DNA from: Aestuariivita sp.
GTDB lineage: Bacteria > Pseudomonadota > Alphaproteobacteria > Rhodobacterales > Rhodobacteraceae
NCBI GenBank assembly: GCA_018401465.1
Contig: JAGYKE010000004.1
Coordinates: 372,001 to 436,000 of the forward strand
Reading direction: 5' to 3'
Length of the DNA: 64,000 nt
The first letter of the stretch is position 1. Each line of letters opens with the position of its first letter. The notes under the pieces are model-generated. The model worked only from the letters and a program-made list of their open reading frames with translations, searched no databases and was not told the origin of the DNA. Shown here piece by piece: positions 1 through 64,000 of this stretch. A program made the translations under genes and the position numbers.

Positions 1-111
1 CAGGGCTTCGTCGAAGACCCGCGCTATGGCCCGCGCCGCGCGCTGCAGGTGCAGACACAGGCAGCGGTCGCGCACCTCGTGGGTGACGGTGATGGCAAGA
101 TCCGGGTGCAT
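1..111 (-). CDS. MarR-family regulator, N-terminal part only
   Basis: Partial gene running off the left edge; 37 codons are visible from an ATG at 111. The peptide starts MHPDLAITV and continues with CLCLHLQRAARAIARVFDEA, which matches the first helix of MarR-type winged-helix repressors. The gene is divergent from the DUF1428 gene, with short inverted repeats between them (124-146), as expected for a self-regulating MarR protein. The helix-turn-helix itself lies outside the window, so the family call rests only on the N-terminal helix. Confidence 0.6.
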   Translation of the reverse strand, partial: MHPDLAITVTHEVRDRCLCLHLQRAARAIARVFDEAL

Positions 112-123
112 GCCGTCATTTAT

Positions 124-146
124 GTTGACTTCAACGTTTTAGTCAA
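124..146. promoter_or_regulatory. Inverted repeats, candidate MarR operator
   Basis: GTTGA-CT-TCAAC (124-135) is a perfect short palindrome. It is nested with TTGACT (125-130) and AGTCAA (141-146). It sits between the divergent MarR gene and the DUF1428 gene, in a locally AT-richer stretch. Use as an operator is inferred from position and symmetry only. Confidence 0.35.
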
Positions 147-195
147 GCACGCTGCGGGCAGATTCCAAAAGACCCGCCTGAAAGGAGATCGGCCA

Positions 196-552
196 ATGGC
201 CTATGTCGACGCATTCCTCGCCGCCGTTCCGAAGGACAGCCGGGACAGTTATCTGGAGTTTTCGCGCCTGTCGCACGAGGTCTTCAAAGACTTCGGTGCA
301 CTCAACATCGTCGAATGCTGGGCAGATGACGTTCCCGATGGTGAGCTGACCTCGATGCCGATGGCGGTGCAGGCGGGCCCTGACGAGGTCGTGGCGCTGT
401 CGTGGATCGTCTGGCCCGACAAGGCGACACGGGATGACGGTTTCCGCAGCGTCATGGAGGACCCGCGGATGTCGCCCGACCGGAACCCGATGCCCTTCGA
501 CGGCCGCCGCATGATCTACGGCGGCTTCACCCCGATTCTTGGCACCCCGTGA
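196..552 (+). CDS. DUF1428 (YbaA-like) family protein
   Basis: 118-residue protein of the DUF1428 family, a small alpha/beta (dimeric ferredoxin-like) family of unknown biochemical role. Family features visible are the MAYVDAFLAAVP start, the central 'VVALSWIVWPDKATRD' strand, and the ending 'DGRRMIYGGFTPI'. The ATG at 196 is chosen because AAGGAG lies a few bases upstream and the family starts there; an in-frame reading from 49 would add 49 unrelated residues. The gene is divergent from a MarR gene that probably controls it. Confidence 0.85.
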   Translation: MAYVDAFLAAVPKDSRDSYLEFSRLSHEVFKDFGALNIVECWADDVPDGELTSMPMAVQAGPDEVVALSWIVWPDKATRDDGFRSVMEDPRMSPDRNPMPFDGRRMIYGGFTPILGTP

Positions 553-560
553 TTTGCGTC

Positions 561-624
561 GAGGGGGCTCTGCCCCGCCGCGCTGACGCGCGGCCCCCCG
601 GGATATTTGTGAACCCGAAGAAGC
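561..624 (+). repeat. Interspersed GC-hairpin/TATTTG element, copy 1
   Basis: GGGGC-TCT-GCCCC and CCGCGC-TGAC-GCGCGG hairpins are followed by CCCCCCGGGATATTTG and, after a short variable spacer, CCGAAGAAG. Copies 2-5 at 19338, 31158, 44754 and 48299 share the tail. Here it lies between convergent genes. Confidence 0.6.
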
Positions 625-647
625 CGGAGCATGACTCATGCTTCTTC
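617..647. terminator. Hairpin between convergent genes
   Basis: GAAGAAGC (617-624) pairs with GCTTCTTC (640-647), and an inner GCATGA-C-TCATGC hairpin is also possible. It sits between the ends of the DUF1428 gene and the convergent ligase gene and could terminate either. There is no U-tract. Confidence 0.4.
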
Positions 648-687
648 CCGTCCCAATTACGCAAATCCCGGACGCACCACAGGCGCG

Positions 688-1914
688 TCAGTCGTAGCGG
701 CGCTGATCCTCGATCACGAGCCCGTCTTTCGGCAGGCTGCCGGGGGCAACGATCTCGACCGCGCCCTTGAGCTTGAGCACTTCGGCCACCGAGGCGGCGA
801 AGGCATGGGCGTCGCCGCCTGCTGCCTCGACCCGGACGGTCATGCGGTCCATTTCGCCGTCGCGGGTGGCGATGACGCGGGCCTTGATGATCTCGGCGTG
901 TTTCGCGACCAGTTGTGCCACCTGTTCGGGGCGCACGAACATGCCCTTGATCTTGGTGGTCTGGTCGGCGCGGCCCATCCAGCCCTTGATGCGCAGGTTG
1001 GTGCGTCCGCAGGGCGACTGGCCGTTCATCACCGCCGACAGATCGCCGGTTGCGAAGCGGATCAGCGGGTAATCGGGGTTCAGGGTGGTCACGACGACCT
1101 CGCCCACCTCGCCCGGGGCGACGGGGATGCCGGTGCCGGGGGTGACGATCTCGACGATGACGTGTTCGTCGACGATCATCCCCTCCATCGCTGGGCTTTC
1201 ATAGGCGATGTTGCCAAGGTCCGCCGTGGCATAGCATTGCAGGCAGGTGATGCCGCGATCAGCATAGAAGGCCCTCAGCGATGGGAAGAGCGCGCCGCCC
1301 CCGACCGCCGCCTTGGTGATGCCCAGTTCGACCCCCATCTCGTCGGCCTTGTCGAGGATCACCTTCAGGAAATCCGGCGTGCCCGAATAGGCCGTCGCGC
1401 CCACGTCGCGGGCGGCGGCGACCTGAAGCTCGGTCTGGCCGGTGCCCGCGGGCAGGACAGCGGCGCCCACGGCGCGCGCGCCAGACTCGAAAATCATGCC
1501 GGCCGGCGTCAGATGATAGCCGAAGCAGTTCTGCACCACGTCGCCCTTGCCGATCCCCGAGGCGTGGAGGAACCGTCCCATGCGCCACCAATCATGTTCG
1601 GTGCCGCCCGGTTCATAGATCGGCCCCGGCGACTGGAACACATGGGCAAATCCGCTGGCGGGTTTGGTGGTGAAGCCACCGAAGGGCGCATGCGCCGCCT
1701 GCGCCTTCGACAGGTCAGCCTTGCGCAGCACCGGCAGTGCGGCGAGCGCCGCGACATCGGTGATGCCGGCGGGGTCCACATCGGCCAGCGTCGCGGCATA
1801 GCCCGGCGCGGCCTTGGCACGAGCGATCTGGTCGGGAAGGCGACGCGCGATATCGGCGGCGCGTTCGTCCGCGCTGCGCGTCTCGAGATCGTCAAAGAAG
1901 GGTTTCTTCAGCAT
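688..1914 (-). CDS. Phenylacetate-CoA ligase-like (PaaK-type) acyl-CoA synthetase
   Basis: 408-residue ANL-superfamily adenylate-forming ligase of the PaaK type, predicted to activate a carboxylic acid to its CoA thioester in the cytoplasm. Visible motifs are 'AYSGTPDFLKVI', 'YPLIRFATGDLS' (with the ATP-ribose Asp) and 'GRADQTTKIKGMFV' near the C-terminal hinge. The usual P-loop SSGTTG is replaced by 'QSPGPIYEPGG' at about residues 94-104, so the nucleotide loop is atypical. It is the last gene of the nine-gene minus-strand ABC-transporter operon, which suggests that it activates the imported substrate. The substrate is unknown. Confidence 0.8.
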   Translation of the reverse strand: MLKKPFFDDLETRSADERAADIARRLPDQIARAKAAPGYAATLADVDPAGITDVAALAALPVLRKADLSKAQAAHAPFGGFTTKPASGFAHVFQSPGPIYEPGGTEHDWWRMGRFLHASGIGKGDVVQNCFGYHLTPAGMIFESGARAVGAAVLPAGTGQTELQVAAARDVGATAYSGTPDFLKVILDKADEMGVELGITKAAVGGGALFPSLRAFYADRGITCLQCYATADLGNIAYESPAMEGMIVDEHVIVEIVTPGTGIPVAPGEVGEVVVTTLNPDYPLIRFATGDLSAVMNGQSPCGRTNLRIKGWMGRADQTTKIKGMFVRPEQVAQLVAKHAEIIKARVIATRDGEMDRMTVRVEAAGGDAHAFAASVAEVLKLKGAVEIVAPGSLPKDGLVIEDQRRYD

Positions 1915-1953
1915 CTTCCTCTCCTGCCTGTCACGGCCCTGTCGCGGCGGCGC

Positions 1954-2790
1954 TCAGCTCAGCCAGCGCTTGCGGCGGCGATAGGACCGCACGTCGCGGA
2001 AGGACTTCCGGCCTTCTTCGGACATGCCCAGGTAGAATTCCTTGACGTCGGGGTTCTCGCGCAGGTCGGCCGCGGGGCCGTCCATCACCACGCGCCCCGA
2101 TTCCAGGATATATCCGTAATGGGCAAAGCGCAGCGCGACGTTGGTGTTCTGTTCGGCCAGAAGGAAGGTCACGCCTTCCTTTTCATTCAGGTTCTTCACG
2201 ATGCCGAAGATCTCTTCCACCAGCTGCGGGGCGAGGCCCATCGAAGGTTCGTCGAGAAGGATCGTCTCGGGGCGCGACATCAGCGCGCGGCCGATCGCCG
2301 TCATCTGCTGTTCACCGCCCGAGGTATAGCCCGCCTGGCTGCGGCGGCGTTCCTTCAGGCGCGGGAAATAGGTATAGACGAGGTCGAGATCGCGCATGAC
2401 CGCGGCCTTGCCATCCGTGCGCGTATAGGCGCCGGTCAGCAGGTTTTCCTCGACCGTGAGGTGTTCGAAACAGTGGCGGCCCTCCATCACCTGGATCACG
2501 CCCTTCTTCACCAGTTCGGCGGGGTCGGAATGGTGCACCTCTTCCCCGCGATAGCGGATCGTGCCCTTGGTGACCTCGCCGCGTTCGGAATGCAGCAGGC
2601 ACGAGATCGACTTGAGCGTCGTCGTCTTGCCCGCGCCGTTGCCGCCCAGAAGCGCGGTGATCCCGCCCTTGGGCACCTTCAGGCTCACGCCCTTCAGCAC
2701 GAGGATCACGTGGTTGTAGATCACCTCGATGTTGCTGACTTCGAGAAGCGTCTCGACCTGGGTCTCGGTTGTCTGTGCGGCATCAAGCAT
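1954..2790 (-). CDS. LivF-type ABC transporter ATP-binding protein
   Basis: 278-residue ATPase of the branched-chain amino acid/amide (HAAT) ABC family, energising uptake with the LivG-like subunit at 6623-7441. It has Walker A 'GGNGAGKTT', signature 'SGGEQQMTAIGRAL', Walker B 'TILLDEPSMGLAP' and the switch His region 'LLAEQNTNVAL'. The C-terminus carries an extra basic tail (RSYRRRKRW) longer than E. coli LivF (237 aa), as is common where these transporters are paired with acyl-CoA ligases. It lies 78 bases downstream of the binding-protein gene. Confidence 0.88.
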   Translation of the reverse strand: MLDAAQTTETQVETLLEVSNIEVIYNHVILVLKGVSLKVPKGGITALLGGNGAGKTTTLKSISCLLHSERGEVTKGTIRYRGEEVHHSDPAELVKKGVIQVMEGRHCFEHLTVEENLLTGAYTRTDGKAAVMRDLDLVYTYFPRLKERRRSQAGYTSGGEQQMTAIGRALMSRPETILLDEPSMGLAPQLVEEIFGIVKNLNEKEGVTFLLAEQNTNVALRFAHYGYILESGRVVMDGPAADLRENPDVKEFYLGMSEEGRKSFRDVRSYRRRKRWLS

Positions 2791-2868
2791 GATCCGGCGT
2801 CCTTCGGTTCGGTCGGGATTGGTGGCGCGGCGACGTCAGCCGCCGCGCCGAGTCTTCTGTCACGCGCG

Positions 2869-4152
2869 TCAGTTGCAGCGCGGGGCGATGTTGTTCTCGG
2901 CGGCATAGGCGGCCGAGTCAGCCTCGATCAGGGCGTTGATGACGTCCTGGTCAGTCGACTTGAAGTCCGAGACGAGCGACCAGGTCTTCGCGGTCGCGTC
3001 CCACTGGACGACGCCGACCAGGCCGTCACCACCGTGGTTTTCGCAGGTGGCCGTGAAGGTCGGGCCGAAGTTCGGCAGGCCGAGTGCGGCCATCCGCTCT
3101 TCCGTCATGTTCAGCGCCTCGAGACCGTCGCGCATCATCGCCGGGGTGATGTCGGCCACGCCGTGGATGCGCTGGGCTTCCCGTGCGCCTTCGGCCGCCA
3201 GCATCGCGGCGTACATGCCACGGTTGTAAAGCACCGAACCCACCTGGTCGCCCGCGCCCGCGGCCTTGCCGGTGGCGACGACGTACTTCTGGATGTCCTC
3301 GTAGATCGGGAAGTCGGAACCGACATTGTGGAAGGTCAGCGCCTTGTAGCCGTTGGCACCATCGCCCGCGGGCATCACGTCATGTTCGCCGCCCGACCAC
3401 CAGATGCCGATGAAGTTCTCCATCGGGAAGCGGATGTTGGCGGCTTCCTGGATGGCGACCTGGTTCATCACGCCCCAGCCCCACATCAGCACATAGTCGG
3501 GGCGCTGCTGACGGATCTGCAGCCACTGCGACTTCTGTTCCTGGCCGGGGCTGTCGACCGCCAGCAGTAGCAGTTCGAACCCGTGCTTCGCGGCCAGCGC
3601 TTCCAGCGTGGGGATCGGTTCCTTGCCATAGGCCGAGTTGTGATAGACCAGCGCGACCTTCTTGCCCGAGATATCGTTGCTGTTGATCTCAAGCAGATAG
3701 TTCACCGCGCCCGAGGCACCGTCCCAGTAGTTGGCGGGATAGTTGAAGGTGTGGCTGAACACCTTGCCGTTCTTGGCCGAGGTCCGGCCATAGCCCAGCG
3801 TGTGCATCGGGATATTGTCGGCGGTGGTGCGCGGGATCAGCTGATAGGTGATCCCCGTCGACAGCGGCTGATAGACGAGCGAGCCTTCGTTCTTCGTCGC
3901 CTCATAGCACTCGACGCCACGCTCGGTGTTGTAGGCGGTCTCGCATTCGATCACGCGCGTCATCACGCCGCCGATGCCGCCGTCGCGTTCGTTGAGCAGC
4001 GTGAAGTAATCGGCATAGCCGTCGGCGAAGGGGATGCCGCCCGCGGCGAAGGGCCCGGTGCGATAGCTCAGCGACGGGAACACGAGGTCCGCCATCGCGG
4101 GGCCCGCCGCCATCAGCGCGGTCAGGGCCATCGTGGTCAGTTTCATCTTCAT
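2869..4152 (-). CDS. LivK-type periplasmic substrate-binding protein
   Basis: 427-residue periplasmic binding protein of the leucine/amide-binding family (Peripla_BP_6 type). Residues 1-21 form a Sec signal peptide (MKMKLTTMALTALMAAGPAMA), with cleavage likely after AMA. The mature part has the two-lobe pattern, with 'VALVYHNSAYGKEP' opening the first lobe strand set and 'VSDFKSTDQDVI' near the end. The ligand cannot be read from sequence; the two ligases in the operon point to a carboxylate (aromatic or fatty acid) rather than an amino acid. The 80-base gap before it and its central position allow higher expression than its neighbours. Confidence 0.85.
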   Translation of the reverse strand: MKMKLTTMALTALMAAGPAMADLVFPSLSYRTGPFAAGGIPFADGYADYFTLLNERDGGIGGVMTRVIECETAYNTERGVECYEATKNEGSLVYQPLSTGITYQLIPRTTADNIPMHTLGYGRTSAKNGKVFSHTFNYPANYWDGASGAVNYLLEINSNDISGKKVALVYHNSAYGKEPIPTLEALAAKHGFELLLLAVDSPGQEQKSQWLQIRQQRPDYVLMWGWGVMNQVAIQEAANIRFPMENFIGIWWSGGEHDVMPAGDGANGYKALTFHNVGSDFPIYEDIQKYVVATGKAAGAGDQVGSVLYNRGMYAAMLAAEGAREAQRIHGVADITPAMMRDGLEALNMTEERMAALGLPNFGPTFTATCENHGGDGLVGVVQWDATAKTWSLVSDFKSTDQDVINALIEADSAAYAAENNIAPRCN

Positions 4153-4233
4153 CGGGTTTGTCCTCCCTTGGTTCTGGTCCGATGTCTTTGGTCTTTCGCC
4201 GTAGGCCGGGCTTCAGCCCGGCTTACCGCGGCG

Positions 4234-5310
4234 TCAGTGCGGGAACGGCCAAAGCCGCAGCTTTTCCTTCGCCACACGCCACAGCTGCGCCATCCCGTGC
4301 GGTTCGAGGATCAGGAAGAGGATGATCAAGAGGCCCACGATCACCAGCTGGAAATGCGCCACGATGTCGGTGGGCCAGCCCAGCAGATCGACGCCCAGCA
4401 GTTTCAGGAACACCGGCAGCACGACAAGCAGCGCGGCACCCGCGAAGGACCCGAAGATGCTGCCCAGCCCGCCGATGATGATCATGAAGAGCACGATGAA
4501 CGACTTCTGGATGCCGAAGACCTCGCCCACCTCGATAGCGCCGAGATAGACCGCGAAGAACAGCGCGCCCGAGATGCCGACGAAGAAGGAACTGATGGCG
4601 AAGGCGGTCAGCTTGGCCTTGAGCGGGTTCACCCCGATGATTTCCGCTGCGATGTCCATGTCGCGGATCGCCATCCAAGTGCGCCCCAGCGTGCCCCGCG
4701 TCAGGTTCCGTGCGATCACCGCGCAGGCGAAGCAGAAGACGAGGCAGATCATGTACATCGCCCAGGGTTCGACATTCGGCCCGGTGACTGCGACGCCCAT
4801 CACCGTGCGTTCCGGCGCGCTGATCTGGCCCGAAGCCGAGTAGTTGTAGAACCACGACACCTTGTTGAACATCCAGACAAGGAAGAACTGTGCAGCCAGC
4901 GTGGCGACCGCGAGGTAGAAGCCCTTGATGCGGAGGCTGGGCAGGCCGAACAGCGTGCCGACCATCGCGGTGATGCCGCCCGAAAGGATGATGTGGATGA
5001 TGATGTTCACATCCGGGAAGGCGGTCATCAACTTGTAGCAGGCATAGGCGCCCACCGCCATGAAGCCCCCGGTGCCAAGGCTCACCTGCCCGCAATATCC
5101 CGTCAGGATGTTCAGCCCGATCGCGGCGATCGAATAGATCAGGAACGGCACGAGGATCGCATTGACCCAGTAGTCGTTGACCAGGAACGGCACCACGAGG
5201 AAGGCCACCGCCAGCACCGCATAGTAACGCCAGCGGTCGAAGGCGATCGGGAAGGTCTGGTTGTCGGCGACATAGGACGTCTTGAAGTCACCTGCTTCGC
5301 GATAGAACAT
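4234..5310 (-). CDS. LivM-type ABC transporter permease
   Basis: 358-residue inner-membrane permease of the HAAT family (BPD_transp_2). A predicted cytoplasmic N-terminus (about 28 residues) is followed by roughly ten hydrophobic segments, from 'YYAVLAVAFLVVPFLV' to 'FQLVIVGLLIILFLILEPHG'. The family EAA-like loop is visible as 'NPLKAKLTAFAISSFFVGISGALF'. It forms the heterodimeric channel with the LivH-like protein at 5573-6580. The start codon at 5310 is next to the stop of the small membrane protein gene, which indicates translational coupling. Confidence 0.88.
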   Translation of the reverse strand: MFYREAGDFKTSYVADNQTFPIAFDRWRYYAVLAVAFLVVPFLVNDYWVNAILVPFLIYSIAAIGLNILTGYCGQVSLGTGGFMAVGAYACYKLMTAFPDVNIIIHIILSGGITAMVGTLFGLPSLRIKGFYLAVATLAAQFFLVWMFNKVSWFYNYSASGQISAPERTVMGVAVTGPNVEPWAMYMICLVFCFACAVIARNLTRGTLGRTWMAIRDMDIAAEIIGVNPLKAKLTAFAISSFFVGISGALFFAVYLGAIEVGEVFGIQKSFIVLFMIIIGGLGSIFGSFAGAALLVVLPVFLKLLGVDLLGWPTDIVAHFQLVIVGLLIILFLILEPHGMAQLWRVAKEKLRLWPFPH

Positions 5311-5311
5311 C

Positions 5312-5569
5312 TCAGACGATCTCCCCGGTCATATCGGTATACTCATGCGCGCGGCGCACGCGGTTGGCGGGCCGGGCATAGCCCGTCGCCTCGGAATGAC
5401 GCGCGAGCCACAGGTAGGCCCAGATACCCAGCGCCCCGCCGGCCGCAGCCAGCAGCGTCGCGACCTCGACGCGCCCGCCGCCTTCGGCCCCCGCACTCAG
5501 CGCAAGGTATCCGAAGGCCCAGAACCCGCCCCAGGCGATCACGTTCAGTATGGCGATCAGCTTTTGCAT
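5312..5569 (-). CDS. Small two-segment membrane protein in Liv-type operon
   Basis: 85-residue protein with two hydrophobic segments (about residues 4-25 and 36-56) and a charged C-terminus (RRAHEYTDMTGEIV). I do not recognise a family. It is embedded between the two permease genes, with 1-3 base spacing on either side, so it is co-translated with them. An accessory subunit or stabiliser of the permease is possible but unproven. Confidence 0.65.
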   Translation of the reverse strand: MQKLIAILNVIAWGGFWAFGYLALSAGAEGGGRVEVATLLAAAGGALGIWAYLWLARHSEATGYARPANRVRRAHEYTDMTGEIV

Positions 5570-5572
5570 CGC

Positions 5573-6580
5573 TCACACCCTCTCGATGATCTTCTCGCCG
5601 AACAGGCCCTGCGGCCGGAACACGAGGAAGATCAGCGCCAGCACATAGGCGAACCAGTTCTCGGTCGCGCCGCCGATGGCCGAGCCGATGAAGAACTCGA
5701 ACAGCTTCTCGCCCATACCGATGATCAGCCCGCCCACGATCGCCCCGGGGATCGAAGTGAAGCCCCCCAGCATCAGCACCGGCAAGGCCTTGAGCGCGAT
5801 CAGCGAGAGCGAGAACTGAACCCCAAGCTTCGCCCCCCACATGATGCCCGCAACCAGCGCGACGAAGCCCGCGACCGACCAGACGAGGATCCAGATGAAG
5901 TTGAGCGAGACGCCGACGCTCAGTGCCGCCTGGTGGTCGTCGGCCACCGCGCGCATGGCGCGGCCCTGCTTGGTGTACTGGCTGAACGCCACAAGGATCG
6001 CGACGAGGATGATCGCGACGATGGTCGCCGTGATGTCGAGGTTGTCGATGAAGAACCCGTATCCGAAGAGGTTGAAGGTGGCTTCGTCGATGGCGAGGTT
6101 GATGCCCTGCGGCAGGCAGGTGCCGTCAGTCAGGCAGAAGTCCAGCTTCTTGATGTCCGCGCCCCACATCAGGTCGGCGACACCTTCCAGCAGATAGGCC
6201 AGACCGATGGTCGCCATGAACAGGATGATCGGCTCCTGCCCCACCAGATAGCGGAAGATGAACCGCTGCACCGCCCAGGCCAGAAGGATCATGACGCCCA
6301 CGGTCAGCGTGATCGCCGCGAGGGAATGCAGCGTCCAGCCGAAGTAATGGAGGTTGGTGCCGAAGACCGCGTTGATCAGGTGGGCGAAGGGGATCTGCCC
6401 GTTCTGCATGCCCACGAAGGTCATCGCCGCAAACAGCGCCATGACGCCTTGGGCGAAGTTGAAGATGCCGCTGGCCTTGAAGATCAGCACGAAGCCCAGC
6501 GCCACGAGCGCATACATCACCCCGGCCATCAGACCGTTCAATGTGACCTCGAGCGCGAAGAAGAAGGTATCGGGCATCAC
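5573..6580 (-). CDS. LivH-type ABC transporter permease
   Basis: 335-residue permease of the HAAT ABC family with eight or more membrane segments. The conserved N-terminal stretch 'NGLMAGVMYALVALGFVLIF' and the following 'GIFNFAQGVMALFAAM' are the standard LivH signature. The EAA-like region is 'VGVSLNFIWILVWSVAGFVA', and the end 'FRPQGLFGEKIIERV' is typical. It carries a longer periplasmic insertion (about residues 125-170, with two Cys in 'CLTDGTCLP') than E. coli LivH. It partners LivM. Confidence 0.88.
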   Translation of the reverse strand: MMPDTFFFALEVTLNGLMAGVMYALVALGFVLIFKASGIFNFAQGVMALFAAMTFVGMQNGQIPFAHLINAVFGTNLHYFGWTLHSLAAITLTVGVMILLAWAVQRFIFRYLVGQEPIILFMATIGLAYLLEGVADLMWGADIKKLDFCLTDGTCLPQGINLAIDEATFNLFGYGFFIDNLDITATIVAIILVAILVAFSQYTKQGRAMRAVADDHQAALSVGVSLNFIWILVWSVAGFVALVAGIMWGAKLGVQFSLSLIALKALPVLMLGGFTSIPGAIVGGLIIGMGEKLFEFFIGSAIGGATENWFAYVLALIFLVFRPQGLFGEKIIERV

Positions 6581-6622
6581 GCGTCTCCCTTGTTGGGTGC
6601 CGGGGTTGCAGTGGGGACGGCG

Positions 6623-7441
6623 TCAGTCATGGGACACCCCCAGATAGGCGTCGATCACCTCGGGGTTCGCGCGCACCTCGTCGGGCGTGCCGTCCCCGAT
6701 CTTGCGGCCGTAATCCATCACGACCACGCGGTCGCTCAGGTCCATCACCACGCCCATGTCGTGTTCGATCAGCGCGATGGTGGTGCCGAATTCGTCGTTC
6801 ACGTCGAGGATGAAGCGGCACATGTCCTCCTTCTCCTCGACGTTCATGCCCGCCATGGGTTCGTCGAGCAGAAGAAGCGACGGTTCGCTCACCAGCGCGC
6901 GGGCCAGTTCGACGCGCTTTTTCAGGCCATAGGGCAGGCGCGACACCGGCGTCTTGCGGATGTGCTGGATTTCAAGGAAGTCGATGATGCGCTCGGCCTT
7001 GGCGCGGTTCTCGACCTCTTCGCGTTCGGCCCGGCCCTTCCAGATCGCCTGACGGAAGATGTTGGCGTCCATATGCGTCAGGCGGCCCGTCATCACGTTG
7101 TCGAGCACGGTCATCCCTTCGAACAGCGCGATGTTCTGGAATGTCCGCGCGATCCCCTGCTGGGCCACCTGATAGGGTTTCATCGACGGGCGCTTGGCTC
7201 CGCGATACCAGACCTCGCCTTCCTGCGGATGGTAGAAGCCAGAGATCACGTTCAGCATCGAGGATTTGCCCGCGCCGTTCGGGCCGATGATCGCGCGGAT
7301 CTCGCCTTCGCGGATGTCGAAGCTGATGTCCTTGATCGCCACCACCCCGCCGAAGCGCAAAGTGATGTTCTTCATCTCCATCACCACGCCGCCGATCTTG
7401 CGGCCATCCGCGGTGAGGTAACCCTGTTCCTGGTCCAGCAT
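6623..7441 (-). CDS. LivG-type ABC transporter ATP-binding protein
   Basis: 272-residue HAAT-family ATPase. Walker A is 'GPNGAGKSS', Walker B 'LLLLDEPMAGMN', and the D-loop and switch His lie in 'ALIEHDMGVVMDLSDRV'. The signature motif is LPYGLKKRVELARAL rather than the usual LSYGxQR, a deviation common in the ligase-linked subgroup. The start codon (7439-7441) abuts the stop of the upstream small membrane gene, so translation is coupled. Confidence 0.88.
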   Translation of the reverse strand: MLDQEQGYLTADGRKIGGVVMEMKNITLRFGGVVAIKDISFDIREGEIRAIIGPNGAGKSSMLNVISGFYHPQEGEVWYRGAKRPSMKPYQVAQQGIARTFQNIALFEGMTVLDNVMTGRLTHMDANIFRQAIWKGRAEREEVENRAKAERIIDFLEIQHIRKTPVSRLPYGLKKRVELARALVSEPSLLLLDEPMAGMNVEEKEDMCRFILDVNDEFGTTIALIEHDMGVVMDLSDRVVVMDYGRKIGDGTPDEVRANPEVIDAYLGVSHD

Positions 7442-7696
7442 CTATTTCGCCCCTTCCCGACGGGCCACGCCTGCGCGGAAGATCACCGCGCCGATCAGGC
7501 CGTAGATCAACAAGATCACCAGCACATAGAGGATGTTGTCCTTCCAGAAGTCGGGCATCCCGTAGATGAAGGCGCCGACCCCGCAGCAACCGATGGCAGC
7601 ACCCTGCGCAATCGCCGCGAAGCGCCCCAGATACCGACCAGCGGCCCAGCTGACCGCAAAGCCCAACGCGAAAAGAAGCACCGCAAGCGGGGTCAT
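7442..7696 (-). CDS. Second small membrane protein in Liv-type operon
   Basis: 84-residue hydrophobic protein with three predicted membrane segments (about residues 3-18, 27-45 and 55-74) and a basic tail (RAGVARREGAK). No family is recognised. Its start overlaps the end of the acyl-CoA synthetase gene by 4 bases and its stop abuts the livG-like start, so it is firmly part of the operon. Together with the 85-residue protein at 5312-5569 it makes two unassigned membrane components in this transporter. Confidence 0.65.
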   Translation of the reverse strand: MTPLAVLLFALGFAVSWAAGRYLGRFAAIAQGAAIGCCGVGAFIYGMPDFWKDNILYVLVILLIYGLIGAVIFRAGVARREGAK

Positions 7697-9663
7697 TCCG
7701 CCGCCATCCTCTGCGGCGCGCCCGTGACCGCGGCACGGCGGATTTCCAGCGTCGCGCTGATGTATCCCTTGCGCCCGTCCTCGTACGTCACTTCCGTCCG
7801 GGTCGAGACCTTGTCCGACCCGTCATACAGCGCGGCGATGATATCGGCGAATTTCTCTTCGATGATGCGGCGGCGCACCTTGCGGGTGCGGGTCAGTTCG
7901 CCGTCATCGGCGTCGAGTTCCTTGTGCAGGATGACAAAGCGGTGCACCTGACAGCCGGACAGCATATCGTCCGCCGCGACCGACCGGTTCACCTCTTCCA
8001 CATGGGACTGGATCGCCTGCATCACCTGCGGATGCGCCGCCAGTTCCTGATACGAGGAATAGGAGATGTTGTTGCGCTCGGCCCAGTATCCCACCGCCGT
8101 CAGGTCGATGTTGATGAAGGCCACGCATTCGTCGCGGCCGTTGCCGAACAGCACGGCCTCAAGGATGTTGGGGAAGAACTTGAGCTTGTTCTCCACATAT
8201 TTGGGCGCAAACATCCGGCCGTCGGCCATCTTGCCGACATCTTTGGCGCGGTCGATGATCCGCAGATGCCCGGTATCGGGTTCGATGAAGCCCGCGTCGC
8301 CCGTCGCCACCCAGCCTTCGGTATCCTTGGTCGACGCGGTCGATTCGGCGTTCTTGTAGTATTCGACGAAAACACCGGGGCTGCGGTAATAGACCTCGCC
8401 CGTGTCCGAGATGCGGATTTCCACTTCGGGGCATTGCACGCCCACGGTGTCCGAACGCACCTCGCCGTCGGGCTGGGCGGTGATGAAGACCGTGGCTTCG
8501 GTCTGGCCATAAAGCTGCTTCAGGTTGATGCCCAGCGCGCGGTAGAAATCGAAGATTTCCGGCCCGATCGCCTCGCCCGCTGTATAGCCGACGCGCACGC
8601 GGCTAAACCCCAGCGAATTCTTCAGCGGCCCATAGACGAAAAGGTTGCCCAGCCAGTATTTGAACCGGTCGCCACTGCTGACCGGCTTGCCGTCCAGAAT
8701 GGCGGGGCCCACCTTGCGCGCATGCGCCATGAAGCGGTCGAAGAGCCATTTCTTCAGCCGCCCAGCATCCTCCATCCGGATCATGACGTTGGTCAGCTGC
8801 GTCTCGAAGACCCGCGGCGGCGCGAAGAAATAGGTCGGCCCGATCTCGCGCAGGTCAGTCAGCATCGTGACTTCGCTTTCGGGGCAGTTCACGCAGAACC
8901 CGGCCCAGTAGGCCTGCCCGATCGAGAAGATGAAATCGCCCACCCAGGCCATCGGCAGGTAGGACAGGATATCCTCGCCCGAGGTCAGGCGGTCGAATTC
9001 GCAGGAATTCTTCGAGGTCAGGATGACGTTGCGGTTCGAGAGGACCACGCCCTTGGGCTTGCCCGTCGTGCCGCTGGTATACAGCATCACGCAGGTGCTG
9101 TCATAGTCCAGCGCCTCGCGCCGGCGCTTGAGTTCGGGCAGGAATTCCTCGCGCGCCGCGCGGCCCTGTTCCTGAACGTGAGAAAACTGGTGCAGGCGGC
9201 TGTGGTCGTATTTCCGCAGCCCCCGCGCATCAAGATAGATCATGTGTTCGAACTGGTGCAGGCGGCCCTGCACCTCGATCACCTTGTCGACCTGTTCCTG
9301 ATCCGCCGCGATGACGAAGCGTGCGCCGCAATGTTCCAGCACATAGGCCATCTCTTCCGCGACCGCGTCCTGATAGACGGGCACGGGCACTGCGCCCACT
9401 GACTGGATCGCCACCATCGACCAATACATGGCAGGCCGGTTGCGCCCGATGATCGCAACGAAATCCCCCTGCTTGAGGCCAAGGTTGATAAGCCCCAGCG
9501 CAAGCGCCTCGATCTCGGCCTCGGTCTGGGCCCAGGTCCAGCTTTGCCAGATACCCAGTTCCTTTTCCCGATAAGCGGGTCTGTCGCCGAATTGCGTCGC
9601 ATTACGATGCAGCAGGGCCGGAAGGGACTGATGCCCACCGGCGCCGGAAGTGGTCGCGGCCAA
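7693..9663 (-). CDS. Long-chain acyl-CoA synthetase (AMP-binding, FadD15-like)
   Basis: 656-residue ANL-family ligase and first gene of the operon. It has the canonical P-loop 'YTSGTTGKPKG' (about residue 200), the 'YGQTEAT' A5 motif, 'TGDAGFIEPD' A7 and 'DRAKDV' A8 hinge. The length and the 'KFFPNILEAVLFG' segment match the long-chain/bubblegum-type synthetase group. The start is a TTG at 9663, supported by GGAGGAG seven bases upstream; no good ATG lies nearby. Together with the PaaK-like ligase at the operon end it suggests import plus CoA activation of organic acids. Confidence 0.82.
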   Translation of the reverse strand: MAATTSGAGGHQSLPALLHRNATQFGDRPAYREKELGIWQSWTWAQTEAEIEALALGLINLGLKQGDFVAIIGRNRPAMYWSMVAIQSVGAVPVPVYQDAVAEEMAYVLEHCGARFVIAADQEQVDKVIEVQGRLHQFEHMIYLDARGLRKYDHSRLHQFSHVQEQGRAAREEFLPELKRRREALDYDSTCVMLYTSGTTGKPKGVVLSNRNVILTSKNSCEFDRLTSGEDILSYLPMAWVGDFIFSIGQAYWAGFCVNCPESEVTMLTDLREIGPTYFFAPPRVFETQLTNVMIRMEDAGRLKKWLFDRFMAHARKVGPAILDGKPVSSGDRFKYWLGNLFVYGPLKNSLGFSRVRVGYTAGEAIGPEIFDFYRALGINLKQLYGQTEATVFITAQPDGEVRSDTVGVQCPEVEIRISDTGEVYYRSPGVFVEYYKNAESTASTKDTEGWVATGDAGFIEPDTGHLRIIDRAKDVGKMADGRMFAPKYVENKLKFFPNILEAVLFGNGRDECVAFINIDLTAVGYWAERNNISYSSYQELAAHPQVMQAIQSHVEEVNRSVAADDMLSGCQVHRFVILHKELDADDGELTRTRKVRRRIIEEKFADIIAALYDGSDKVSTRTEVTYEDGRKGYISATLEIRRAAVTGAPQRMAAE

Positions 9664-9869
9664 TGTCTTTCTCCTCCCTTGACCGGGGGCGTGACGAACC
9701 CCAGGTGCAGGCCACCCGGTCGGTTCCGACGCATCATGGCCAGCGCGCAGACTGGGAGCGAACCTTTGCCTGATGTTTTCGCAATTCTAACGAATTGTAA
9801 CGGCGCGGTCAGTGAGGACTTTCCCGCGCGACGGCCGGGTGCTAGCGATGGAACCCCGGGGGGAGATGC
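9664..9869. promoter_or_regulatory. Divergent promoter region with TAACG direct repeat and palindrome
   Basis: Spacer between the transporter operon (minus) and the hybrid kinase gene (plus). CAATTC-TAAC-GAATTG (9782-9797) is a perfect palindrome, and TAACG occurs at 9788-9792 and 9798-9802, exactly one helical turn apart. Tandem 10-bp repeats are typical of OmpR-family regulator sites, so the downstream response regulator is a plausible binder. Confidence 0.4.
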
Positions 9870-11774
9870 ATGGACCGGACCGATACCGACACGCGCGATT
9901 TCACGACCGCAGGCCTGAACCTCATCGCACAGGCCCTGTCGATCTATGACCGTGACCTGCGGCTGTCGGTCTGCAACCGGCCCTTCCAGACGATGTTCGA
10001 CCTGCCACCCGACCTCGTCACCCCCGGCGCCCGGTTCGAGGACACGATCCGCCACCTTGTGGGCAAGGGTGAATACGGGTCGGTCGACGACCCCGAAACC
10101 TTCGTGCGCACCCGCGTCGATCAGGCCCGCGCCTTCCAGCCCCATTACATGGAGCGCACCCGGTCCAACGGGCGCACGATCAGCGTCGAAGGATCGCCCC
10201 TGCCACAGGGCGGCTGGGTCACCGTCTATACCGACATCACTCGCACCAAGCGGTCCGAGTCGCTGCTGCGTGCCCGGTCCGAGGAACTCTCGGACCAGCT
10301 TCTCACCCATGCCGAGGACCTGTCCGCCACCAACCGCGAACTGGCGGCCACCATCACCGCGCTGGAAGAGACCAAGCGCCAGCTCACCGAGGCAGAGGCC
10401 CGCACCCGCCTGACCGCCGAGATGATGCCCGCCCACCTCGCACACGTGGACGCAGCCGGGTTCTACACCTATTCCAACCGGCGGCTGGGCACCATCATCC
10501 CCTATCGCGGCGCCGACCTGCCCGGGCGCCACATCCGCGAGGTGCTGGGCGAGGCGATCCACGACCGCATCACGCCGTCGCTGAACCGCGCCTATGCGGG
10601 CGAAGCCTCGGTCTTCGAATTCACCGACCGCTCCAGCGCCCGGCGCATCCGCACCGCCTTTACCCCCGACGGGCGGGGCGGCGTCTATATCCTGTCGATG
10701 GACATCACCCAGGAAACCCAGACCCGCGTCGCGCTGCAGCAGACCCGTCGGCGCGCGCTGGCCGCGCAGATGGTCAACGGGCTTGCCCATGACTTCGCCA
10801 ACCTTCTCACCATCATCCTTGGCCTGCAGTCGCGGCTCGAACGCACCGGGCTGAGCGAAGACCAGTCCGACCTCGTCAAGGCGACGGTGGCGGCGGCGCG
10901 GCGCGGCGGCGGGCTTCTCAACCGGATCGGCGACATGACGGGCCACCGCACCTATCGCGCGCGGTCGACCGACCTGCACGCGCTGTTGCAGGACATGCGC
11001 CTGCTCGCCACGCCCACCCTGCCGCCGACCCTCGGTCTGTCGGTGGTCGACACCACGCCCGACACGGCGCTGATGCTCGATGCCGGCATGCTGCAGGACG
11101 CGCTTCTGAACCTGATCCTGAACGCGCGCGACGCCTGCGGCACATCGGGCCAGATCACCATCGCCGCCCATGCCATCGACGACGTGTGGATCGACATTTC
11201 GGTCACCGATACCGGGCCCGGGTTTTCCGACGCAGCACTCGATCAGGCGCTCAACCCCTTCTTCACGACGAAGGGCGGCAAGGGGTCGGGACTGGGCCTG
11301 CCCATGGTCTATGACATGGTGAAACTCGCCGGCGGCGATCTGCGGCTGTCCAACACCGCCACGGGTGCCTGCGTGACGCTGCGCCTGCCGTGGCGCGCCG
11401 CACCCGCGCAGACGGCAGGGGGCCTTGCCCTTCTGGTCGAGGATGACGACACCCTGCGCGCCGATATCCGCGACATGCTGGTCAGTCTGGACTATTCGGT
11501 GGTCGAGGCCGCCTCGGTCGACGAGGCCATCGCGCTCACCGCCGATCTTCCGGGGATCGCGCTGGTCCTGTCGGACCTGCGGCTGGAAGGCGACGGCACC
11601 GGCATCGACCTCGCCGACCGGCTGGGGCAGGGCGGGCTGCCGCTCATCCTGATGACGTCGCTGCCGCCGGACGACCCGCTGCACCGCGCCGCGCAGGCGC
11701 GCGCGCCGGTGCTGAGCAAACCGTTCCGCGCCGACGACCTTGCCCGCCTGCTGCGCCCCGAGGCCGCCGCATGA
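9870..11774 (+). CDS. PAS-containing hybrid sensor histidine kinase
   Basis: 634-residue soluble hybrid kinase. A first PAS-like domain (about 15-125, 'ALSIYDRDLRLSVCNRPF') is followed by a coiled coil (about 128-180), a second PAS (about 183-280), a HisKA with phospho-acceptor His307 in 'NGLAHDFANLLTIILG', and a HATPase with N-box 'NLILNARDACG' and G-boxes 'DTGPGFSD' and 'GSGLGLPMV'. A C-terminal receiver (about 517-630) has Asp524-526, Asp569 in 'VLSDLRL' and Lys in 'LSKPF'. There are no membrane segments, so it senses a cytoplasmic signal. It overlaps the response regulator gene by 4 bases and is divergent from the transporter operon, which suggests control of that operon. Confidence 0.88.
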   Translation: MDRTDTDTRDFTTAGLNLIAQALSIYDRDLRLSVCNRPFQTMFDLPPDLVTPGARFEDTIRHLVGKGEYGSVDDPETFVRTRVDQARAFQPHYMERTRSNGRTISVEGSPLPQGGWVTVYTDITRTKRSESLLRARSEELSDQLLTHAEDLSATNRELAATITALEETKRQLTEAEARTRLTAEMMPAHLAHVDAAGFYTYSNRRLGTIIPYRGADLPGRHIREVLGEAIHDRITPSLNRAYAGEASVFEFTDRSSARRIRTAFTPDGRGGVYILSMDITQETQTRVALQQTRRRALAAQMVNGLAHDFANLLTIILGLQSRLERTGLSEDQSDLVKATVAAARRGGGLLNRIGDMTGHRTYRARSTDLHALLQDMRLLATPTLPPTLGLSVVDTTPDTALMLDAGMLQDALLNLILNARDACGTSGQITIAAHAIDDVWIDISVTDTGPGFSDAALDQALNPFFTTKGGKGSGLGLPMVYDMVKLAGGDLRLSNTATGACVTLRLPWRAAPAQTAGGLALLVEDDDTLRADIRDMLVSLDYSVVEAASVDEAIALTADLPGIALVLSDLRLEGDGTGIDLADRLGQGGLPLILMTSLPPDDPLHRAAQARAPVLSKPFRADDLARLLRPEAAA

Positions 11775-12475
11775 CCGCGCCGCTGGTCAGCATCCTCGAC
11801 GACGAACCGGCGATCCGGCAGATGCTGACCGAAGCATTGGCCGAGGCGGGCTTCCGCACGCAATCCTTCGGGCGGGCCCGGGAATTCGAGGCCTCGCTCA
11901 ACCGCGCGGTGCCCGATGTCTGCCTCGTGGACCTGTCGCTGCCCGACACCGACGGGCTGGCGCTGGTGCACCGCCTGGCGCTGGAACGCGGGGCGGTGGT
12001 CATCATCATCTCGGGGCGGGGGCAGGTGCAGGACCGGGTGACGGGGCTGGAACTCGGTGCCGATGACTACATCACCAAACCCTTCGACCCGGCCGAAGTG
12101 GTCGCCCGCGTCCGCGCCCGGCTGCGCGCCGCGCCGCGCGGGGCGGTGCAGGGCGGTGACCGCGCGCGCTTCAACGGCTGGACCGCGCATTTCGACCGCT
12201 ACGCGCTGGAAGACCCCGACGGGGCCGAGACCCCCTTCAGCCATGCCGAGGGCGAGGTGCTGCGCCTCTTCCTCGAAAGCCCGCGCCGTCTGATCACCCG
12301 CCAGCAGATGCAGGAAGCCTTCGGCGGCGCGGCCGGCGAAAGCTTCGACCGCGCGATGGACGTCCGCATCTCGCGGCTGCGGACGAAACTGAGGGAAGAC
12401 CCGAAGAACCCCCGCCTGATCAAGACGATCTACGGGGCGGGGTATATCTTTCTCGGGGATGTGAGCTGGGGATAG
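11771..12475 (+). CDS. OmpR-family response regulator
   Basis: 234-residue regulator. The receiver has the acidic pair 'LDDEP', phospho-acceptor Asp54 in 'CLVDLSLPD', Thr/Ser in 'IIISGRG' and Lys in 'YITKPFDP'. A winged-helix Trans_reg_C domain follows at about residues 135-230 ('DRAMDVRISRLRTKL', ending 'IKTIYGAGYIF'). Its ATG overlaps the kinase stop, making a cognate pair with a phosphorelay (His307 and Asp569 of the kinase). A likely target is the divergent spacer at 9664-9869, which has a TAACG repeat. Confidence 0.88.
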   Translation: MTAPLVSILDDEPAIRQMLTEALAEAGFRTQSFGRAREFEASLNRAVPDVCLVDLSLPDTDGLALVHRLALERGAVVIIISGRGQVQDRVTGLELGADDYITKPFDPAEVVARVRARLRAAPRGAVQGGDRARFNGWTAHFDRYALEDPDGAETPFSHAEGEVLRLFLESPRRLITRQQMQEAFGGAAGESFDRAMDVRISRLRTKLREDPKNPRLIKTIYGAGYIFLGDVSWG

Positions 12476-12560
12476 CGTCCCACGATGGGACGCCTTCTCG
12501 GGTGAGGAATATCAAGGGGTTACAGGGGCGGATTCAGGGGTTGTTAAGGTTTGCCAAGCT

Positions 12561-13481
12561 TCAAAGCCTGACGGGCGGATCAAAGTTTCCCTGACCGAAC
12601 CGGTTTTCACGATGCCACTTGAGGTTCTCGGGATGGGGCAAGTCGCTCTGGTTCCTTGGACGGATCAGTTCCTGATTAGGCAGGATAAGCCGGTCAACGA
12701 CATCCTTCGGAACCTTGTTGTGCGACACCAATATCCGATAGCTTTCGGGATCGACCGCTATCAGACCCCGGTCGAACATCCAGTGCAAAGTTCCGGACAG
12801 GGCCAGCCCGTTGCGCACCGAGTCGCTGCCTGAGGCTTCGACCGGGCGGATATGCGCGGCCTGAACCTCGGGCCTGCCGCCACCATTTCGCAGTTCCAGT
12901 CCCGAGATCGCGCACCGATAGCCATAGGCTTCGCGGACACGCCTTCGGAAAGCGACGTCGCGATAGGGTCGGCGCGTCAGTCTTTCGAGAACGGGACGTT
13001 CCAATATAGTTGCTGGTTCGTAGGCGTAGGGATCTTGTGCGCTGTAGCGCCGTTCTTCGATCTCTTCTAGGTCTTGGGGCAAGCCTAGGTTCACGATGCG
13101 CGCGAAATCCGCGTCGGGCAGCCTGCGCACGGCCAGTTGCTGAAGGCCGCCTTTTTTCGGCGCACCGGTTTCATCCCGCAACTGGGTTTCCAGCGGACGC
13201 CCATCGAGAAGTCTGGGCACCTCGCTATCGAAGGGAAGGAAGGTTCCCGGTTCGATCAAGGCCAGATACCGCCCTTCCACGCCCGGCTTGGGAATGACCT
13301 GCTGAACCTTCGCGACCGCGAAGTAGCCGCGCGGCCCTGCCTTCACGGGTTCATAATAGACGATCCAGTCCCCGACGGCCTGACGCACGGCGTCAAGGTA
13401 GGTCTTGGGGAAATCGTACTTCGCGTCAGGCTCGTCGTCGTAAATCGAGTCCGCACGGTGCAGAAAGACAGCTTTACCCAT
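12561..13481 (-). CDS. HNH endonuclease (COG3440-like predicted restriction enzyme)
   Basis: 306-residue protein. The C-terminal half contains an HNH_2-type nuclease core, 'YRCAISGLELRNG' followed by 'EVQAAHIRPVEASGSDSVRNG' residues in two parts and 'LALSGTLHWMFDRG' (about residues 185-240), with His-rich metal and catalytic positions present. The N-terminal ~110 residues ('AVFLHRADSIYDDEP', 'DWIVYYEPVKAGPRGYFAVAKV') form a separate domain of the beta-barrel type seen in predicted modified-DNA restriction enzymes. No methylase or other defence gene is adjacent. Substrate and role are unknown. Confidence 0.75.
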   Translation of the reverse strand: MGKAVFLHRADSIYDDEPDAKYDFPKTYLDAVRQAVGDWIVYYEPVKAGPRGYFAVAKVQQVIPKPGVEGRYLALIEPGTFLPFDSEVPRLLDGRPLETQLRDETGAPKKGGLQQLAVRRLPDADFARIVNLGLPQDLEEIEERRYSAQDPYAYEPATILERPVLERLTRRPYRDVAFRRRVREAYGYRCAISGLELRNGGGRPEVQAAHIRPVEASGSDSVRNGLALSGTLHWMFDRGLIAVDPESYRILVSHNKVPKDVVDRLILPNQELIRPRNQSDLPHPENLKWHRENRFGQGNFDPPVRL

Positions 13482-13505
13482 GGTCGGAGAAAACCGCAGG
13501 TTGCG

Positions 13506-13850
13506 CGATCACGCAAGCATCCCGTCAGGCAGTCAGTCTCCCCACCCCCTCCGCCAGCACCCTGACCCCCGCCACGAGGTCCGCCTCGTCCGTGTCCTCG
13601 TCGAAGGCATGGCTGATGCCGCCGATGGAGGGCACGAACAGCATCGCGACCGGCATGAGCCGCGCGACATTCGTGGCATCGTGGAGCGCACCTGAGAGCA
13701 GGTGGCGCCAGCGGCCCGGGCTGACGGCCTCAGACCAGGACTCGAGCGTGGCGCGCAAGGTAGGGACCATCGCCACGGGGTCGAGGCCCGGCATCGGGCC
13801 GAAGTCGACCGACAGGCCGCGGTCGTCGCCGATCTTCGCCAGCCTTGGCG
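13506..13850 (-). pseudogene. Truncated duplicate of M20-type amidohydrolase 3' end
   Basis: A fragment corresponding to the last ~105 codons of the intact hydrolase at 15604-16788. Shared peptide runs include '[20 protein letters not shown]' and '[13 protein letters not shown]', but upstream of '[19 protein letters not shown]' the reading frame diverges into unrelated sequence and the metal-binding N-terminal half is missing. The repeat also includes ~19 bases beyond the stop codon (offset to the second copy 2079 bases). The first ~110 bases are almost identical between copies and similarity falls further in. An open frame continues to 13971, but the extra ~40 codons have no hydrolase features. 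Confidence 0.8.
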
Positions 13851-14031
13851 GCCAATACGGGGTTGGCTTTGCATGCCTGTTCACAGCGCAATCAGCCGAA
13901 AGACCTTTGATAGACCCGAACCCAGGGGGGAGATTTGCGCTTGGGGACAGTATTGCCGCATTCACCGGCACAGGCCGTTGACAGCCGCAGGATGGGGCCT
14001 CTAATGGCGCAAAATCTCAGAGAATAGACCC

Positions 14032-15213
14032 ATGAAGAAAACATTCACGCGGCGCGGCTTTTTGCAGACCTCGGCAGTTTTGCCCGCAACCTTCGGACTG
14101 CCGGGCAGCATCGGCGAGGCGGGTGCTGCAACCCCAGAAGTTCGCACCATCGTGCCGCCCCGCCTTGAAGGCGCCTATCTCGGCGAAAGGATATTGTGCC
14201 ACCGACCGATGCGCCGTGGTTCCCCGAACCTGAGCATCCGGCAGGACGGCAGCCGGACAATCGCGCATAACTATGGCCACGGCGGAAGTGGCTGGACCCT
14301 TGCGCCGGGGTCGGCAAACTATGTCGTGGGCCTTGCCGAGGAGGCCTTGCAGTCCGGTGAAGGCAGCAGATCCGAACCGGTCGTCGTGCTTGGTGCCGGC
14401 GTCATCGGCCTGTTTACGGCCTTCGAACTCGTGCAGCGTGGCTTCAGTGATGTGACGGTCATCGCCGATCGCTTCGAGTCACTGACCTCGCACAATGCTG
14501 GCGGGCTATTGGCCCCCGTCTCGATGGACAACGAACCAGAGATGCAGGTCATCATCGATCGCATCGGGGTCGATGCCTACCGCTTCTACGCCAGGGTGGC
14601 GCGGGGCGAGCTTGCGGAGTTCAAGGGCGGGGCCGTGATCGTGCCGACCTACTTTGAAGACCGCAGCGAGTCTGGCCTTGAACCCTATGTCGGGGTCGTG
14701 ATGCAACCGGCGAAGGATGTTGTGCTCGATTTCGGCAACGGTACCCAGCGGCCGATGGTGGCCTATGACGACGGCATCTTCATCGACACGGCCGTCATGA
14801 TGCAGGCGCTCACGGATGTCCTGCAGAACCGTATCCGGTTCGAGAAGAAGAAGATCGGCAGCTTTGACGAGCTGTCAGCCAACCTGATTTTCGACTGTAC
14901 AGGCCTTGGCGCGGGCGCCCTGAACAATGACCCCGACATGGTCTCGGTTCAGGGACATCTCATCATGCTGAAGGATCAGATGCCGCAGGACCTGCAATAC
15001 ATGATCCTTGTCTACTTCGGCGAAGACAAGACCGACGCGGGCCAGAAGGTGAAGCGGTCATTCTACCAGTTCCCCAAACACATGCCCAACACAGGCGTGA
15101 ATGACATTGGGGTCGTCGGCGGCACGTTCATCGAAGGCGCAACCATCAACACGCCGAACGTGAAGGAGTTCGACATTCTGATCGCGGGCGCCAAACGGTT
15201 CTACGGGCTGTAA
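14032..15213 (+). CDS. Tat-exported FAD oxidoreductase, D-amino-acid-oxidase-like, permuted
   Basis: 393-residue protein with a twin-arginine signal (MKKTFTRRGFLQTSAVLP; RRGFLQ) and a predicted periplasmic location. The DAO-type FAD fold is shown by 'VVLGAGVIGLFTAFEL' (about 122-137), 'NAGGLLAPVSMD' and 'DCTGLGAGAL'. The motif 'HNYGHGGSGWTLAPG', normally near the C-terminus of D-amino acid oxidases, here lies at about residues 80-95, before the dinucleotide fold, so the substrate-side segment is moved to the front. Length and the final 'DILIAGAKRFYGL' fit a complete protein. Base composition is less GC-rich than the neighbours, and it lies between two copies of a hydrolase fragment, suggesting acquisition. 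Substrate unknown. Confidence 0.78.
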   Translation: MKKTFTRRGFLQTSAVLPATFGLPGSIGEAGAATPEVRTIVPPRLEGAYLGERILCHRPMRRGSPNLSIRQDGSRTIAHNYGHGGSGWTLAPGSANYVVGLAEEALQSGEGSRSEPVVVLGAGVIGLFTAFELVQRGFSDVTVIADRFESLTSHNAGGLLAPVSMDNEPEMQVIIDRIGVDAYRFYARVARGELAEFKGGAVIVPTYFEDRSESGLEPYVGVVMQPAKDVVLDFGNGTQRPMVAYDDGIFIDTAVMMQALTDVLQNRIRFEKKKIGSFDELSANLIFDCTGLGAGALNNDPDMVSVQGHLIMLKDQMPQDLQYMILVYFGEDKTDAGQKVKRSFYQFPKHMPNTGVNDIGVVGGTFIEGATINTPNVKEFDILIAGAKRFYGL

Positions 15214-15584
15214 CGCGACGGGCGGGACGCAGGACCGGAAATGAGGATGGTCGGGCTGTCGGCGAAGGCGTCGACCTGAACAGCGGTTCCGTCCCAAAGC
15301 ACCCGCACCAGTCCGGGCCCGATACAGACCCAAGTCAGCTCACGTCGTGACGTGCTTGCCGCGCTTTTGACCTGGCCGGGGTTTGGCCCGACTTTCGGCA
15401 GCGATATCTGCGGCGACCGTTGACGACGATGTATCGACCCTGCGGGGTCCTTCGACCTGTGCGTTCGAACAGCCGATCTGTTCCGTGTTCGTCGATCCAA
15501 ATCGCTGCTTTCTGGACATGTTCGTCCTTGATCGATGCGCTTGCCTCCAAAAGGTTCGTCTGCAGGTCTCCAAGTCCTGTCATC
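15214..15584. other. Unassigned insert segment between oxidase gene and repeat
   Basis: About 370 bases with no recognised gene. On the minus strand an open frame (stop at 15335) reads 'KDEHVQKAAIWIDEHGTDRL' and 'GRYIVVNGRRRYRC'. A second minus frame from about 15340 to 15201 reads 'GLVRVLWDGTAVQVDAFAD'. The two could be remains of one frameshifted gene, since both look protein-like, but I recognise no family. Composition resembles the oxidase insert more than the flanking genes. Confidence 0.3.
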
Positions 15585-15929
15585 CGATCACGCAAGCATC
15601 CCGTCAGGCAGTCAGTCTCCCCACCGCCTCCGCCAGCACCCTGACCCCCGCCACGAGGTCCGCCTCGTCGGTGTCCTCGTCGAAGGCGTGGCTGATGCCG
15701 CCGATGGAGGGGACGAAGAGCATCGCGACGGGCATCAGGCGGGCGACGTTCGTGGCGTCGTGCAGCGCGCCGGAGGGCAGGTTGCGCCAGCGGCCGGGGC
15801 TGACGGCCTCCGCCCCCACCTCGAGCGCAGCGCGCAGGGCGGGGTCCATCGCGACGGGGTCGAGGCCCAGCATCTGGCCGAATTCGACCGTCAGGCCGCG
15901 TTCCGCCGCAATCTCCTGCGCGGTGTCGC
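15585..15929. repeat. Second copy of the direct repeat (hydrolase 3' end)
   Basis: This stretch matches 13506-13850 in the same orientation, beginning with the identical CGATCACGCAAGCATCCCG and including the stop and last ~105 codons of the hydrolase gene. The two copies bracket 1.7 kb carrying the Tat oxidase gene. Confidence 0.8.
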
Positions 15930-16788
15930 GGATGATCGCCTCCATCCGGTCAAGCCGGTCGATCTCGGCGTCGCGCCACTGCATGGAAAACCGCGCGCGG
16001 CCCGGCACGATGGACGACGCGTTGGGGTGCAGCGTGACGTGCCCGATGGTCCAGACACTGCGCGGCGTGACGACATTGCGGAAGCGGTCGTTGATGGCGG
16101 CGTTGAAGGCCCCCAGCGCCTGGAACGCGTCGCGGCGCAGGTGCATGGGCGTGGTGCCGGCGTGGTTCTGTTGGCCGCCATAGGTGATGCACATGTCGCG
16201 GATGCCCACGATGTCGGTGACGACGCCGATCTGCAGGCCTTCCGCGTCCAGCGTCGGGCCCTGTTCGATGTGCAGTTCGATGAACCCGGTAAAGCGTGAC
16301 GGGTCCACTTGTGCGCCCGCGCGGTCGGCCATCGCGGCGCGCGCCCGCGCGAGCGGAACACCGTCGTGATCGGCCAGCGCATCGGCGCTGTCCTGATCCA
16401 GAAGCCCCGACCAGACCGCGCTGCCGGTGGTGACGCCGAAGCGGCCTTCTTCATCCTGAAACGACACGACGGACACGCCCGGCACCACGCGCGCCACTTC
16501 CAGCGCGGCGATCACGCCCAGCGCGCCGTCAAGCCAGCCGCCTTCGGGCTGGCTGTCGGAATGCGATCCCAGCAGCAGGCCCGGGGGGCCATCGGCCAGC
16601 CCGAACAGGTTGCCCATCGCATCGAAGCGCGGGGTGAGACCCGCGTCGCGCATCCGCCCGGCAAGCCAGTCGCGCGCGGCGATGTCGGCATCGGAATAGG
16701 CGCGGCGCACGACGCCACGGCCGACGCCCGAGGCACCGAAGGTTCGCAGCATGTGAAGGTCGGACAGGAAACGGGAAGGGTTGATCAT
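15604..16788 (-). CDS. M20-type Zn amidohydrolase (allantoate / N-carbamoyl-amino-acid hydrolase family)
   Basis: 394-residue metal-dependent amidohydrolase of the AllC/HyuC group. Di-metal motifs are '[18 protein letters not shown]', 'FQDEEGRFG' (general base Glu), '[10 protein letters not shown]' and '[10 protein letters not shown]' near the C-terminus; the dimerisation-domain motif is '[16 protein letters not shown]'. The ATG at 16788 (MINPSRFL) is preferred because the 22 residues encoded further upstream are low-complexity and non-conserved. The substrate could be allantoate, the one purine-pathway step lacking a gene in the 26-37 kb cluster, or an N-carbamoyl amino acid. Allantoate is an inference from context 9 kb away. 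Confidence 0.78.
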
Positions 16789-16959
16789 GCCGGCCACGCT
16801 GGCAAATCGCGGCGGCGCTGTCCAGACGGCACCGCCGCCGCCATCCCGCATCATCGGGCGCGGACAGGGGCGTCAGCCCGGGCCCTTGAAGGGGCTTTCC
16901 ATCCGGCCCTCTTCGGCCTAGGTCGGGGCGTATCCGGAAACCGAGCAGACGCGCCCGCC

Positions 16960-17613
16960 ATGTCCCACATCACCCTGATCCGTCACGGCCAGGCCAACAC
17001 CGGCGCCCGCGACGAAGCCAGCTATGACCGCCTCTCCGATCTCGGCCGTCAGCAGGCCGTGTGGCTGGGCGAACATCTGCGCGCCTCGGGCGCGCACCAC
17101 CCCCGGCTTTATTGCGGCACGCTGCGCCGCCACCGGGAAACCGCCGCCGCAATGGGCATGGATGGCGACCCGGTGGAGGACGCGCGGCTCAACGAACTGG
17201 AATACTTCACGCTTGCCCGCCTGCTGGAAGACCAGCACGGGCTGGCCGTGCCCACGCAGCGCGAAGGCTTTGTCGCTCATCTGCCGCAGGTCTTCACCGC
17301 CTGGCGCGACGGGCTTATCCGCAACGCGCCCGAAAGCTTTTCAGGGTTCGAGGACCGCGTTCTGTCCGCGCTTCACGACATCGCGCAGGGCGAGGGGCCG
17401 GCACTTGTCGTCACCTCGGGCGGGCTGATCGCCATGACGCTGCGCCAGTCCATGGGGCTCGACATTCCGGCCATGGCGCGCGTGGCGCTTGCCATCATGA
17501 ACACATCGGTCCACCGTCTGCACCGGATCGGTCCCGACCTGACGCCGGTTCTCTTCAACGCCGTTCCGCATCTCGAACATCCCGACCGCCACTTCGCCCA
17601 GACCCATCTCTGA
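16960..17613 (+). CDS. Histidine phosphatase superfamily protein
   Basis: 217-residue branch-1 histidine phosphatase (phosphoglycerate mutase fold). The catalytic RHG motif is in 'HITLIRHGQANTGA', with the second Arg/Glu region 'YCGTLRRHRETAAAMG' and 'RLNELEYFT', and the second His in 'LVVTSGGLIAM', where the usual SHG is replaced by SGG. Loss of that His may weaken or abolish phosphatase activity. The ATG at 16960 is chosen because the conserved N-terminal strand begins right after it; a longer open frame upstream is antisense to the hydrolase. Confidence 0.75.
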   Translation: MSHITLIRHGQANTGARDEASYDRLSDLGRQQAVWLGEHLRASGAHHPRLYCGTLRRHRETAAAMGMDGDPVEDARLNELEYFTLARLLEDQHGLAVPTQREGFVAHLPQVFTAWRDGLIRNAPESFSGFEDRVLSALHDIAQGEGPALVVTSGGLIAMTLRQSMGLDIPAMARVALAIMNTSVHRLHRIGPDLTPVLFNAVPHLEHPDRHFAQTHL

Positions 17614-17637
17614 GGCCTTGCCCCCGGAGCCCCCACC

Positions 17638-18261
17638 ATGACCACGATGACCCTCCACTACGCCCGCGGCACCATCGCCTGCGCGGTCGCCATCGCGCTG
17701 AACGAGGCGCAGGCGGAATACACCGCGCAGCGCGTCGATTTCTCGGCCGGCGAACAGCGCAGCGCGGCCTATCTCGCGGTCAATCCCAAGGGCCGGGTGC
17801 CGGCGCTGGTCTCCGAAAGGGGCGTGCTGACGGAAACCTCCGCGATCCTCGATTATGTCGCCGCAACGCATCCGCAGGCGGGCCTTGTCCCCGAAGACGC
17901 ACATGAGGCCGCACAGATGCGCAGCGTGATGACCTATCTTGCCAGCACGGCGCATGTGAACCATGCCCACGGCATGCGCGGCCACCGCTGGGCCGACCGC
18001 CCCGAAAGCCATGCCGACATGCGCGCCAAGGTCAGCCAGACCATGACCGACAGCGCCACCTATATCGAGGATCACGCCCTGCGCGGCCCCTTCGTTCTGG
18101 GCGAAGTCTATTCGCTGGCCGATCCCTATCTCTTCGTGGTCTCGACGTGGCTGCCGGGTGACGGGGTGGATATCGGGCGCTTCCCGAAACTCGCCGCCTT
18201 CCAGAAACGCATGTGGAAGCGCGACGCCGTGCGCATGGCGATGGCGGACGGGTTCCTGTGA
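17638..18261 (+). CDS. Glutathione S-transferase family protein
   Basis: 207-residue GST. The thioredoxin-like N-domain has 'LHYARGTIACAVAIALNEA', the cis-Pro motif 'KGRVPALV' and the glutathione-binding 'LTETSAILDYVA'. The all-helical C-domain carries the N-capping region 'SLADPYLFVVSTWL'. The active-site residue would be Ser/Cys in the ARGTIAC loop, typical of bacterial beta/theta-like GSTs. It lies 24 bases after the phosphatase gene and overlaps or abuts the saccharopine dehydrogenase gene, so the three are probably co-transcribed. Its substrate is unknown. Confidence 0.85.
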   Translation: MTTMTLHYARGTIACAVAIALNEAQAEYTAQRVDFSAGEQRSAAYLAVNPKGRVPALVSERGVLTETSAILDYVAATHPQAGLVPEDAHEAAQMRSVMTYLASTAHVNHAHGMRGHRWADRPESHADMRAKVSQTMTDSATYIEDHALRGPFVLGEVYSLADPYLFVVSTWLPGDGVDIGRFPKLAAFQKRMWKRDAVRMAMADGFL

Positions 18262-18269
18262 CGGGCGCG

Positions 18270-19328
18270 ATGCCCCATCTCTGGGTCCGGGCCGAACAGC
18301 GCGCGCATGAACGGCGCACCGGGCTGATCCCCGACGGGGCGGCGCGGCTGATCGCGGCGGGCTTTGCCGTGACGGTGGAAGACAGCCGCCAGCGCGCCGT
18401 GCCCATCGCCGAATACGCGGCGGCAGGCTGCGCCATCGCACCCGAAGGCAGCTGGCCCGCCGCCCCCGCCGATGCCTTCATCTTCGGGCTGAAGGAACTG
18501 CCCGATGACGGCACGGCGCTTATGCACCGCCACATCCTCTTCGGCCATGCCTTCAAGGGGCAGGCAGCGGGGCAGGTCCTGTTGCGCCGCTTCCGCGACG
18601 GCGGCGGGGCGCTTTACGATCTCGAATATCTCGTCGACGAAACCGGCCGCCGCATCGCCGCCTTCGGCTATTGGGCGGGTTATGCCGGGGCGGCGGTGGC
18701 GCTGATGGCCTGGGCGGCGCAGCGCCAGAACCGCCCCTGCCCGCCGCTCTCCGGCGCGGACAGCTCGACCCATCTGCTCGCCGATCTGCAGACGCGGCTG
18801 CTGGCCACCGGGACGCACCGGCCCACCGCGCTCATCATCGGGGCGCTGGGGCGCGTCGGCACCGGTGCCGCCGATCTCTGCACCGCGATGGGCGTGCCCG
18901 TCACCCGCTGGGACATGGCAGAGACTGCCCATGGCGGCCCCTTCCCGCAGGTGCTGGCGCATGACCTCTTTCTCAACTGCATCCTCGCGCGGCCCGGCAC
19001 GCCTGTCTTCGTGCCGAAGGACGCAGGCACACGGCCGCGCCGCCTCTCGGTCATCGGCGACATCGCCTGCGATCCCGACAGCGACTTCTCGCCCATCCGC
19101 GTCAATGACCGCATCACCACATGGGACGCGCCCGCGCGCCGCGTGCATGATACGCCGCCGCTCGACGTGACCGCGATCGACAATCTGCCCTCGCTCCTGC
19201 CACTGGAAAGCTCCGGGGATTTCGCGGGCCAGCTCCTGCCCGCGCTGCTCAAGCTCGGCACGCCCGATGCTGGCGTCTGGGGCCGCGCGGCGGCGACCTT
19301 CCGCGACCACATGGCCCGGCTGACCTGA
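18270..19328 (+). CDS. Saccharopine dehydrogenase (NAD+, L-lysine-forming type)
   Basis: 352-residue protein related to yeast Lys1 and alanine dehydrogenase/transhydrogenase. It has the N-terminal 'LWVRAEQRAHERRTGLIPDG', the substrate motif 'FGLKELPD', 'HRHILFGHAFKGQ' (active-site Lys/His) and Rossmann 'IIGALGRVGTGAADLC'. It catalyses interconversion of saccharopine with lysine and 2-oxoglutarate. The ATG at 18270 gives the family-typical start; a GTG at 18258 that overlaps the GST stop (GTGA) would add four residues and is a serious alternative. No partner saccharopine-reductase gene follows here. Confidence 0.82.
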   Translation: MPHLWVRAEQRAHERRTGLIPDGAARLIAAGFAVTVEDSRQRAVPIAEYAAAGCAIAPEGSWPAAPADAFIFGLKELPDDGTALMHRHILFGHAFKGQAAGQVLLRRFRDGGGALYDLEYLVDETGRRIAAFGYWAGYAGAAVALMAWAAQRQNRPCPPLSGADSSTHLLADLQTRLLATGTHRPTALIIGALGRVGTGAADLCTAMGVPVTRWDMAETAHGGPFPQVLAHDLFLNCILARPGTPVFVPKDAGTRPRRLSVIGDIACDPDSDFSPIRVNDRITTWDAPARRVHDTPPLDVTAIDNLPSLLPLESSGDFAGQLLPALLKLGTPDAGVWGRAAATFRDHMARLT

Positions 19329-19337
19329 GGCCTGCTG

Positions 19338-19400
19338 CTTCCTCTCGCCCCAAATATCCCGGGGGGAGGCCCGGAACGGGCCGGGGGGCAGAGCCCCCTC
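19338..19400 (-). repeat. Interspersed GC-hairpin/TATTTG element, copy 2
   Basis: Read on the minus strand, a GGGGGC-TCT-GCCCCC-type hairpin and GGCCCG-TTC-CGGGCC precede CCCGGGATATTTGGGGCGAG AGGAAG. It lies between convergent genes (saccharopine dehydrogenase and DUF3775). Confidence 0.6.
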
Positions 19401-19412
19401 CCGCGCCGCGCC

Positions 19413-19730
19413 TCACATGAGATCGTCTTCCTCTTCAAGCGCGGAATATCCCAGCGCGTCGAGTCCGTTCTCCAGATGCTCGGCCAGATGGGGCGATCCC
19501 AGAAGGTAATCGGCGCAGGGCGTCGTCGCCTCGGCCAGCGCGGTCAGGACCGCTTCCTCGAAATCCTCGGGCTCGAAACTGCCCCGCCCGACCCACATCA
19601 GCGCGACAAGCTCGGCCTGTTCGTCCTCGTCCATGCCGTCGATGAAGGCGCGCAGTTCCGGCTCGGCCCGGTCCAGTTCGCGGCTCATCAGGACGACCTG
19701 GGCCACATCGCTCACGGCCAATGTCTGCAT
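19413..19730 (-). CDS. DUF3775 family protein
   Basis: 105-residue acidic protein of the DUF3775 family. Visible features are 'RAFIDGMDEDEQAELVALMW', 'GRGSFEPEDFEEAVLTA' and 'YLLGSPHLAEHLENGLDALG', a pattern common in alphaproteobacteria. Function is unknown. The start at 19730 is chosen over one 18 bases upstream because AGGGGAG sits five bases before it. It lies 69 bases downstream of the SDR gene on the same strand and could be a distal member of that transcript. Confidence 0.75.
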   Translation of the reverse strand: MQTLAVSDVAQVVLMSRELDRAEPELRAFIDGMDEDEQAELVALMWVGRGSFEPEDFEEAVLTALAEATTPCADYLLGSPHLAEHLENGLDALGYSALEEEDDLM

Positions 19731-19799
19731 CTCTCTCCCCTTTCGCACAGGTCTGCGTCGCGGGCAGCGTGATGCACGGCCCCGGCCGCGTCCTTGATC

Positions 19800-20531
19800 T
19801 CACGCAAAGAGGCGGTAGTACATCCAGTCCGGCATGAACTGGCTCAGCCGGAAGACCCAGGAAAAGACGGTGGGGAAGTTGCGCTTGAAGAGCCCTGAAT
19901 TCATGTGGTCGAACATCGCCTGCGCGGCGGCATCGGGTTCCATGATGAAGGGCATGGTGAAGTCGTTCTTCTCGGTCAGGCGGGTGCGGATGAAGCCGGG
20001 ATTGGCCAGCTGCACATCGACCCCGGTGCGGCGCAGGTCGGCATGCATGCTTTCGGCCAGCGACATGACCGCGGCTTTCGACGCGCCATAGCCGATTGCG
20101 CCGGGCAGGCCGCGGAACCCCGACAGCGACCCGGTGATCACGATATGGCCCGCGTCGCGCGCCACCATGGCGGGCACGACATGGCCCAGCACCCGCAGGA
20201 AACCGGTGAAGTTCACGTCCGCCATGGCGACGGCGTGGTCGGCGTTCCATTCGGTCGCGGGCATGGGCCAGTAGACGCCCGCCAGCAGGACGATCCCGTC
20301 CACCTCGCCCGCCTGCGCGGCGGCGGCGGCGACGCTGGCGTCATCGGCGATGTCCATGGGCACCACGGTCGCCTGCCCCGGCAGCGACGCGGCAAGTTCG
20401 CTCAACCGCGCCTCGCTGCGGGCCGACAGGATCAGATGCGCGCCCGCGCTGCTCATCTTGCGGGCAAGCGCTTCGCCCAGCCCTTCGCTCGCGCCGACGA
20501 TCCAGTAGCGTTTTCCGGTCCAGGTCTTCAT
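19800..20531 (-). CDS. Short-chain dehydrogenase/reductase
   Basis: 243-residue classical SDR. The cofactor motif is degenerate, 'WIVGASEGLGEALAR' (TGxxxGxG type), with catalytic 'GSLSGFRG' Ser and 'YGASKAAV' Tyr-x-x-x-Lys, and 'NPGFIRTRLT'. It is the last of five genes with ATGA overlaps descending from 24414. In Rhodobacter sphaeroides an equivalent five-gene set next to rpoE-chrR is sigma-E controlled; the same is likely here. Substrate unknown, possibly a lipid-derived carbonyl. Confidence 0.85.
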   Translation of the reverse strand: MKTWTGKRYWIVGASEGLGEALARKMSSAGAHLILSARSEARLSELAASLPGQATVVPMDIADDASVAAAAAQAGEVDGIVLLAGVYWPMPATEWNADHAVAMADVNFTGFLRVLGHVVPAMVARDAGHIVITGSLSGFRGLPGAIGYGASKAAVMSLAESMHADLRRTGVDVQLANPGFIRTRLTEKNDFTMPFIMEPDAAAQAMFDHMNSGLFKRNFPTVFSWVFRLSQFMPDWMYYRLFA

Positions 20532-21106
20532 GCGGCGTCCGTCCGTTCGGTGTCGGCCGGGCGCATGGTGGCGACAAGCTCGGCCACCTGAATGCCGAAC
20601 TTGCGGAACTGGCTGCGGTTCACGATGCTGCCGTTCGGGGCCAGATACATCCAGTCGACGGTGTCGAGAACATGGCCCCCCGCGCTTTCGGGCAGGCGGA
20701 TGCGGTAGTTGAGCTGCACCGCCGATCCCATCTGCGTGCCGGTGCCGGTGCCCACCACGTCGGGCGCGGTGGCCTTGATCGACCCGTCATTGCCAAGCCG
20801 CAGGTGCCATTCGCGGTCCTGCACCGACCCGTTGTCATAGGTGAAGCGTTCCTTCATCACGCCGCTGTTGCCGTCCCAGCGGGCGTCGAATTCACCGACG
20901 AAGCGCGACGTGACGCGGCCCAGAGGCCCGTAGATCACGCCTTCACACAGGATCGGGCCGTTCAGGTGGCGGCGCAGGTCGAACTGGGGCTGGCCTGCGA
21001 CGTAATCCGACGGAACCTGCGCCTTGAAGGACCAGAACCGGCGGATGACGGCCTGAACCGCAAGGATCAGCACGGCCCCCGCCGCGACCAGCAGAAGGGT
21101 ATCCAT
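20528..21106 (-). CDS. DUF3833 family membrane-anchored protein
   Basis: 192-residue DUF3833 protein with an N-terminal hydrophobic anchor (MDTLLLVAAGAVLILAVQAV), then a calycin-like domain with 'HLNGPILCEGVIYGPLGRV', 'GEFDARWDGNSGVMKERFTY' and 'DWMYLAPNGSIVNRSQFRKFG'. Such folds often bind lipids. Its stop overlaps the SDR start (ATGA) and it starts immediately after the MFS gene, so it belongs to the putative sigma-E operon. No enzymatic residues are obvious. Confidence 0.82.
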   Translation of the reverse strand: MDTLLLVAAGAVLILAVQAVIRRFWSFKAQVPSDYVAGQPQFDLRRHLNGPILCEGVIYGPLGRVTSRFVGEFDARWDGNSGVMKERFTYDNGSVQDREWHLRLGNDGSIKATAPDVVGTGTGTQMGSAVQLNYRIRLPESAGGHVLDTVDWMYLAPNGSIVNRSQFRKFGIQVAELVATMRPADTERTDAA

Positions 21107-21107
21107 C

Positions 21108-22352
21108 TTACGTCTCCTCGATGGGGGTGGCGGCCAGCAGCGCGATCGCCAGCACCTTGAGCGCGCAGGGAAGGCCCGCGTACAGCAGGCCCAGAAGCCA
21201 GAGCGCGTCTTCGGGGTTCTCCGCGCCGCCCCGGAAGCCCGCCGCCTGCAGCGCGGGCAGAAGCGCCACGGCGGCGAAGGCCAAAGTGAACTTCGACACG
21301 AAGGACCACAGCCCGAACCCCTCCGCCGCGGCGGGGGCGATGGTGGCCATGCGGCGCGCGAAGATCGCGGGCAGAAGCGTCAGGTCCGCCCCCAGCGCCG
21401 CGCCCGACAGCACGCAGATCACCGCGAAGGGCAGCCAGTCGCCGGGGCCGAGCGCAAGCGCCCAGCCAAAGGCGGCGATCGACAGCACCATGGCACCGAT
21501 CAGGACGGGCTTGGCGCCGTATCCTTCGGCCAGCCTGCCCCAGACCGGCGCGGCGAGTGCCGCCGACAGGAAGAAGGCCAGCAGCAGCGGCCCCTCGAAC
21601 CCCGGGGCCAGCAGGCGGCTTTCGACGAAGAAGAGAAAGAGCGTGGAGCTGACGGCAACCGGGGCCGCGTTGATCAGCGCGATCAGGAGCAGCCTGCGCG
21701 CCAGCGGGTCGCGCAGGACCACGGCAAAGCCTGCATCCATCGCCACCGGCCCCGCCGCCCATTCCCGCCGCATCGCCGCCACCGCCAGAAAGCCTGTCAG
21801 CGCAAAGCCAAGCGCAAAGCCCGCGAAGGGCGCATCGGTCGCCGCGATCAGCGCCACCGGCGCGATCGACGCCGCGCAGACACCCAGAAGCGCGCCAGTC
21901 TCGCGCCAGCGGGCCAGCCGCAGGTGCCCCGACGCGCCCAGATCGCCCGCCTTCTGCACGCCCTGCGCATAGAAGGTGATGGTGAGAAAGCTGAAGGCCG
22001 AAAAGACCAGCGTCAGCATCGCCCCGAACCAGATCAGCGGGGCCACCGGCGGGGCGACGGCGAACAGCCCCAGCATCGCCACCGCCATGACAGCGACGCC
22101 CACGGTAACCGCCGCGCCGCGACGATGGCGCAGCGCCTGGCTCAGGCGGCCCAGAAGCGGGTCCTGCACCACGTCGAGCAAGCGCAGCCCGAAGAGCACC
22201 GCGCCCAGCGCCGCAAGGCTCACGCCGTACTGGTCGGCATAGAATTTCGGCGCGTGGATGTAGATCGGCAACCCGGCCGCTGCCAGCAGCGCGGCGAAGA
22301 GCGCATAGGCCGGAAGGCCGCGCACCTCGCTCTGGACTGCTGCCATCGTCAT
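21108..22352 (-). CDS. MFS / GPH-type transporter
   Basis: 414-residue inner-membrane transporter of the MFS_2 (glycoside-pentoside-hexuronide) type with about 12 hydrophobic segments. The signature is 'RLLDVVQDPLLGRLSQALRH' (loop 2-3, D-x-x-x-D-P-x-x-G). The start at 22352 overlaps the DUF1365 stop (ATGA); a much longer upstream reading belongs to another frame of DUF1365. It is the third gene of the five-gene operon. The GPH fold also includes lysophospholipid and lipid transporters, which would suit an operon of lipid-modifying enzymes, but the substrate cannot be read. Confidence 0.82.
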   Translation of the reverse strand: MTMAAVQSEVRGLPAYALFAALLAAAGLPIYIHAPKFYADQYGVSLAALGAVLFGLRLLDVVQDPLLGRLSQALRHRRGAAVTVGVAVMAVAMLGLFAVAPPVAPLIWFGAMLTLVFSAFSFLTITFYAQGVQKAGDLGASGHLRLARWRETGALLGVCAASIAPVALIAATDAPFAGFALGFALTGFLAVAAMRREWAAGPVAMDAGFAVVLRDPLARRLLLIALINAAPVAVSSTLFLFFVESRLLAPGFEGPLLLAFFLSAALAAPVWGRLAEGYGAKPVLIGAMVLSIAAFGWALALGPGDWLPFAVICVLSGAALGADLTLLPAIFARRMATIAPAAAEGFGLWSFVSKFTLAFAAVALLPALQAAGFRGGAENPEDALWLLGLLYAGLPCALKVLAIALLAATPIEET

Positions 22353-23116
22353 CCCCTCGACACCTCGTCCGACGGTGGAGTAGGCCGCACGCGATAGACC
22401 ATGCCCTTCCACCACAGCTTGAGCGCCTGCCAGTGGATCAGCGCCAGCACCCGGCGCGACCCCATCGGGCGGCGCAGCACGGCGCGCAGGATCGACCGGT
22501 TGGTGATCGGCGCGCGCTTGCCCGTCAGCGTGGCGATCAGCCCGCCGTCGCGGCCTTCGGAATAGTCGATCCAGATGCCGATCCGGTCGTCGCGGATGTC
22601 GAAGCGGAATTCGTATCCGCCCTCGACCGGCTGGAAGGGCGAGACGTAGAAGATCTTGGTCGCGTGCAGCCGGTCGCTGGCACCGATGGGCCGGTTGTCG
22701 GGGTGGTGGCACAGATAGGTGTGCCGTTCCCCGAAGGTGTTGGACACCTCGGCCAGAATGGTGCGGATGTCGCCCCGGTCATCCTCGCATATCCAGAAGC
22801 TGACCGGATTGAAGACATGGTTCCAGAACCGTGGCTGCGCCAGAAGGAAGATGCGCGCGGGCTGCGGCAACTGGTATTCGCCCAGCACCTCGCGCACCCA
22901 GACCGCGCCGCGGCCCTGCCCCGGCGCACCGCCATGATCGGTGTCGTGCAACGTGCAGACACCTCGGCGGTTGCGGCGGAACAGACGCGGCGCGACCGGC
23001 GCCTGCGCCTCGGCATCCAGCATGACGTAGTCGATCGAATAGCGGAACGCGTTCGACACCGCGCCCTTGCGGCCATGCCAGGTCTGGCCTTCGACGTGAT
23101 GAACCGCCGCCGTCAT
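22349..23116 (-). CDS. DUF1365 family protein
   Basis: 255-residue DUF1365 protein. Family hallmarks are 'GRKGAVSNAFRYSIDYVMLD' near the start, 'FWNHVFNPVSFWIC', 'EVSNTFGERHTYLC', 'KIFYVSPFQPVEGGYEFRF' and 'RAPITNRSIL'. The family nearly always follows an FAD-dependent oxidoreductase gene, as here, and is associated with fatty-acid modification (often next to cyclopropane synthase). The start at 23116 overlaps the oxidoreductase stop. No methyltransferase follows it, unlike in many genomes. Confidence 0.85.
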   Translation of the reverse strand: MTAAVHHVEGQTWHGRKGAVSNAFRYSIDYVMLDAEAQAPVAPRLFRRNRRGVCTLHDTDHGGAPGQGRGAVWVREVLGEYQLPQPARIFLLAQPRFWNHVFNPVSFWICEDDRGDIRTILAEVSNTFGERHTYLCHHPDNRPIGASDRLHATKIFYVSPFQPVEGGYEFRFDIRDDRIGIWIDYSEGRDGGLIATLTGKRAPITNRSILRAVLRRPMGSRRVLALIHWQALKLWWKGMVYRVRPTPPSDEVSRG

Positions 23117-24414
23117 GCCGCCGCCACCTGCGGGACCGACGCCCGGCGGATCGCCTCGGCCACGTCCACCGCGCTGGCAAGTCCGTCCTCGTGGAACCCG
23201 TTGCGCATCCACGCGCCGCAGAACCACGTGCGGTTGGTGCCGTTGAAGCGGCGCACCTCGTCCTGCGCGGCCAGCGCGCCCAGATCATAGACCGGGTGGC
23301 GCAGGGTCACCTGATCATAGATCAGATCCTCGCGGATGCTGCGGCGGGTGTTCAGCGTCACGAAATGCGGATCGTCCTGCGGGATCGGCTGGAGCGAGTT
23401 CATCCAGTAGGTCAGGTCGATCCGGTCGGTGCGGGGGCCTGCCTCTTCGGTGTAATTCCAGCTGGCCCAGACCTTGCGGCGCTTGGGCATCAGGCTTTCG
23501 TCGCGGTGCAGGATGATGTCGTTGGGCTGATAGGCGACCGCGCCCAGCGCCTGCGCCTCGCGCTCGGACGGATCGGCCAGCATGCGCAGCGAATCATCGG
23601 AATGGGTTGCGAAGACGACGTCGTCGAAGACCTCCCACTCGCCGCCCCAGGCGCGGACCTCGGCACCGGTGGCGGTGCGGCGCACTGCCTCGACCGGGGA
23701 GCCGAGGCGCAGGTCGACGCCCCGGGCGCGCATCGACGTCTCGATCCGGCGGACATATTCCCATGACCCGCCCTGCACCGTGTACCATTGATGCTGGCCT
23801 TTGTGGTTGAGCAGCGCGTGGTTCTCGAAGAACTGCATCATGGCATAGGCCGGGAAATCCATGATCTTTTCCGTCGGCGTCGACCAGATCGCCCCCGAGA
23901 AGGGCGCGAGGTAATAGGCCCGGAACCACGCCCCCATTCCCATCAGATCGAGGAAATCGCCGATCGTCATGTCGGGATTGGCGCGCGAGATCGCCAGCGC
24001 GCCCTTGTTGAAGCGCAAGATGTCGCGCACCATCCGCAGGAAGGCGGGGCGCACGAGGTTCGACCGCTGCGCGAAGAGCGAATCCACCGAATGCAGCCCG
24101 TATTCCATGGCGCCGCCCCGGATCGAGGCGGCAAAGCTCATGTTGCTTTTGGTCACCGGCACGTCGAGTTCGGCGAACAGCCGCGCGAGATGCGGGTAGT
24201 TGGCATAGTTGAAGACGATGAAGCCGGTATCGACCGGCTGGTCGCCCCGCTTGCCCGCCATGATGGTGCGCGCATGACCGCCCAGACGCTTTTCGGCTTC
24301 GAACAGGGTGACCCGGTTGCCGTCGGCCAGCAGGTGCGCCGCCCCCATCCCCGAGATGCCGGCCCCGATGACCGCTATGTTCCTGGGTGCGCCTGCACCT
24401 GTTTCGAATGGCAT
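23113..24414 (-). CDS. FAD-dependent oxidoreductase (COG2907-like), sigma-E operon lead gene
   Basis: 433-residue flavoprotein with an N-terminal FAD motif 'IAVIGAGISGMGAAHLLA', 'LFEAEKRLGGHARTI', mid-protein 'FSGAIWSTPTEKIMDFPAY' and C-terminal 'WFCGAWMRNGFHEDGLASA', the amine-oxidase-type second FAD contact. Homologues paired with DUF1365 act on membrane fatty acids; related Rhodobacter proteins have been implicated in furan fatty acid synthesis, but I cannot verify orthology. It is divergent from rpoE with a 222-base spacer, and it is the first of five overlapping genes. Confidence 0.85.
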   Translation of the reverse strand: MPFETGAGAPRNIAVIGAGISGMGAAHLLADGNRVTLFEAEKRLGGHARTIMAGKRGDQPVDTGFIVFNYANYPHLARLFAELDVPVTKSNMSFAASIRGGAMEYGLHSVDSLFAQRSNLVRPAFLRMVRDILRFNKGALAISRANPDMTIGDFLDLMGMGAWFRAYYLAPFSGAIWSTPTEKIMDFPAYAMMQFFENHALLNHKGQHQWYTVQGGSWEYVRRIETSMRARGVDLRLGSPVEAVRRTATGAEVRAWGGEWEVFDDVVFATHSDDSLRMLADPSEREAQALGAVAYQPNDIILHRDESLMPKRRKVWASWNYTEEAGPRTDRIDLTYWMNSLQPIPQDDPHFVTLNTRRSIREDLIYDQVTLRHPVYDLGALAAQDEVRRFNGTNRTWFCGAWMRNGFHEDGLASAVDVAEAIRRASVPQVAAA

Positions 24415-24457
24415 TGAGTGGCGTCCCCCAGCTTCGGATGTCCCGGTCGTCTTTGAG

Positions 24458-24487
24458 TCCTACGCGAATGGGATGCAATCGGATGCA
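24458..24487 (-). promoter_or_regulatory. Candidate sigma-E promoter for the oxidoreductase operon
   Basis: On the minus strand, TGCATCC (24487-24481) is followed after 18 bases by TAGGA (24462-24458), placing a start about 40 bases before the oxidoreductase ATG. It resembles the TGATCC-N18-TAGCA arrangement on the rpoE side but is weaker in the -35 element. Inference by similarity to known RpoE promoters. Confidence 0.3.
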
Positions 24488-24508
24488 AAAGATTTCCACA
24501 CGGCGATG

Positions 24509-24538
24509 TGATCCGGCTGCGCTGTTGCGCCGTAGCAT
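24509..24538 (+). promoter_or_regulatory. Candidate RpoE-dependent promoter of rpoE-chrR
   Basis: TGATCC (24509-24514), an 18-base spacer, then TAGCAT (24533-24538). This closely matches the Rhodobacter RpoE -35 TGATCC and is near its TAAGA -10. Autoregulation of rpoE is established in that genus. The predicted start site around 24545 rules out the ATGs at 24543/24549 as the rpoE start. Confidence 0.5.
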
Positions 24539-24635
24539 TGGTATGTTGATGACTGTTGATCCTGCATGGGCGAAAAACGTAATCGGAGAGCGCGGTCTTT
24601 TGATCGGGTCGCTTTCCGCTTGGGGTCAGGGTTTC

Positions 24636-25187
24636 GTGAACGGCACACAGGACAACGCACGCCCCGACTGGGTATCGCAGGTGGAACGCGTGCGCGACCA
24701 TCAGGACAGGGAGGCTTTCGCCGAATTGTTCCGGCACTTCGCCCCCCGGGTGAAGGGCTTTCTGATGAAGTCGGGTGCCGATGCGACGCTGGCCGAGGAA
24801 TGCGCGCAGGACGTCATGGCCACCTTGTGGAACAAGGCGCATCTGTTCGATCCCGCGCGGGCGTCAGTGGCGACATGGATCTTTACCATCGCCCGGAACC
24901 GCAAGATCGACCTGTTGCGCAAGCAACGTCGCCCCGAACCCGAGGACCTGTCCTGGGGTCCCGAGGCGGAACCGGCGCAGGACGACGCGCTGGCCCTGCA
25001 ACAAGAAAGCGAACACTTGCGCCGCGCGCTCTCTGAGCTGCCGGACGCACAGAGGGAACTGATTGAACGCGCCTATTTCGGCGACCTCAGCCACAGCGAA
25101 ATCGCGGCTGAAACTGGTTTGCCCCTTGGCACGATCAAATCGCGGATCAGATTGGCGTTGGACAGACTGCGCCATGCAATGAGGTAG
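24636..25187 (+). CDS. rpoE: ECF sigma factor RpoE (ECF11, singlet-oxygen response)
   Basis: 183-residue ECF sigma factor. Region 2 contains 'FAELFRHFAPRVKGFLMKSG' and 'EECAQDVMATLWNKAHLFDP'; region 4 has 'LPDAQRELIERAYFGDLSHS' and helix-turn-helix 'IAAETGLPLGTIKSRIRL'. The GTG at 24636 (NGTQDNARPDW) gives the length of Rhodobacter RpoE (about 185 residues) and leaves a ~90-base leader after the candidate promoter; the longer upstream frame starts before or at that promoter. It is followed 4 bases later by chrR, its zinc anti-sigma factor, and directs the response to singlet oxygen and organic peroxides. Confidence 0.88.
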   Translation: MNGTQDNARPDWVSQVERVRDHQDREAFAELFRHFAPRVKGFLMKSGADATLAEECAQDVMATLWNKAHLFDPARASVATWIFTIARNRKIDLLRKQRRPEPEDLSWGPEAEPAQDDALALQQESEHLRRALSELPDAQRELIERAYFGDLSHSEIAAETGLPLGTIKSRIRLALDRLRHAMR

Positions 25188-25191
25188 AGTG

Positions 25192-25836
25192 ATGATCAGA
25201 CATCACCTGACGGACGACATCCTGTTGGCCTATTCGGCAGCGACCCTGCCCGAGGCCTTCAATCTCATGGTCGCGGCGCATGTGTCGCTGTGCGACGATT
25301 GCCGCGCGCGGCTGGAAGCCTTCGACGCCGTGGGCGGCGCGGTGCTGGACGACATCTGCGACAGCGTCGGGATGTCGGACGGCGCGCTGGCGGCGACCAT
25401 GGCGCTGATCGCGGGCGGGCCGCCGGTGGGCGTGCCGCGCGCTGCGCGCCGGGCGGGTGTTCTGCCCGCGCCGCTGCAGGATTACGTGGGTGGCGATCTT
25501 GATGCGATCCAGTGGCGTCCGGTGGGCATGGGCGTGAAGCAGGCGATCCTGCCCACGTCGAAGGACGCCGCCGCGCGCCTTTTGCTGATTCCCGCAGGCG
25601 CGGCGATGCCCGATCACGGGCATGGCGGGCTGGAAATGACGATGGCGCTGCAAGGCGCCTTCATCGACGCGGGCGAACGCTTTGGCCGCGGCGACGTGGA
25701 GGTGGCGACCGCCGATCTGGCGCATACGCCCATCGCAGATATCGGCGAGGATTGCATCTGCCTTGCCGTCACCGACGCACCGCTGAAGTTCAAGTCGCTC
25801 CTGCCGCGCATCGCGCAGCCCTTCCTGCGCATCTGA
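25192..25836 (+). CDS. chrR: Zinc-dependent anti-sigma factor ChrR
   Basis: 214-residue anti-sigma factor. The N-terminal anti-sigma domain keeps the Zn ligands: His5, His30, Cys34 and Cys37 ('AAHVSLCDDC') correspond to H6/H31/C35/C38 of Rhodobacter ChrR. The C-terminal cupin (about 100-190) has 'MPDHGHGGLEMTMALQG', which matches the metal-binding cupin needed for the singlet-oxygen signal. The ATG at 25192 (MIRHHLTDD) is used rather than a GTG one codon earlier. It holds RpoE inactive until oxidative stress. Confidence 0.9.
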   Translation: MIRHHLTDDILLAYSAATLPEAFNLMVAAHVSLCDDCRARLEAFDAVGGAVLDDICDSVGMSDGALAATMALIAGGPPVGVPRAARRAGVLPAPLQDYVGGDLDAIQWRPVGMGVKQAILPTSKDAAARLLLIPAGAAMPDHGHGGLEMTMALQGAFIDAGERFGRGDVEVATADLAHTPIADIGEDCICLAVTDAPLKFKSLLPRIAQPFLRI

Positions 25837-25951
25837 GACCATCGCGGGCATTTTCGCCTTTTCGCGAAAGGACCTGTTGCGGAGCGCCTTGTGGCGGGGC
25901 GCCAGCGCGCGCCGCATACTGGCTTCAGGACCGCTTGAGGAAGGCCGTACC

Positions 25952-26776
25952 ATGCCCCCCGTCTATTACGCCCCGCAGGGCGGCCACCCCGGACAGGACC
26001 AGCTTCTGACCGACCGGGCGATGTTCACCACCGCCTATGCCGTGATCCCCAAGGGCACGATGCGCGACATCGTCACCAGCCGCCTGCCCTTCTGGGACGA
26101 CACGCGGCTTTGGGTTCTGGCGCGGCCGATGACGGGATTCGCCGAGACTTTCTCTCATTACATCATGGAGGTCGGCCCCGGCGGCGGGTCGGACCGGCCC
26201 GAGGACGATCCGAACGCGCAGGGCGTGATCTTCGTCGTCGAAGGCACGGCGCGGCTGGTGCTGGAGGGCGCGGCGCATGATCTGGGCCCGGGCGGATACG
26301 CCTATATCCCGCCGGGCGCGGCATGGGCGTTGCGCAACCCCGGCGACGCGCCGCTGCGGTTTCACTGGATCCGCAAGGCGTATCAGGCGGTCGCCGGGCT
26401 GGACCGGCCCGACCCGATCATCACCCGCGATCAGGACGTCGCGCCCATCGCCATGCCGGGGACCGAGGGCCGCTGGGCCACGACGCGCTTCGCCGATCCC
26501 GACGACCTGCGCCACGACATGCATGTCAACATGGTCACGCTTCTGCCCGGCGGCGTCATCCCCTTCGCCGAGACCCATGTGATGGAGCACGGGCTTTACG
26601 TGCTTCAGGGCAAGGCGGTCTACCGCCTGAACCAGGACTGGGTCGAGGTCGAGGCAGGCGATTACATGTGGCTGCGCGCCTTCTGCCCGCAGGCCTGCTA
26701 TGCCGGTGGGCCGGGGCCGTTCCGCTATCTGCTTTACAAGGACGTCAACCGGCACATGCCCCTGTCACCGCGCTGA
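25952..26776 (+). CDS. (S)-ureidoglycine aminohydrolase (AllE/UGHY family)
   Basis: 274-residue bicupin that converts (S)-ureidoglycine to (S)-ureidoglycolate and ammonia in purine catabolism. Two cupin modules are visible, 'GVIFVVEGTARLVLEG' and the metal-site module 'FAETHVMEHGLYVLQGKAVY' (Glu/His/His ligands), with terminal 'FRYLLYKDVNRHMPL' characteristic of the family. The start at 25952 follows GAGGAAGG; the longer frame adds 25 non-conserved residues. It converges with bhcR, overlapping it by 12 bases, and feeds AllA at 32202-32684. Confidence 0.86.
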   Translation: MPPVYYAPQGGHPGQDQLLTDRAMFTTAYAVIPKGTMRDIVTSRLPFWDDTRLWVLARPMTGFAETFSHYIMEVGPGGGSDRPEDDPNAQGVIFVVEGTARLVLEGAAHDLGPGGYAYIPPGAAWALRNPGDAPLRFHWIRKAYQAVAGLDRPDPIITRDQDVAPIAMPGTEGRWATTRFADPDDLRHDMHVNMVTLLPGGVIPFAETHVMEHGLYVLQGKAVYRLNQDWVEVEAGDYMWLRAFCPQACYAGGPGPFRYLLYKDVNRHMPLSPR

Positions 26777-27601
26777 CGCGCCCAGCGCGACCGACAGGGC
26801 GCGGGCGGCGTCCATGACCGATGTGCTCAGCCGGTCGATCTGGTCGTGGGCGACGCGGCTGACCGGCCCGGAGACCGAGATGCCCGCGACGGCCTCGCCC
26901 GTATGGTCGAAGACGGCGGCGGCGATGCAGCGCATGCCGAGCGTCTTTTCCTCGGCGTCGAGCGCGTAGCCCTTCGCGCGTGTCGCGGCGACCTCGGCGC
27001 GCACGGCGTCGGGCGTGGCGCTGGTGAATTCGGTGAAGCGTTCAAGCGGCGCATCGCTCAGGACATCGGCAAGCTGGGCTTCGGTCATTTCCGCCAGAAG
27101 CGCCTTGCCGATCCCTGACGCATGGAGCGGCGACAACGTGCCCGGCGGAAAGAAGGCACGGATGCTTTCATGAGTTTCCACCTGACTCAGGAACAGGACC
27201 TGCCCACCGCGCCGCACGCCCAGATTGGCGGTTTCCCCGGTGACGCGCATGAGCGTGCGCATGATCGGGCGCGCGCGTTCGACCAGCGAGGTGCGGCGCA
27301 GATAGCGCGCCCCGATGATGAAGGCCCGCGCGCCGATCTGCCAGGTCTGATCGGCAGGGTCGAATTCTACCAGCCCGCGCGCCTGCAGGGTCATCAGGAT
27401 GCGATAGACCGTGGCGGGCGACTGGTCGAGATCGGCTGCGAGAGAGGACAGCGATGCGCCTTGCGTGGTCGACAGATGCTCTAGCACCTCCATCGCGCGG
27501 TCGAGTGCCTTAATCGTGGTCTGGTCGGCCTTTTCGGTCCAGTCGCGCGGACGGCCCCGGCCGCGACGGCCGCCCGTGCCGGTGTCGAAAACCTGGGTCA
27601 T
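26765..27601 (-). CDS. bhcR: IclR-family regulator BhcR of the beta-hydroxyaspartate cycle
   Basis: 278-residue IclR-type regulator. A basic leader (GGRRGRGRPRDW) precedes the winged helix 'LSSLAADLDQSPATVYRILM' (about 50-75); the effector domain includes 'GKALLAEMTEAQLADVL', 'LDAEEKTLGMRCIAAAVFD' and 'GISVSGPVSRV'. It is divergent from bhcABCD, the same arrangement as in Paracoccus denitrificans, where BhcR senses glyoxylate and controls the cycle. Two AT-rich palindromes in the spacer are likely operators. Here it also neighbours purine genes whose product is glyoxylate. Confidence 0.9.
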   Translation of the reverse strand: MTQVFDTGTGGRRGRGRPRDWTEKADQTTIKALDRAMEVLEHLSTTQGASLSSLAADLDQSPATVYRILMTLQARGLVEFDPADQTWQIGARAFIIGARYLRRTSLVERARPIMRTLMRVTGETANLGVRRGGQVLFLSQVETHESIRAFFPPGTLSPLHASGIGKALLAEMTEAQLADVLSDAPLERFTEFTSATPDAVRAEVAATRAKGYALDAEEKTLGMRCIAAAVFDHTGEAVAGISVSGPVSRVAHDQIDRLSTSVMDAARALSVALGASAR

Positions 27602-27627
27602 GGTGATGATTCTATCCCCTGAAACAT

Positions 27628-27646
27628 TTTTTCACTCTATGAAAAA
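27628..27646. promoter_or_regulatory. Palindrome 1, candidate BhcR operator
   Basis: TTTTTCA (27628-27634), five-base spacer CTCTA, TGAAAAA (27640-27646): a perfect inverted repeat close to the bhcR start (27601). It shares the TTTTTCA/TGAAAAA half-site with palindrome 2 at 27688-27712. Binding by BhcR is inferred. Confidence 0.5.
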
Positions 27647-27687
27647 TTCCAAGCCTCTGACAAGGAAGGATTTATCGGAGAATTCTG

Positions 27688-27712
27688 TTTTTTGAAAAAT
27701 GTTTTCAAAAAA
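27688..27712. promoter_or_regulatory. Palindrome 2, candidate BhcR operator
   Basis: Arms TTTTTTGAAAA (27688-27698) and TTTTCAAAAAA (27702-27712) around ATG form a perfect 25-base palindrome, 58 bases before the bhcA start. In a genome this GC-rich an AT-only palindrome is conspicuous. It is the likely main operator for bhcABCD. Confidence 0.55.
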
Positions 27713-27770
27713 ATATCCTTCGCCGCCGACCAGCGCTATAAAGCGACCCATCCCACAGGAGGAGAGGGCC

Positions 27771-28961
27771 ATGAGTTTGCAGAACCCCGTGTTCATTCCC
27801 GGACCGACGAACATTCCCGAAGCGGTACGGCGGGCCTGCGACATGCCCACGATCGACCACCGGTCATCGCTGTTTGCCGACATCCTCAAGCCCGCGCTGG
27901 ACGGCGTGCGCCGCGTGATGAAAAGCGCGGATGCCCATGTCTTCGCATTCCCGGCTTCGGGCACCGGCGGATGGGAAGCGGCGCTGTCGAACACGCTGTC
28001 GCCCGGCGACACGGTTCTGGCTGCGCGCAACGGCATGTTCTCGCACCGCTGGATCGAGATGTGCGTGAAGCTAGGCCTGAAGGTCGAGGTGATCGAGACC
28101 TTCTGGGGCGACGGCTTGTCGGCCGAGGCCTATGGCGCGGCGCTGGAAGCCGATACAGGCCACCGCATCAAGGCGGTTCTGGCCACGCATAATGAGACCG
28201 CCACAGGCGTGGCGTCGGACATCGCGGCCATCGGTGCCGCGATCCGGGCGGCGGGGCATCCCGCGCTCTTCTTCGTGGATGGGGTGAGTTCGATCGCGTC
28301 GATCGACTTCCGCTTCGACGACTGGGGCATCGACATCGCGGTAACCGGGTCGCAGAAAGGCTTCATGCTGCCCGCGGGCCTTGCCATTCTGGCCGTCAGC
28401 GACCGCGCCATGGCGGCGGCGGACTCTGCCCGCCTGCCACGCGGCTTTTTCGACCTGCGCGACATGGGCACGTCGAATGTCAGGAACGGCTATCCCTACA
28501 CGCCGTCAGTGGGCCTTCTGAACGGGCTCAAGTTCACCACGCAGATGCTGCTTGATGAAGGGCTGGACAACGTCTTCGCGCGGCACGCGCGCATCGCGGG
28601 CGGCGTGCGCGCCGCCATCGCGGGCTGGGGCATGACGCCTTGCGCGAACCGGCCCGAATGGTATTCGCAGACCGTGACCGCGATCCGCACGCCCACGGGC
28701 TTTGACGCCACGAAGATCGTCACGCACGCCGCCGAGACTTATGGCGTCGCCTTCGGAGTGGGGCTGGGCGAGGTCGCGGGCAAGGTGTTCCGCATCGGGC
28801 ACCTGGGCATGCTGACCGACGTTCTTGCGCTGGCCGGGATCGCCACCGCGGAAATGGCGATGGCCGATCTGGGGCTGCCGGTGAAGCTCGGCTCGGGCGT
28901 CGCCGCCGCGCAGGACTTCTACCGCGCGACCCCCGCGCAGGCACAGAAGGCGGCCGCGTGA
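27771..28961 (+). CDS. bhcA: Aspartate-glyoxylate aminotransferase BhcA
   Basis: 396-residue class V PLP aminotransferase that transfers the amino group of aspartate to glyoxylate, giving glycine and oxaloacetate, the first step of the beta-hydroxyaspartate cycle. It has 'IPGPTNIPEAVRRAC', 'FPASGTGGWEAALSN', Asp170 in 'FFVDGVSSIAS' and PLP Lys196 in 'TGSQKGFMLPAG'. The start at 27771 follows a strong AGGAGGAGAG; the open frame upstream runs through the operator. Length equals that of characterised BhcA as I recall it. It overlaps bhcB by a TGATG junction. Confidence 0.92.
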   Translation: MSLQNPVFIPGPTNIPEAVRRACDMPTIDHRSSLFADILKPALDGVRRVMKSADAHVFAFPASGTGGWEAALSNTLSPGDTVLAARNGMFSHRWIEMCVKLGLKVEVIETFWGDGLSAEAYGAALEADTGHRIKAVLATHNETATGVASDIAAIGAAIRAAGHPALFFVDGVSSIASIDFRFDDWGIDIAVTGSQKGFMLPAGLAILAVSDRAMAAADSARLPRGFFDLRDMGTSNVRNGYPYTPSVGLLNGLKFTTQMLLDEGLDNVFARHARIAGGVRAAIAGWGMTPCANRPEWYSQTVTAIRTPTGFDATKIVTHAAETYGVAFGVGLGEVAGKVFRIGHLGMLTDVLALAGIATAEMAMADLGLPVKLGSGVAAAQDFYRATPAQAQKAAA

Positions 28962-29932
28962 TGAAGGACATGGCCGAGATGTACATCCCCACCTACGACG
29001 ACGTGCTGGCGGCGCATGAGCGGATCGCGCCGCATATCCACCGCACGCCGGTCCTGACCTCGTCCTTCCTGAACGAGGTGACGGGCGCGGAGCTGTTCTT
29101 CAAGTGCGAGAACTTCCAGAAGGCGGGCGCGTTCAAGGTGCGGGGTGCGTCGAACGCGGTCTTCGGGCTGTCGGACGCGGATGCGGCGCGCGGTGTCGCC
29201 ACCCATTCCAGCGGCAACCACGCGCTGTCGCTGTCCTACGCGGCGGGTCGGCGGGGGATTCCGTGCCATGTCGTGATGCCGCGCACCGCGCCCGAGGCCA
29301 AGAAGGCCGCCGTGCGGGGTTACGGCGGCATCATCACGGAATGCGAACCCTCGACGTCAAGCCGCGAGGCGGTCTTCGCCGAGGTGCAGGCGCAGACGGG
29401 AGCGGAGTTCGTCCACCCCTACAACGACCCGCGCGTGATTGCGGGACAGGGCACGTGTTCGCGCGAGTTCATGGAACAGACCGGCGGCGTCGACATCATG
29501 GTCGCCCCCATCGGCGGCGGCGGCATGATTTCGGGCACCTGCCTGACCCTGTCGCATATCGCGCCTGACACCCGGATCATCGCGGCCGAACCCGAACAGG
29601 CCGACGACGCCGCGCGCAGCTTCAAGGCGGGGCACATTATCGCGGATGATGCGCCGGTGACCATCGCAGACGGGCTCAAGGTGCCGCTGAAAGAGCTGAC
29701 CTGGCATTTCGTCAGGAATCACGTCACCGACATCCTGACCGCAAGCGAGCAGGAGATCATCGACGCGATGAAACTGACCTGGGCGCGCATGAAGATCGTG
29801 ATGGAACCATCCTGCGCCGTGCCGCTGGCAGTGATCCTGAAGAACCCCGAGGTCTTTGCCGGCAAGCGTGTGGGCGTGATCATCACCGGCGGCAATGTCG
29901 ATCTCGACACACTGCCCTGGTTCAAGGGCTGA
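28961..29932 (+). CDS. bhcB: Beta-hydroxyaspartate dehydratase BhcB
   Basis: 323-residue fold-type II PLP enzyme of the threonine dehydratase/serine racemase family that converts erythro-beta-hydroxyaspartate to iminosuccinate. PLP Lys59 lies in 'FQKAGAFKVRGA', with 'HSSGNHALSLSYAA', the phosphate-binding 'PIGGGGMISG' and terminal 'GVIITGGNVDLDTLPW'. The ATG at 28961 overlaps the bhcA stop; an in-frame Met nine bases later is also possible. It is followed by a 55-base spacer with a hairpin before bhcC. Confidence 0.92.
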   Translation: MKDMAEMYIPTYDDVLAAHERIAPHIHRTPVLTSSFLNEVTGAELFFKCENFQKAGAFKVRGASNAVFGLSDADAARGVATHSSGNHALSLSYAAGRRGIPCHVVMPRTAPEAKKAAVRGYGGIITECEPSTSSREAVFAEVQAQTGAEFVHPYNDPRVIAGQGTCSREFMEQTGGVDIMVAPIGGGGMISGTCLTLSHIAPDTRIIAAEPEQADDAARSFKAGHIIADDAPVTIADGLKVPLKELTWHFVRNHVTDILTASEQEIIDAMKLTWARMKIVMEPSCAVPLAVILKNPEVFAGKRVGVIITGGNVDLDTLPWFKG

Positions 29933-29947
29933 GCGACAGATCAGGAC

Positions 29948-29962
29948 GGGTGCAGAGCACCC
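29948..29962 (+). promoter_or_regulatory. Short hairpin between bhcB and bhcC
   Basis: GGGTGC-AGA-GCACCC, a perfect six-base-pair stem with a three-base loop, 26 bases before the bhcC ATG. It may adjust mRNA stability between cistrons; no U-tract follows, so it is not a terminator. Confidence 0.35.
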
Positions 29963-29987
29963 ATCCCCCAAAACGGGAGCGAGACCG

Positions 29988-31151
29988 ATGAAAGACATGA
30001 TGCAATTCGACGATTATGAAGTGGGCTATGACATTCCGGCCAAGCCCGGGATGGCCGAGGCCGATATCCAGACGCCCTGCCTCGTGCTCGACCTCGACGC
30101 GCTCGAGCGCAACATCAAGAAGATGGGCGATTACGCAAAGGCCCACGGGATGCGCCACCGGGTGCATGGCAAGATGCACAAGTCGGTCGATGTGGCCAAG
30201 CTGCAGGAAACGCTTGGCGGGTCGGTCGGTGTCTGCTGCCAGAAGGTGAGCGAGGCCGAGGTCTTTGCCCGTGGCGGGATCAAGGATGTGCTGGTGTCGA
30301 ACCAGGTGCGCGACCCGGCCAAGATCGACCGTCTGGCGCGGATGCCGAAGCTCGGCGCGCGCACGATCTGCTGCGTCGATGACGTGGCCAACGTGGCCGA
30401 CCTGTCGGCGGCGGCGGTCAAGCATGGCACCCAGATCGAATGCCTGGTCGAGATCGACTGCGGCGCGGGGCGCTGCGGTGTCACGACGACGCCTGCGGTC
30501 GTGGAGATCGCGAAAGCCATTGACGCCGCGCCGGGGCTGAAATTCGCGGGGCTGCAGGCCTATCAGGGCGCGATGCAGCACATGGACAGCTATGAGGACC
30601 GCAAGTCCAAGATCGCCATCGCGGTGGCGACGGTGAAGGACGCGGTCGATGCGCTGAAGGCCGAAGGGATCGACTGCGACATCGTCGGCGGCGGCGGCAC
30701 GGGGTCGTATTACTTCGAGTCGACCAGTGGCGTGTATAACGAGCTGCAGTGCGGGTCCTATGCCTTCATGGATGCGGATTACGGCCGCATCCTCGACAAG
30801 GACGGAAAGCGCATCGATCAGGGCGAGTGGGAAAACGCGCTCTTCATCCTGACCAGTGTGATGAGCCACGCCAAGGCCGACAAGGCCATCGTGGATGCGG
30901 GGCTGAAGGCGCAGTCGGTGGACAGCGGCCTGCCGGTGATCTTCGGGCGCGACGACGTGCAATACGTCAAGTGTTCGGATGAACATGGCGTGGTGATGGA
31001 CCCCCACGGCGTGCTGAAGGTGAACGATAAGCTGAAGCTGGTGCCCGGCCACTGCGACCCGACCTGCAATGTGCATGACTGGTATGTGGGCGTGCGCGAC
31101 GGCGTGGTCGAAGTGGTCTGGCCGGTGAGCGCGCGCGGCAGGGCGTATTGA
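29988..31151 (+). CDS. bhcC: Beta-hydroxyaspartate aldolase BhcC
   Basis: 387-residue enzyme of the D-threonine-aldolase (alanine-racemase N-domain) family that condenses glycine with glyoxylate to erythro-beta-hydroxyaspartate. It has PLP Lys62 in 'HRVHGKMHKSVDV', 'DIVGGGGTGSYYFEST', and the metal-ligand motif 'PGHCDPTCNVHDWYVG' near the C-terminus. The start at 29988 (MKDMMQFDDY) is chosen over the longer frame because GGGAG lies before it and the family begins there. It is the third gene of bhcABCD. Confidence 0.92.
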   Translation: MKDMMQFDDYEVGYDIPAKPGMAEADIQTPCLVLDLDALERNIKKMGDYAKAHGMRHRVHGKMHKSVDVAKLQETLGGSVGVCCQKVSEAEVFARGGIKDVLVSNQVRDPAKIDRLARMPKLGARTICCVDDVANVADLSAAAVKHGTQIECLVEIDCGAGRCGVTTTPAVVEIAKAIDAAPGLKFAGLQAYQGAMQHMDSYEDRKSKIAIAVATVKDAVDALKAEGIDCDIVGGGGTGSYYFESTSGVYNELQCGSYAFMDADYGRILDKDGKRIDQGEWENALFILTSVMSHAKADKAIVDAGLKAQSVDSGLPVIFGRDDVQYVKCSDEHGVVMDPHGVLKVNDKLKLVPGHCDPTCNVHDWYVGVRDGVVEVVWPVSARGRAY

Positions 31152-31157
31152 GTTTCG

Positions 31158-31235
31158 GATCGGCTGGCACCGATCCGACCGATGTGGGGGGTTTCACCCC
31201 CCACACCCCCCCAGCGTATTTGAGACGAGAAGAAG
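31158..31235 (+). repeat. Interspersed element, copy 3, with two hairpins before bhcD
   Basis: GGATCGG-CTGGCA-CCGATCC (31158-31177) and GTGGGGG-GTTTCA-CCCCCAC (31185-31204) are followed by CCAGCGTATTTGAGACGAG and AAGAAG (to 31235). The tail ends five bases before the bhcD ATG, so GAGAAGAAG would serve as its ribosome-binding site. Confidence 0.65.
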
Positions 31236-31239
31236 ACCA

Positions 31240-32205
31240 ATGTGGATTGTCCCTGAGCGCGAGATCGCAGGATTGATGACGCGCGAGGCCGCGTTCGGTG
31301 CGGTCGAGAAGGTCTTCGCCGCGATGGCGGCCGGCGATGCCTATAACTTCCCCGTGGTGCGCGAGGCGATCGGCCATGCGGATGCGCTTTACGGCTTCAA
31401 GGGCGGGTTCGACCGGGCGGGGCAGGTGCTGGGGCTGAAGGCGGGGGGCTATTGGCCGAACAACCTTGCGACCCACAAGATCATCAACCACCAGTCGACC
31501 GTGTTCCTTTTCGATCCCGATACCGGGCGGCCTGCGGCGATGGTGGGCGGGAACCTGTTGACCGCCCTGCGCACGGCGGCGGCGTCGTCGGTATCGATCA
31601 GGCATCTGGCACGCAAGGACGCGAAGGTCATCGGCATGGTCGGAGCGGGCCATCAGGCCACCTTCCAGCTGCGCGCGGCGCTGGAGCAGCGCGCCTTCGA
31701 GAAGGTCATCGGCTGGAACCTGCACCCCGAGATGCTGCCCAATATCGAAAAGGTCGCGGCCGAGGCCGGGTTGCCGTTCGAGGCGGTGTCACTGGATGGC
31801 CTGCGCGCGGCGGATGTGATCATCACGATCACGTCGTCTTTCGCGCCGTCGCTGATGGCGGACCATGTCAGCCCCGGCACACATCTGGCCTGCATGGGCA
31901 CCGACACCAAGGGCAAGCAGGAGGTCGAGGCGGCGCTGCTTGCCCGCGCCACCGTCTTTGCGGACGAGATCGCGCAGTCGGTCGGCATCGGCGAGGCGCA
32001 GCATGCCGTGGCGCAGGGGCTGATCGCGGAGGCCGACATCGTGGAACTGGGCGCGGCGATCAACGGCACCCATCCGGGGCGGGTCTCGGACGATCAGATC
32101 ACGCTTTTCGACGGCACCGGCGTGGGGCTGCAGGATCTGGCGGTGGCGTCAGCCGTGGTGCAGCTCGCCATCGACAAGGGCATCGCGATCGAGGTGGACG
32201 TCTAA
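31240..32205 (+). CDS. bhcD: Iminosuccinate reductase BhcD
   Basis: 321-residue ornithine-cyclodeaminase/mu-crystallin-family reductase that converts iminosuccinate to aspartate with NADH, closing the cycle. Key stretches are 'GLKAGGYWPNNLATHKIINH' (substrate Lys/His), 'GNLLTALRTAAASSVSIRHL' and Rossmann 'VIGMVGAGHQATFQLRAAL', with 'ACMGTDTKGKQEVEA' after. It is separated from bhcC by 88 bases with hairpins and a repeat element that supplies the Shine-Dalgarno region. It converges with allA, overlapping by 4 bases. Confidence 0.9.
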   Translation: MWIVPEREIAGLMTREAAFGAVEKVFAAMAAGDAYNFPVVREAIGHADALYGFKGGFDRAGQVLGLKAGGYWPNNLATHKIINHQSTVFLFDPDTGRPAAMVGGNLLTALRTAAASSVSIRHLARKDAKVIGMVGAGHQATFQLRAALEQRAFEKVIGWNLHPEMLPNIEKVAAEAGLPFEAVSLDGLRAADVIITITSSFAPSLMADHVSPGTHLACMGTDTKGKQEVEAALLARATVFADEIAQSVGIGEAQHAVAQGLIAEADIVELGAAINGTHPGRVSDDQITLFDGTGVGLQDLAVASAVVQLAIDKGIAIEVDV

Positions 32206-32684
32206 CCAACGGTAAAGGGCGCGTCGAACCAGTGTTCCTCAAGGTTCGCGCCCGGCCCGATCCGGTCGACCACGGCGAACAGGCCCGGCGCGGCCAGCGG
32301 TGTCAACACGCCGTGCCATGTGCCGCGATGAAAGTTGATCCCCTGCCCCGGCGCGGTGCGGAAGGCGCGGGGGCGCCCGGGTGCGCCGCCGTCGTCGGGG
32401 GCGACGATGACCAGAAACGGGTCCAGTGACATCGGAATGAAGGCCTGGCTTCCTTCTGGGTGGCGTTCGACCATGTCGAGAAGGTAGGGCAGCGCGCGGG
32501 GTTCGGCGCGGAAGAGGCTGATGCCCGCCCGGCCATCGGTGAAATCCAACTGCGCGCGGTCGTGCCAGCGGCCGCAGAAGCCCTGATTGATGATGCGGTC
32601 GGGATCGCCCTGCGTGTCGAGCACGTCGCCGAAAGGGGCGAAGGCCTCGGCCGTCAGCGGTTCGATGGGGATGGCGCGGGTCAT
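32202..32684 (-). CDS. allA: Ureidoglycolate lyase AllA
   Basis: 160-residue cupin-fold ureidoglycolate lyase, releasing glyoxylate and urea from (S)-ureidoglycolate. Family motifs are '[18 protein letters not shown]' at the start, '[20 protein letters not shown]' with '[11 protein letters not shown]', and '[15 protein letters not shown]'. It follows puuE-uraD with a 4-base overlap, forming a two-gene unit. Its product glyoxylate is the substrate of the adjacent convergent bhc operon. Confidence 0.9.
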
Positions 32685-34078
32685 GGCAGCAGGTCGCGCA
32701 GGCGGAATTCGGCGATGCGTTCGACCTGCGCGCAGGCCTCGGCGAATTCTGTCGCGCTGTCATGGCCGATGCGGCGTTCGAAGGCGGCGAGGATCGACGC
32801 CTTGTCGTGATCGCGCACGGCGATGATGAAGGGAAAGCCGTGTTTCGCCACGTAATCGGCGTTCAGCCGGGTGAAGGTGTCGCGTTCGGCGTCGGTGAGC
32901 GCATCAAGCCCCGCGCTGGCCTGTTCGCTGGTGCTTTCCGCCGTCAGCCGCTTTGCCTGCGCCAGTTTCCCGGCAAGGTCGGGATGGGCGCGCAGGACGC
33001 CCATACGTTCGGCCGCGCTGGCGGACCGGAACATGCGGGTCAGCGCCGAATGCACGCCGGTCGCGGTGTCGTGGGTCGGGCCAAGCTCCAGCGCCCAGGC
33101 GCGTTCGGCGATCCAGGGGGAATGCTCGAAGATGCCGCCGAAGGCCGACACGAACGCGTCGCGGTCCATGTCCGACGGGCGCACCCAGTGGCGCGGCGGG
33201 TGGGTCGCGGCCCAGTGATCGGCGATCTGTTCGCGGGTGGCGAACCAGACACCGTCATGGGACGCCATGTAATCAAGCGCGCGCTTCAGGGCGGCGGCGC
33301 GGCCCGGGCGGCCCACAAGGCGGCAATGCAGGCCGATGGACAACATGCGCCCGCCTTCGGCGTAAAGCACGTCGAAGCTGTCTTTCAGATAGGTTTCGAA
33401 CTGGTCGCCCGAATTGAAGCCCTGCGGCGTGGCGAAGCGCATGTCGTTGGTGTCGAGCGTGTAGGGCACGATCAGCTGATCCCGGCCTGCGATCTGCATC
33501 CAGTAGGGCAGATCGTCGGCATAGGTGTCGGCGACATAGGCAAAGCCGCCTTCCTCGGCGGCCAGTCGCACGGTGTTCATCGACGTGCGGCCCGTGTACC
33601 AGCCGCGCGGGCGGGTGCCGGTGACTTCGGTGTGAAGGCGGATCGCCTCGGCCATCTGGGCGCGTTCGTCACCTTCGGCCATGTCCTTGTGTTCGATCCA
33701 TTTCAGGCCGTGGCTGGCGATTTCCCAGCGGGCCTCCCTCATCGCGCGCACCTGTTCGGGGGCGCGGGCCAGCGCGGTGGCCACGCCATAGACGGTGACG
33801 GGCGTCTCCCTCAGCATCCGGTGCAGCCGCCAGAACCCGGCACGCGCGCCGTATTCATAGATCGATTCCATGTTCCAGTGGCGTTGGCCGGGCCAAGCGG
33901 CGGCGCCGACGATCTCGGACAGAAACGCCTCGGAGGCGGCGTCGCCGTGCAGGATGTTGTTTTCGCCGCCTTCTTCGTAGTTCAGCACGATCTGCACGGC
34001 GATGCGCGCGCCGCCTGGCCAGTGCGGATCGGGCGGGGTTGCGCCATAGCCGGTCATGTCGCGGGGGTAACGGTTCAT
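32681..34078 (-). CDS. puuE: Bifunctional allantoinase (PuuE) / OHCU decarboxylase (UraD)
   Basis: 465-residue fusion. Residues ~1-308 are a PuuE-type allantoinase of the polysaccharide-deacetylase fold ('[20 protein letters not shown]', '[12 protein letters not shown]', '[15 protein letters not shown]', '[15 protein letters not shown]'). Residues ~320-465 are an OHCU decarboxylase with '[18 protein letters not shown]', '[20 protein letters not shown]' and terminal '[12 protein letters not shown]'. It therefore performs OHCU to (S)-allantoin and allantoin to allantoate in one chain, the reverse of pathway order along the polypeptide. It is divergent from uraH. Confidence 0.9.
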
Positions 34079-34222
34079 GCGCTTGCACCTGTCGGGGTTT
34101 TGACTGTTCTATTTCAAGACAATCGCGCCGACTTTCAAAAGGAAAGCGAAACTGTCTCGGGCCGGGCGGGGTTTGTCCTGTTGCATCGTCCGGGGCAGGG
34201 TCACGCAAGGAACGGAGGCATC

Positions 34223-34576
34223 ATGGCCGGATATCTGACGACCCATGTTCTTGACACCGCGCGGGGCTGCCCGGCGGCGGGCCTGCGGATCGAGCTTTAC
34301 CGCATCAATGGCGCGGCACGGGTGCATCTGAAGACGCTGGTCACCAATGCCGACGGGCGCACGGATGAACGCATCCTGCCCGAAGGCGATTTCGCGACCG
34401 GGACGTATGAACTCGTCTTTCACGCGGGCGACTATCTGACCGCCTGCGGGGTCGCGCCGGAGGACCCCCGCTTCCTCGACATCGTTCCGATCCGCTTCGG
34501 CATGTCGGAAGACGCGCATTACCATGTGCCGCTGCTTCTCTCGCCTTTCGGCTATTCGACCTATCGCGGCAGCTAG
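34223..34576 (+). CDS. uraH: 5-hydroxyisourate hydrolase (transthyretin-like)
   Basis: 117-residue transthyretin-related protein that hydrolyses 5-hydroxyisourate to OHCU. Diagnostic residues are the N-terminal '[17 protein letters not shown]' (catalytic His), '[13 protein letters not shown]' (Arg), '[19 protein letters not shown]' with the C-terminal YRGS that distinguishes HIU hydrolases from transthyretins. The start at 34223 follows AACGGAGG. A much longer frame through the antisense of puuE is not the gene. It overlaps the end of the convergent LysR gene. Confidence 0.92.
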
Positions 34577-35478
34577 ACGCGCAGCGCCGCGGCGATGCGG
34601 GCTGCCATGAACTCCATGAAGAGCCGCGTCTTCGGGTCCTGCCTGCGGCGGTGGGTGTACAGGCAGGCAAGCTGCACCGGTTCGGGCGGCGAGTCTTCGG
34701 CCACCGCGACAAGGCGGCCCGATTTCAGGTGATCGGCCACCTCGAACAACGGCTTCAGCGCGATGCCCCGCCCGGCCAGCGCCCAGTCGGTCAGAACGTC
34801 GCCATCGTCGCATTCATAGCGCCCCGCGACGCGGAACCGTTTCGGGCCGTCCGGGGTGACCAGCCGCCACTGGAATTCCGTCGCGCCCGGAAAGCGCAGG
34901 TTGAGGCATTCGTGGCCGCCCTGCACCAGATCGTCGCCATTGCGCGGCAGACCGCGTGCGGCGACGTAAGTCGGCGCGGCCACCAGCACGCGTTGCACAT
35001 CGGCGATCTTGCGGATGCGCAGGGTGCTGTCTTCCGGCTGGCCCAGGAAGAAGGCAAGGTCGAGACCTTCCGTCGTCAGATCGACCTTCCGGTCGGTCAG
35101 GCGCAGGCGCAGGCTGACTTCCGGGTAGCGGTCGATGAAGGCGGGCACTTCCGGCGCGATCAGGCGGCGGCCCATGCCCAGGGGGGCTGCCACGAACAGC
35201 GCGCCGCGTGGGTTCTCGGTGATCTCGGTCACCCCGGCCTCGGCCGAATCCACGGCTTCGAGGATCGCGCAGGCCCCGCCGTAGAAGGCCTTGCCCTGTT
35301 CGGTCGGCGTCAGGTTGCGCGTCGTGCGTTGGAAGAGCCGCACGCCCAGATGGTCTTCGAGCTGCGATATCCGCGACGACGTGACCGCGGGCGATACGCG
35401 CAGGTCACGGCCGGCCGCCGACATGCTGCCCAATTCATAGACACGGACGAAGGTGCGGATGTTGTCGAGGTAAGACAT
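34573..35478 (-). CDS. LysR-family regulator, purine-cluster linked
   Basis: 301-residue LysR-type regulator: winged helix '[20 protein letters not shown]' with '[20 protein letters not shown]' (residues ~17-60) and a periplasmic-binding-like effector domain. It resembles the subgroup that often acts as repressor or activator of a divergent gene. It is divergent from the urate hydroxylase gene with a 94-base spacer containing GGCAA/TTGCC repeats, so control of puuD, and perhaps the whole urate set, is likely. Effector unknown. Confidence 0.82.
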
Positions 35479-35483
35479 TCTTC

Positions 35484-35506
35484 GGCAATTTTTGATGCTG
35501 TTTGCC
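35484..35506. promoter_or_regulatory. GGCAA...TTGCC inverted repeat, candidate LysR site
   Basis: GGCAA (35484-35488) and TTGCC (35502-35506) with a further TTGCC at 35509-35513 lie between the LysR gene and puuD, in an AT-richer patch. A T-N11-A LysR-type layout fits, but the arms are short. Confidence 0.3.
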
Positions 35507-35572
35507 TATTGCCGGGAATAGCAGAAGAATACCCCCGCGCCTAGTCTGACGGCGCATAAGGGAGGCAGCGGC

Positions 35573-36799
35573 ATGACCGATCTGGCGGTAACATGGGACT
35601 GGATCGAATTCGCGGTGCGCTGGCTGCATGTCATCACCGCGATCGCGTGGATCGGGTCTTCGTTCTATTTCATCGCGCTCGATCTGGGCCTGAACCGCAA
35701 CATCCCCGGCCCGGCGGATGGCGAGGAATGGCAGGTCCATGGCGGCGGCTTCTACCACATCCGGAAATACCTCGTGGCACCGGACGCGATGCCCGAACAC
35801 CTGACCTGGTTCAAATGGGAAGCCTATTCCACGTGGCTGTCGGGGGCGGCTTTGCTCGCCGTGGTCTACTGGGTGGGGGGCGAGCTTTACCTGCTCGACC
35901 CCACGCGGGCCGATCTGACGCTGTGGCAGGGGATCGCGATTTCGGCGGCGTCGCTGGGGGTGGGCTGGGTGATCTATGACGCGCTCTGCAAGTCGCCCTT
36001 AGGCGAAAGACCCACGGTGCTGATGCTGCTGCTCTTCGCGCTGCTGGTTGCGATGAGCTGGGGGTATAATCAGATTTTCACGGGGCGGGCGGCGCTTTTG
36101 CATCTGGGCGCCTTCACGGCGACGATCATGACGGCGAATGTCTTCCTGATCATCATTCCGAACCAGAAGATCGTGGTCGCCGACCTCAAGGCCGGGCGCA
36201 AGCCGGACCCCAAGTATGGCAAGATCGCCAAGCTGCGGTCGACCCACAACAATTACCTGACGCTGCCCGTGATCTTCCTGATGCTGTCGAACCATTACCC
36301 GCTGGCCTTCGGGGTGGAATACTCGTGGGCCATCGCCGCGCTGGTGTTCCTGATGGGGGTGACGATCCGGCATTACTTCAACTCGATGCACGCGCGCAAA
36401 GGACTGCCCACCTGGACCTGGGCCGCGACGGCGATCATTTTCCTGTGCATCATCTGGCTCAGCACGCTCGGCCCGCGCGAAAGCGTGGAGGAGGCCGAGG
36501 CGCGCCCGCTCACCGCCTTCGAGACGCGGTTCGCCGAAGCCCCGGGGTTCGACGCGGCCTATGACGCGGTTCTGGGCAATTGTTCGATGTGCCACGCGCG
36601 CGCGCCCGTCTGGGACGGGATCGGTATCGCGCCCAAGGGCGTGCATCTGGAAACACCCGCCGACGTGGCGCGGCACGCGCAGGACATCTACCTGCAGGCA
36701 GGCGTCAGCCATGCCATGCCGCCGCCCAACGCGCTGCAGATGCTGCCCGATTACCGCGCCGACATCGTGGCGTGGTACCGGGCGGCGACGGGCGGCTGA
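35573..36799 (+). CDS. puuD: Membrane urate hydroxylase PuuD (cytochrome c domain)
   Basis: 408-residue inner-membrane protein that oxidises urate to 5-hydroxyisourate. An N-terminal DUF989-type region with about eight membrane segments ('VRWLHVITAIAWIGSSFYFI', 'NVFLIIIPNQKIV', 'LPVIFLMLSNHYPL', 'AIIFLCIIWLSTLG') is followed by a C-terminal c-type cytochrome domain with CxxCH at residues 337-341 (CSMCH) and a distal Met candidate in 'SHAMPPPN'. This coupling to the respiratory chain replaces soluble uricase. Start at 35573 after AAGGGAGGC. It abuts the convergent aminotransferase gene. Confidence 0.9.
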   Translation: MTDLAVTWDWIEFAVRWLHVITAIAWIGSSFYFIALDLGLNRNIPGPADGEEWQVHGGGFYHIRKYLVAPDAMPEHLTWFKWEAYSTWLSGAALLAVVYWVGGELYLLDPTRADLTLWQGIAISAASLGVGWVIYDALCKSPLGERPTVLMLLLFALLVAMSWGYNQIFTGRAALLHLGAFTATIMTANVFLIIIPNQKIVVADLKAGRKPDPKYGKIAKLRSTHNNYLTLPVIFLMLSNHYPLAFGVEYSWAIAALVFLMGVTIRHYFNSMHARKGLPTWTWAATAIIFLCIIWLSTLGPRESVEEAEARPLTAFETRFAEAPGFDAAYDAVLGNCSMCHARAPVWDGIGIAPKGVHLETPADVARHAQDIYLQAGVSHAMPPPNALQMLPDYRADIVAWYRAATGG

Positions 36800-38149
36800 T
36801 CAGGCCGCCGCGAACCCCTTGTCGAGCGCGGCGAGGATCACGTTCACCTCGTCTTCCGTGATGACGAGGGGGGGCGACATCAGGATGTTGTTCATCCCCA
36901 GACGCACCATCACGCCGGCCTCGTAGGTGGCCTTGTGGATGCGTTTCATCGTGGCCATGTCCATCGGCGTCTTCTTCGCGCGGTCGCTCACGATCTCGAT
37001 GCCGGTCATCAGGCCGTGGCCACCACGGATGTCGCCGATGATGTCATAGCGTTCCGCCAACTTCTGCACGCCCTCGTAAAGCTGCGTGCCGCGAGGACCG
37101 GCGTTCGACTTGGTATCCAGCCGCAGCGTCTCGGCCAGACAGGCGACGACGGCCGCCGCGCCCACCGGATGCGCCGAATAGGTATAGCCGTGGAAGATGC
37201 CGCCCGCTTCGCCCGCGGTCTCGAACACATCCGCCACCTTGTCGTTCATCAGGGCGGCGCCGACGGGGAAGTATCCGCTGGTGATGCCCTTCGCCGTGCT
37301 CATCATGTCGGGCTTCACGCCCCAGTGCCGCGCGCCCGACCAGTCGCCGGTGCGCCCGAAGCCGGTGATGACCTCGTCCGCGATCATCAGGATGCCGTGG
37401 CGGTCGCAGATGTCGCGCATCAGGCCCATGAAGGACGCATCCGGCACGATCACGCCGCCAGCGCCCAGGATCGGTTCCATGATGAAGGCGGCGATGCTGC
37501 CCGCGCCCTGGAAGGCGATTTCGTCCTCCATCACGGCGGCGATCTTCTGCGCCAGCGTGGCGGGGTCGGTCTCATTGAAGGGGTTGCGATAGGTATAGGG
37601 GCTGGGCATGTGGAAACAGCCCGGCAGAAGCGGTTCGTAATTGATCCGGAAGCGGTTGTTGCCGTTCACGGACGCGCCGCCGAAATGCGTGCCGTGATAG
37701 CCTTTCTTGAGGCTCAGGAACTTGGTGCGGTTCGGTTCGCCCCGCAGGCGGTGATACTGCCGCGCCAGACGCAGGCAGGTTTCCACGCTGTCCGATCCGC
37801 CCGACGTGAAGAAGACCCGCGTCATGCCGTCTTCGGCGAAGAATTCGCGCACGGCGTACGAGGCTTCGATGGCCATGGGGTTCGTGCTGCCCGCGAAGGC
37901 GGAATAATAGGGCAGATCGTAAAGCTGCTTCGCGATGGCGTCCTTCACCGCGTTGTTGGAATACCCCAGGTTTACGCACCACAGTCCGCCCACCGCATCA
38001 ACGGTGCTGTGCCCGTCGATATCGGTGATCGAGGATCCTTCGGCCTTCATGATGATCGTCGGCGCATGGCTGCGCAGGTCGCCCGGGTGACCCATCGGGT
38101 GCCACAGATGCTGGGCGTTGTTCGCACGCAGGAAGTTGTCGTCTTTCAT
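36800..38149 (-). CDS. Class III aminotransferase (omega-amino acid type)
   Basis: 449-residue PLP aminotransferase of the omega-amino-acid:pyruvate group. It has 'HLWHPMGHPGDL', 'TSGGSDSVETCLRLARQYH', 'ADEVITGFGRTGDW', PLP Lys in 'MSTAKGITSGYFPVGA' and 'FHGYTYSAHPVGAAA'. The start at 38149 (MKDDNFLR) is preferred over one 24 bases upstream because GGAGG sits seven bases before it. The neighbours are purine and metal genes; substrate (beta-alanine, taurine, or similar) cannot be resolved. Confidence 0.82.
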   Translation of the reverse strand: MKDDNFLRANNAQHLWHPMGHPGDLRSHAPTIIMKAEGSSITDIDGHSTVDAVGGLWCVNLGYSNNAVKDAIAKQLYDLPYYSAFAGSTNPMAIEASYAVREFFAEDGMTRVFFTSGGSDSVETCLRLARQYHRLRGEPNRTKFLSLKKGYHGTHFGGASVNGNNRFRINYEPLLPGCFHMPSPYTYRNPFNETDPATLAQKIAAVMEDEIAFQGAGSIAAFIMEPILGAGGVIVPDASFMGLMRDICDRHGILMIADEVITGFGRTGDWSGARHWGVKPDMMSTAKGITSGYFPVGAALMNDKVADVFETAGEAGGIFHGYTYSAHPVGAAAVVACLAETLRLDTKSNAGPRGTQLYEGVQKLAERYDIIGDIRGGHGLMTGIEIVSDRAKKTPMDMATMKRIHKATYEAGVMVRLGMNNILMSPPLVITEDEVNVILAALDKGFAAA

Positions 38150-38223
38150 CACGGGCCTCCGGAATATGATCAAATCAGCAAGCCATGAAAGGCGGGATTC
38201 TGCAAGTCCCTGCCCCGTCCGGG

Positions 38224-39600
38224 TCAGACCGGGTCGGTCAGCAGGCGGTTCAGATCGGCGAAGCGGCTGTTGTCCCCGGTGAGGGCAAGTGCCGCATCGG
38301 CGATGGCCTGCGCACGCTCTGCGCCCAGAACCGGACCGGCCAGATCGTGGAACTTCGTCACGATATCTTCGCGGCCGAAGGGGCGCTCGGCCCCGCCGCG
38401 CGCATGGGTGAGGCCGGAATGGAACTCCCGCCCGTCCTTCAGCGTGATGGTCACGTCCGCCGACCGGTGCGCGGGAAAAAGCGCCTCGTGCTCATCGCTG
38501 GCCACCATGCGCGTGCGCGCGACCAGTGCGGCGACTTCGGGGTCGGACAGGCCCGCGCCTTCGATCTGGGCCAGCCCGATGCGGCCATGGACCAGCATCG
38601 TGGCCACGGCAAAGGGCAGCGAATACTGCGCCTGCGACGTGGTCGCGGGCATGTGCGGATAAAGCGCCGTGGCGTTGCGGAAGCTGCGCACGGTGATCTC
38701 GGCGATCTCCGGATGGGCGAAGTCATGGGCAATCTGCACTTCGCGCGCGGCGTCGATGGCGGCATGCGCCCAGCGGCAGATCGGATAGGGTTTGACGTAT
38801 TGCGACTGGGTCTGCCAGACGGCGCCGAGATCGGCCCAGAAGGCGGACGCGGCGCGCCCTTCGACGGTGATCGCGGGGGCGCCGGTAAAGCCCTCTTCCG
38901 CCATGATTGCCGCCGTCATCCCCGCCAGCGCCCCCCAGCCCGACCCGTCGTGCAGCATCGTGGGCGTCGCGATCTCGCGCATCATCTGGCTGCGGGGGCC
39001 GTGATATTCGGCGATGCCAAGCCCTTCGCGCAGCGTCGCGGCGTCGTGCCCGCGCATCCGCGCCGCCATGGCCGCGACGCCCAGCGCGTTCCACGCGCCC
39101 GATGTGTGGTAATCGGCAACGGTGGCGTGCAGCGCCTGACCCGCGCGGCCCGCGACCTCGTAGCCCACGATCAGGTGGGCCAGGGCATCCGGCCCGCTCA
39201 GCCCGTCGTCATGCTGGGCCAGCGCGGCAAGCGTCGGGACCGTGACGACGCCGATATGGCCCTTGACCGGGTTGAACCCGTCATGGGCGTCAAGGTTGTC
39301 GGTCTGCGTCGCGGCGGCGAAGACGGCGCCGGCCACGCTCACCTCGCGGCCATCGAAGAGCATCCGCGCGGCAAAGGCGGGGTCGGTCGCCCCGTAAAGC
39401 CGCAGCGCCGCCTGCCGCCCCAGCACACCCGCCCGCATCGGGGCCGAGGCCGCACAGACCCCGATCGTGTCGAGAAGGAGGAGGGCGGCACGCTCCTGCA
39501 CATCCCCAGGAATGTCACCGGCCCGCAGGCCCAGCACGAAACCGCAGACGGGGTCGAGCGCGGCCGCCGGTTCGGCCTGAATATCGGTCATGTCGTTCAT
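38224..39600 (-). CDS. MmgE/PrpD family protein
   Basis: 458-residue MmgE/PrpD-fold protein (2-methylcitrate dehydratase/immune-responsive-gene-1 family). Features are 'LLLLDTIGVCAASAP', 'DNLDAHDGFNPVKGHIG', 'GRAGQALHATVADYHTSGAW', 'VKPYPICRWAHAAIDAA' and 'QAQYSLPFAVATML'. Members include 2-methylcitrate and cis-aconitate-type enzymes and many of unknown substrate. There is no propionate operon nearby, so the reaction is open. It lies 74 bases upstream of the aminotransferase on the same strand. Confidence 0.8.
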   Translation of the reverse strand: MNDMTDIQAEPAAALDPVCGFVLGLRAGDIPGDVQERAALLLLDTIGVCAASAPMRAGVLGRQAALRLYGATDPAFAARMLFDGREVSVAGAVFAAATQTDNLDAHDGFNPVKGHIGVVTVPTLAALAQHDDGLSGPDALAHLIVGYEVAGRAGQALHATVADYHTSGAWNALGVAAMAARMRGHDAATLREGLGIAEYHGPRSQMMREIATPTMLHDGSGWGALAGMTAAIMAEEGFTGAPAITVEGRAASAFWADLGAVWQTQSQYVKPYPICRWAHAAIDAAREVQIAHDFAHPEIAEITVRSFRNATALYPHMPATTSQAQYSLPFAVATMLVHGRIGLAQIEGAGLSDPEVAALVARTRMVASDEHEALFPAHRSADVTITLKDGREFHSGLTHARGGAERPFGREDIVTKFHDLAGPVLGAERAQAIADAALALTGDNSRFADLNRLLTDPV

Positions 39601-39681
39601 GGGGGGCGTTCTTGGGGCGTTTCCCCCTCAGCCTGCGCCCGGAGGCCCGAGTCGCGGCGGCCGGGTCACGACATCGCGCGG

Positions 39682-40602
39682 TCAGGTCGCGACAATCGCA
39701 CCCCTGCGGCGGGGGCCGAAGACCGCCGCCAGCGCGAGGATCACGCCCGACACGGTCGCGATCATGCCGGCCGCGCTCACCGACGCGCCAAGGCCGAACC
39801 AGCCGGGCCCATAGCCCGCCAGCACATAGCCGAGGATCGCCGAGAGGATGGCGAAGACGACGCTCCACCCCACCTGCGCGCCCAGCCGGTCGGTCATCAG
39901 CCGCGCGGCGGCGGGGGGGCAGATGAACATGGCGATGACGATGATCGATCCCACCGCATCGAAGGCGGCGACCGCGGCCAACGCCGACACGACGACGAGC
40001 GCCAGCCCCAGCGCCCCCGTGCGGATGCCAAGGCTGCGGGCGAAGCCTTCGTCAAAGGTCGACAGCGCCAGCGGCCGCCAGAAGATACCGGTGAACAGCG
40101 CCACCGCCACCAACGTCAGCGCGATGCGCCCCAGTTCCGGCGGCAGGCCCGCCAGCGCCACGGGGTCGGTGAGAGACCCCCAGCCCGACGCATCGAGCCA
40201 GATCAGGCTTTCCAGATTGCCGTAAAGCGCGTGTTCGACATCAAGGTGAACGCTTGACGTATCGGACTGCTCCAGCAGCAGCACGCCGCCCGCGAACATC
40301 GCGGTGAAGACGACGCCCATCGCCGCGCCCGGTTCGATCCGGCCAAGGCGGCGCACCGCCTCGATCAGCGCGACGGCGACCAGCGCCGCGCAGGCGGCAC
40401 CCAGGATCATGGGCAGCGTCGCGACCGCGCCGGTGATCAGGAAGGCCACCACGATGCCCGGCAGCACTACATGGCTGATCGCGTCGCCGATCAGCGCCTG
40501 CCGCCGCAGAACAAGGAAATTGCCCGGCAGCGCGCAGGCCACGGCGGCGAGCGCGCCGATCAGGATCGGCGTCAGCGACAGTGTGACGAAATCGGCGCCC
40601 AT
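39682..40602 (-). CDS. Metal ABC transporter permease (TroD/MntD/ZnuB family)
   Basis: 306-residue permease of the ABC-3 family with about eight membrane segments. It has 'LRRQALIGDAISHVVLPGI' (conserved D-x-x-S-H), 'GIRTGALGLALVVVSALAAV' and 'GSIIVIAMFICPPAAARLMT', matching the second-permease type of TroABCD systems. It is the distal gene of the four-gene operon; its start is adjacent to the upstream permease stop. It forms the channel for Mn or Zn uptake with the protein at 40602-41807. Confidence 0.87.
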   Translation of the reverse strand: MGADFVTLSLTPILIGALAAVACALPGNFLVLRRQALIGDAISHVVLPGIVVAFLITGAVATLPMILGAACAALVAVALIEAVRRLGRIEPGAAMGVVFTAMFAGGVLLLEQSDTSSVHLDVEHALYGNLESLIWLDASGWGSLTDPVALAGLPPELGRIALTLVAVALFTGIFWRPLALSTFDEGFARSLGIRTGALGLALVVVSALAAVAAFDAVGSIIVIAMFICPPAAARLMTDRLGAQVGWSVVFAILSAILGYVLAGYGPGWFGLGASVSAAGMIATVSGVILALAAVFGPRRRGAIVAT

Positions 40603-41807
40603 CAGCCCGGCACCCCGCGCGGGCCGCCGATGCGGCGGTCGATCTCGGCGATCTGGTCCTGGGTCAGCACGGTTTCGATATCGCGCACCCCGTCATGCAG
40701 GGCGGCGGCTGCTTCGTTCCCGGGCCCCGCGCGCAGTTCGGCCCAGCGCGCCTCGTCCCGCAGGGCGCGGGCGGCGCGGGCCTGTCCCGCCTCGGTCGGC
40801 ACGCCGTCAGGGCGGACCAGCCCCGCGTGCTGCAACAGGCGCAAAGTCAGGCCTTCGTAGATCGGCTGACCATGGGCCAGCGCCAGCAGCCCCTGCCGCA
40901 TGTGCACCCGGCGGCGGAACCGGTTCTGGCGCAAGGCGGCGGCCAATACGCCGCGCCCCGGCGCGGCCAGAAGCGACAGCGCGAAGATCGCGAAGGCGGT
41001 CAGCACGATCATCGGCCCCGTCGGCAGGTTCGGCGCGGTCGCCGACAGCGCCGCCCCCACCCAGGCCGACACCGCGCCGATCGCGCCCGACAGAAGCACG
41101 ACGTGATCAGACCGGTCCGACCAGAACCGCGCCGCGACCGGCGGGATGATGAGAAGTGCCACGATCAGGATCAGCCCCACGACCTTGAGCCCGATGACCG
41201 TCACCGCCATGACAAGGCCCATCATCAGCAGATCAAGCCTCGCCACCGGCAACCCGCGCGCCACCGCGTAATCCGGGTCGAAGGTGACAAGCGTCAGCGG
41301 CCGCCGCAGCGCCAGCACCACCGCCAGCACCAGCGCCCCGCCGCCCGCGATCAGCAGCGCATCGGCGCGCAGCATCCCGGCGGTGGACCCCAGCAGGAAA
41401 TCTTCCAGCCCCGCCTGACGCCCCGCGCCCAGCGACTGGATCACCGTCAAGAGCACGATGCCGAAGCCGAAGAAGACCGACAGCACCGCGCCGATGGCGG
41501 CATCCTCGGCCAGCCTTGTGCGCCGCGTCAGGAAGGACACCGCCAGAAGCCCGACCCAGGCTGACAGCGCCGATCCAATCAGCAGCCCGGCCAGATTGCG
41601 CCCGTCGCCGCCCAGCGCGACCATGGCCAGAAAGGCAAGGCCCACGCCCGGCAGCGTCGCATGGCTGATCGCGTCGCTGACCAACGCGCGTTTGCGCAGG
41701 AACAGAAACGTCCCCGTCACCCCGGCGGCAAAGCCCAGAAGTGCGGCACCCACCGTGACCAGCGTCGCGTTGTAGCCCAGTTGGAGGGTGAGCGCCTCCC
41801 ACAGCAT
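40602..41807 (-). CDS. Metal ABC permease with C-terminal winged-helix extension (TroC-type)
   Basis: 401-residue ABC-3 permease. Residues 1-~285 hold the membrane domain ('LRKRALVSDAISHATLPGVG', 'KVVGLILIVALLIIPPVAAR'). Residues ~290-401 form a cytoplasmic tail with 'RVHMRQGLLALAHGQP', 'TLRLLQHAGLVRPDGVPTEA' and 'GVRDIETVLTQDQIAEIDRR', which resembles a winged helix of the kind fused to some TroC/MntC permeases. The tail may sense metal. It is the third gene of the operon, next to the ATPase gene with a 3-base gap. Confidence 0.83.
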   Translation of the reverse strand: MLWEALTLQLGYNATLVTVGAALLGFAAGVTGTFLFLRKRALVSDAISHATLPGVGLAFLAMVALGGDGRNLAGLLIGSALSAWVGLLAVSFLTRRTRLAEDAAIGAVLSVFFGFGIVLLTVIQSLGAGRQAGLEDFLLGSTAGMLRADALLIAGGGALVLAVVLALRRPLTLVTFDPDYAVARGLPVARLDLLMMGLVMAVTVIGLKVVGLILIVALLIIPPVAARFWSDRSDHVVLLSGAIGAVSAWVGAALSATAPNLPTGPMIVLTAFAIFALSLLAAPGRGVLAAALRQNRFRRRVHMRQGLLALAHGQPIYEGLTLRLLQHAGLVRPDGVPTEAGQARAARALRDEARWAELRAGPGNEAAAALHDGVRDIETVLTQDQIAEIDRRIGGPRGVPG

Positions 41808-41810
41808 GGC

Positions 41811-42620
41811 TCAGGCTCCGGCGCCGGGCAGGCGGTCGATCTGCTGCGTGGCAAGCCGCCCGCCATAGGTGGCCTGAAGGTTGTCGGCGGTGAAGACCTG
41901 CGTCACCGGGCCTTCGGCCACCTTGCGGGTGGCGATGAGGAGGACATCGTCAAAATATTCGGCCACCGTGGCCAGATCGTGATGCACGACCAGCACGGTG
42001 CGGCCTTCGTCGCGCAGGCCCTTCAGCACCGCGATGATCGCCTTTTCGGTCGCCGCATCGACGCCCGCGAAGGGTTCGTCGAGCATGTAGAGATCTGCGT
42101 TCTGCGCCAGCGCGCGGGCCAGAAAGACGCGCTGCTGCTGGCCGCCCGACAGCTGCCCGATCTGGCGGTCGGCGAAATCGGTCATGCCGACGCGGTCAAG
42201 GCAGTCGCGGGCGAAGTCGCGGTGATGGGCCCGCACCCGGCCCAGCAAGCCCAGATCGCGGTACATCCCCATCAGCACCACGTCGATCACGCGGGCGGGG
42301 AAATCCCAGTCGACGCTGGCGCGCTGGGGCACATAGGCGATGCGGTGGCGCTGCAGTTCGACCGGCGCGCCGAAGGCGGTGATCCGACCCGACAGCGGCG
42401 TCACGATCCCCAGTGCGGCCTTCATCAGCGTGGACTTGCCCGCCCCGTTGGGGCCGACGATGGCCGTCATGGCACCGGCACGCAAAGTCATGTCGACGGA
42501 AAAGACCGCGGGTTGCTGGCCGTAGGACACGGTCAGTCCGCGGATGGCCAGAGGCGCGCGCAGGGCCGCGGCATCCGCCGCGACCCTGTCGGCATTCGGA
42601 ACGAGGGAAAGCGCGCTCAC
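41811..42620 (-). CDS. Metal ABC transporter ATP-binding protein (TroB/MntB-like)
   Basis: 269-residue ATPase: Walker A '[16 protein letters not shown]', signature '[17 protein letters not shown]', Walker B '[12 protein letters not shown]', switch His 'VVHHDLATV'. The '[20 protein letters not shown]' Q-loop is typical for Mn/Zn/Fe importers. The GTG start at 42620 overlaps the binding-protein stop (GTGA); the longer upstream frame is out of phase with family homology. It energises uptake through the two permeases downstream. Confidence 0.87.
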
Positions 42621-43585
42621 GACCCCGCCGCCAGACGGCCGTCCATGCCGCGCGGCGGCACGTCGGCGCCCAGCGCCCCGGCGATGGTGGTGACGTTGTG
42701 GTCGATCATGCCGATCCACGTCGCCTCGTAGGTGCCATCGGGACCCATCGCATCGCTGAACAGCTCGCCCCCGATGGTGACCTCATGGTCCTTCGCGGCA
42801 GCACCTTCGATCAGCGCGCGGATGTTGCGGTCAGAGACCGAGCTTTCCACGAACACCGCCTTCACGTCGCGCGCGACCAGAAGATCGACCAGTTCGGCGA
42901 TGCGGTTCAGCCCCGCCTCGCTTTCGGTGGAAATGCCCTGGATGCCCAGCACCTCGAACCCGTAGGCCTGACCGAAATAGCCGAAGGCGTCATGCGCGGT
43001 CAGAAGCACGCGCGCGGCCTGCGGCACCTGTTCCAGCGACGCGGTGCTGTAGGCGGCCAGCCGCGCGATCTCGGCCACATGGGCTTCGGCATTGGCGGCG
43101 AAGGTGGCGGCGGCGTCGGGGCGGGCGTCGGTGAGGGCGCGCTGCACTTCGCGGACCACCAGCGTCCAGAGGTCCGGGTCCATCCAGACATGGGGGTCGA
43201 ACTTGCCCTCGTAATCGTCATGGCCGCGCAGGCGGTCCTGCGGCAGCGCCTCGGCCACGGCGACCACGGTGCGCGAGCGAGAGAGATCGGCGAAGAACTC
43301 CTCCATCTGCGCTTCGAGATAGAGCCCGTGCCACAGGACGAGATCGGCGCGGGTCAGCGCGGCGATGTCGGTGCGGGTCTGGCGATAGGCATGCGGGTCG
43401 ATGCCCGGGCCCATGAGGGCGGTGACATCGACCAGATCGCCGCCCACCTGACGGGCGGCGTCGGCAATCATGCCGGTGGTGGTAATGACGGACAGGCGGT
43501 CTTCGGCCAGCGCGTGGGGGGCAGACAGGCCCAAGGCCAGAAGGCCCGCGGCGGCAAGGGTCAGGACAGAACGGCGTGCGAACAT
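42617..43585 (-). CDS. Periplasmic metal-binding protein (TroA/MntA-like)
   Basis: 322-residue cluster A-I solute-binding protein with a signal peptide (~1-27, ending SAPHALA). Metal ligands read as His65 ('GIDPHAY'), His132 ('FDPHVW'), His198 ('[10 protein letters not shown]') and Asp278 ('LFSDAMG'), a HHHD set as in TroA, compatible with Mn or Zn. There is no His-rich loop as in ZnuA, which favours Mn. It is the first gene of the operon, with two Mur/Fur-like inverted repeats 41-86 bases upstream. Confidence 0.85.
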
Positions 43586-43625
43586 GAGATCACCCTGAAG
43601 AAAATGGAACCTGTGATCTTGAATA

Positions 43626-43671
43626 TGCGAGTCACTTGCAGGAAGTCAATGCTCTTGCGACTTATTCGCAA
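43626..43671. promoter_or_regulatory. Two Mur/Fur-like boxes upstream of metal transporter
   Basis: TTGCGA-CTTAT-TCGCAA (43655-43671) is a perfect inverted repeat. TGCGA-GTCAC-TTGCA (43626-43640) is a one-mismatch version. Their centres are 30 bases apart (about three helical turns). They resemble the TGCAA-type operators of alphaproteobacterial Mur (Mn-responsive Fur family). They lie between the transporter and deoC. Confidence 0.45.
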
Positions 43672-43752
43672 TATTACGCCGCCGGGCGCGGCGCTTTCTT
43701 GCCAAGCCAGCGGCCCCGTGCGACCGTGCCCGCGCCAGCAAGAGTGTCCCCG

Positions 43753-44736
43753 ATGCAGACCACCGCCCTGTCCACGCAGCTGCCGCTTGTCACCGAACCG
43801 CGCAATGCGGGGCTTCCGCTCGACCTCGACTGGGTGCGGGGGGCGCAGGCCAATACATCCGCCATCGAACGCCGCGCGGCGACGTTGCCGGGGCGGCGGT
43901 CGGTCAAGAAGGACTGGCAGGCGGCGTGGCTGTGCCGGGCGGTGTCGTGCATCGACCTCACCACGCTGTCGGGCGACGACACGGAAGACCGCGTGCGCCG
44001 TCTGTGTGCCAAGGCGCGCCAACCCGTGCGGGCCGACATCCTGCAGGCGCTGGGGATGGAGGGGCTGAGCGTGGGCGCGGTCTGCGTCTATCACGACATG
44101 GTGGCGGCGGCGGTCGATGCGCTGAAGGGGTCGGGCATCCCGGTCGCGGCGGTGTCGACCGGGTTTCCGGCGGGCCTGTCGCCGTTTCACCTGCGGGTGG
44201 CCGAGATCGGCGAAAGCGTGCAGGCGGGCGCGCGCGAGATCGACATCGTCATCTCGCGCCGCCATGTTCTGGGCGGCGACTGGCAGGCGCTGTATGACGA
44301 GATGCGGGACTTCCGCGCCGCCTGCGGGGATGCGCATGTGAAGGCGATCCTTGCCACAGGGGAACTCGGGACCTTGCGCAATGTCGCACGCGCGTCGCTG
44401 GTGTGCATGATGGCAGGGGCGGATTTCATCAAGACGTCCACCGGCAAGGAAGGCGTGAACGCCACCCTGCCGGTGTCGCTGGTGATGATCCGCGCGATCC
44501 GCGACTATCACGCGCGCACGGGGTTCCGCGTCGGATACAAGCCCGCGGGCGGGATATCCAAGGCGAAGGATGCTCTGGTCTATCTGTCGCTGATCAAGGA
44601 CGAGTTGGGCGACCGCTGGCTGCGGCCCGACCTGTTCCGCTTCGGGGCATCGTCGCTTCTGGGCGATATCGAACGGCAATTGGAGCATCACCTGACGGGC
44701 CGCTATTCGGCCGCTTATCGGCATGCGGCGGGCTGA
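43753..44736 (+). CDS. deoC: Deoxyribose-phosphate aldolase DeoC
   Basis: 327-residue class I aldolase cleaving 2-deoxyribose-5-phosphate to glyceraldehyde-3-phosphate and acetaldehyde. The Schiff-base lysine is Lys227 in 'GADFIKTSTGKEG', the proton-relay Lys is in 'RVGYKPAGGIS', and Asp in 'CIDLTTLSGDD'. The N-terminal ~60-residue extension is longer than in E. coli DeoC (259 aa), typical of the long type. The start at 43753 is chosen over an upstream Met that would place the coding start inside the metal boxes. It is followed by an ALDH16 gene that could oxidise the acetaldehyde. Confidence 0.88.
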   Translation: MQTTALSTQLPLVTEPRNAGLPLDLDWVRGAQANTSAIERRAATLPGRRSVKKDWQAAWLCRAVSCIDLTTLSGDDTEDRVRRLCAKARQPVRADILQALGMEGLSVGAVCVYHDMVAAAVDALKGSGIPVAAVSTGFPAGLSPFHLRVAEIGESVQAGAREIDIVISRRHVLGGDWQALYDEMRDFRAACGDAHVKAILATGELGTLRNVARASLVCMMAGADFIKTSTGKEGVNATLPVSLVMIRAIRDYHARTGFRVGYKPAGGISKAKDALVYLSLIKDELGDRWLRPDLFRFGASSLLGDIERQLEHHLTGRYSAAYRHAAG

Positions 44737-44753
44737 CGGCACGGTCGCGATTT

Positions 44754-44774
44754 GCGTATTTGGGACGAGAAGAA
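44754..44774 (+). repeat. Interspersed element tail, copy 4
   Basis: GCGTATTTGGGACGAGAAGA plus A, ending three bases before the ALDH16 ATG, nearly identical to the tail of copy 3 before bhcD. There is no strong GC hairpin directly in front of it. GAGAAGAA doubles as the Shine-Dalgarno region. Confidence 0.6.
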
Positions 44775-44777
44775 ACC

Positions 44778-47108
44778 ATGGGCGTGAAAGAGATCTTCGA
44801 GAGCATGGAGTACGGACCCGCCCCCGAAAGCGCGGCCGAGGCGCTGGCCTGGCTGGTGGATCAGGGCGACCGTTTCGGCCATTTCATCAACGGCGCCTTC
44901 ACTGCCCCCGGGGATGGCTTCGACAGCCGCAACCCCGCGACGGGCGAGGTGCTGGCGACGCTGAGCCAGGCGACGGCGGCGGATGTGGATGTGGCGGTGG
45001 CGGCGGCGCGGGCGGCGCAGCCGAAGTGGGAGAGGATCGGCGGCGCGGGGCGCGCGCGGTTCCTTTATGCCCTCGCGCGGCTGTTGCAGAAACATGCGCG
45101 GCTCTTTGCGGTGCTGGAAACGCTCGACAACGGCAAGCCTGTGCGGGAATCCCGCGACATCGACGTGCCGCTCGCCCAGCGGCATTTCTATTTCCATGCC
45201 GGGATGGCGCAGCTGATGGCAGATCAGTTGCCTGACCGGCACGCCATAGGCGTCTGCGGCCAGATCATCCCGTGGAACTTCCCGCTCCTGATGCTGGCGT
45301 GGAAGATCGCGCCCGCCTTGGCGATGGGCAACACGGTCGTGCTGAAGCCCGCGGAATGGACATCGCTGACAGCGCTTCTCTTCGCCGATATCTGCCGTCA
45401 GGCGGGGCTGCCGAAGGGTGTCGTGAACATCGTCACCGGCGACGGCGCGGTGGGCGAGATGATCGTGGCACACCCCGGCATCGACAAGATCGCCTTCACC
45501 GGATCGACCGAAGTGGGCCGCCGGATCAGGCAGGCGACCGCCGGGACAGGCAAGGCCCTGACCTTGGAGCTGGGGGGCAAGTCGCCCTACATCGTCTTCG
45601 ACGACGCCGATCTCGACTCTGCGGTCGAAGGGCTGGTCGACGCGATCTGGTTCAACGGCGGGCAGGTCTGCTGCGCAGGGAGCCGCCTTCTGGTGCAGGA
45701 AGGCGTGGCCGATGCGTTCATCGCGAAGCTCAAGGCGCGCATGGACGGGCTGCGCATCGGCGATCCGCTGGACAAATGCATCGACGTGGGCGCGGTGGTG
45801 GACCCGGTGCAGCGCGACCGGATCACCGCGATGGTCGATGGCTGCAGCGCGGGCGTGATCCATCGCGCTGCTGGCGCGCTGCCAGACGGGGGCTGCTTCT
45901 ATCCGCCCACGCTGATCACCGGGCTGTCGCAATCCGACCCGCTCATGCAGGAGGAGATCTTCGGGCCCGTCCTCGTCTCGACCACCTTCCGCACGCCGGG
46001 CGAGGCGGTGCAATTGGCCAACAACACGCGCTATGGGCTGGCCGCGACGGTCTGGACGGAGAACGTGAACCTCGCGCTCGACATCGCTCCAAAACTAGCG
46101 GCGGGCGTCGTCTGGGTGAACGCCACGAACCTGTTCGACGCGGCGGCGGGTTTCGGGGGCGTGCGCGAAAGCGGCTTCGGCCGCGAAGGCGGGTGGGAAG
46201 GCCTTGCGGCCTATACCAGACCGAAGGGCAAACCGAGACCGCTGGCCCCGGTCGCCGCCTTCGAAGGCGCGGGTGAGCCGGAGGACGGCATCGACCGCAC
46301 GCCCAAGCTCTATGTGGGCGGCAAGCAGGCGCGGCCCGATGGCGGCTATTCGCGGACCATCTACGGCAAACGGGGCCAGCTTCTGGGCCAGGTGCCCGTC
46401 ACCAACCGCAAGGATATCCGCAACGCGGTCGAAGCGGCGCAGGCGGCGGCAGGCTGGGGCAAGACCACGGGGCACCTGCGGGCGCAGATCCTGTATTATC
46501 TGGCCGAGAACCTTTCAGCCCGCGCCGCCGAATTCGCCGCGCGCATCGACGCGATGACCGGCAAGCGCGGCGGCAGGGACGAAGTGGCGGCATCCATTGA
46601 CCGGCTGTTCACTTACGCCGCCTGGGCCGACAAATACGATGGCCGCGTGCATTCCGTGCCGATCCGGGGCGTCGCCATCGCCATGAACGAACCCGTGGGC
46701 GTGATCGGTGCCTTCTGCGCGGACGACGCACCGCTTCTGGGCCTCGTGTCTGTGATGGCCCCCGCCATCGCCATGGGCAACCGCGCCGTGCTGGTGGCAA
46801 GCGAACCCTTCCCGCTGGCGGCGACGGATTTCTATCAGGTCCTCGACACGTCCGACGTGCCGGGGGGCGTCGTGAACATCCTGACCGGGTCGCATGCAGA
46901 CCTTGCCCCGCATCTGGCGGGGCACATGGACGTGGATGCGGTCTGGTCGTTTTCGTCCAGCCCCATCTCGGCCGTGATCGAACGCGAGGCGGCTGGCAAT
47001 CTCAAGCGGACCTGGGTCAACAATGGCCAAACGCGCGACTGGTCGGCGCAGGACTGGCTGTCGGCGGCGACCGAGGTTGGGAATATCTGGGTGCCCTACG
47101 GGGAATGA
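44778..47108 (+). CDS. Two-domain aldehyde dehydrogenase, ALDH16 type
   Basis: 776-residue ALDH16-like enzyme. The first domain (~1-480) is catalytic: 'IIPWNFPLLMLAWKIAPALA', Glu in 'LTLELGGKSPYIVFDDAD', nucleophile Cys in 'NGGQVCCAGSRLL', 'EEIFGPVLVST'. The second domain (~510-776) keeps an ALDH outline ('NEPVGVIGAFCADDAPLLGL', 'VPGGVVNILTG') but has no nucleophile Cys or catalytic Glu motif, as in ALDH16 proteins, whose bacterial members (for example from Loktanella) are active. The start at 44778 is used; the open frame upstream runs inside deoC. It probably oxidises acetaldehyde from DeoC. Confidence 0.88.
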   Translation: MGVKEIFESMEYGPAPESAAEALAWLVDQGDRFGHFINGAFTAPGDGFDSRNPATGEVLATLSQATAADVDVAVAAARAAQPKWERIGGAGRARFLYALARLLQKHARLFAVLETLDNGKPVRESRDIDVPLAQRHFYFHAGMAQLMADQLPDRHAIGVCGQIIPWNFPLLMLAWKIAPALAMGNTVVLKPAEWTSLTALLFADICRQAGLPKGVVNIVTGDGAVGEMIVAHPGIDKIAFTGSTEVGRRIRQATAGTGKALTLELGGKSPYIVFDDADLDSAVEGLVDAIWFNGGQVCCAGSRLLVQEGVADAFIAKLKARMDGLRIGDPLDKCIDVGAVVDPVQRDRITAMVDGCSAGVIHRAAGALPDGGCFYPPTLITGLSQSDPLMQEEIFGPVLVSTTFRTPGEAVQLANNTRYGLAATVWTENVNLALDIAPKLAAGVVWVNATNLFDAAAGFGGVRESGFGREGGWEGLAAYTRPKGKPRPLAPVAAFEGAGEPEDGIDRTPKLYVGGKQARPDGGYSRTIYGKRGQLLGQVPVTNRKDIRNAVEAAQAAAGWGKTTGHLRAQILYYLAENLSARAAEFAARIDAMTGKRGGRDEVAASIDRLFTYAAWADKYDGRVHSVPIRGVAIAMNEPVGVIGAFCADDAPLLGLVSVMAPAIAMGNRAVLVASEPFPLAATDFYQVLDTSDVPGGVVNILTGSHADLAPHLAGHMDVDAVWSFSSSPISAVIEREAAGNLKRTWVNNGQTRDWSAQDWLSAATEVGNIWVPYGE

Positions 47109-47173
47109 GCGGGGGTTGATCCGGGCCCCGCTTTCCCCCACGGTCGCCCCAAAGATCAAGGGAGGGACGACCC

Positions 47174-48286
<1,113 letters not shown>

Positions 48287-48298
48287 TCCCCCTTGTGC

Positions 48299-48350
48299 CT
48301 TCCTCTCGCTGCAAATATCCCCCGGGGGTCCGGGGGTGGGAAACCCCCGG
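48299..48350 (-). repeat. Interspersed GC-hairpin/TATTTG element, copy 5
   Basis: On the minus strand, a CCGGGGG-TTTCCCA-CCCCCGG hairpin (48330-48350) precedes CCCCCGGGGGATATTTGCAG and CGAGAGGAAGG. Here it is antisense to the flanking co-directional plus-strand genes. Confidence 0.6.
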
Positions 48351-48385
48351 TTCCCCGGCCGGGACCAGGAACTGAAGGACAGGAT

Positions 48386-49105
48386 ATGCCCCAGCCCGAC
48401 CGCAAGCTTTACGCCGTGCTGATCGACGCCGACAACATCCCCGCCAAGCATGCGGGCGCGATCCTGAAGGAAATCACCACCTTCGGCGAACCGGCGCTCC
48501 GCCGCGTCTATGGCGACTGGTCGTCCGACCGGCTCAACAGCTGGACGAAGGTGGTGCGCGATCTGGGTCTTGTCGCCCATCAGCAGACGTCGAACACCAA
48601 GGGCAAGAACGCCAGCGACATCGGGCTTGTCATCGACGCGATGGATATCCTGCACACGGGCCGGTTCGACGGCTTCGTGCTGATTTCATCCGACAGCGAC
48701 TTTACCGCGCTCGCGAACCGGATCCGGGAACAGGGCCTTGACGTCATCGGCATCGGCGAGGCGAAGACGCCCGAAAGCCTGCGCAACGTCTGCAACCGCT
48801 TCATCCTGATCGAGAACATCGTCGATGAACCGGCCCCCATGGTGAAGGGCGAAAAGAGCAGGGAGCCTTCGGGCAAGGCACCGCTGACCGATGTCATTCC
48901 GCTGATCCTCAAGGCGATGGACAAGATCCCGCAAGAGGGCGAATGGTATCCGCTGGGCCAGCTGGGCCAGTACATCGTGGCGGACAACCCCGATTTCGAC
49001 AGCCGCACCTATGGCAAGCGCAAGCTGAGCGACATGGTGCAGGAGCTCAAACGGTTCGAGACGCGCAAATCGGGCAACCAGCTCGAGGTGCGGCGGGTCG
49101 ACTAG
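48386..49105 (+). CDS. NYN (PIN-like) domain protein with C-terminal OST-HTH/LOTUS domain
   Basis: 239-residue LabA/DUF88-type protein. The NYN nuclease-like domain (~5-150) has the acidic residues 'VLIDADNIPAKHAG', 'GKNASDIGLVIDAMDIL' and 'VLISSDSDFTALANRIRE'. A C-terminal OST-HTH (LOTUS) domain (~165-239, 'LTDVIPLILKAMDKI', 'YGKRKLSDMVQELKRFE') is predicted to bind RNA. The combination suggests an RNase or RNA-binding regulator. The start at 48386 follows GAAGGACAGG. It converges with a TetR gene, overlapping by 4 bases. Cellular role unknown. Confidence 0.85.
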   Translation: MPQPDRKLYAVLIDADNIPAKHAGAILKEITTFGEPALRRVYGDWSSDRLNSWTKVVRDLGLVAHQQTSNTKGKNASDIGLVIDAMDILHTGRFDGFVLISSDSDFTALANRIREQGLDVIGIGEAKTPESLRNVCNRFILIENIVDEPAPMVKGEKSREPSGKAPLTDVIPLILKAMDKIPQEGEWYPLGQLGQYIVADNPDFDSRTYGKRKLSDMVQELKRFETRKSGNQLEVRRVD

Positions 49106-49719
49106 ACCCCGTACCGCGCCATGAAGGTTTCCACCGCGCCGTCGATCACGCGGTCGATTTCGGCGGGCGTGAAATGGGGGTCGATGTTGAAGACCCAGCG
49201 CGGGAAAAGGTCGGCCTTGCACAATTCGGCGAACTGGTCGGCGGCAAGGTCGTAATCGTCGATCCTGACTTCGCCCCGCGCGGCGGCGTCCTGCAGATAC
49301 TGCTTGATGCGTTCGCGCACGATCTTCGGGCCGGTTTCATAGAACTGGCGGCCAAGATCGGGAAAGCGGTCGGCCTCGGCCACGCAGATGCGGAAGACGC
49401 GCTGCCCGAATTCGGACAGCATGAAGCCCAGCATGCGCGTCGCGGCCATCTTCAGCACATCGCGCGGGGGGGCGGTGGTGTCGATCATCTGCAGGCAGGC
49501 ATCGGCCTGATGCTGACATTCGACGCGCGCCACCTCCATGAACAGAAGCCGCTTGTCGGGGAAATAGCTGTAAAGCGTCGCCTTCGACACGCCCGCCGCG
49601 CGGGCGATGTCATCGACGCTGGCCCCTTCGAACCCCGAGGCAAGAAACACCTCGCGCGCGCCCTCGAGCACCTGGTCGAACTTGCGCCCGGTGCGCAGGA
49701 TTGTCGCGGTTTGCGCCAT
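49102..49719 (-). CDS. TetR/AcrR-family transcriptional regulator
   Basis: 205-residue TetR-family repressor. The N-terminal helix-turn-helix is 'ASVDDIARAAGVSKATLYSYFPDK' shown in parts as 'SVDDIARAAGVSKATLY' (about 33-52), and the C-terminal ligand domain ends 'IDGAVETFMARYGV'. The start at 49719 (MAQTATIL) is used; upstream codons are low-confidence. It is divergent from mbfA, with a TGAAC/GTTCA palindrome at 49769-49784, and may repress itself and possibly the ferritin gene. Confidence 0.85.
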   Translation of the reverse strand: MAQTATILRTGRKFDQVLEGAREVFLASGFEGASVDDIARAAGVSKATLYSYFPDKRLLFMEVARVECQHQADACLQMIDTTAPPRDVLKMAATRMLGFMLSEFGQRVFRICVAEADRFPDLGRQFYETGPKIVRERIKQYLQDAAARGEVRIDDYDLAADQFAELCKADLFPRWVFNIDPHFTPAEIDRVIDGAVETFMARYGV

Positions 49720-49768
49720 CTGGGTTCCCCCCCCTTTGGTGCATCCGCGGGCACCTGAGCCGAATATA

Positions 49769-49784
49769 TGAACCGGTCCGTTCA
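49769..49784. promoter_or_regulatory. TGAAC-N6-GTTCA palindrome, candidate TetR operator
   Basis: TGAAC-CGGTCC-GTTCA, 50 bases upstream of the TetR gene. Length and symmetry suit TetR-type operators. It is separate from the Irr-like box at 49836-49852. Confidence 0.4.
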
Positions 49785-49835
49785 GTTTCAACGCGCAAGA
49801 CCGGTTGCAGGCGGCGCGCGGCATGCTAGGTTCGA

Positions 49836-49852
49836 ATTAGAATAATTCTAAT
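49836..49852. promoter_or_regulatory. Irr-box-like (ICE) palindrome at mbfA start
   Basis: ATTAGAAT-A-ATTCTAAT, a perfect palindrome matching the iron control element (TTTAGAAnnnTTCTAAA) bound by Irr in alphaproteobacteria. It ends 12 bases before the preferred ATG (49865) and 3 bases before the GTG alternative, so occupation would block promoter and start region. mbfA is a known Irr target in rhizobia. Confidence 0.7.
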
Positions 49853-49864
49853 ACAGTGACCCAA

Positions 49865-50839
49865 ATGCGCTTTCTGACCCAACGCAAACGCTTCGACGAC
49901 CTCAGCGAACAGGAGATCATCGCGCTGGCGATTTCCTCGGAAGAGGATGATGCCCGCATCTACAGGTCCTATGCCGACATGCTGCGCGCCGATTACCCCG
50001 GATCGTCGGCGATGTTCGAAGGCATGGCCGCGGAAGAGGATCAGCACCGCGGGCGTCTCATCGCGCTGCACCGCGCCCGGTTCGGGGACACGATTCCGCT
50101 GATCCGGCGCGAACATGTCGCGGGCTATTACCACCGCCGCCCCGTCTGGCTGGTCGAAAACCTTGGCATCGAACGCATCCGCGAAGAAGCCGAAGCGATG
50201 GAGCGCGAGGCGGAACGCTTCTACATGTCGGCGGCGCAGCGCACGACCGACGCCGATACCCGCAAGCTTCTGGGCGATCTGGCGGCGGCCGAATCCGCGC
50301 ATCAGCGCAAGGCCACCGATCTCGAGGAAAAGCACCTCGACGGCGACACACGCTCGTCCGAGGCGGCGCAGTCCCGGCGGCAATTCGTGCTGACCTGGGT
50401 GCAGCCGGGTCTGGCGGGGCTGATGGACGGGTCGGTGTCCACGCTCGCCCCGATCTTCGCCACCGCCTTCGCCACGCAGGACAGCTGGACGACCTTCCTT
50501 GTCGGCGTCGCGGCATCGGTCGGCGCGGGGATTTCCATGGGCTTCACCGAGGCGGCGTCAGACGACGGTCAGCTGTCGGGCCGCGGATCGCCGGTGAAAC
50601 GCGGCATATCCTCGGGCGTGATGACGACCGTGGGGGGCTTGGGCCATGCGCTGCCCTATCTCATCGCGGATTTCTGGACCGCGACGGTCATCGCCATCGC
50701 CGTCGTCTTCGTGGAGCTTTGGGCCATCGCCTGGATCCAGAACAGGTATATGGAAACGCCCTTCTTCCGCGCCGCCTTTCAGGTGGTTCTGGGCGGCGCA
50801 TTGGTGCTGGCGGCGGGCATCCTGATCGGGTCGGGCTAA
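49865..50839 (+). CDS. mbfA: Membrane-bound ferritin MbfA (ferritin-like plus VIT1/CCC1 domain)
   Basis: 324-residue protein combining an N-terminal erythrin/ferritin-like diiron domain ('AISSEEDDARIYRSYADML', 'AAEEDQHRGRLIALH', 'EREAERFYMSAAQ', 'AAAESAHQRKATDL') with a C-terminal VIT1/CCC1-type membrane transporter (~150-324, 'WVQPGLAGLMDGSVSTLAPI', 'GAGISMGFTEAASDDG', 'VKRGISSGVMTTVGG'). MbfA exports iron and protects against iron and peroxide stress. The ATG at 49865 is preferred; a GTG at 49856 would add three residues. The Irr-type box immediately upstream predicts repression under low iron. Confidence 0.9.
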   Translation: MRFLTQRKRFDDLSEQEIIALAISSEEDDARIYRSYADMLRADYPGSSAMFEGMAAEEDQHRGRLIALHRARFGDTIPLIRREHVAGYYHRRPVWLVENLGIERIREEAEAMEREAERFYMSAAQRTTDADTRKLLGDLAAAESAHQRKATDLEEKHLDGDTRSSEAAQSRRQFVLTWVQPGLAGLMDGSVSTLAPIFATAFATQDSWTTFLVGVAASVGAGISMGFTEAASDDGQLSGRGSPVKRGISSGVMTTVGGLGHALPYLIADFWTATVIAIAVVFVELWAIAWIQNRYMETPFFRAAFQVVLGGALVLAAGILIGSG

Positions 50840-50846
50840 GACCCGG

Positions 50847-52115
50847 TCAGCGGTCGGGCGGGGTCCAGTCGGCGCCGGGTGCCTCGCGGCGGCTGAGCCG
50901 GAGTGCAAGGCCGAGTGCCACGCCGACACCGATGGCCACCGTCAGGTCGGCCAGTACGGTCAGCACCAGCGTCAGCAGCAGAAGCACCCGGTCCGACAGG
51001 CGGCCCTGTGTCAGATGAGTGCGCCACTTGTCCGGCTCGCTCATGTTCCAGGCGGTCAGCATCAAAAGCGCGGCCAGCGCGGGCATGGCAAGATACCCCG
51101 CAAGGGGTGCCGCCACCATCATCACGATCAAGATCACCAGCGCATGAACGATCCCCGCGACCGGCGTGCGCCCGCCCGCGCGCACGTTCGTGACAGTGCG
51201 TGCGATGGCGCCGGTGGCCGGCAGGCCCCCGAACAGGGCCGAGCCGATATTGGCCACCCCCTGCGCGAGGATTTCGGCATTCGGGCGATAGCGTCCGGCG
51301 ATCAAGCGGTCGGCAACCATCGCCGACAGCAGCGATTCCACCCCCGCGAGGAAGGCGATCACCAGCGCCGAGGGCAACAGTTCGATCAGCCGCGCCAGCG
51401 TCACTTCGGGAAAGGTGGGCATGGGCAGGCCGCCCGGCAGCGCGCCGAACCGCGCGCCCACGGTATCGACCGGCAGACCCGCCAGCACCACCAGCGCCGA
51501 ACCGACTGCCACCGCCACGATCAGGCCGGGAAACCGCGGAAAGGCCCGGCGCAGCGCCACGATCAGCGCCAGCGTCACAAGGCCGACGCCGAGACTGACC
51601 GGTGACAGCCCATCGCGCGCCGCCCAGATCGCGGCGATCTTGTCCGGAAAGCCGGCAGGCATGCCCTGCCCGCTCAGGCCCAGAAGATCCGGAAGCTGGC
51701 TTGTGGCGATGATGACCGCGATGCCGATGGTGAAGCCCGAAATCACCGGTTCGGGCACCAGCCGGATCAGGTTGCCCGCGCGGAACCAGCCCGCGACGAC
51801 CAGAATGCACCCCGCCATCAGCGTGGCCAGCACCAGCCCGTCATAGCCGTGTTCGGCGATCACGCCGTAGACCACGACGATGAAGGCCCCGGTCGGCCCG
51901 CCGATCTGCACCCGGCTGCCCCCCAAGGCAGAGATCAGGAACCCCGCGACAATCGCGGTGACGATCCCCGTCGACGGCTCCGCCCCCGAAGCGATGGCGA
52001 TGGCAAGGCTGAGCGGCAACGCCACCATCGCCACCGTGATTCCGGCGAAGAGATCGGCGACAAAACCCGCCCGTGTGTAGCCCGGCAATGTGGTCAGAAG
52101 CTTGGGTTTCAGCAT
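50847..52115 (-). CDS. SulP-family anion transporter lacking a STAS domain
   Basis: 422-residue inner-membrane transporter of the SLC26/SulP family with 12-14 membrane segments. Signature regions are 'GITVAMVALPLSLAIAIASG' and 'GIVTAIVAGFLISALGGSRV', with 'IGGPTGAFIVVVYGV' and 'ANIGSALFGGLPATGAIART'. The usual C-terminal STAS domain (~120 residues) is absent; the chain ends shortly after the last segment with 'SRREAPGADWTPPDR'. The start at 52115 (MLKPKLLTTLPGY) is chosen since upstream codons are Arg/Pro-rich and unrelated. Substrate (sulfate, bicarbonate or other) unknown. Confidence 0.85.
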   Translation of the reverse strand: MLKPKLLTTLPGYTRAGFVADLFAGITVAMVALPLSLAIAIASGAEPSTGIVTAIVAGFLISALGGSRVQIGGPTGAFIVVVYGVIAEHGYDGLVLATLMAGCILVVAGWFRAGNLIRLVPEPVISGFTIGIAVIIATSQLPDLLGLSGQGMPAGFPDKIAAIWAARDGLSPVSLGVGLVTLALIVALRRAFPRFPGLIVAVAVGSALVVLAGLPVDTVGARFGALPGGLPMPTFPEVTLARLIELLPSALVIAFLAGVESLLSAMVADRLIAGRYRPNAEILAQGVANIGSALFGGLPATGAIARTVTNVRAGGRTPVAGIVHALVILIVMMVAAPLAGYLAMPALAALLMLTAWNMSEPDKWRTHLTQGRLSDRVLLLLTLVLTVLADLTVAIGVGVALGLALRLSRREAPGADWTPPDR

Positions 52116-52259
52116 GGCGGCCTTCGCGGGACATGACGGTCCTGTCCAGCCTGTCGGACAGGGGGCGCCGCGTCTGTCCGGTTTTCGACGCGGGCGTCGC
52201 TGGGGGCATGATGCACGGGCGCGCTTGCGGCGCAAGGCGGGTCACGCTAACCCCGCGTC

Positions 52260-53186
52260 ATGGTCGAGATCTTCCTGCGCACGCTTCCCTTCTTCGCCAT
52301 CATCGGCCTGGGTTACTGGGCCGGGCGCACGCGCTTCTTCTCGGAGGAAGCTACGGCTTACCTGACCAAGTTCGTTTTCTACTTCGCACTTTCGGCGATG
52401 CTGTTCCGCTTCTCGGCCAACCTGTCGCTGGCCGAGGTCTTCGATATGCGGCTGGTCATCGGCTATCTCTGGGGCACCGCCTTCGTCTATGGCATCGCCA
52501 CGATGGTGGGCTTCCTGCGTGGCCTGAAGGTCGAGGAAACGGCGGTCGAAGCGCAATGCGCCGCCATCGGGAACGTGGGGTTTCTTGGGCTGCCGATGCT
52601 CGTGATGATCTTCGGCGAAGCCGCCATCGGCCCGGTCATGCTGGTCCTTGCCGTCGATCTGATCGTGTTCTCAAGCCTGATTGTCCTTCTCATCACAGGC
52701 GCGCGCGAAGGGCGGATGCGGTGGTCTGTCCTGCGGGCGCTGGGGATGGGGCTTTCGAGGAACCCTATGATCGTGGCCATCGTGCTTGGGCTGGTCTGGT
52801 CGGCGCTGCAAATCCCGATCCCGCGCCCGATGAACGATTTCCTCACCATCCTCGGGGCTGCAGCCACGCCCGGCGCGCTGTTTGCCATCGGCGCGTCGCT
52901 GGCGTCGAAATCGGCGGAACGGGTGCAGGTGGCGGCATGGCTGAGTTTCGCCAAGCTGGTGCTGCATCCGATACTGGTCGCCATCGGGGTGATCTGGCTG
53001 TTTCCCATCGACCCGTTCAACGCGGCCGTCGTCGTGGCCGCCGCCGCCCTGCCGGTGGCGGGCAATGTCTATATCCTTGCCCAGCATTACGGCGTCGCGC
53101 CACAGCGCGCCTCGGCCGCGATCCTGCTGTCGACCGCGGCGTCGATCCTGACGCTGTCGGTGGCCATTGCGCTGGTTTCCCCTTAA
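52260..53186 (+). CDS. AEC-family transporter (auxin efflux carrier-like)
   Basis: 308-residue membrane protein with ten predicted segments and the AEC layout: 'LPFFAIIGLGYWAGRTRFFS' at the start, the central crossing 'AAIGNVGFLGLPMLVMIFGE', and the end 'AALPVAGNVYILAQHYGVA' with 'ASILTLSVAIALV'. Members transport malate, malonate or other anions. It is 41 bases upstream of the formylglutathione hydrolase gene; co-transcription is possible but functional linkage is unclear. Confidence 0.85.
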   Translation: MVEIFLRTLPFFAIIGLGYWAGRTRFFSEEATAYLTKFVFYFALSAMLFRFSANLSLAEVFDMRLVIGYLWGTAFVYGIATMVGFLRGLKVEETAVEAQCAAIGNVGFLGLPMLVMIFGEAAIGPVMLVLAVDLIVFSSLIVLLITGAREGRMRWSVLRALGMGLSRNPMIVAIVLGLVWSALQIPIPRPMNDFLTILGAAATPGALFAIGASLASKSAERVQVAAWLSFAKLVLHPILVAIGVIWLFPIDPFNAAVVVAAAALPVAGNVYILAQHYGVAPQRASAAILLSTAASILTLSVAIALVSP

Positions 53187-53227
53187 GGCCTGCCCTGCTA
53201 AGCCTTGCCCGAGCGATGGAGGGACAG

Positions 53228-54058
53228 ATGAAGACGATTTCGGAAAACAGATGCTTCGGCGGGGTGCAGGGGGTCTATTCCCATGCGTCGGACGCCTGCG
53301 CCTGCGACATGACCTTCGGCCTTTACCTGCCGCCGCAGGCGCAGGACGGTCCCGTCCCGGTGCTGTGGTATCTGTCGGGCCTGACGTGCACGCATGAAAA
53401 CGCCATGGTGAAGGCGGGCGCGCAGGCGCACGCGGCGCGCCACGGCATCGCGGTCGTCTTCCCCGACACCTCGCCCCGCGGCCCCGGCGTGGCGGATGAC
53501 GCCGCCTATGATCTGGGGCAGGGCGCGGGGTTCTACGTGAACGCGACCGAAGCGCCCTGGGCCCCGCATTTCCGCATGTGGGACTACGTCGCGACCGAAC
53601 TGCCGCAGGTGCTGACCGCCGCTTTCCCGATTGCCGCCGAACGGCAGGCGATCACCGGGCATTCCATGGGCGGCCACGGCGCGCTGACGCTGGCGATGGG
53701 GCTGCCGGGGCAATACAGGTCGGTCTCGGCCTTCGCGCCGATCTGCAACCCCACCGCCGCCGACTGGGGCCGCAAGCAGCTGAATGCCTATCTGGGCGCG
53801 GATGAAACCGCCTGGGCACCCCATGACGCGACACTGATGATGCGCGCGCAGGGTCTGGATGCGCCCCTTCTCATCGACACGGGCAACGCCGACCAGTTCG
53901 GCGACCACCTGCGGACCGAGGCGCTGGCACAGGCCATCGCGGAACGCCGGCAGGCGGCGACGATCCGGCTGCAGAAGGGCTATGACCACAGCTATTTCTT
54001 CGTCTCGACCTTCATGGGCGACCATGTCGCCTTCCATGCGGATGCGCTGCGGGCATGA
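53228..54058 (+). CDS. fghA: S-formylglutathione hydrolase
   Basis: 276-residue esterase-D-type serine hydrolase releasing formate and glutathione from S-formylglutathione. It has '[21 protein letters not shown]', '[15 protein letters not shown]', the nucleophile elbow '[16 protein letters not shown]', acid in '[13 protein letters not shown]' and terminal His in '[14 protein letters not shown]'. It completes the glutathione-dependent formaldehyde route started by the enzyme at 47174-48286. It overlaps the DUF188 gene by 4 bases (ATGA). Confidence 0.92.
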
Positions 54059-54522
54059 CGCGCATCTATGTCGACGCCGATGCCTGCCCCGTCCGCGACG
54101 AGGCCGAACGCGTCGCCACGCGGCACCGTCTGGCGCTGGTCGTGGTATCGAATGGCGGCATCCGTCCCTCGGCCAACCCGCTGGTGGAAACCGTGATCGT
54201 GGCGTCGGGCGCGGACGAGGCCGACCGCTGGATCGCCGACCGCTGCGGCCCGGGCGATGTGGTCATCACCGGCGACGTGCCGCTGGCCGCGCGCTGCGTC
54301 GCCACCGGCGCACGCGTCCTGCGCCATAACGGCGAAGCCTTCACCGCCGCGAATATCGGCGCGCAGCTCGCCATGCGCGATCTGATGGCGGATATCCGGG
54401 CCGCCAATCCGCTTGGCGCGGGCGGCGGCGGACGCGGCTTTACAAAGTCCGACCGCTCCCGTTTTCTGGAGGCGCTGGAGCGCGAGGTGCGCGCCGCGAT
54501 CAAGGCAGGACCACAGGCATGA
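54055..54522 (+). CDS. DUF188 (YaiI/YqxD) family protein
   Basis: 155-residue protein of the YaiI/YqxD family, a NYN/PIN-like fold. Conserved acidic patches are '[18 protein letters not shown]', '[15 protein letters not shown]' and '[20 protein letters not shown]', with the tail '[16 protein letters not shown]'. Biochemical function is not established; a nuclease is suspected from the fold. It is coupled by ATGA overlaps to the hydrolase gene before it and the HAD gene after it. Confidence 0.88.
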
Positions 54523-55142
54523 CGACCCCCGAGGCGGTGATCTTCGACATCGGCAATGTGCTGATCGAATGGCGACCCGAACGCTTCTATGACCGCGTGA
54601 TCGGCGAAGACCGCCGCAAGCGGCTCTTCGCGGAAGTCGACCTTCACACCATGAACGACAAGGTCGATCTGGGCCATCCCTTCACCGAGACGATCTATGC
54701 CACCGCCGACGCCTACCCCGACTGGCGGGCCGAGATCCGCATGTGGCACGATCACTGGATCGAACTTGCCTCTCCGGTGATCGACCATTCGCTGCGGCTG
54801 ATGCGGGCACTGCAGGGCAAGGGCGTGCCCGTTTACTGCCTGACCAACTTCGGCATCGGCAGCTTCGAATTCGCCAGCGGGCATTACAGCTTCCTGCGCG
54901 ATTTCGACCGGCATTACGTCTCGGGGCACATGGGCGTGATCAAGCCCGATCCGCGCATCTACGAGATGGTCGAGCAGGATTGCGGCATCCCGCCCGACCG
55001 CCTGATCTTCGTCGACGACCGCGCCGACAACATCGCGCGGGCACAATCGCGCGGCTGGCGCGGGCATCTGTTCGATGGGCCGCAGGGCTGGGCCGACCGG
55101 CTGGTGGCGGAAGGGCTTCTGAACAAGGCGGAGGCGGCATGA
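54519..55142 (+). CDS. HAD-superfamily hydrolase (YihX-like)
   Basis: 207-residue HAD hydrolase, subfamily IA. Motif I is '[18 protein letters not shown]' (nucleophile Asp followed by xGN rather than xDG), motif II 'VYCLTNFG' (Thr), motif III Lys in '[12 protein letters not shown]', and motif IV '[15 protein letters not shown]'. The alpha-helical cap lies after motif I. YihX-type enzymes dephosphorylate sugar phosphates. It is coupled with the ornithine-cyclodeaminase-family gene downstream (ATGA). Confidence 0.87.
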
Positions 55143-56056
55143 CGATTCCCTTCATCGGGTTCCAAGAAGGCGAGGCGCGGATCGACTGGATCGGCCTGAC
55201 GGAGGCGCTGGCCGCAGGCCACCGCCTGCCCAAGGCCGAGATCGGGGACACCTTTCTGTATCGCGGGAAGGATACGCTTCTGTCCCGCGCGGCCTGGATC
55301 GACGGGCTGGGCATGGCGGTGAAGACGGCGACCGTCTTTCCCGGCAACCCTGCGCAGGGCGCGCCCATGGTGAACGGCGCGGTCTGTCTCTATTCCGACC
55401 GCGACGGCACGCCCGAGGCGCTGATCGACTTTCATCTGGTGACCAAGTGGAAGACGGCGGGCGACTCTTTGCTGGCCGCGCTGCGGCTTGCTCCGCAAGG
55501 CGCGCAGAACATCCTGATCGTGGGCGCGGGCACGGTGGGCGCGTCGCTCATCGAAGCCTTCGGTGCGGGCTTTCCCCGCGCGCGCATCCGGGTCTGGAAC
55601 CGGTCGCCCGACAAGGCGGCGGCACTTGCGGCACAATACCTTGGCACCGGGGTCGCGCATGATCTGGAAACGGCGGTGGGCGAGGCAGACATCATCCTCA
55701 CCGCCACGATGTCGTCCGACCCGGTGATCCGGGGCGACTGGCTGCGCCCGGGCCAGCATCTGAACCTGATCGGCGCCTACCGCCCCGACATGCGCGAGGC
55801 GGACGACACCGCGATCACCCGCGCGCAGGTCTATGTCGACAGCTTCGCCACCACCATCGGCCATATCGGCGAGATCGAGACGCCCCTGAAGACCGGTGTC
55901 ATCACCCGCGACGACATCCGCGCGGATTACTACGATCTGGACCGCTTCACGCGCGGAGGGCCGAGCGACACCACGCTGTTCAAGAACGGGGGCGGTGCGC
56001 ATCTCGACCTGATGACGGGGGCCTATATCCTGTCGAAATGGCGCGAGGGGCGGTGA
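55139..56056 (+). CDS. Ornithine cyclodeaminase/mu-crystallin family dehydrogenase
   Basis: 305-residue reductase of the OCD family. Visible are the substrate region 'DTLLSRAAWIDGLGMAVKTA', 'VNGAVCLYSDRDGTPEALID', 'TKWKTAGDSLLAALRLAP' and the Rossmann motif 'ILIVGAGTVGASLIEAFGAG', then 'LNLIGAYRPDMREADD'. It is a distant relative of BhcD at 31240-32205 but differs in the active-site strands, so it is probably an imine reductase of another amino acid. Coupled on both sides (ATGA; TGATG). Confidence 0.85.
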   Translation: MTIPFIGFQEGEARIDWIGLTEALAAGHRLPKAEIGDTFLYRGKDTLLSRAAWIDGLGMAVKTATVFPGNPAQGAPMVNGAVCLYSDRDGTPEALIDFHLVTKWKTAGDSLLAALRLAPQGAQNILIVGAGTVGASLIEAFGAGFPRARIRVWNRSPDKAAALAAQYLGTGVAHDLETAVGEADIILTATMSSDPVIRGDWLRPGQHLNLIGAYRPDMREADDTAITRAQVYVDSFATTIGHIGEIETPLKTGVITRDDIRADYYDLDRFTRGGPSDTTLFKNGGGAHLDLMTGAYILSKWREGR

Positions 56057-56991
56057 TGGCCTTTCTGCCCTTATTTCTGGTTGCGCTGGCCTTGGTCGCG
56101 ATCCTGCCGTTCTGGCTGGAACGGCGGCGCAGACCGATGAACGACGCGGCGCGACGCAGCGCGCCGGGCCAGTTCGCCCGGCTGTCGCAGGGTGTCACGC
56201 ATTACCGCTGGCTGGGCGCGGCGCGCGGGCCGGTCGCGGTCTGCGTCCACGGGCTGACGACGCCCTCTTTCGTCTGGGAGGGGCTGGCGCAGGGGCTGGG
56301 CAAACTCGGCTTCCGGGTGCTGGTCTACGATCTTTACGGGCGCGGCTATTCCGACAGCGTCCCCGGCCCACAGGACCGCGCCTTCTTCCTGCGCCAGCTT
56401 GACGATCTGCTGGCGCATGAAAAGCTTGACGGCGACCTGACGCTGATCGGCTATTCCATGGGCGGGGCCATCGCCACCGCCTGGGCCGCCGACAACATCC
56501 GCCGCATGCGCGACCTGATCCTGATCGCACCCGCCGGGCTGACCGGCATCAACCTGTCCGCCCAGCGCCGCACGATGATGCGGCCGGGGATCGGCGACTG
56601 GATGATGCTGGCCTTCTATCCCCGCATGCACCGCAAGGGCACCGAGGCCGAGCGTTACCTGCCCACCTCCGTCCCCGGGGTGGTCGACCTGCAGCAGGCG
56701 GAACTGATGCGGCGCGGCTTTGTCCCCGCCGTGCTGGCCAGCATCCGGGGCATCCTGTCGGAAAGCCGCGCAGGCGCGCATCTGACCGTCGCGCAGGCGT
56801 CGATCCCCGTGCTGGGCGTCTTCGGGGGCGATGACCGGATCATCCCGGGCCTCGCCCGCGACCAGCTCGAGGAGTGGAACCCAGACGCGCGCACCGTGAT
56901 CGTCGCGGGCGCGGGCCATGGGCTCACCTATACCCACACCGATGCGATCGTGACGGCGATCCGCGACTTCCTGCGCAACCGCCCGGTCTGA
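56056..56991 (+). CDS. Alpha/beta hydrolase with N-terminal membrane anchor
   Basis: 311-residue alpha/beta hydrolase. A hydrophobic N-terminus (MAFLPLFLVALALVAILPFW) anchors it to the membrane. The catalytic elbow is 'LTLIGYSMGGAIATAWAADN' (Ser), oxyanion region 'VCVHGLTTPSFVWEGL', acid in 'VFGGDDRIIPGLA' and His in 'VAGAGHGLTYTHTD'. The start at 56056 overlaps the OCD gene stop (TGATG). It is the last gene of the run from 53228. Substrate unknown; lipids are plausible given the anchor. Confidence 0.85.
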   Translation: MAFLPLFLVALALVAILPFWLERRRRPMNDAARRSAPGQFARLSQGVTHYRWLGAARGPVAVCVHGLTTPSFVWEGLAQGLGKLGFRVLVYDLYGRGYSDSVPGPQDRAFFLRQLDDLLAHEKLDGDLTLIGYSMGGAIATAWAADNIRRMRDLILIAPAGLTGINLSAQRRTMMRPGIGDWMMLAFYPRMHRKGTEAERYLPTSVPGVVDLQQAELMRRGFVPAVLASIRGILSESRAGAHLTVAQASIPVLGVFGGDDRIIPGLARDQLEEWNPDARTVIVAGAGHGLTYTHTDAIVTAIRDFLRNRPV

Positions 56992-56997
56992 GACGGC

Positions 56998-58245
56998 TCA
57001 GGCGGCGACAGCGCCCGGGCTGCCCAGTGGCTTTTCGCGGATCGGCAGATGGACGATGGCGCTGAAGGCACCCACGGCGACACCCACCCACCAGACGACG
57101 GTGTAATCGCCATAGACGTCATAGAGCGCGCCGCCCAGCCAGACGCCGACGAAGCTGCCGATCTGGTGGGACAGGAACACGATCCCGAACAGCGTGCCCA
57201 TGTAGCGCAGCCCATAGATATGCGCGACCAGACCCGAGGTCAGCGGCACGGTGGCCAGCCACAAGGCCCCCATCGCGGCCGAGAAGACCAGAACGCTCAT
57301 CGGCGTGATCGGAAACAGGAAGAACAGCCCGGCGGCGATGGTGCGGGCCGTATAGATCCCCGCCAGCAGGTATTTCTTCGAATACCGCTTGCCCGCCCAG
57401 CCAGCCGCCAGCGTGCCCGCGATATTGGCAAGGCCGATGAGCGAGATCGCGACCGCGCCCAGGGCCGAGGTCGTCGTGATCCCGATATTGTGCAACACGC
57501 TGCCCGCCACGATGGGGCCGCACATTTCCGTCACCAGCGCCGGGAAATGCGCGGTGATGAAGGCCAGCTGATAACCACAGGAAAAGAAGCCAACGAAGAT
57601 CAGCGTATAGGACGGATCGCGGAACGCCTTGACGAGGATCTGGCCCAGGCTTTCCTCGAGCTGCCCTTTCGACGCCATGGCAGGCGCGCGCATCAGGGGC
57701 AGCGTCAGGGTCATCGCGAGAATGGCGGCGGCGAACCACAGGAAGACCGATTGCCAGGACATCAGCGTCAGCATCCATTCCGCCACCGGGGCGCCAAAGA
57801 CCTGCCCCGCGCTGCCCGCCGCCGTGGCGATGGCCAGCGACATCGACCGGTTGTCGTCGGACGACGCGCGGCCCACCACCGCCAGAATCACGCCGAAGCC
57901 CGTGCCCGCGACGCCGAAGCCCACGAGCCACGCATAGCCCTGATGTTCGAGCGGCGTCGTCGCCCCCGCCGACAGCACAAGTCCCACGGCATAAAGCAGC
58001 GCGCCGATGACGATGGCCTTGCGGTCGCCGATCCGTTCGGCAACCGCGCCGAAGATCGGCTGGCCGATCCCCCAGGCAAGGTTCTGGATCGCGATGGCAA
58101 GGCTGAACTCCATCCGCAGCCAGCCGAATTCGTCGGCGATGGGGATCTGGAACACGCCGAAGGAGGCGCGTACCGCAAAGCTCACCATGATGATGATGCA
58201 GCCGACGATCAGGACGGGTGTGAAAAGCGGCGCGCGGTCGGACAT
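56998..58245 (-). CDS. MFS transporter (oxalate/formate-antiporter-like)
   Basis: 415-residue major-facilitator protein with 12 membrane segments. It has 'RASFGVFQIPIADEFGW', the loop 2-3 motif 'GAVAERIGDRKAIVIGALLY', and 'GLVAHIYGLRYMGTLFGIVF', similar to the monocarboxylate/OxlT-like subgroup. The ATG at 58245 (MSDRAPLFTPV) follows a GGGGG run; upstream codons are outside family homology. It is convergent with the hydrolase gene (6-base gap) and divergent from zapE. Confidence 0.85.
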   Translation of the reverse strand: MSDRAPLFTPVLIVGCIIIMVSFAVRASFGVFQIPIADEFGWLRMEFSLAIAIQNLAWGIGQPIFGAVAERIGDRKAIVIGALLYAVGLVLSAGATTPLEHQGYAWLVGFGVAGTGFGVILAVVGRASSDDNRSMSLAIATAAGSAGQVFGAPVAEWMLTLMSWQSVFLWFAAAILAMTLTLPLMRAPAMASKGQLEESLGQILVKAFRDPSYTLIFVGFFSCGYQLAFITAHFPALVTEMCGPIVAGSVLHNIGITTTSALGAVAISLIGLANIAGTLAAGWAGKRYSKKYLLAGIYTARTIAAGLFFLFPITPMSVLVFSAAMGALWLATVPLTSGLVAHIYGLRYMGTLFGIVFLSHQIGSFVGVWLGGALYDVYGDYTVVWWVGVAVGAFSAIVHLPIREKPLGSPGAVAA

Positions 58246-58320
58246 GGAACCCCCGGGGTGCAGACAGGCGCGCACACTACGCCGGGTCGTTAACATGTCA
58301 AATCGTGAATTCTGCGCTGT

Positions 58321-58341
58321 CGCATCAGATTTTCTGATGCG
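58321..58341. promoter_or_regulatory. Perfect 21-base palindrome upstream of zapE
   Basis: CGCATCAGA-TTT-TCTGATGCG lies between the divergent MFS and zapE genes, 39 bases before the zapE ATG. It could be an operator or an mRNA hairpin. No U-tract follows. Confidence 0.4.
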
Positions 58342-58379
58342 CCTTTTCAAGGCCGCGCGGCGCGGCTAAGCCCTGTGGC

Positions 58380-59438
58380 ATGGCAGATGTCGCAGCCCTC
58401 TATTCCGACCGCGTCACGCAGGGCGCGCTGACCCACGATCCGGCGCAGGAAGCGGTGCTGCCCGAATTCCAGCGCATCGCGGACGCGCTGGCGCAGCCCG
58501 TGCGCCGCGGGTTCTTCCGCCGCGCGCCGGAACCGCCCAAAGGGCTTTACATCTGGGGCGGGGTCGGGCGCGGCAAGTCGATGCTGATGGACCTTTTCGT
58601 CGAAGCCTTGGGCGACCTGCCGGTACGGCGGGTGCATTTCCACGCCTTCATGCAGGAAATCCACGCCGCCATGCATCAGGCCCGCAAGCGGGGCGTCGAC
58701 GACGCCATCGCCCCCGTCGCGGCGGATGTGGCCAAGGCGGTGCGCTGTCTTGCCTTCGACGAGATGCAGATCACCGACATCACCGACGCGATGATCGTGG
58801 GGCGGCTCTTCGAGGCGCTGTTCAAGGCGGGCGTCGTGGTGGTGACCACGTCGAACCGGGTGCCTGATGATCTTTACAAGAACGGTCTGAACCGGCAGAT
58901 CTTCGTGCCGTTCATCGACATGCTCAAGGCGCGGATGGTGGTGCATGAACTGGCCGGCCCCACCGATTACCGGCAGAACCGGCTGGGCGGCGCGCAGGTC
59001 TATTTCACGCCCGCCGGGGCTGCGGCGCGGGCGGCGCTTGACGGTATCTGGCGCGATCTGTCGGGCGGCAAGGCGGGTGAACTGGTCCTCACCGTGCACG
59101 GGCGCATGGTGGTCCTGCCCGCCTTCCGCAACGGCGTGGCGCGGGCGTCGTTCTACGAACTCTGCGGCCGCCCGCTGGGGCCTGCGGATTACCTTGCCAT
59201 CGCGGGGGCGGTGCGCGTTCTGATCCTTGACGACATCCCGCGCCTGTCGCGGTCGAACTTCAACGAGGCGAAGCGGTTCGTGACCCTCATCGACGCCCTG
59301 TACGAGGCGCGGGTGCGGCTGATCTGTTCCGCGGCGGCGGAACCGGAAATGCTCTATGTCGAAGGCGAAGGCACCTTCGAATTCGAACGCACCGCCAGCC
59401 GCCTGCGCGAAATGCAGGCCGAGGACTGGGGCGTCTAG
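58380..59438 (+). CDS. zapE: Cell division protein ZapE (AFG1-like ATPase)
   Basis: 352-residue AFG1/ZapE P-loop ATPase. Walker A is 'GLYIWGGVGRGKSMLMDLFV', Walker B 'VRCLAFDEMQITDITDAM', sensor 'VVVVTTSNRVPDDLYKNGLN', Arg region 'FIDMLKARMVVHELAG', with terminal 'EFERTASRLREMQ'. In bacteria the family modulates FtsZ-ring constriction; in mitochondria AFG1/LACE1 helps membrane protein turnover. Length matches. It converges with the DUF3095 gene with a 4-base overlap. Confidence 0.9.
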   Translation: MADVAALYSDRVTQGALTHDPAQEAVLPEFQRIADALAQPVRRGFFRRAPEPPKGLYIWGGVGRGKSMLMDLFVEALGDLPVRRVHFHAFMQEIHAAMHQARKRGVDDAIAPVAADVAKAVRCLAFDEMQITDITDAMIVGRLFEALFKAGVVVVTTSNRVPDDLYKNGLNRQIFVPFIDMLKARMVVHELAGPTDYRQNRLGGAQVYFTPAGAAARAALDGIWRDLSGGKAGELVLTVHGRMVVLPAFRNGVARASFYELCGRPLGPADYLAIAGAVRVLILDDIPRLSRSNFNEAKRFVTLIDALYEARVRLICSAAAEPEMLYVEGEGTFEFERTASRLREMQAEDWGV

Positions 59439-60589
59439 CGCAGCAGCGCCGCCGCCGCCGTGTATCCGCCCGCCGCGCCGTCGATGAAATGCACATGGTC
59501 GTCGGCCATCGCCGAAGGCACGATGCAGGTCATCATCGCCTCGTCCTGTTCGACAAGGCCATAGCGCAGCACGCCGCGCGCCCGCGCGTCGTCCAGCACC
59601 GCGACCAGCGCGGCGCGCGTGGCCGGGTCGATGTCGATCGTCATCTTCAGCCCGTCGTCCAGCTTGCGGAAATCGGCATTGGCCGACACCGTGCGCGTGT
59701 AATGCGCCGGGTCGAACCCGCCGATGGTCAGCCCGGTGCGCAGCCCCAGCCGCAGGATCACCCAGGCCAGCGCCATCTGCACAAGGATGGGAAACCGCGC
59801 GGCGAAGCCCGCGCCGCGCCCTGCCGCCTGCGCCTCGACCCCGGCGGCGGCGGCCGGCCATTTCGCGGGCGGGCCGTCTTCGGGTGCCGGGTGCCCGTCG
59901 CGCACAAGACGGCGGGTGACGGCGGCCACCTCGGCCACGGCGGTGGCGAAGGCGGCGGGGTCCGCGTCCTCGTCAGGTCGGGCGACCAGCGACAGGATCG
60001 TGCCGTTGCGCGATTTCATGTGCGCCCAGCGGCAGGACAGGCCTGTCAGGTCGGGCTGGGTGCCCGGCGGCGCGGGCGGCACGGCGTAGTCGCCCGCCTT
60101 CATCCGCGCCTCGGCCCAGGCAAGGCCACCGCCCGAGAACATCGCGTAATCCGCCGTGGGCGAGGCGGCAAAGCGCGCCACCCGCACCGGCCGCCCGGCG
60201 GCGGCGGCGTCCCGCGCCGGGACCAGCGCCGCCCGCAGGCGGATGCCAAAAGCTTCGTCCGCCCAGCGCACCAGCGCGGCAAGGGCCGCGCGCGCCTCGT
60301 CTTCCGCCCCGGGCCAGATCGCGAAACTTGCCCCGTCGCCCGCGAAGACGAAGGGAAAGGCCTGCCCCGGCAGCACGTTCTTCATCGCCGCGATCACCGC
60401 CGCGCCCACCATGTTCACGGTCTTGTAGCGCCCTTCGGCCACCAGCGCGGTGGATCCGGCCACATCGGCCAGACCGATGAGCCAGTCATCCGGCAGGTCG
60501 CGGAAGCGCGCCGCGTCGGCCATGTCGTCGAACCGGTCCGAGACCGGCAACAGGTCGAAGAAATCAGGCTGTGAGACGCGCATGTCCAT
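59435..60589 (-). CDS. DUF3095 protein with nucleotidyl-cyclase-like core
   Basis: 384-residue DUF3095 protein. The N-terminal part contains 'WLIGLADVAGSTALVAEGRY' followed by 'KTVNMVGAAVIAAMKNVLPG' and 'FPFVFAGDGASFAIWP'. That arrangement, an Asp-containing strand with G-x-T/S and a later GDG hairpin, is that of class III adenylyl/guanylyl cyclases, so a nucleotide-binding or cyclase-like role is inferred, not shown. The start at 60589 (MDMRVSQPD) follows GGAAG. The much longer frame extending to 61738 is antisense to the MFS gene. Partners unknown. Confidence 0.8.
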   Translation of the reverse strand: MDMRVSQPDFFDLLPVSDRFDDMADAARFRDLPDDWLIGLADVAGSTALVAEGRYKTVNMVGAAVIAAMKNVLPGQAFPFVFAGDGASFAIWPGAEDEARAALAALVRWADEAFGIRLRAALVPARDAAAAGRPVRVARFAASPTADYAMFSGGGLAWAEARMKAGDYAVPPAPPGTQPDLTGLSCRWAHMKSRNGTILSLVARPDEDADPAAFATAVAEVAAVTRRLVRDGHPAPEDGPPAKWPAAAAGVEAQAAGRGAGFAARFPILVQMALAWVILRLGLRTGLTIGGFDPAHYTRTVSANADFRKLDDGLKMTIDIDPATRAALVAVLDDARARGVLRYGLVEQDEAMMTCIVPSAMADDHVHFIDGAAGGYTAAAALLR

Positions 60590-60682
60590 TCTTCCGATGT
60601 AGGCACGCGCGGCGCAGTGCGCCATCACTCTTGCGTGACGCCCCGGCCCGTGCCACGGCTGGCCGCGAAGGGGGAACGCCAC

Positions 60683-61855
60683 ATGCAAGCCGGTCTGATC
60701 GTCCTGTGCCTCGCCTATGTCCTGAGCCAGTTCTTCAGGGCGTTCCTTGCGGTGCTGACCACCGCGCTGGGGCAGGATATCGGCGCCACGGCGGAAGACC
60801 TCGCGTTTGCCTCGGGGCTGTGGTTCTTGGGCTTCGCGGCGATGCAGCTTCCGGTGGGCTGGTGCCTCGACAAGATCGGGCCGCGCCGCAGCGCATCCAC
60901 CATCATCGCGCTGGGCGCGGGCGGGGGTGCCGCGGTCTTCGCGCTGGCCACCGCGCCCTGGCACATCGCGCTTGCGATGGCGATGATCGGGGCGGGGTGT
61001 TCGCCCGCCCTGATGGCGTCGTATTTCATCTTCGCGCGCGAATACCCGCCCGCGCGCTTCGCCACGCTCGCCGCGCTGATGCTGGGGGTGGCGTCGGTCG
61101 GCAATCTCATCGCGTCGTGGCCCATGGCGGTCGCGGCTGAAACGATCGGCTGGCGCGCGGCGCTGGGTGCGCTTGCGGTGGCGTCGGTGGCGGTGGCGGC
61201 GGGCATCTTCGCGCTGGTGCGCGACCCCGCCCCGGTGGCAGGCGACGAGAAGGGCACGCTGCTTGACCTTCTGCGCATGCCGGTGATCTGGCTGATCCTG
61301 CCGCTGATGGCCGTCGCCTATGCGCCCAGCGGCGCGGTGCGCGGCCTGTGGATCGGGCCCTATCTCACCGATGTCTTTGGCCTGACCACCCAGCAGGTGG
61401 GGCAGGCGACGCTGGCCATGGGCATCGCCATGATCGCGGGCACGCTGGCCTATGGCCCGCTTGACCGCATCTTCGGCACGCGCAAGGGCGTGGCGCTTGT
61501 CGGCAACGCGATCTGTGCCGCGGCCATGCTCGTGCTTGCGGCGCTGATCGAGGCGGGGCCACTTGCCGCCGTCGCGCTCATGGCGCTGGCGGGTGCGGCG
61601 GGGGCCAGTTACCCCCTTGTCATCGCCCATGGGCGCGCCTTCTTCCCGGCCCATCTGGCGGGGCGGGGCGTCACACTGATGAACCTCTTCGCCATGGGCG
61701 GCGTGGGGCTGATGCAGTTCCTGTCGGGCCGCCTGCACACCGCCACCGCCGGGGCCGACCCCGCGCTGCCCTATCAGGCAATCTTCCTCTTCTTCGGGCT
61801 GTCGCTGGCGGCGGGCGTCGCAATCTATGCCTTCTCGCGCGACAACATGAATTGA
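60683..61855 (+). CDS. MFS transporter
   Basis: 390-residue major-facilitator protein with 12 segments. The motif 'PVGWCLDKIGPRRSASTIIA' (loop 2-3) and the second-half equivalent 'GPLDRIFGTRKGVALVGNAI' are clear. It starts 'MQAGLIVLCLAYVLSQFFRA' at 60683, and the upstream 22 codons are out of family. It is divergent from the DUF3095 gene, with a 93-base spacer. Substrate unknown (NNP/CynX-like appearance). Confidence 0.85.
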   Translation: MQAGLIVLCLAYVLSQFFRAFLAVLTTALGQDIGATAEDLAFASGLWFLGFAAMQLPVGWCLDKIGPRRSASTIIALGAGGGAAVFALATAPWHIALAMAMIGAGCSPALMASYFIFAREYPPARFATLAALMLGVASVGNLIASWPMAVAAETIGWRAALGALAVASVAVAAGIFALVRDPAPVAGDEKGTLLDLLRMPVIWLILPLMAVAYAPSGAVRGLWIGPYLTDVFGLTTQQVGQATLAMGIAMIAGTLAYGPLDRIFGTRKGVALVGNAICAAAMLVLAALIEAGPLAAVALMALAGAAGASYPLVIAHGRAFFPAHLAGRGVTLMNLFAMGGVGLMQFLSGRLHTATAGADPALPYQAIFLFFGLSLAAGVAIYAFSRDNMN

Positions 61856-61859
61856 CGCC

Positions 61860-61895
61860 GCCCCTTTCGCAGCGCCGCCTTCTTCTGTAAGGGGC
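61860..61895. other. Inverted repeat after MFS gene
   Basis: GCCCCTT (61860-61866) and AAGGGGC (61889-61895), with a 22-base loop, between the MFS stop and asd. Could contribute to termination; the weak geometry keeps this tentative. Confidence 0.25.
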
Positions 61896-61928
61896 GCTGG
61901 TTGACATCTCCCGTGAAGGAAAGGACCG

Positions 61929-62951
61929 ATGGGTTACAAAGTCGTCGTCGCAGGCGCCACCGGCAACGTGGGCCGCGAAATGCTGAACATCCTGGCCGAG
62001 CGCCAGTTCCCCGTGGACGAGATCGCAGCACTTGCTTCGCGCCGGTCGATCGGGACCGAGGTGTCGTTCGGCGACAAGACTTTGAAAACCAAGGACATCG
62101 ACCAGTTCGACTTCACCGGTTGGGACATGGCGCTGTTCGCCATCGGGTCCGAGGCGACGAAGATCTACGCACCGAAGGCCGCCGCGGCGGGTTGCGTGGT
62201 GATCGACAATTCGTCGCTCTACCGCTACGACCCGGATGTGCCGCTGATCGTGCCGGAAGTGAACGCCGACGCGGTCTATGGATATTCCAAGAAGAACATC
62301 ATCGCGAACCCCAATTGTTCGACCGCGCAGATGGTGGTGGCGCTCAAGCCCCTGCATGACCGCGCGCGGATCAAGCGCGTCGTGGTGTCGACCTATCAAT
62401 CCGTGTCGGGCGCCGGCAAGGACGGCATGGACGAGCTGTGGGACCAGACCAAGGCGGTCTACAACCCGGTGTCCGAGGTCCCGCCCAAGAAGTTCCAGAA
62501 GCAGATCGCCTTCAACATCATTCCCCAGATCGACGTCTTCATGGAAGACGGATCGACCAAGGAGGAATGGAAGATGGTGGTCGAGACCAAGAAGATCCTC
62601 GACCCCAAGATCAAGGTGACCGCGACCTGCGTGCGCGTGCCGGTCTTCGTCGGGCATTCCGAGGCGATCAACATCGAGTTCGAGGATTTCCTCGACGAGG
62701 ACGAAGCCCGCGACATCCTGCGCGAAGCGCCGGGCGTCATGGTGATCGACAAGCGCGAACCGGGTGGCTACGTCACGCCGATCGAATGCGTGGGCGATTA
62801 CGCCACCTTCATCAGCCGCATCCGCCAGGACGGCACGATCGAGAACGGCCTGAACCTCTGGTGCGTCAGCGACAACCTGCGCAAGGGCGCGGCGCTGAAC
62901 GCGGTGCAGATCGCGGAAGTGCTGGGCTCGAAGGTGCTTAAGAAGGGCTGA
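61929..62951 (+). CDS. asd: Aspartate-semialdehyde dehydrogenase
   Basis: 340-residue ASADH converting aspartyl phosphate to aspartate semialdehyde with NADPH, for lysine, methionine, threonine and diaminopimelate synthesis. It has the N-terminal 'VVVAGATGNVGREMLNILAE', catalytic Cys in 'IIANPNCSTAQMVVALKPL', 'VVVSTYQSVSGAGKDGMDEL' and His/Arg substrate motif 'CVRVPVFVGHSEAINIEFE'. The ATG at 61929 follows AAGGAAAGGA. It stands alone, with its own promoter region and a hairpin downstream. Confidence 0.93.
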   Translation: MGYKVVVAGATGNVGREMLNILAERQFPVDEIAALASRRSIGTEVSFGDKTLKTKDIDQFDFTGWDMALFAIGSEATKIYAPKAAAAGCVVIDNSSLYRYDPDVPLIVPEVNADAVYGYSKKNIIANPNCSTAQMVVALKPLHDRARIKRVVVSTYQSVSGAGKDGMDELWDQTKAVYNPVSEVPPKKFQKQIAFNIIPQIDVFMEDGSTKEEWKMVVETKKILDPKIKVTATCVRVPVFVGHSEAINIEFEDFLDEDEARDILREAPGVMVIDKREPGGYVTPIECVGDYATFISRIRQDGTIENGLNLWCVSDNLRKGAALNAVQIAEVLGSKVLKKG

Positions 62952-62960
62952 GCGTTTCAG

Positions 62961-62990
62961 GGCCTGCGGTCCCCCGGGGTTGCAGGCCCC
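62961..62990. terminator. Candidate terminator after asd
   Basis: GGGCCTGC (62961-62968) pairs with GCAGGCCC (62983-62990), an eight-base-pair GC stem between the asd stop and the convergent mqsA end. It has no U-tract; it may serve both directions. Confidence 0.45.
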
Positions 62991-63000
62991 CGCCCAAAGG

Positions 63001-63441
63001 TCAGGCGGCGCAGTCGCCGCGCACCTCGATCAGTTCCTGAAGACGCCCCGGGTCGTTGGCCAGCAGCCGCAACGCCGTGTCGGCGGGTTTGCTGATCATG
63101 ACGTCGCCCGCTTCGTATTTCTGGAAGGCATTCGGCCCGCCCCCGATCAGCAGCCCTGCCCGCTTTTGCGTCAGCCTCAGACGCTTGCGGATGCCTCGGA
63201 TATCCTGCGGCGTCAGCAGCCCCTGCGCGCGCGCCTTCAGTTCCACCAGCGCCCGGTCCGACACGCGCATGTCCTGCGCGTCGTGCAGGCCGCTGTCCCC
63301 CGTCGGATCATCCGCGGCATACCAGCCGGGCATGTCGATGTCTTTCGACTGTCCCGCATGGGCGATGGTGATCCGCCGCAGGCCGCGCACAAGCTCTTGC
63401 CCCGTTTCGGGGTGAATGCGGGTGGCCGGAGGGGTGGTCAT
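63001..63441 (-). CDS. mqsA: MqsA-type antitoxin
   Basis: 146-residue antitoxin-like protein of the type II MqsRA family (YgiT). The C-terminal helix-turn-helix is typical: 'GIRKRLRLTQKRAGLLIGG' with 'GPNAFQKYEAGDV' and 'KPADTALRLLANDPG'. The N-terminal part lacks the four zinc-binding cysteines of E. coli MqsA, as in many shorter or variant members. The start at 63441 follows GGAGAGATGAG located in the toxin's 3' end. It would be translated after the toxin on one transcript and bind the upstream palindrome at 63746-63758. The toxin gene before it is broken. Confidence 0.8.
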   Translation of the reverse strand: MTTPPATRIHPETGQELVRGLRRITIAHAGQSKDIDMPGWYAADDPTGDSGLHDAQDMRVSDRALVELKARAQGLLTPQDIRGIRKRLRLTQKRAGLLIGGGPNAFQKYEAGDVMISKPADTALRLLANDPGRLQELIEVRGDCAA

Positions 63442-63442
63442 C

Positions 63443-63751
63443 TCATCTCTCCTTGAAGGACGTGCAGACGAAGCCGGACGCGGCGTCGCCTGCGAACTTG
63501 ATGTAGATGACGTAACCGCCGGACCGGCCATGTTAGACGTCCATCCAGGCCCTGTGATCGTGATGCGCCGTCATCGACTTGACGAAATCCCGTGCCATCA
63601 GCCCCTTTACGGCATGTTCCATTTCGCGCCTTGTCATCCCGTCGCGGCCGCACCGGTGACTGCGGCGCGCGTCATGATCATGGACGACACCGCCCGCCGG
63701 ATCGACGCAAGATCGAAGCTCGGCTTTCGTTTCTCGGCCAGATAGCACCAT
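63443..63751 (-). pseudogene. mqsR: MqsR toxin remnant, frameshift plus in-frame stop
   Basis: Three-frame reading recovers an MqsR-like toxin of about 99 codons. Frame A gives 'EKRKPSFDLASIRRAVSSM' and continues to 'RAAVTGAAATG' before a TGA at 63634-63636. Shifting frame gives 'MTRREMEHAVKGLMARDF' and 'VKSMTAHHDHRAWMDV' before a TAA at 63533-63535, where family members have Tyr in 'DVY'. The same frame then continues 'HGRSGGYVIYIKFAGDAA' and 'SGFVCTSFKER' to the TGA at 63443. One missing base near 63637 and one codon change would restore it. The start is also uncertain; an ATG at 63751 is out of frame with frame A. Confidence 0.8.
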
Positions 63752-63758
63752 AATGGTG
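63746..63758. promoter_or_regulatory. CACCAT-A-ATGGTG palindrome, candidate mqsRA operator
   Basis: A perfect inverted repeat at the head of the toxin-antitoxin locus, just where MqsA-type antitoxins bind their own promoter. Inference from position and symmetry. Confidence 0.4.
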
Positions 63759-63956
63759 TTTTTTCAAGCACGGCCCTGTGCAGGACTCGGCAGCAGCATG
63801 CGGCAAAGGGGTTAACCGGGTCTGAACAGCCCCCGATCCCGTCAACAATCCAGCCATAAACGCAGGTCTGTCCCTAATTTCAACACAAGCACCGCGCCTG
63901 ATGCCTGTCCGGGCCCCGCAGGAGGGCCCGCACCCAAAGGCCCGGAGAGACAGGCC
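63759..63956. other. Divergent spacer upstream of the last gene
   Basis: About 200 bases with an AT-rich patch near 63840-63890 and the hairpin CGGGCCC-CGCAGGA-GGGCCCG (63910-63930) 26 bases before the final ATG. The hairpin could act in the leader mRNA. No gene is seen. Confidence 0.3.
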
Positions 63957-64000
63957 ATGTTCCACGTAAACCAAGCGGACCTGGCGCACCCGGCGCCCGA
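63957..64000 (+). CDS. Start of an unidentified gene, cut by window edge
   Basis: An ATG at 63957 preceded by GGAGAGACAGGCC begins the reading MFHVNQADLAHPAP, which remains open to the end of the window. The good ribosome-binding site and preceding leader support a real start, but 14 residues are too few to name a family. Confidence 0.5.
   Translation, partial: MFHVNQADLAHPAP

What the first reader, a model, noticed from the sequence alone, without database searches (positions are those of the whole stretch)
14032..15213. D-amino-acid-oxidase signature placed before the FAD domain (permuted arrangement)
The motif HNYGHGGSGWTLAPG, usually near the DAO C-terminus, is at residues ~80-95, ahead of the GxGxxG dinucleotide fold at ~124. 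With the RR signal this makes a periplasmic FAD oxidoreductase with a circularly permuted order. Related Tat proteins with this order seem to exist, but their substrates are, to my knowledge, unknown.
Basis: partly seen in the sequence, partly recalled or inferred. Interest (0 to 1): 0.6.

Follow-up and report, generated by a model that had tools for sequence, protein, structure and literature searches.

The report
Circularly permuted exported D-amino-acid oxidase relative
A bacterial enzyme related to D-amino-acid oxidase has its last seventy or so residues moved to the front, behind an export signal; it belongs to a large, apparently undescribed bacterial family in which this rearrangement seems to have happened once, so it offers a natural test of how a classic enzyme fold can be re-threaded.

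Summary
ORF 14032-15213 (+, 393 aa) carries HNYGHGGSGWTLAPG at residues 79-93, ahead of GAGVIG at 121-126. A profile of eight canonical-order bacterial D-amino-acid oxidases (DAOs) matches it in two pieces in swapped order: model 253-314 on residues 43-104 (28.9 bits) and 4-196 on 117-316 (51.4 bits). Swapping the halves back in silico, signal left out, gives one 86-bit match over model 4-314 of 316. So it is a circular permutation of the DAO fold. AlphaFold2 is confident (pLDDT 90.9); residues 115-393 superpose on human DAO 1-269.

It is not one genome's oddity: 98 of 99 family rows (window included) from many phyla show both halves significant and swapped, and 87 permuted rows lie on one side of one branch (100/98), fitting one permutation. 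The window's clade (7 rows) spans Actinomycetota, Bacteroidota and Pseudomonadota; in its own order 1 of 292 genomes matches, itself, so here it was probably acquired. Equivalents of DAO Arg283, Tyr228 and Gly313 are kept (R58, Y345, G85). Most likely an exported D-amino-acid-type oxidase or dehydrogenase; substrate and electron acceptor unproven.

The parts
14032..15213 (+). CDS of the circularly permuted DAO-family flavoprotein (393 aa)
   Evidence: ORF list; PF01266 best stretch residues 117-390, E 7.3e-20; codon-position divergence from relatives (e.g. L008 0.22/0.17/0.57 at positions 1/2/3) points to purifying selection
14032..14127 (+). N-terminal export signal, residues 1-32 (twin Arg 7-8; likely cut AGA-A after residue 32, by eye)
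   Evidence: sequence; PF10518 14.0 bits (cut-off 22.7) and TIGR01409 15.2 bits (cut-off 16.7), both below cut-off; genome has TatC; residues 1-30 low pLDDT
14158..14343 (+). DAO C-terminal segment relocated to the N-terminus (residues 43-104); contains R58 (= human DAO R283) and G85 (= G313)
   Evidence: canonical DAO HMM model 253-314, 28.9 bits, i-E 3.2e-8; profile of this segment alone hits 17 distinct PDB sequences at E <= 0.01, all D-amino-acid or D-aspartate oxidases
14266..14310 (+). DAO signature HNYGHGGSGWTLAPG, residues 79-93
14344..14379 (+). linker joining the old C-terminal helix to the old N-terminal strand (residues 105-116)
   Evidence: gap between the two HMM pieces; median 8, range 3-18 residues in 98 family rows
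14380..15210 (+). DAO N-terminal and middle part (residues 117-393): FAD-binding Rossmann fold with GAGVIG 121-126, and substrate domain
   Evidence: HMM model 4-196 on residues 117-316, 51.4 bits; VIA-align model 115-393 on human DAO 1-269, Z 19.8, 2.8 A, 248 aligned (4qfd_A)
15013..15054 (+). extra lid segment (about residues 328-341) of the window's clade, just before Y345 (= human Y228); a second short insert is at residues 350-356
   Evidence: at the printed columns (328, 329, 336-341; 350-356) 85-92 of 99 family rows have a gap; conserved in the clade
13506..13845 (-). truncated 3' copy of the M20 amidohydrolase gene, upstream of the flavoprotein gene
   Evidence: 13506-13805 is 89% identical to 15585-15884; alignment; PF01546
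12561..13481 (-). HNH_2 endonuclease-like gene in the same extra stretch
   Evidence: PF13391 3.5e-12
15604..16854 (-). full-length M20-family amidohydrolase gene next to the extra stretch
   Evidence: PF01546 4.7e-16; in the same-genus genome G148 its match and that of the response regulator 11771-12475 lie 672 bp apart, against about 3150 bp here

Best explanation
The gene encodes an exported FAD enzyme with the D-amino-acid-oxidase fold, circularly permuted: the C-terminal strands and helix of DAO (with the arginine that holds the substrate carboxylate and the NYGHGG loop) now form the N-terminus behind a Tat-type signal, a short linker runs into the Rossmann FAD site, and the chain ends at about DAO residue 269. 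The permutation most likely happened once, before the family spread through many phyla. Shown: the permutation, its distribution, the single-branch position, conservation of R58, G85 and (in the window's clade) Y345. Well supported: late acquisition in this genome. Inferred: the chain folds into a DAO-like active site, binds FAD, takes a hydride from the alpha-carbon of a D-amino acid or close analogue held by R58 and Y345, and releases an imino acid that hydrolyses to a 2-oxo acid and ammonia in the periplasm; the electron acceptor (O2 giving H2O2, or a respiratory carrier) is open.
For: Permutation: two significant HMM pieces in swapped order, one 86.3-bit match when re-ordered without the signal; family profile 51-107 on Rasamsonia DAO 320-377 (i-E 9e-16) and 107-367 on 22-303 (3.9e-30). 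Fold: pLDDT 90.9, pTM 0.88; ten-residue block means 90-98 over residues 31-110 in the whole chain, but mean 69.4 for residues 36-114 predicted alone, as expected if this segment packs on the rest. Foldseek's best 16 hits are DAO. Active site: R58 = R283 (R in 98 of 99 rows), G85 = G313 (G in 99 of 99), Y345 = Y228 (6 of 6 clade rows that reach it). Single origin: 87 permuted against 8 canonical rows split by one branch, 100/98, in 100% of 200 bootstrap trees. Function: in four loci of two phyla a permuted DAO gene without evident Tat signal is followed within 50 bp by a thiamine-diphosphate enzyme gene, which fits production of a 2-oxo acid. Export: 84 of 99 rows match a loose RR pattern in the first 50 residues, 48 of these also a lipobox-like pattern (for long ORFs I had picked starts that keep an RR); TatC is present.
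Against: No activity data. The Tat signal scores under both curated cut-offs. One clade member (L009) has H at R58; over the whole family the Y228 position is Y in only 40 of 99 rows (S 24, N 14), so substrates may differ. The lid of the window's clade is longer. Two clade members (L009, L099) have signals without RR, and L011 none seen. No shared neighbour shows the window clade's pathway. The ThDP gene is found in 4 of 7 rows of its branch: L037 and L066 lack it in the held flanks, L019's contig ends too soon. The isolated N-terminal segment gave no significant structural match (best 7ct4, Foldseek E 0.49; no VIA match with Z of 2 or more). The clade's stem in the tree is long (2.0), so its place inside the family is unsure.
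Confidence: 0.62

Rival explanations
1. The permuted DAO fold is right, but the window's clade acts on something other than free D-amino acids (an N-substituted or cyclic amino acid, a peptide-bound or cell-wall amine) and passes electrons to a respiratory carrier, i.e. it is a dehydrogenase.
For: Clade-specific long lid next to the active site; the Y228 position varies in the rest of the family; in one sub-branch (Kozakia L006, Altererythrobacter L077, sisters in the tree) a cytochrome c gene follows directly; of 65 adjacent genes scanned (of 103 picked) 5 match the S9 peptidase model, at least one of them better as dienelactone hydrolase.
Against: R283, Y228 and G313 equivalents are all kept in the window protein; the ORFs listed beside the window gene show no cytochrome c that I could recognise (by eye).
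Confidence: 0.3
2. Not a permutation: a DAO-like motif arose or was fused by chance in front of an ordinary DAO-type protein that keeps its own C-terminus.
For: The Pfam DAO model's best stretch is residues 117-390.
Against: The window protein ends at about DAO residue 269 in the structural alignment and no family row has a second copy of the motif (0 of 99); the N-terminal segment's profile matches DAO and D-aspartate oxidase C-termini and nothing else in the PDB at E <= 0.01.
Confidence: 0.02
3. An assembly or gene-calling artefact of this genome, or a decayed gene.
For: It lies beside a truncated duplicate of another gene.
Against: Open reading frame intact; 98 of 99 family rows show the same order; third-position changes dominate.
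Confidence: 0.01

Closest known systems
D-amino-acid oxidase / D-aspartate oxidase family (human and pig DAO, Rasamsonia DAO 7ct4, human DASPO 6rkf)
   Same: Same fold elements, HNYGHGG signature, GxGxxG FAD site, Arg283/Gly313/Tyr228 equivalents
   Different: The chain order is rotated: the old C-terminal ~70 residues come first; export signal; longer lid in the window's clade; 19-27% identity to solved DAO/DASPO over the aligned part
   Same: Share the RPxR ... HNYGHGGAG ... WGCA block and the Rossmann part
   Different: That block is at the C-terminus and the printed N-termini begin at or close to the Rossmann strand; they fall on the other side of one well-supported branch
Glycine oxidase ThiO and other DAO-superfamily enzymes (PF01266)
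   Same: Rossmann FAD part; TIGR02352 55.6 bits
   Different: Far below the ThiO cut-off of 250.8 bits; lower structural Z (about 15-16) than DAO/DASPO (19-20)

Membership tests
D-amino-acid oxidase family (DAO/DASPO) | significant sequence relationship over both parts of the fold | tested here: met
D-amino-acid oxidase family (DAO/DASPO) | HNYGHGG signature near the C-terminus (canonical order) | tested here: not met
   signature present but at residues 79-85 of 393, before the FAD motif
D-amino-acid oxidase family (DAO/DASPO) | carboxylate-binding Arg283 and Tyr228, Gly313 (roles recalled) | tested here: met
   R58, Y345, G85 by alignment
D-amino-acid oxidase family (DAO/DASPO) | lid tyrosine Tyr224 of mammalian DAO (recalled) | tested here: inconclusive
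   four residues before Y345 is K341, but the lid is longer here and the alignment loose
D-amino-acid oxidase family (DAO/DASPO) | FAD binding and oxidation of D-amino acids with O2 | not testable with these tools
   FAD motif GAGVIG present; activity needs the bench
Glycine oxidase ThiO (TIGR02352) | score over the curated cut-off | tested here: not met
   55.6 against 250.8 bits
Tat substrate | twin-arginine signal: RR motif, hydrophobic stretch, AxA site | tested here: inconclusive
   motif present by eye; both model scores under cut-off; TatC in genome; loose RR pattern in 84 of 99 family rows

The most novel reading that the evidence does not exclude
A whole bacterial family of DAO-fold enzymes arose from one natural circular permutation that put the carboxylate-binding arginine and signature loop next to a new, exposed N-terminus; this freed the start of the Rossmann strand and allowed signal peptides and lipid anchors to be added, turning a cytosolic or peroxisomal enzyme type into an exported one, and the window's clade has a new lid and a substrate not known for DAOs.
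Probability: 0.3. Interest if true: 0.8.

Novelty: new variant of a known kind. Interest (0 to 1): 0.6.

Why it matters
I found no description of a natural circular permutant of D-amino-acid oxidase in the open-access papers searched, and no solved structure among the PDB matches listed was seen to follow this chain order. A permutation kept across many phyla gives a ready natural experiment on folding, FAD loading before export, and how an active site survives when its parts change order. It also bears on annotation: the libraries tried see a DAO domain from residue 117 on and name nothing in the segment before it except a sub-threshold signal. If active, the family would be a set of exported D-amino-acid-type oxidases, relevant to D-amino-acid and cell-wall turnover outside the cytoplasm and to biocatalysis.

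Tried and rejected
Rotating whole proteins, signal included, did not help: window 51.4 to 51.3 bits, better in 35 of 99 rows, median 86.9 to 87.5 bits. The signal then sits in the middle and HMMER splits the match. With the signal left out the median gain is 51.2 bits and median model coverage rises from 0.77 to 0.97; 84 of 99 rows gain more than 10 bits, 15 do not. Random cuts of the same trimmed proteins (5 per row) gave a median best score of 89.9 bits, i.e. no gain. One row, L025, lacks a significant second half by my threshold.

Viral contigs: no relative. Predicting residues 36-114 alone gave a middling model with no significant structural match: inconclusive. Neighbours of the window's clade (6 loci) showed nothing shared by eye. 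In other branches the most recurrent neighbours look like lineage synteny (HslU/HslV-like in sphingomonads, cysteine-synthase-like in erythrobacters, named by eye) and were not used as evidence. A threonine-aldolase-like gene lies near the Dyadobacter genes and in L013, not pursued. Beta-lactamase-family hydrolases occur in the examined flanks of 5 loci (L006, L050, L058, L081, L084) on either strand and at varied distance: a weak hint only.

Literature (PMC open-access full text): circular permutation + D-amino acid oxidase, 2 papers; circularly permuted + FAD-dependent oxidoreductase, 2; two of D-amino acid oxidase / Tat signal / periplasm, 396, 20 listed; D-amino acid oxidase + permuted, 11; two of natural circular permutation / flavoprotein / FAD-binding / circular permutation, 649, 25 listed; four of D-amino acid oxidase / bacterial / C-terminal / Caulobacter / Sphingomonas / twin-arginine, 144, 15 listed; NYGHGG, 0; DAAO + bacterial genomes + Tat + phylogenetic, 0. 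From the titles and abstract starts listed none describes a permuted DAO. Passages were seen of PMC12502724 (it lists a D-amino acid oxidase among proteins released by Asaia, chain order not checked) and PMC2916828; a word search in PMC12911857 found nothing. Subscription papers and preprints were not searched.

Full report
What is there. The ORF at 14032-15213 (+) codes for 393 residues. It starts with a Tat-like signal (RR at 7-8, AGA-A at 30-33), has HNYGHGGSGWTLAPG at residues 79-93 and GAGVIG at 121-126. The Pfam DAO model's best stretch is residues 117-390 (E 7.3e-20); none of the 25 NCBIfam models shown (of 36) reaches its cut-off (best ThiO, 55.6 of 250.8 bits).

Is the order really permuted? 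Three tests agree. (a) phmmer against PDB sequences breaks human DAO (3g3e) into pieces: query 49-116 on DAO 275-344, 117-169 on 3-62, 228-313 on 108-205; each piece is weak alone, the whole is E 7.9e-14. (b) I collected eight canonical-order bacterial DAOs (L103, L125-L131) and built an HMM of 316 positions. On the window protein it gives model 4-196 on residues 117-316 (51.4 bits, i-E 4.8e-15) and model 253-314 on residues 43-104 (28.9 bits, 3.2e-8). With the signal left out and the halves swapped back, one match spans model 4-314 at 86.3 bits; random cuts of the same trimmed family proteins bring no gain (median 89.9 against a natural median of 86.9 bits). As a control, the eight canonical DAOs (which trained the HMM) cut in the middle and swapped fall from 398-474 to 203-250 bits. 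Swapping with the signal left in does not help (see Tried and rejected). (c) A profile of the N-terminal segment alone (49 sequences) hits 17 distinct PDB sequences at E <= 0.01, all D-amino-acid or D-aspartate oxidases, near their C-termini; the profile of the whole family (69 sequences) hits Rasamsonia DAO in two swapped pieces, 3.9e-30 and 9e-16.

Structure. AlphaFold2 with a 69-sequence family alignment gives pLDDT 90.9 and pTM 0.88. Foldseek's best PDB match is human DAO (4qfd, E 9.8e-13). VIA-align superposes model residues 115-393 on human DAO 1-269 (4qfd_A, Z 19.8, 2.8 A, 248 residues), tied with human DASPO (6rkf_A, Z 20.2). None of the 50 entries listed there aligns model residues before 103, as expected for a rotated chain if the aligner keeps chain order (my assumption); this is a list of top matches, not proof that no permuted structure exists. 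Residues 31-110 have block pLDDT of 90-98 in the whole model, but residues 36-114 predicted alone reach a mean of 69.4 (pTM 0.46), which fits a segment that gets its shape from packing on the rest. I had no coordinates, so the distance of the motif from the flavin was not measured.

Active site. From the alignment, R58 corresponds to human DAO R283 and G85 to G313; in my re-ordered alignment Y345 stands where 6 of 8 canonical bacterial DAOs have Tyr, which I take as Y228 (roles recalled; PDB titles name Y228 and R283 as engineered positions). Over 99 permuted rows R58 is R in 98 and H in one (L009, a clade member), G85 is G in 99, and the Y345 column is Y in 40, S in 24, N in 14. In the window's clade Y is kept in the 6 rows that reach it. 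The clade also has an inserted lid stretch (about residues 328-341) and a second insert (350-356) flanking Y345; at the printed columns 85-92 of 99 rows have gaps.

How widespread. A plasmid search found five distant relatives (Nonomuraea, Niveispirillum, Rhizobium, Bradyrhizobium, Kozakia). Of these 80, 79 have an ORF with the motif; over the 99 rows the GxGxxG follows it by 33-47 residues. Since the query is itself permuted, this ranking favours the permuted order. Of the 99 rows 98 show both halves significant and swapped, the linker being 3-18 residues, median 8. In sampled genomes: 17 of 385 of the class match at 1e-15 (one of these, L103, is canonical and one, L102, partial), 20 of 398 of the phylum, 1 of 292 of the order and, with the single protein at 1e-10, 1 of 295 of the family, the single hit in the last two being the window's own genome. 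A canonical query (L103) matched in 1 of 142 class genomes, and that hit is a permuted protein (G306, as L100).

Origin. A maximum-likelihood tree of 87 permuted and 8 canonical rows puts all permuted rows on one side of one branch (100/98, 100% of 200 bootstrap trees). This fits a single permutation; eukaryotic DAOs are not in the tree, the root is not inferred, and the program warns of long branches, among them the window clade's stem (2.0) next to L044. No row has two copies of the motif (0 of 99), so no duplication intermediate was found. In five of them gene G+C equals that of its own locus within 0.02, which speaks against contamination, and the spread speaks for horizontal transfer. Their N-termini differ: RR with lipobox (L007, L008), RR (window, L010), lipobox without RR (L009, by eye), plain Sec-like (L099), none seen in L011.

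Local context. I saw no neighbours shared within the clade (six loci). In the same-genus genome G148 the matches of the M20 amidohydrolase and of the response regulator are 672 bp apart, in G002 and G009 about 470 and 730 bp; in the window they are about 3150 bp apart and enclose an HNH_2 gene, a truncated 3' copy of the amidohydrolase (89% over 300 nt) and the flavoprotein gene. G148 is only 73% complete and had no match for the flavoprotein. The gene is 60.6% G+C against 66.4% for the window. So it probably came in with a stretch of roughly 2.5 kb, perhaps by recombination in the duplicated gene end (inference).

How it most likely works. Export as a folded FAD protein, substrate carboxylate held by R58 and Y345, hydride transfer from the alpha-carbon to FAD, and release of an imino acid that hydrolyses to a 2-oxo acid and ammonia. 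Support from outside the clade: in four of the seven rows of one branch, without evident Tat signal, the permuted gene is followed within 50 bp by a thiamine-diphosphate enzyme gene: Mycolicibacterium (L018), Nonomuraea (L002), Rhizobium (L004) and Bradyrhizobium (L005), the kind of enzyme that takes 2-oxo acids. Of the other three, L037 and L066 show none in the held flanks and L019's contig ends too soon. In Kozakia and Altererythrobacter a cytochrome c gene follows directly, which hints at respiratory electron transfer there. Neither is seen at the window gene. The substrate and the acceptor are therefore open.

Verdict. A real, natural circular permutation of the DAO fold, in a large bacterial family that the papers I could search do not describe. 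By membership it is a DAO relative that fails the family's chain order; by mechanism it most likely works like one.

Noticed in passing
window 12475-15604: Roughly 2.5 kb extra stretch between an M20 amidohydrolase and a response regulator, carrying an HNH_2 gene and a truncated copy (89% over 300 nt) of the amidohydrolase 3' end; in genome G020 (L135) an HNH relative (66%) also lies next to the amidohydrolase.
   Followed up: partly
L002, L004, L005, L018: Permuted DAO without evident Tat signal paired with a thiamine-diphosphate enzyme in Actinomycetota and Alphaproteobacteria; in Rhizobium and Bradyrhizobium also a berberine-bridge-type FAD oxidase upstream.
   Followed up: partly
L006 5839-7499, L077 7992-9625: Permuted flavoprotein gene directly followed by a cytochrome c gene; in Kozakia also an S15-type hydrolase, a beta-lactamase-family hydrolase and a TonB-dependent receptor nearby.
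   Followed up: partly
L009 7944-9092, L099 1474-2652: Members of the window clade whose signals lack twin arginine, odd for a FAD protein if it must fold before export.
   Followed up: no
L012 4371-5559: Clade member in an alphaproteobacterial bin with a broken frame around 4900 and NNYGHGG in place of HNYGHGG.
   Followed up: no
L013 3047-4042 and 9243-10385: Two permuted genes about 5 kb apart in one Phycisphaerales bin, one with an RR/lipobox-like signal.
   Followed up: no
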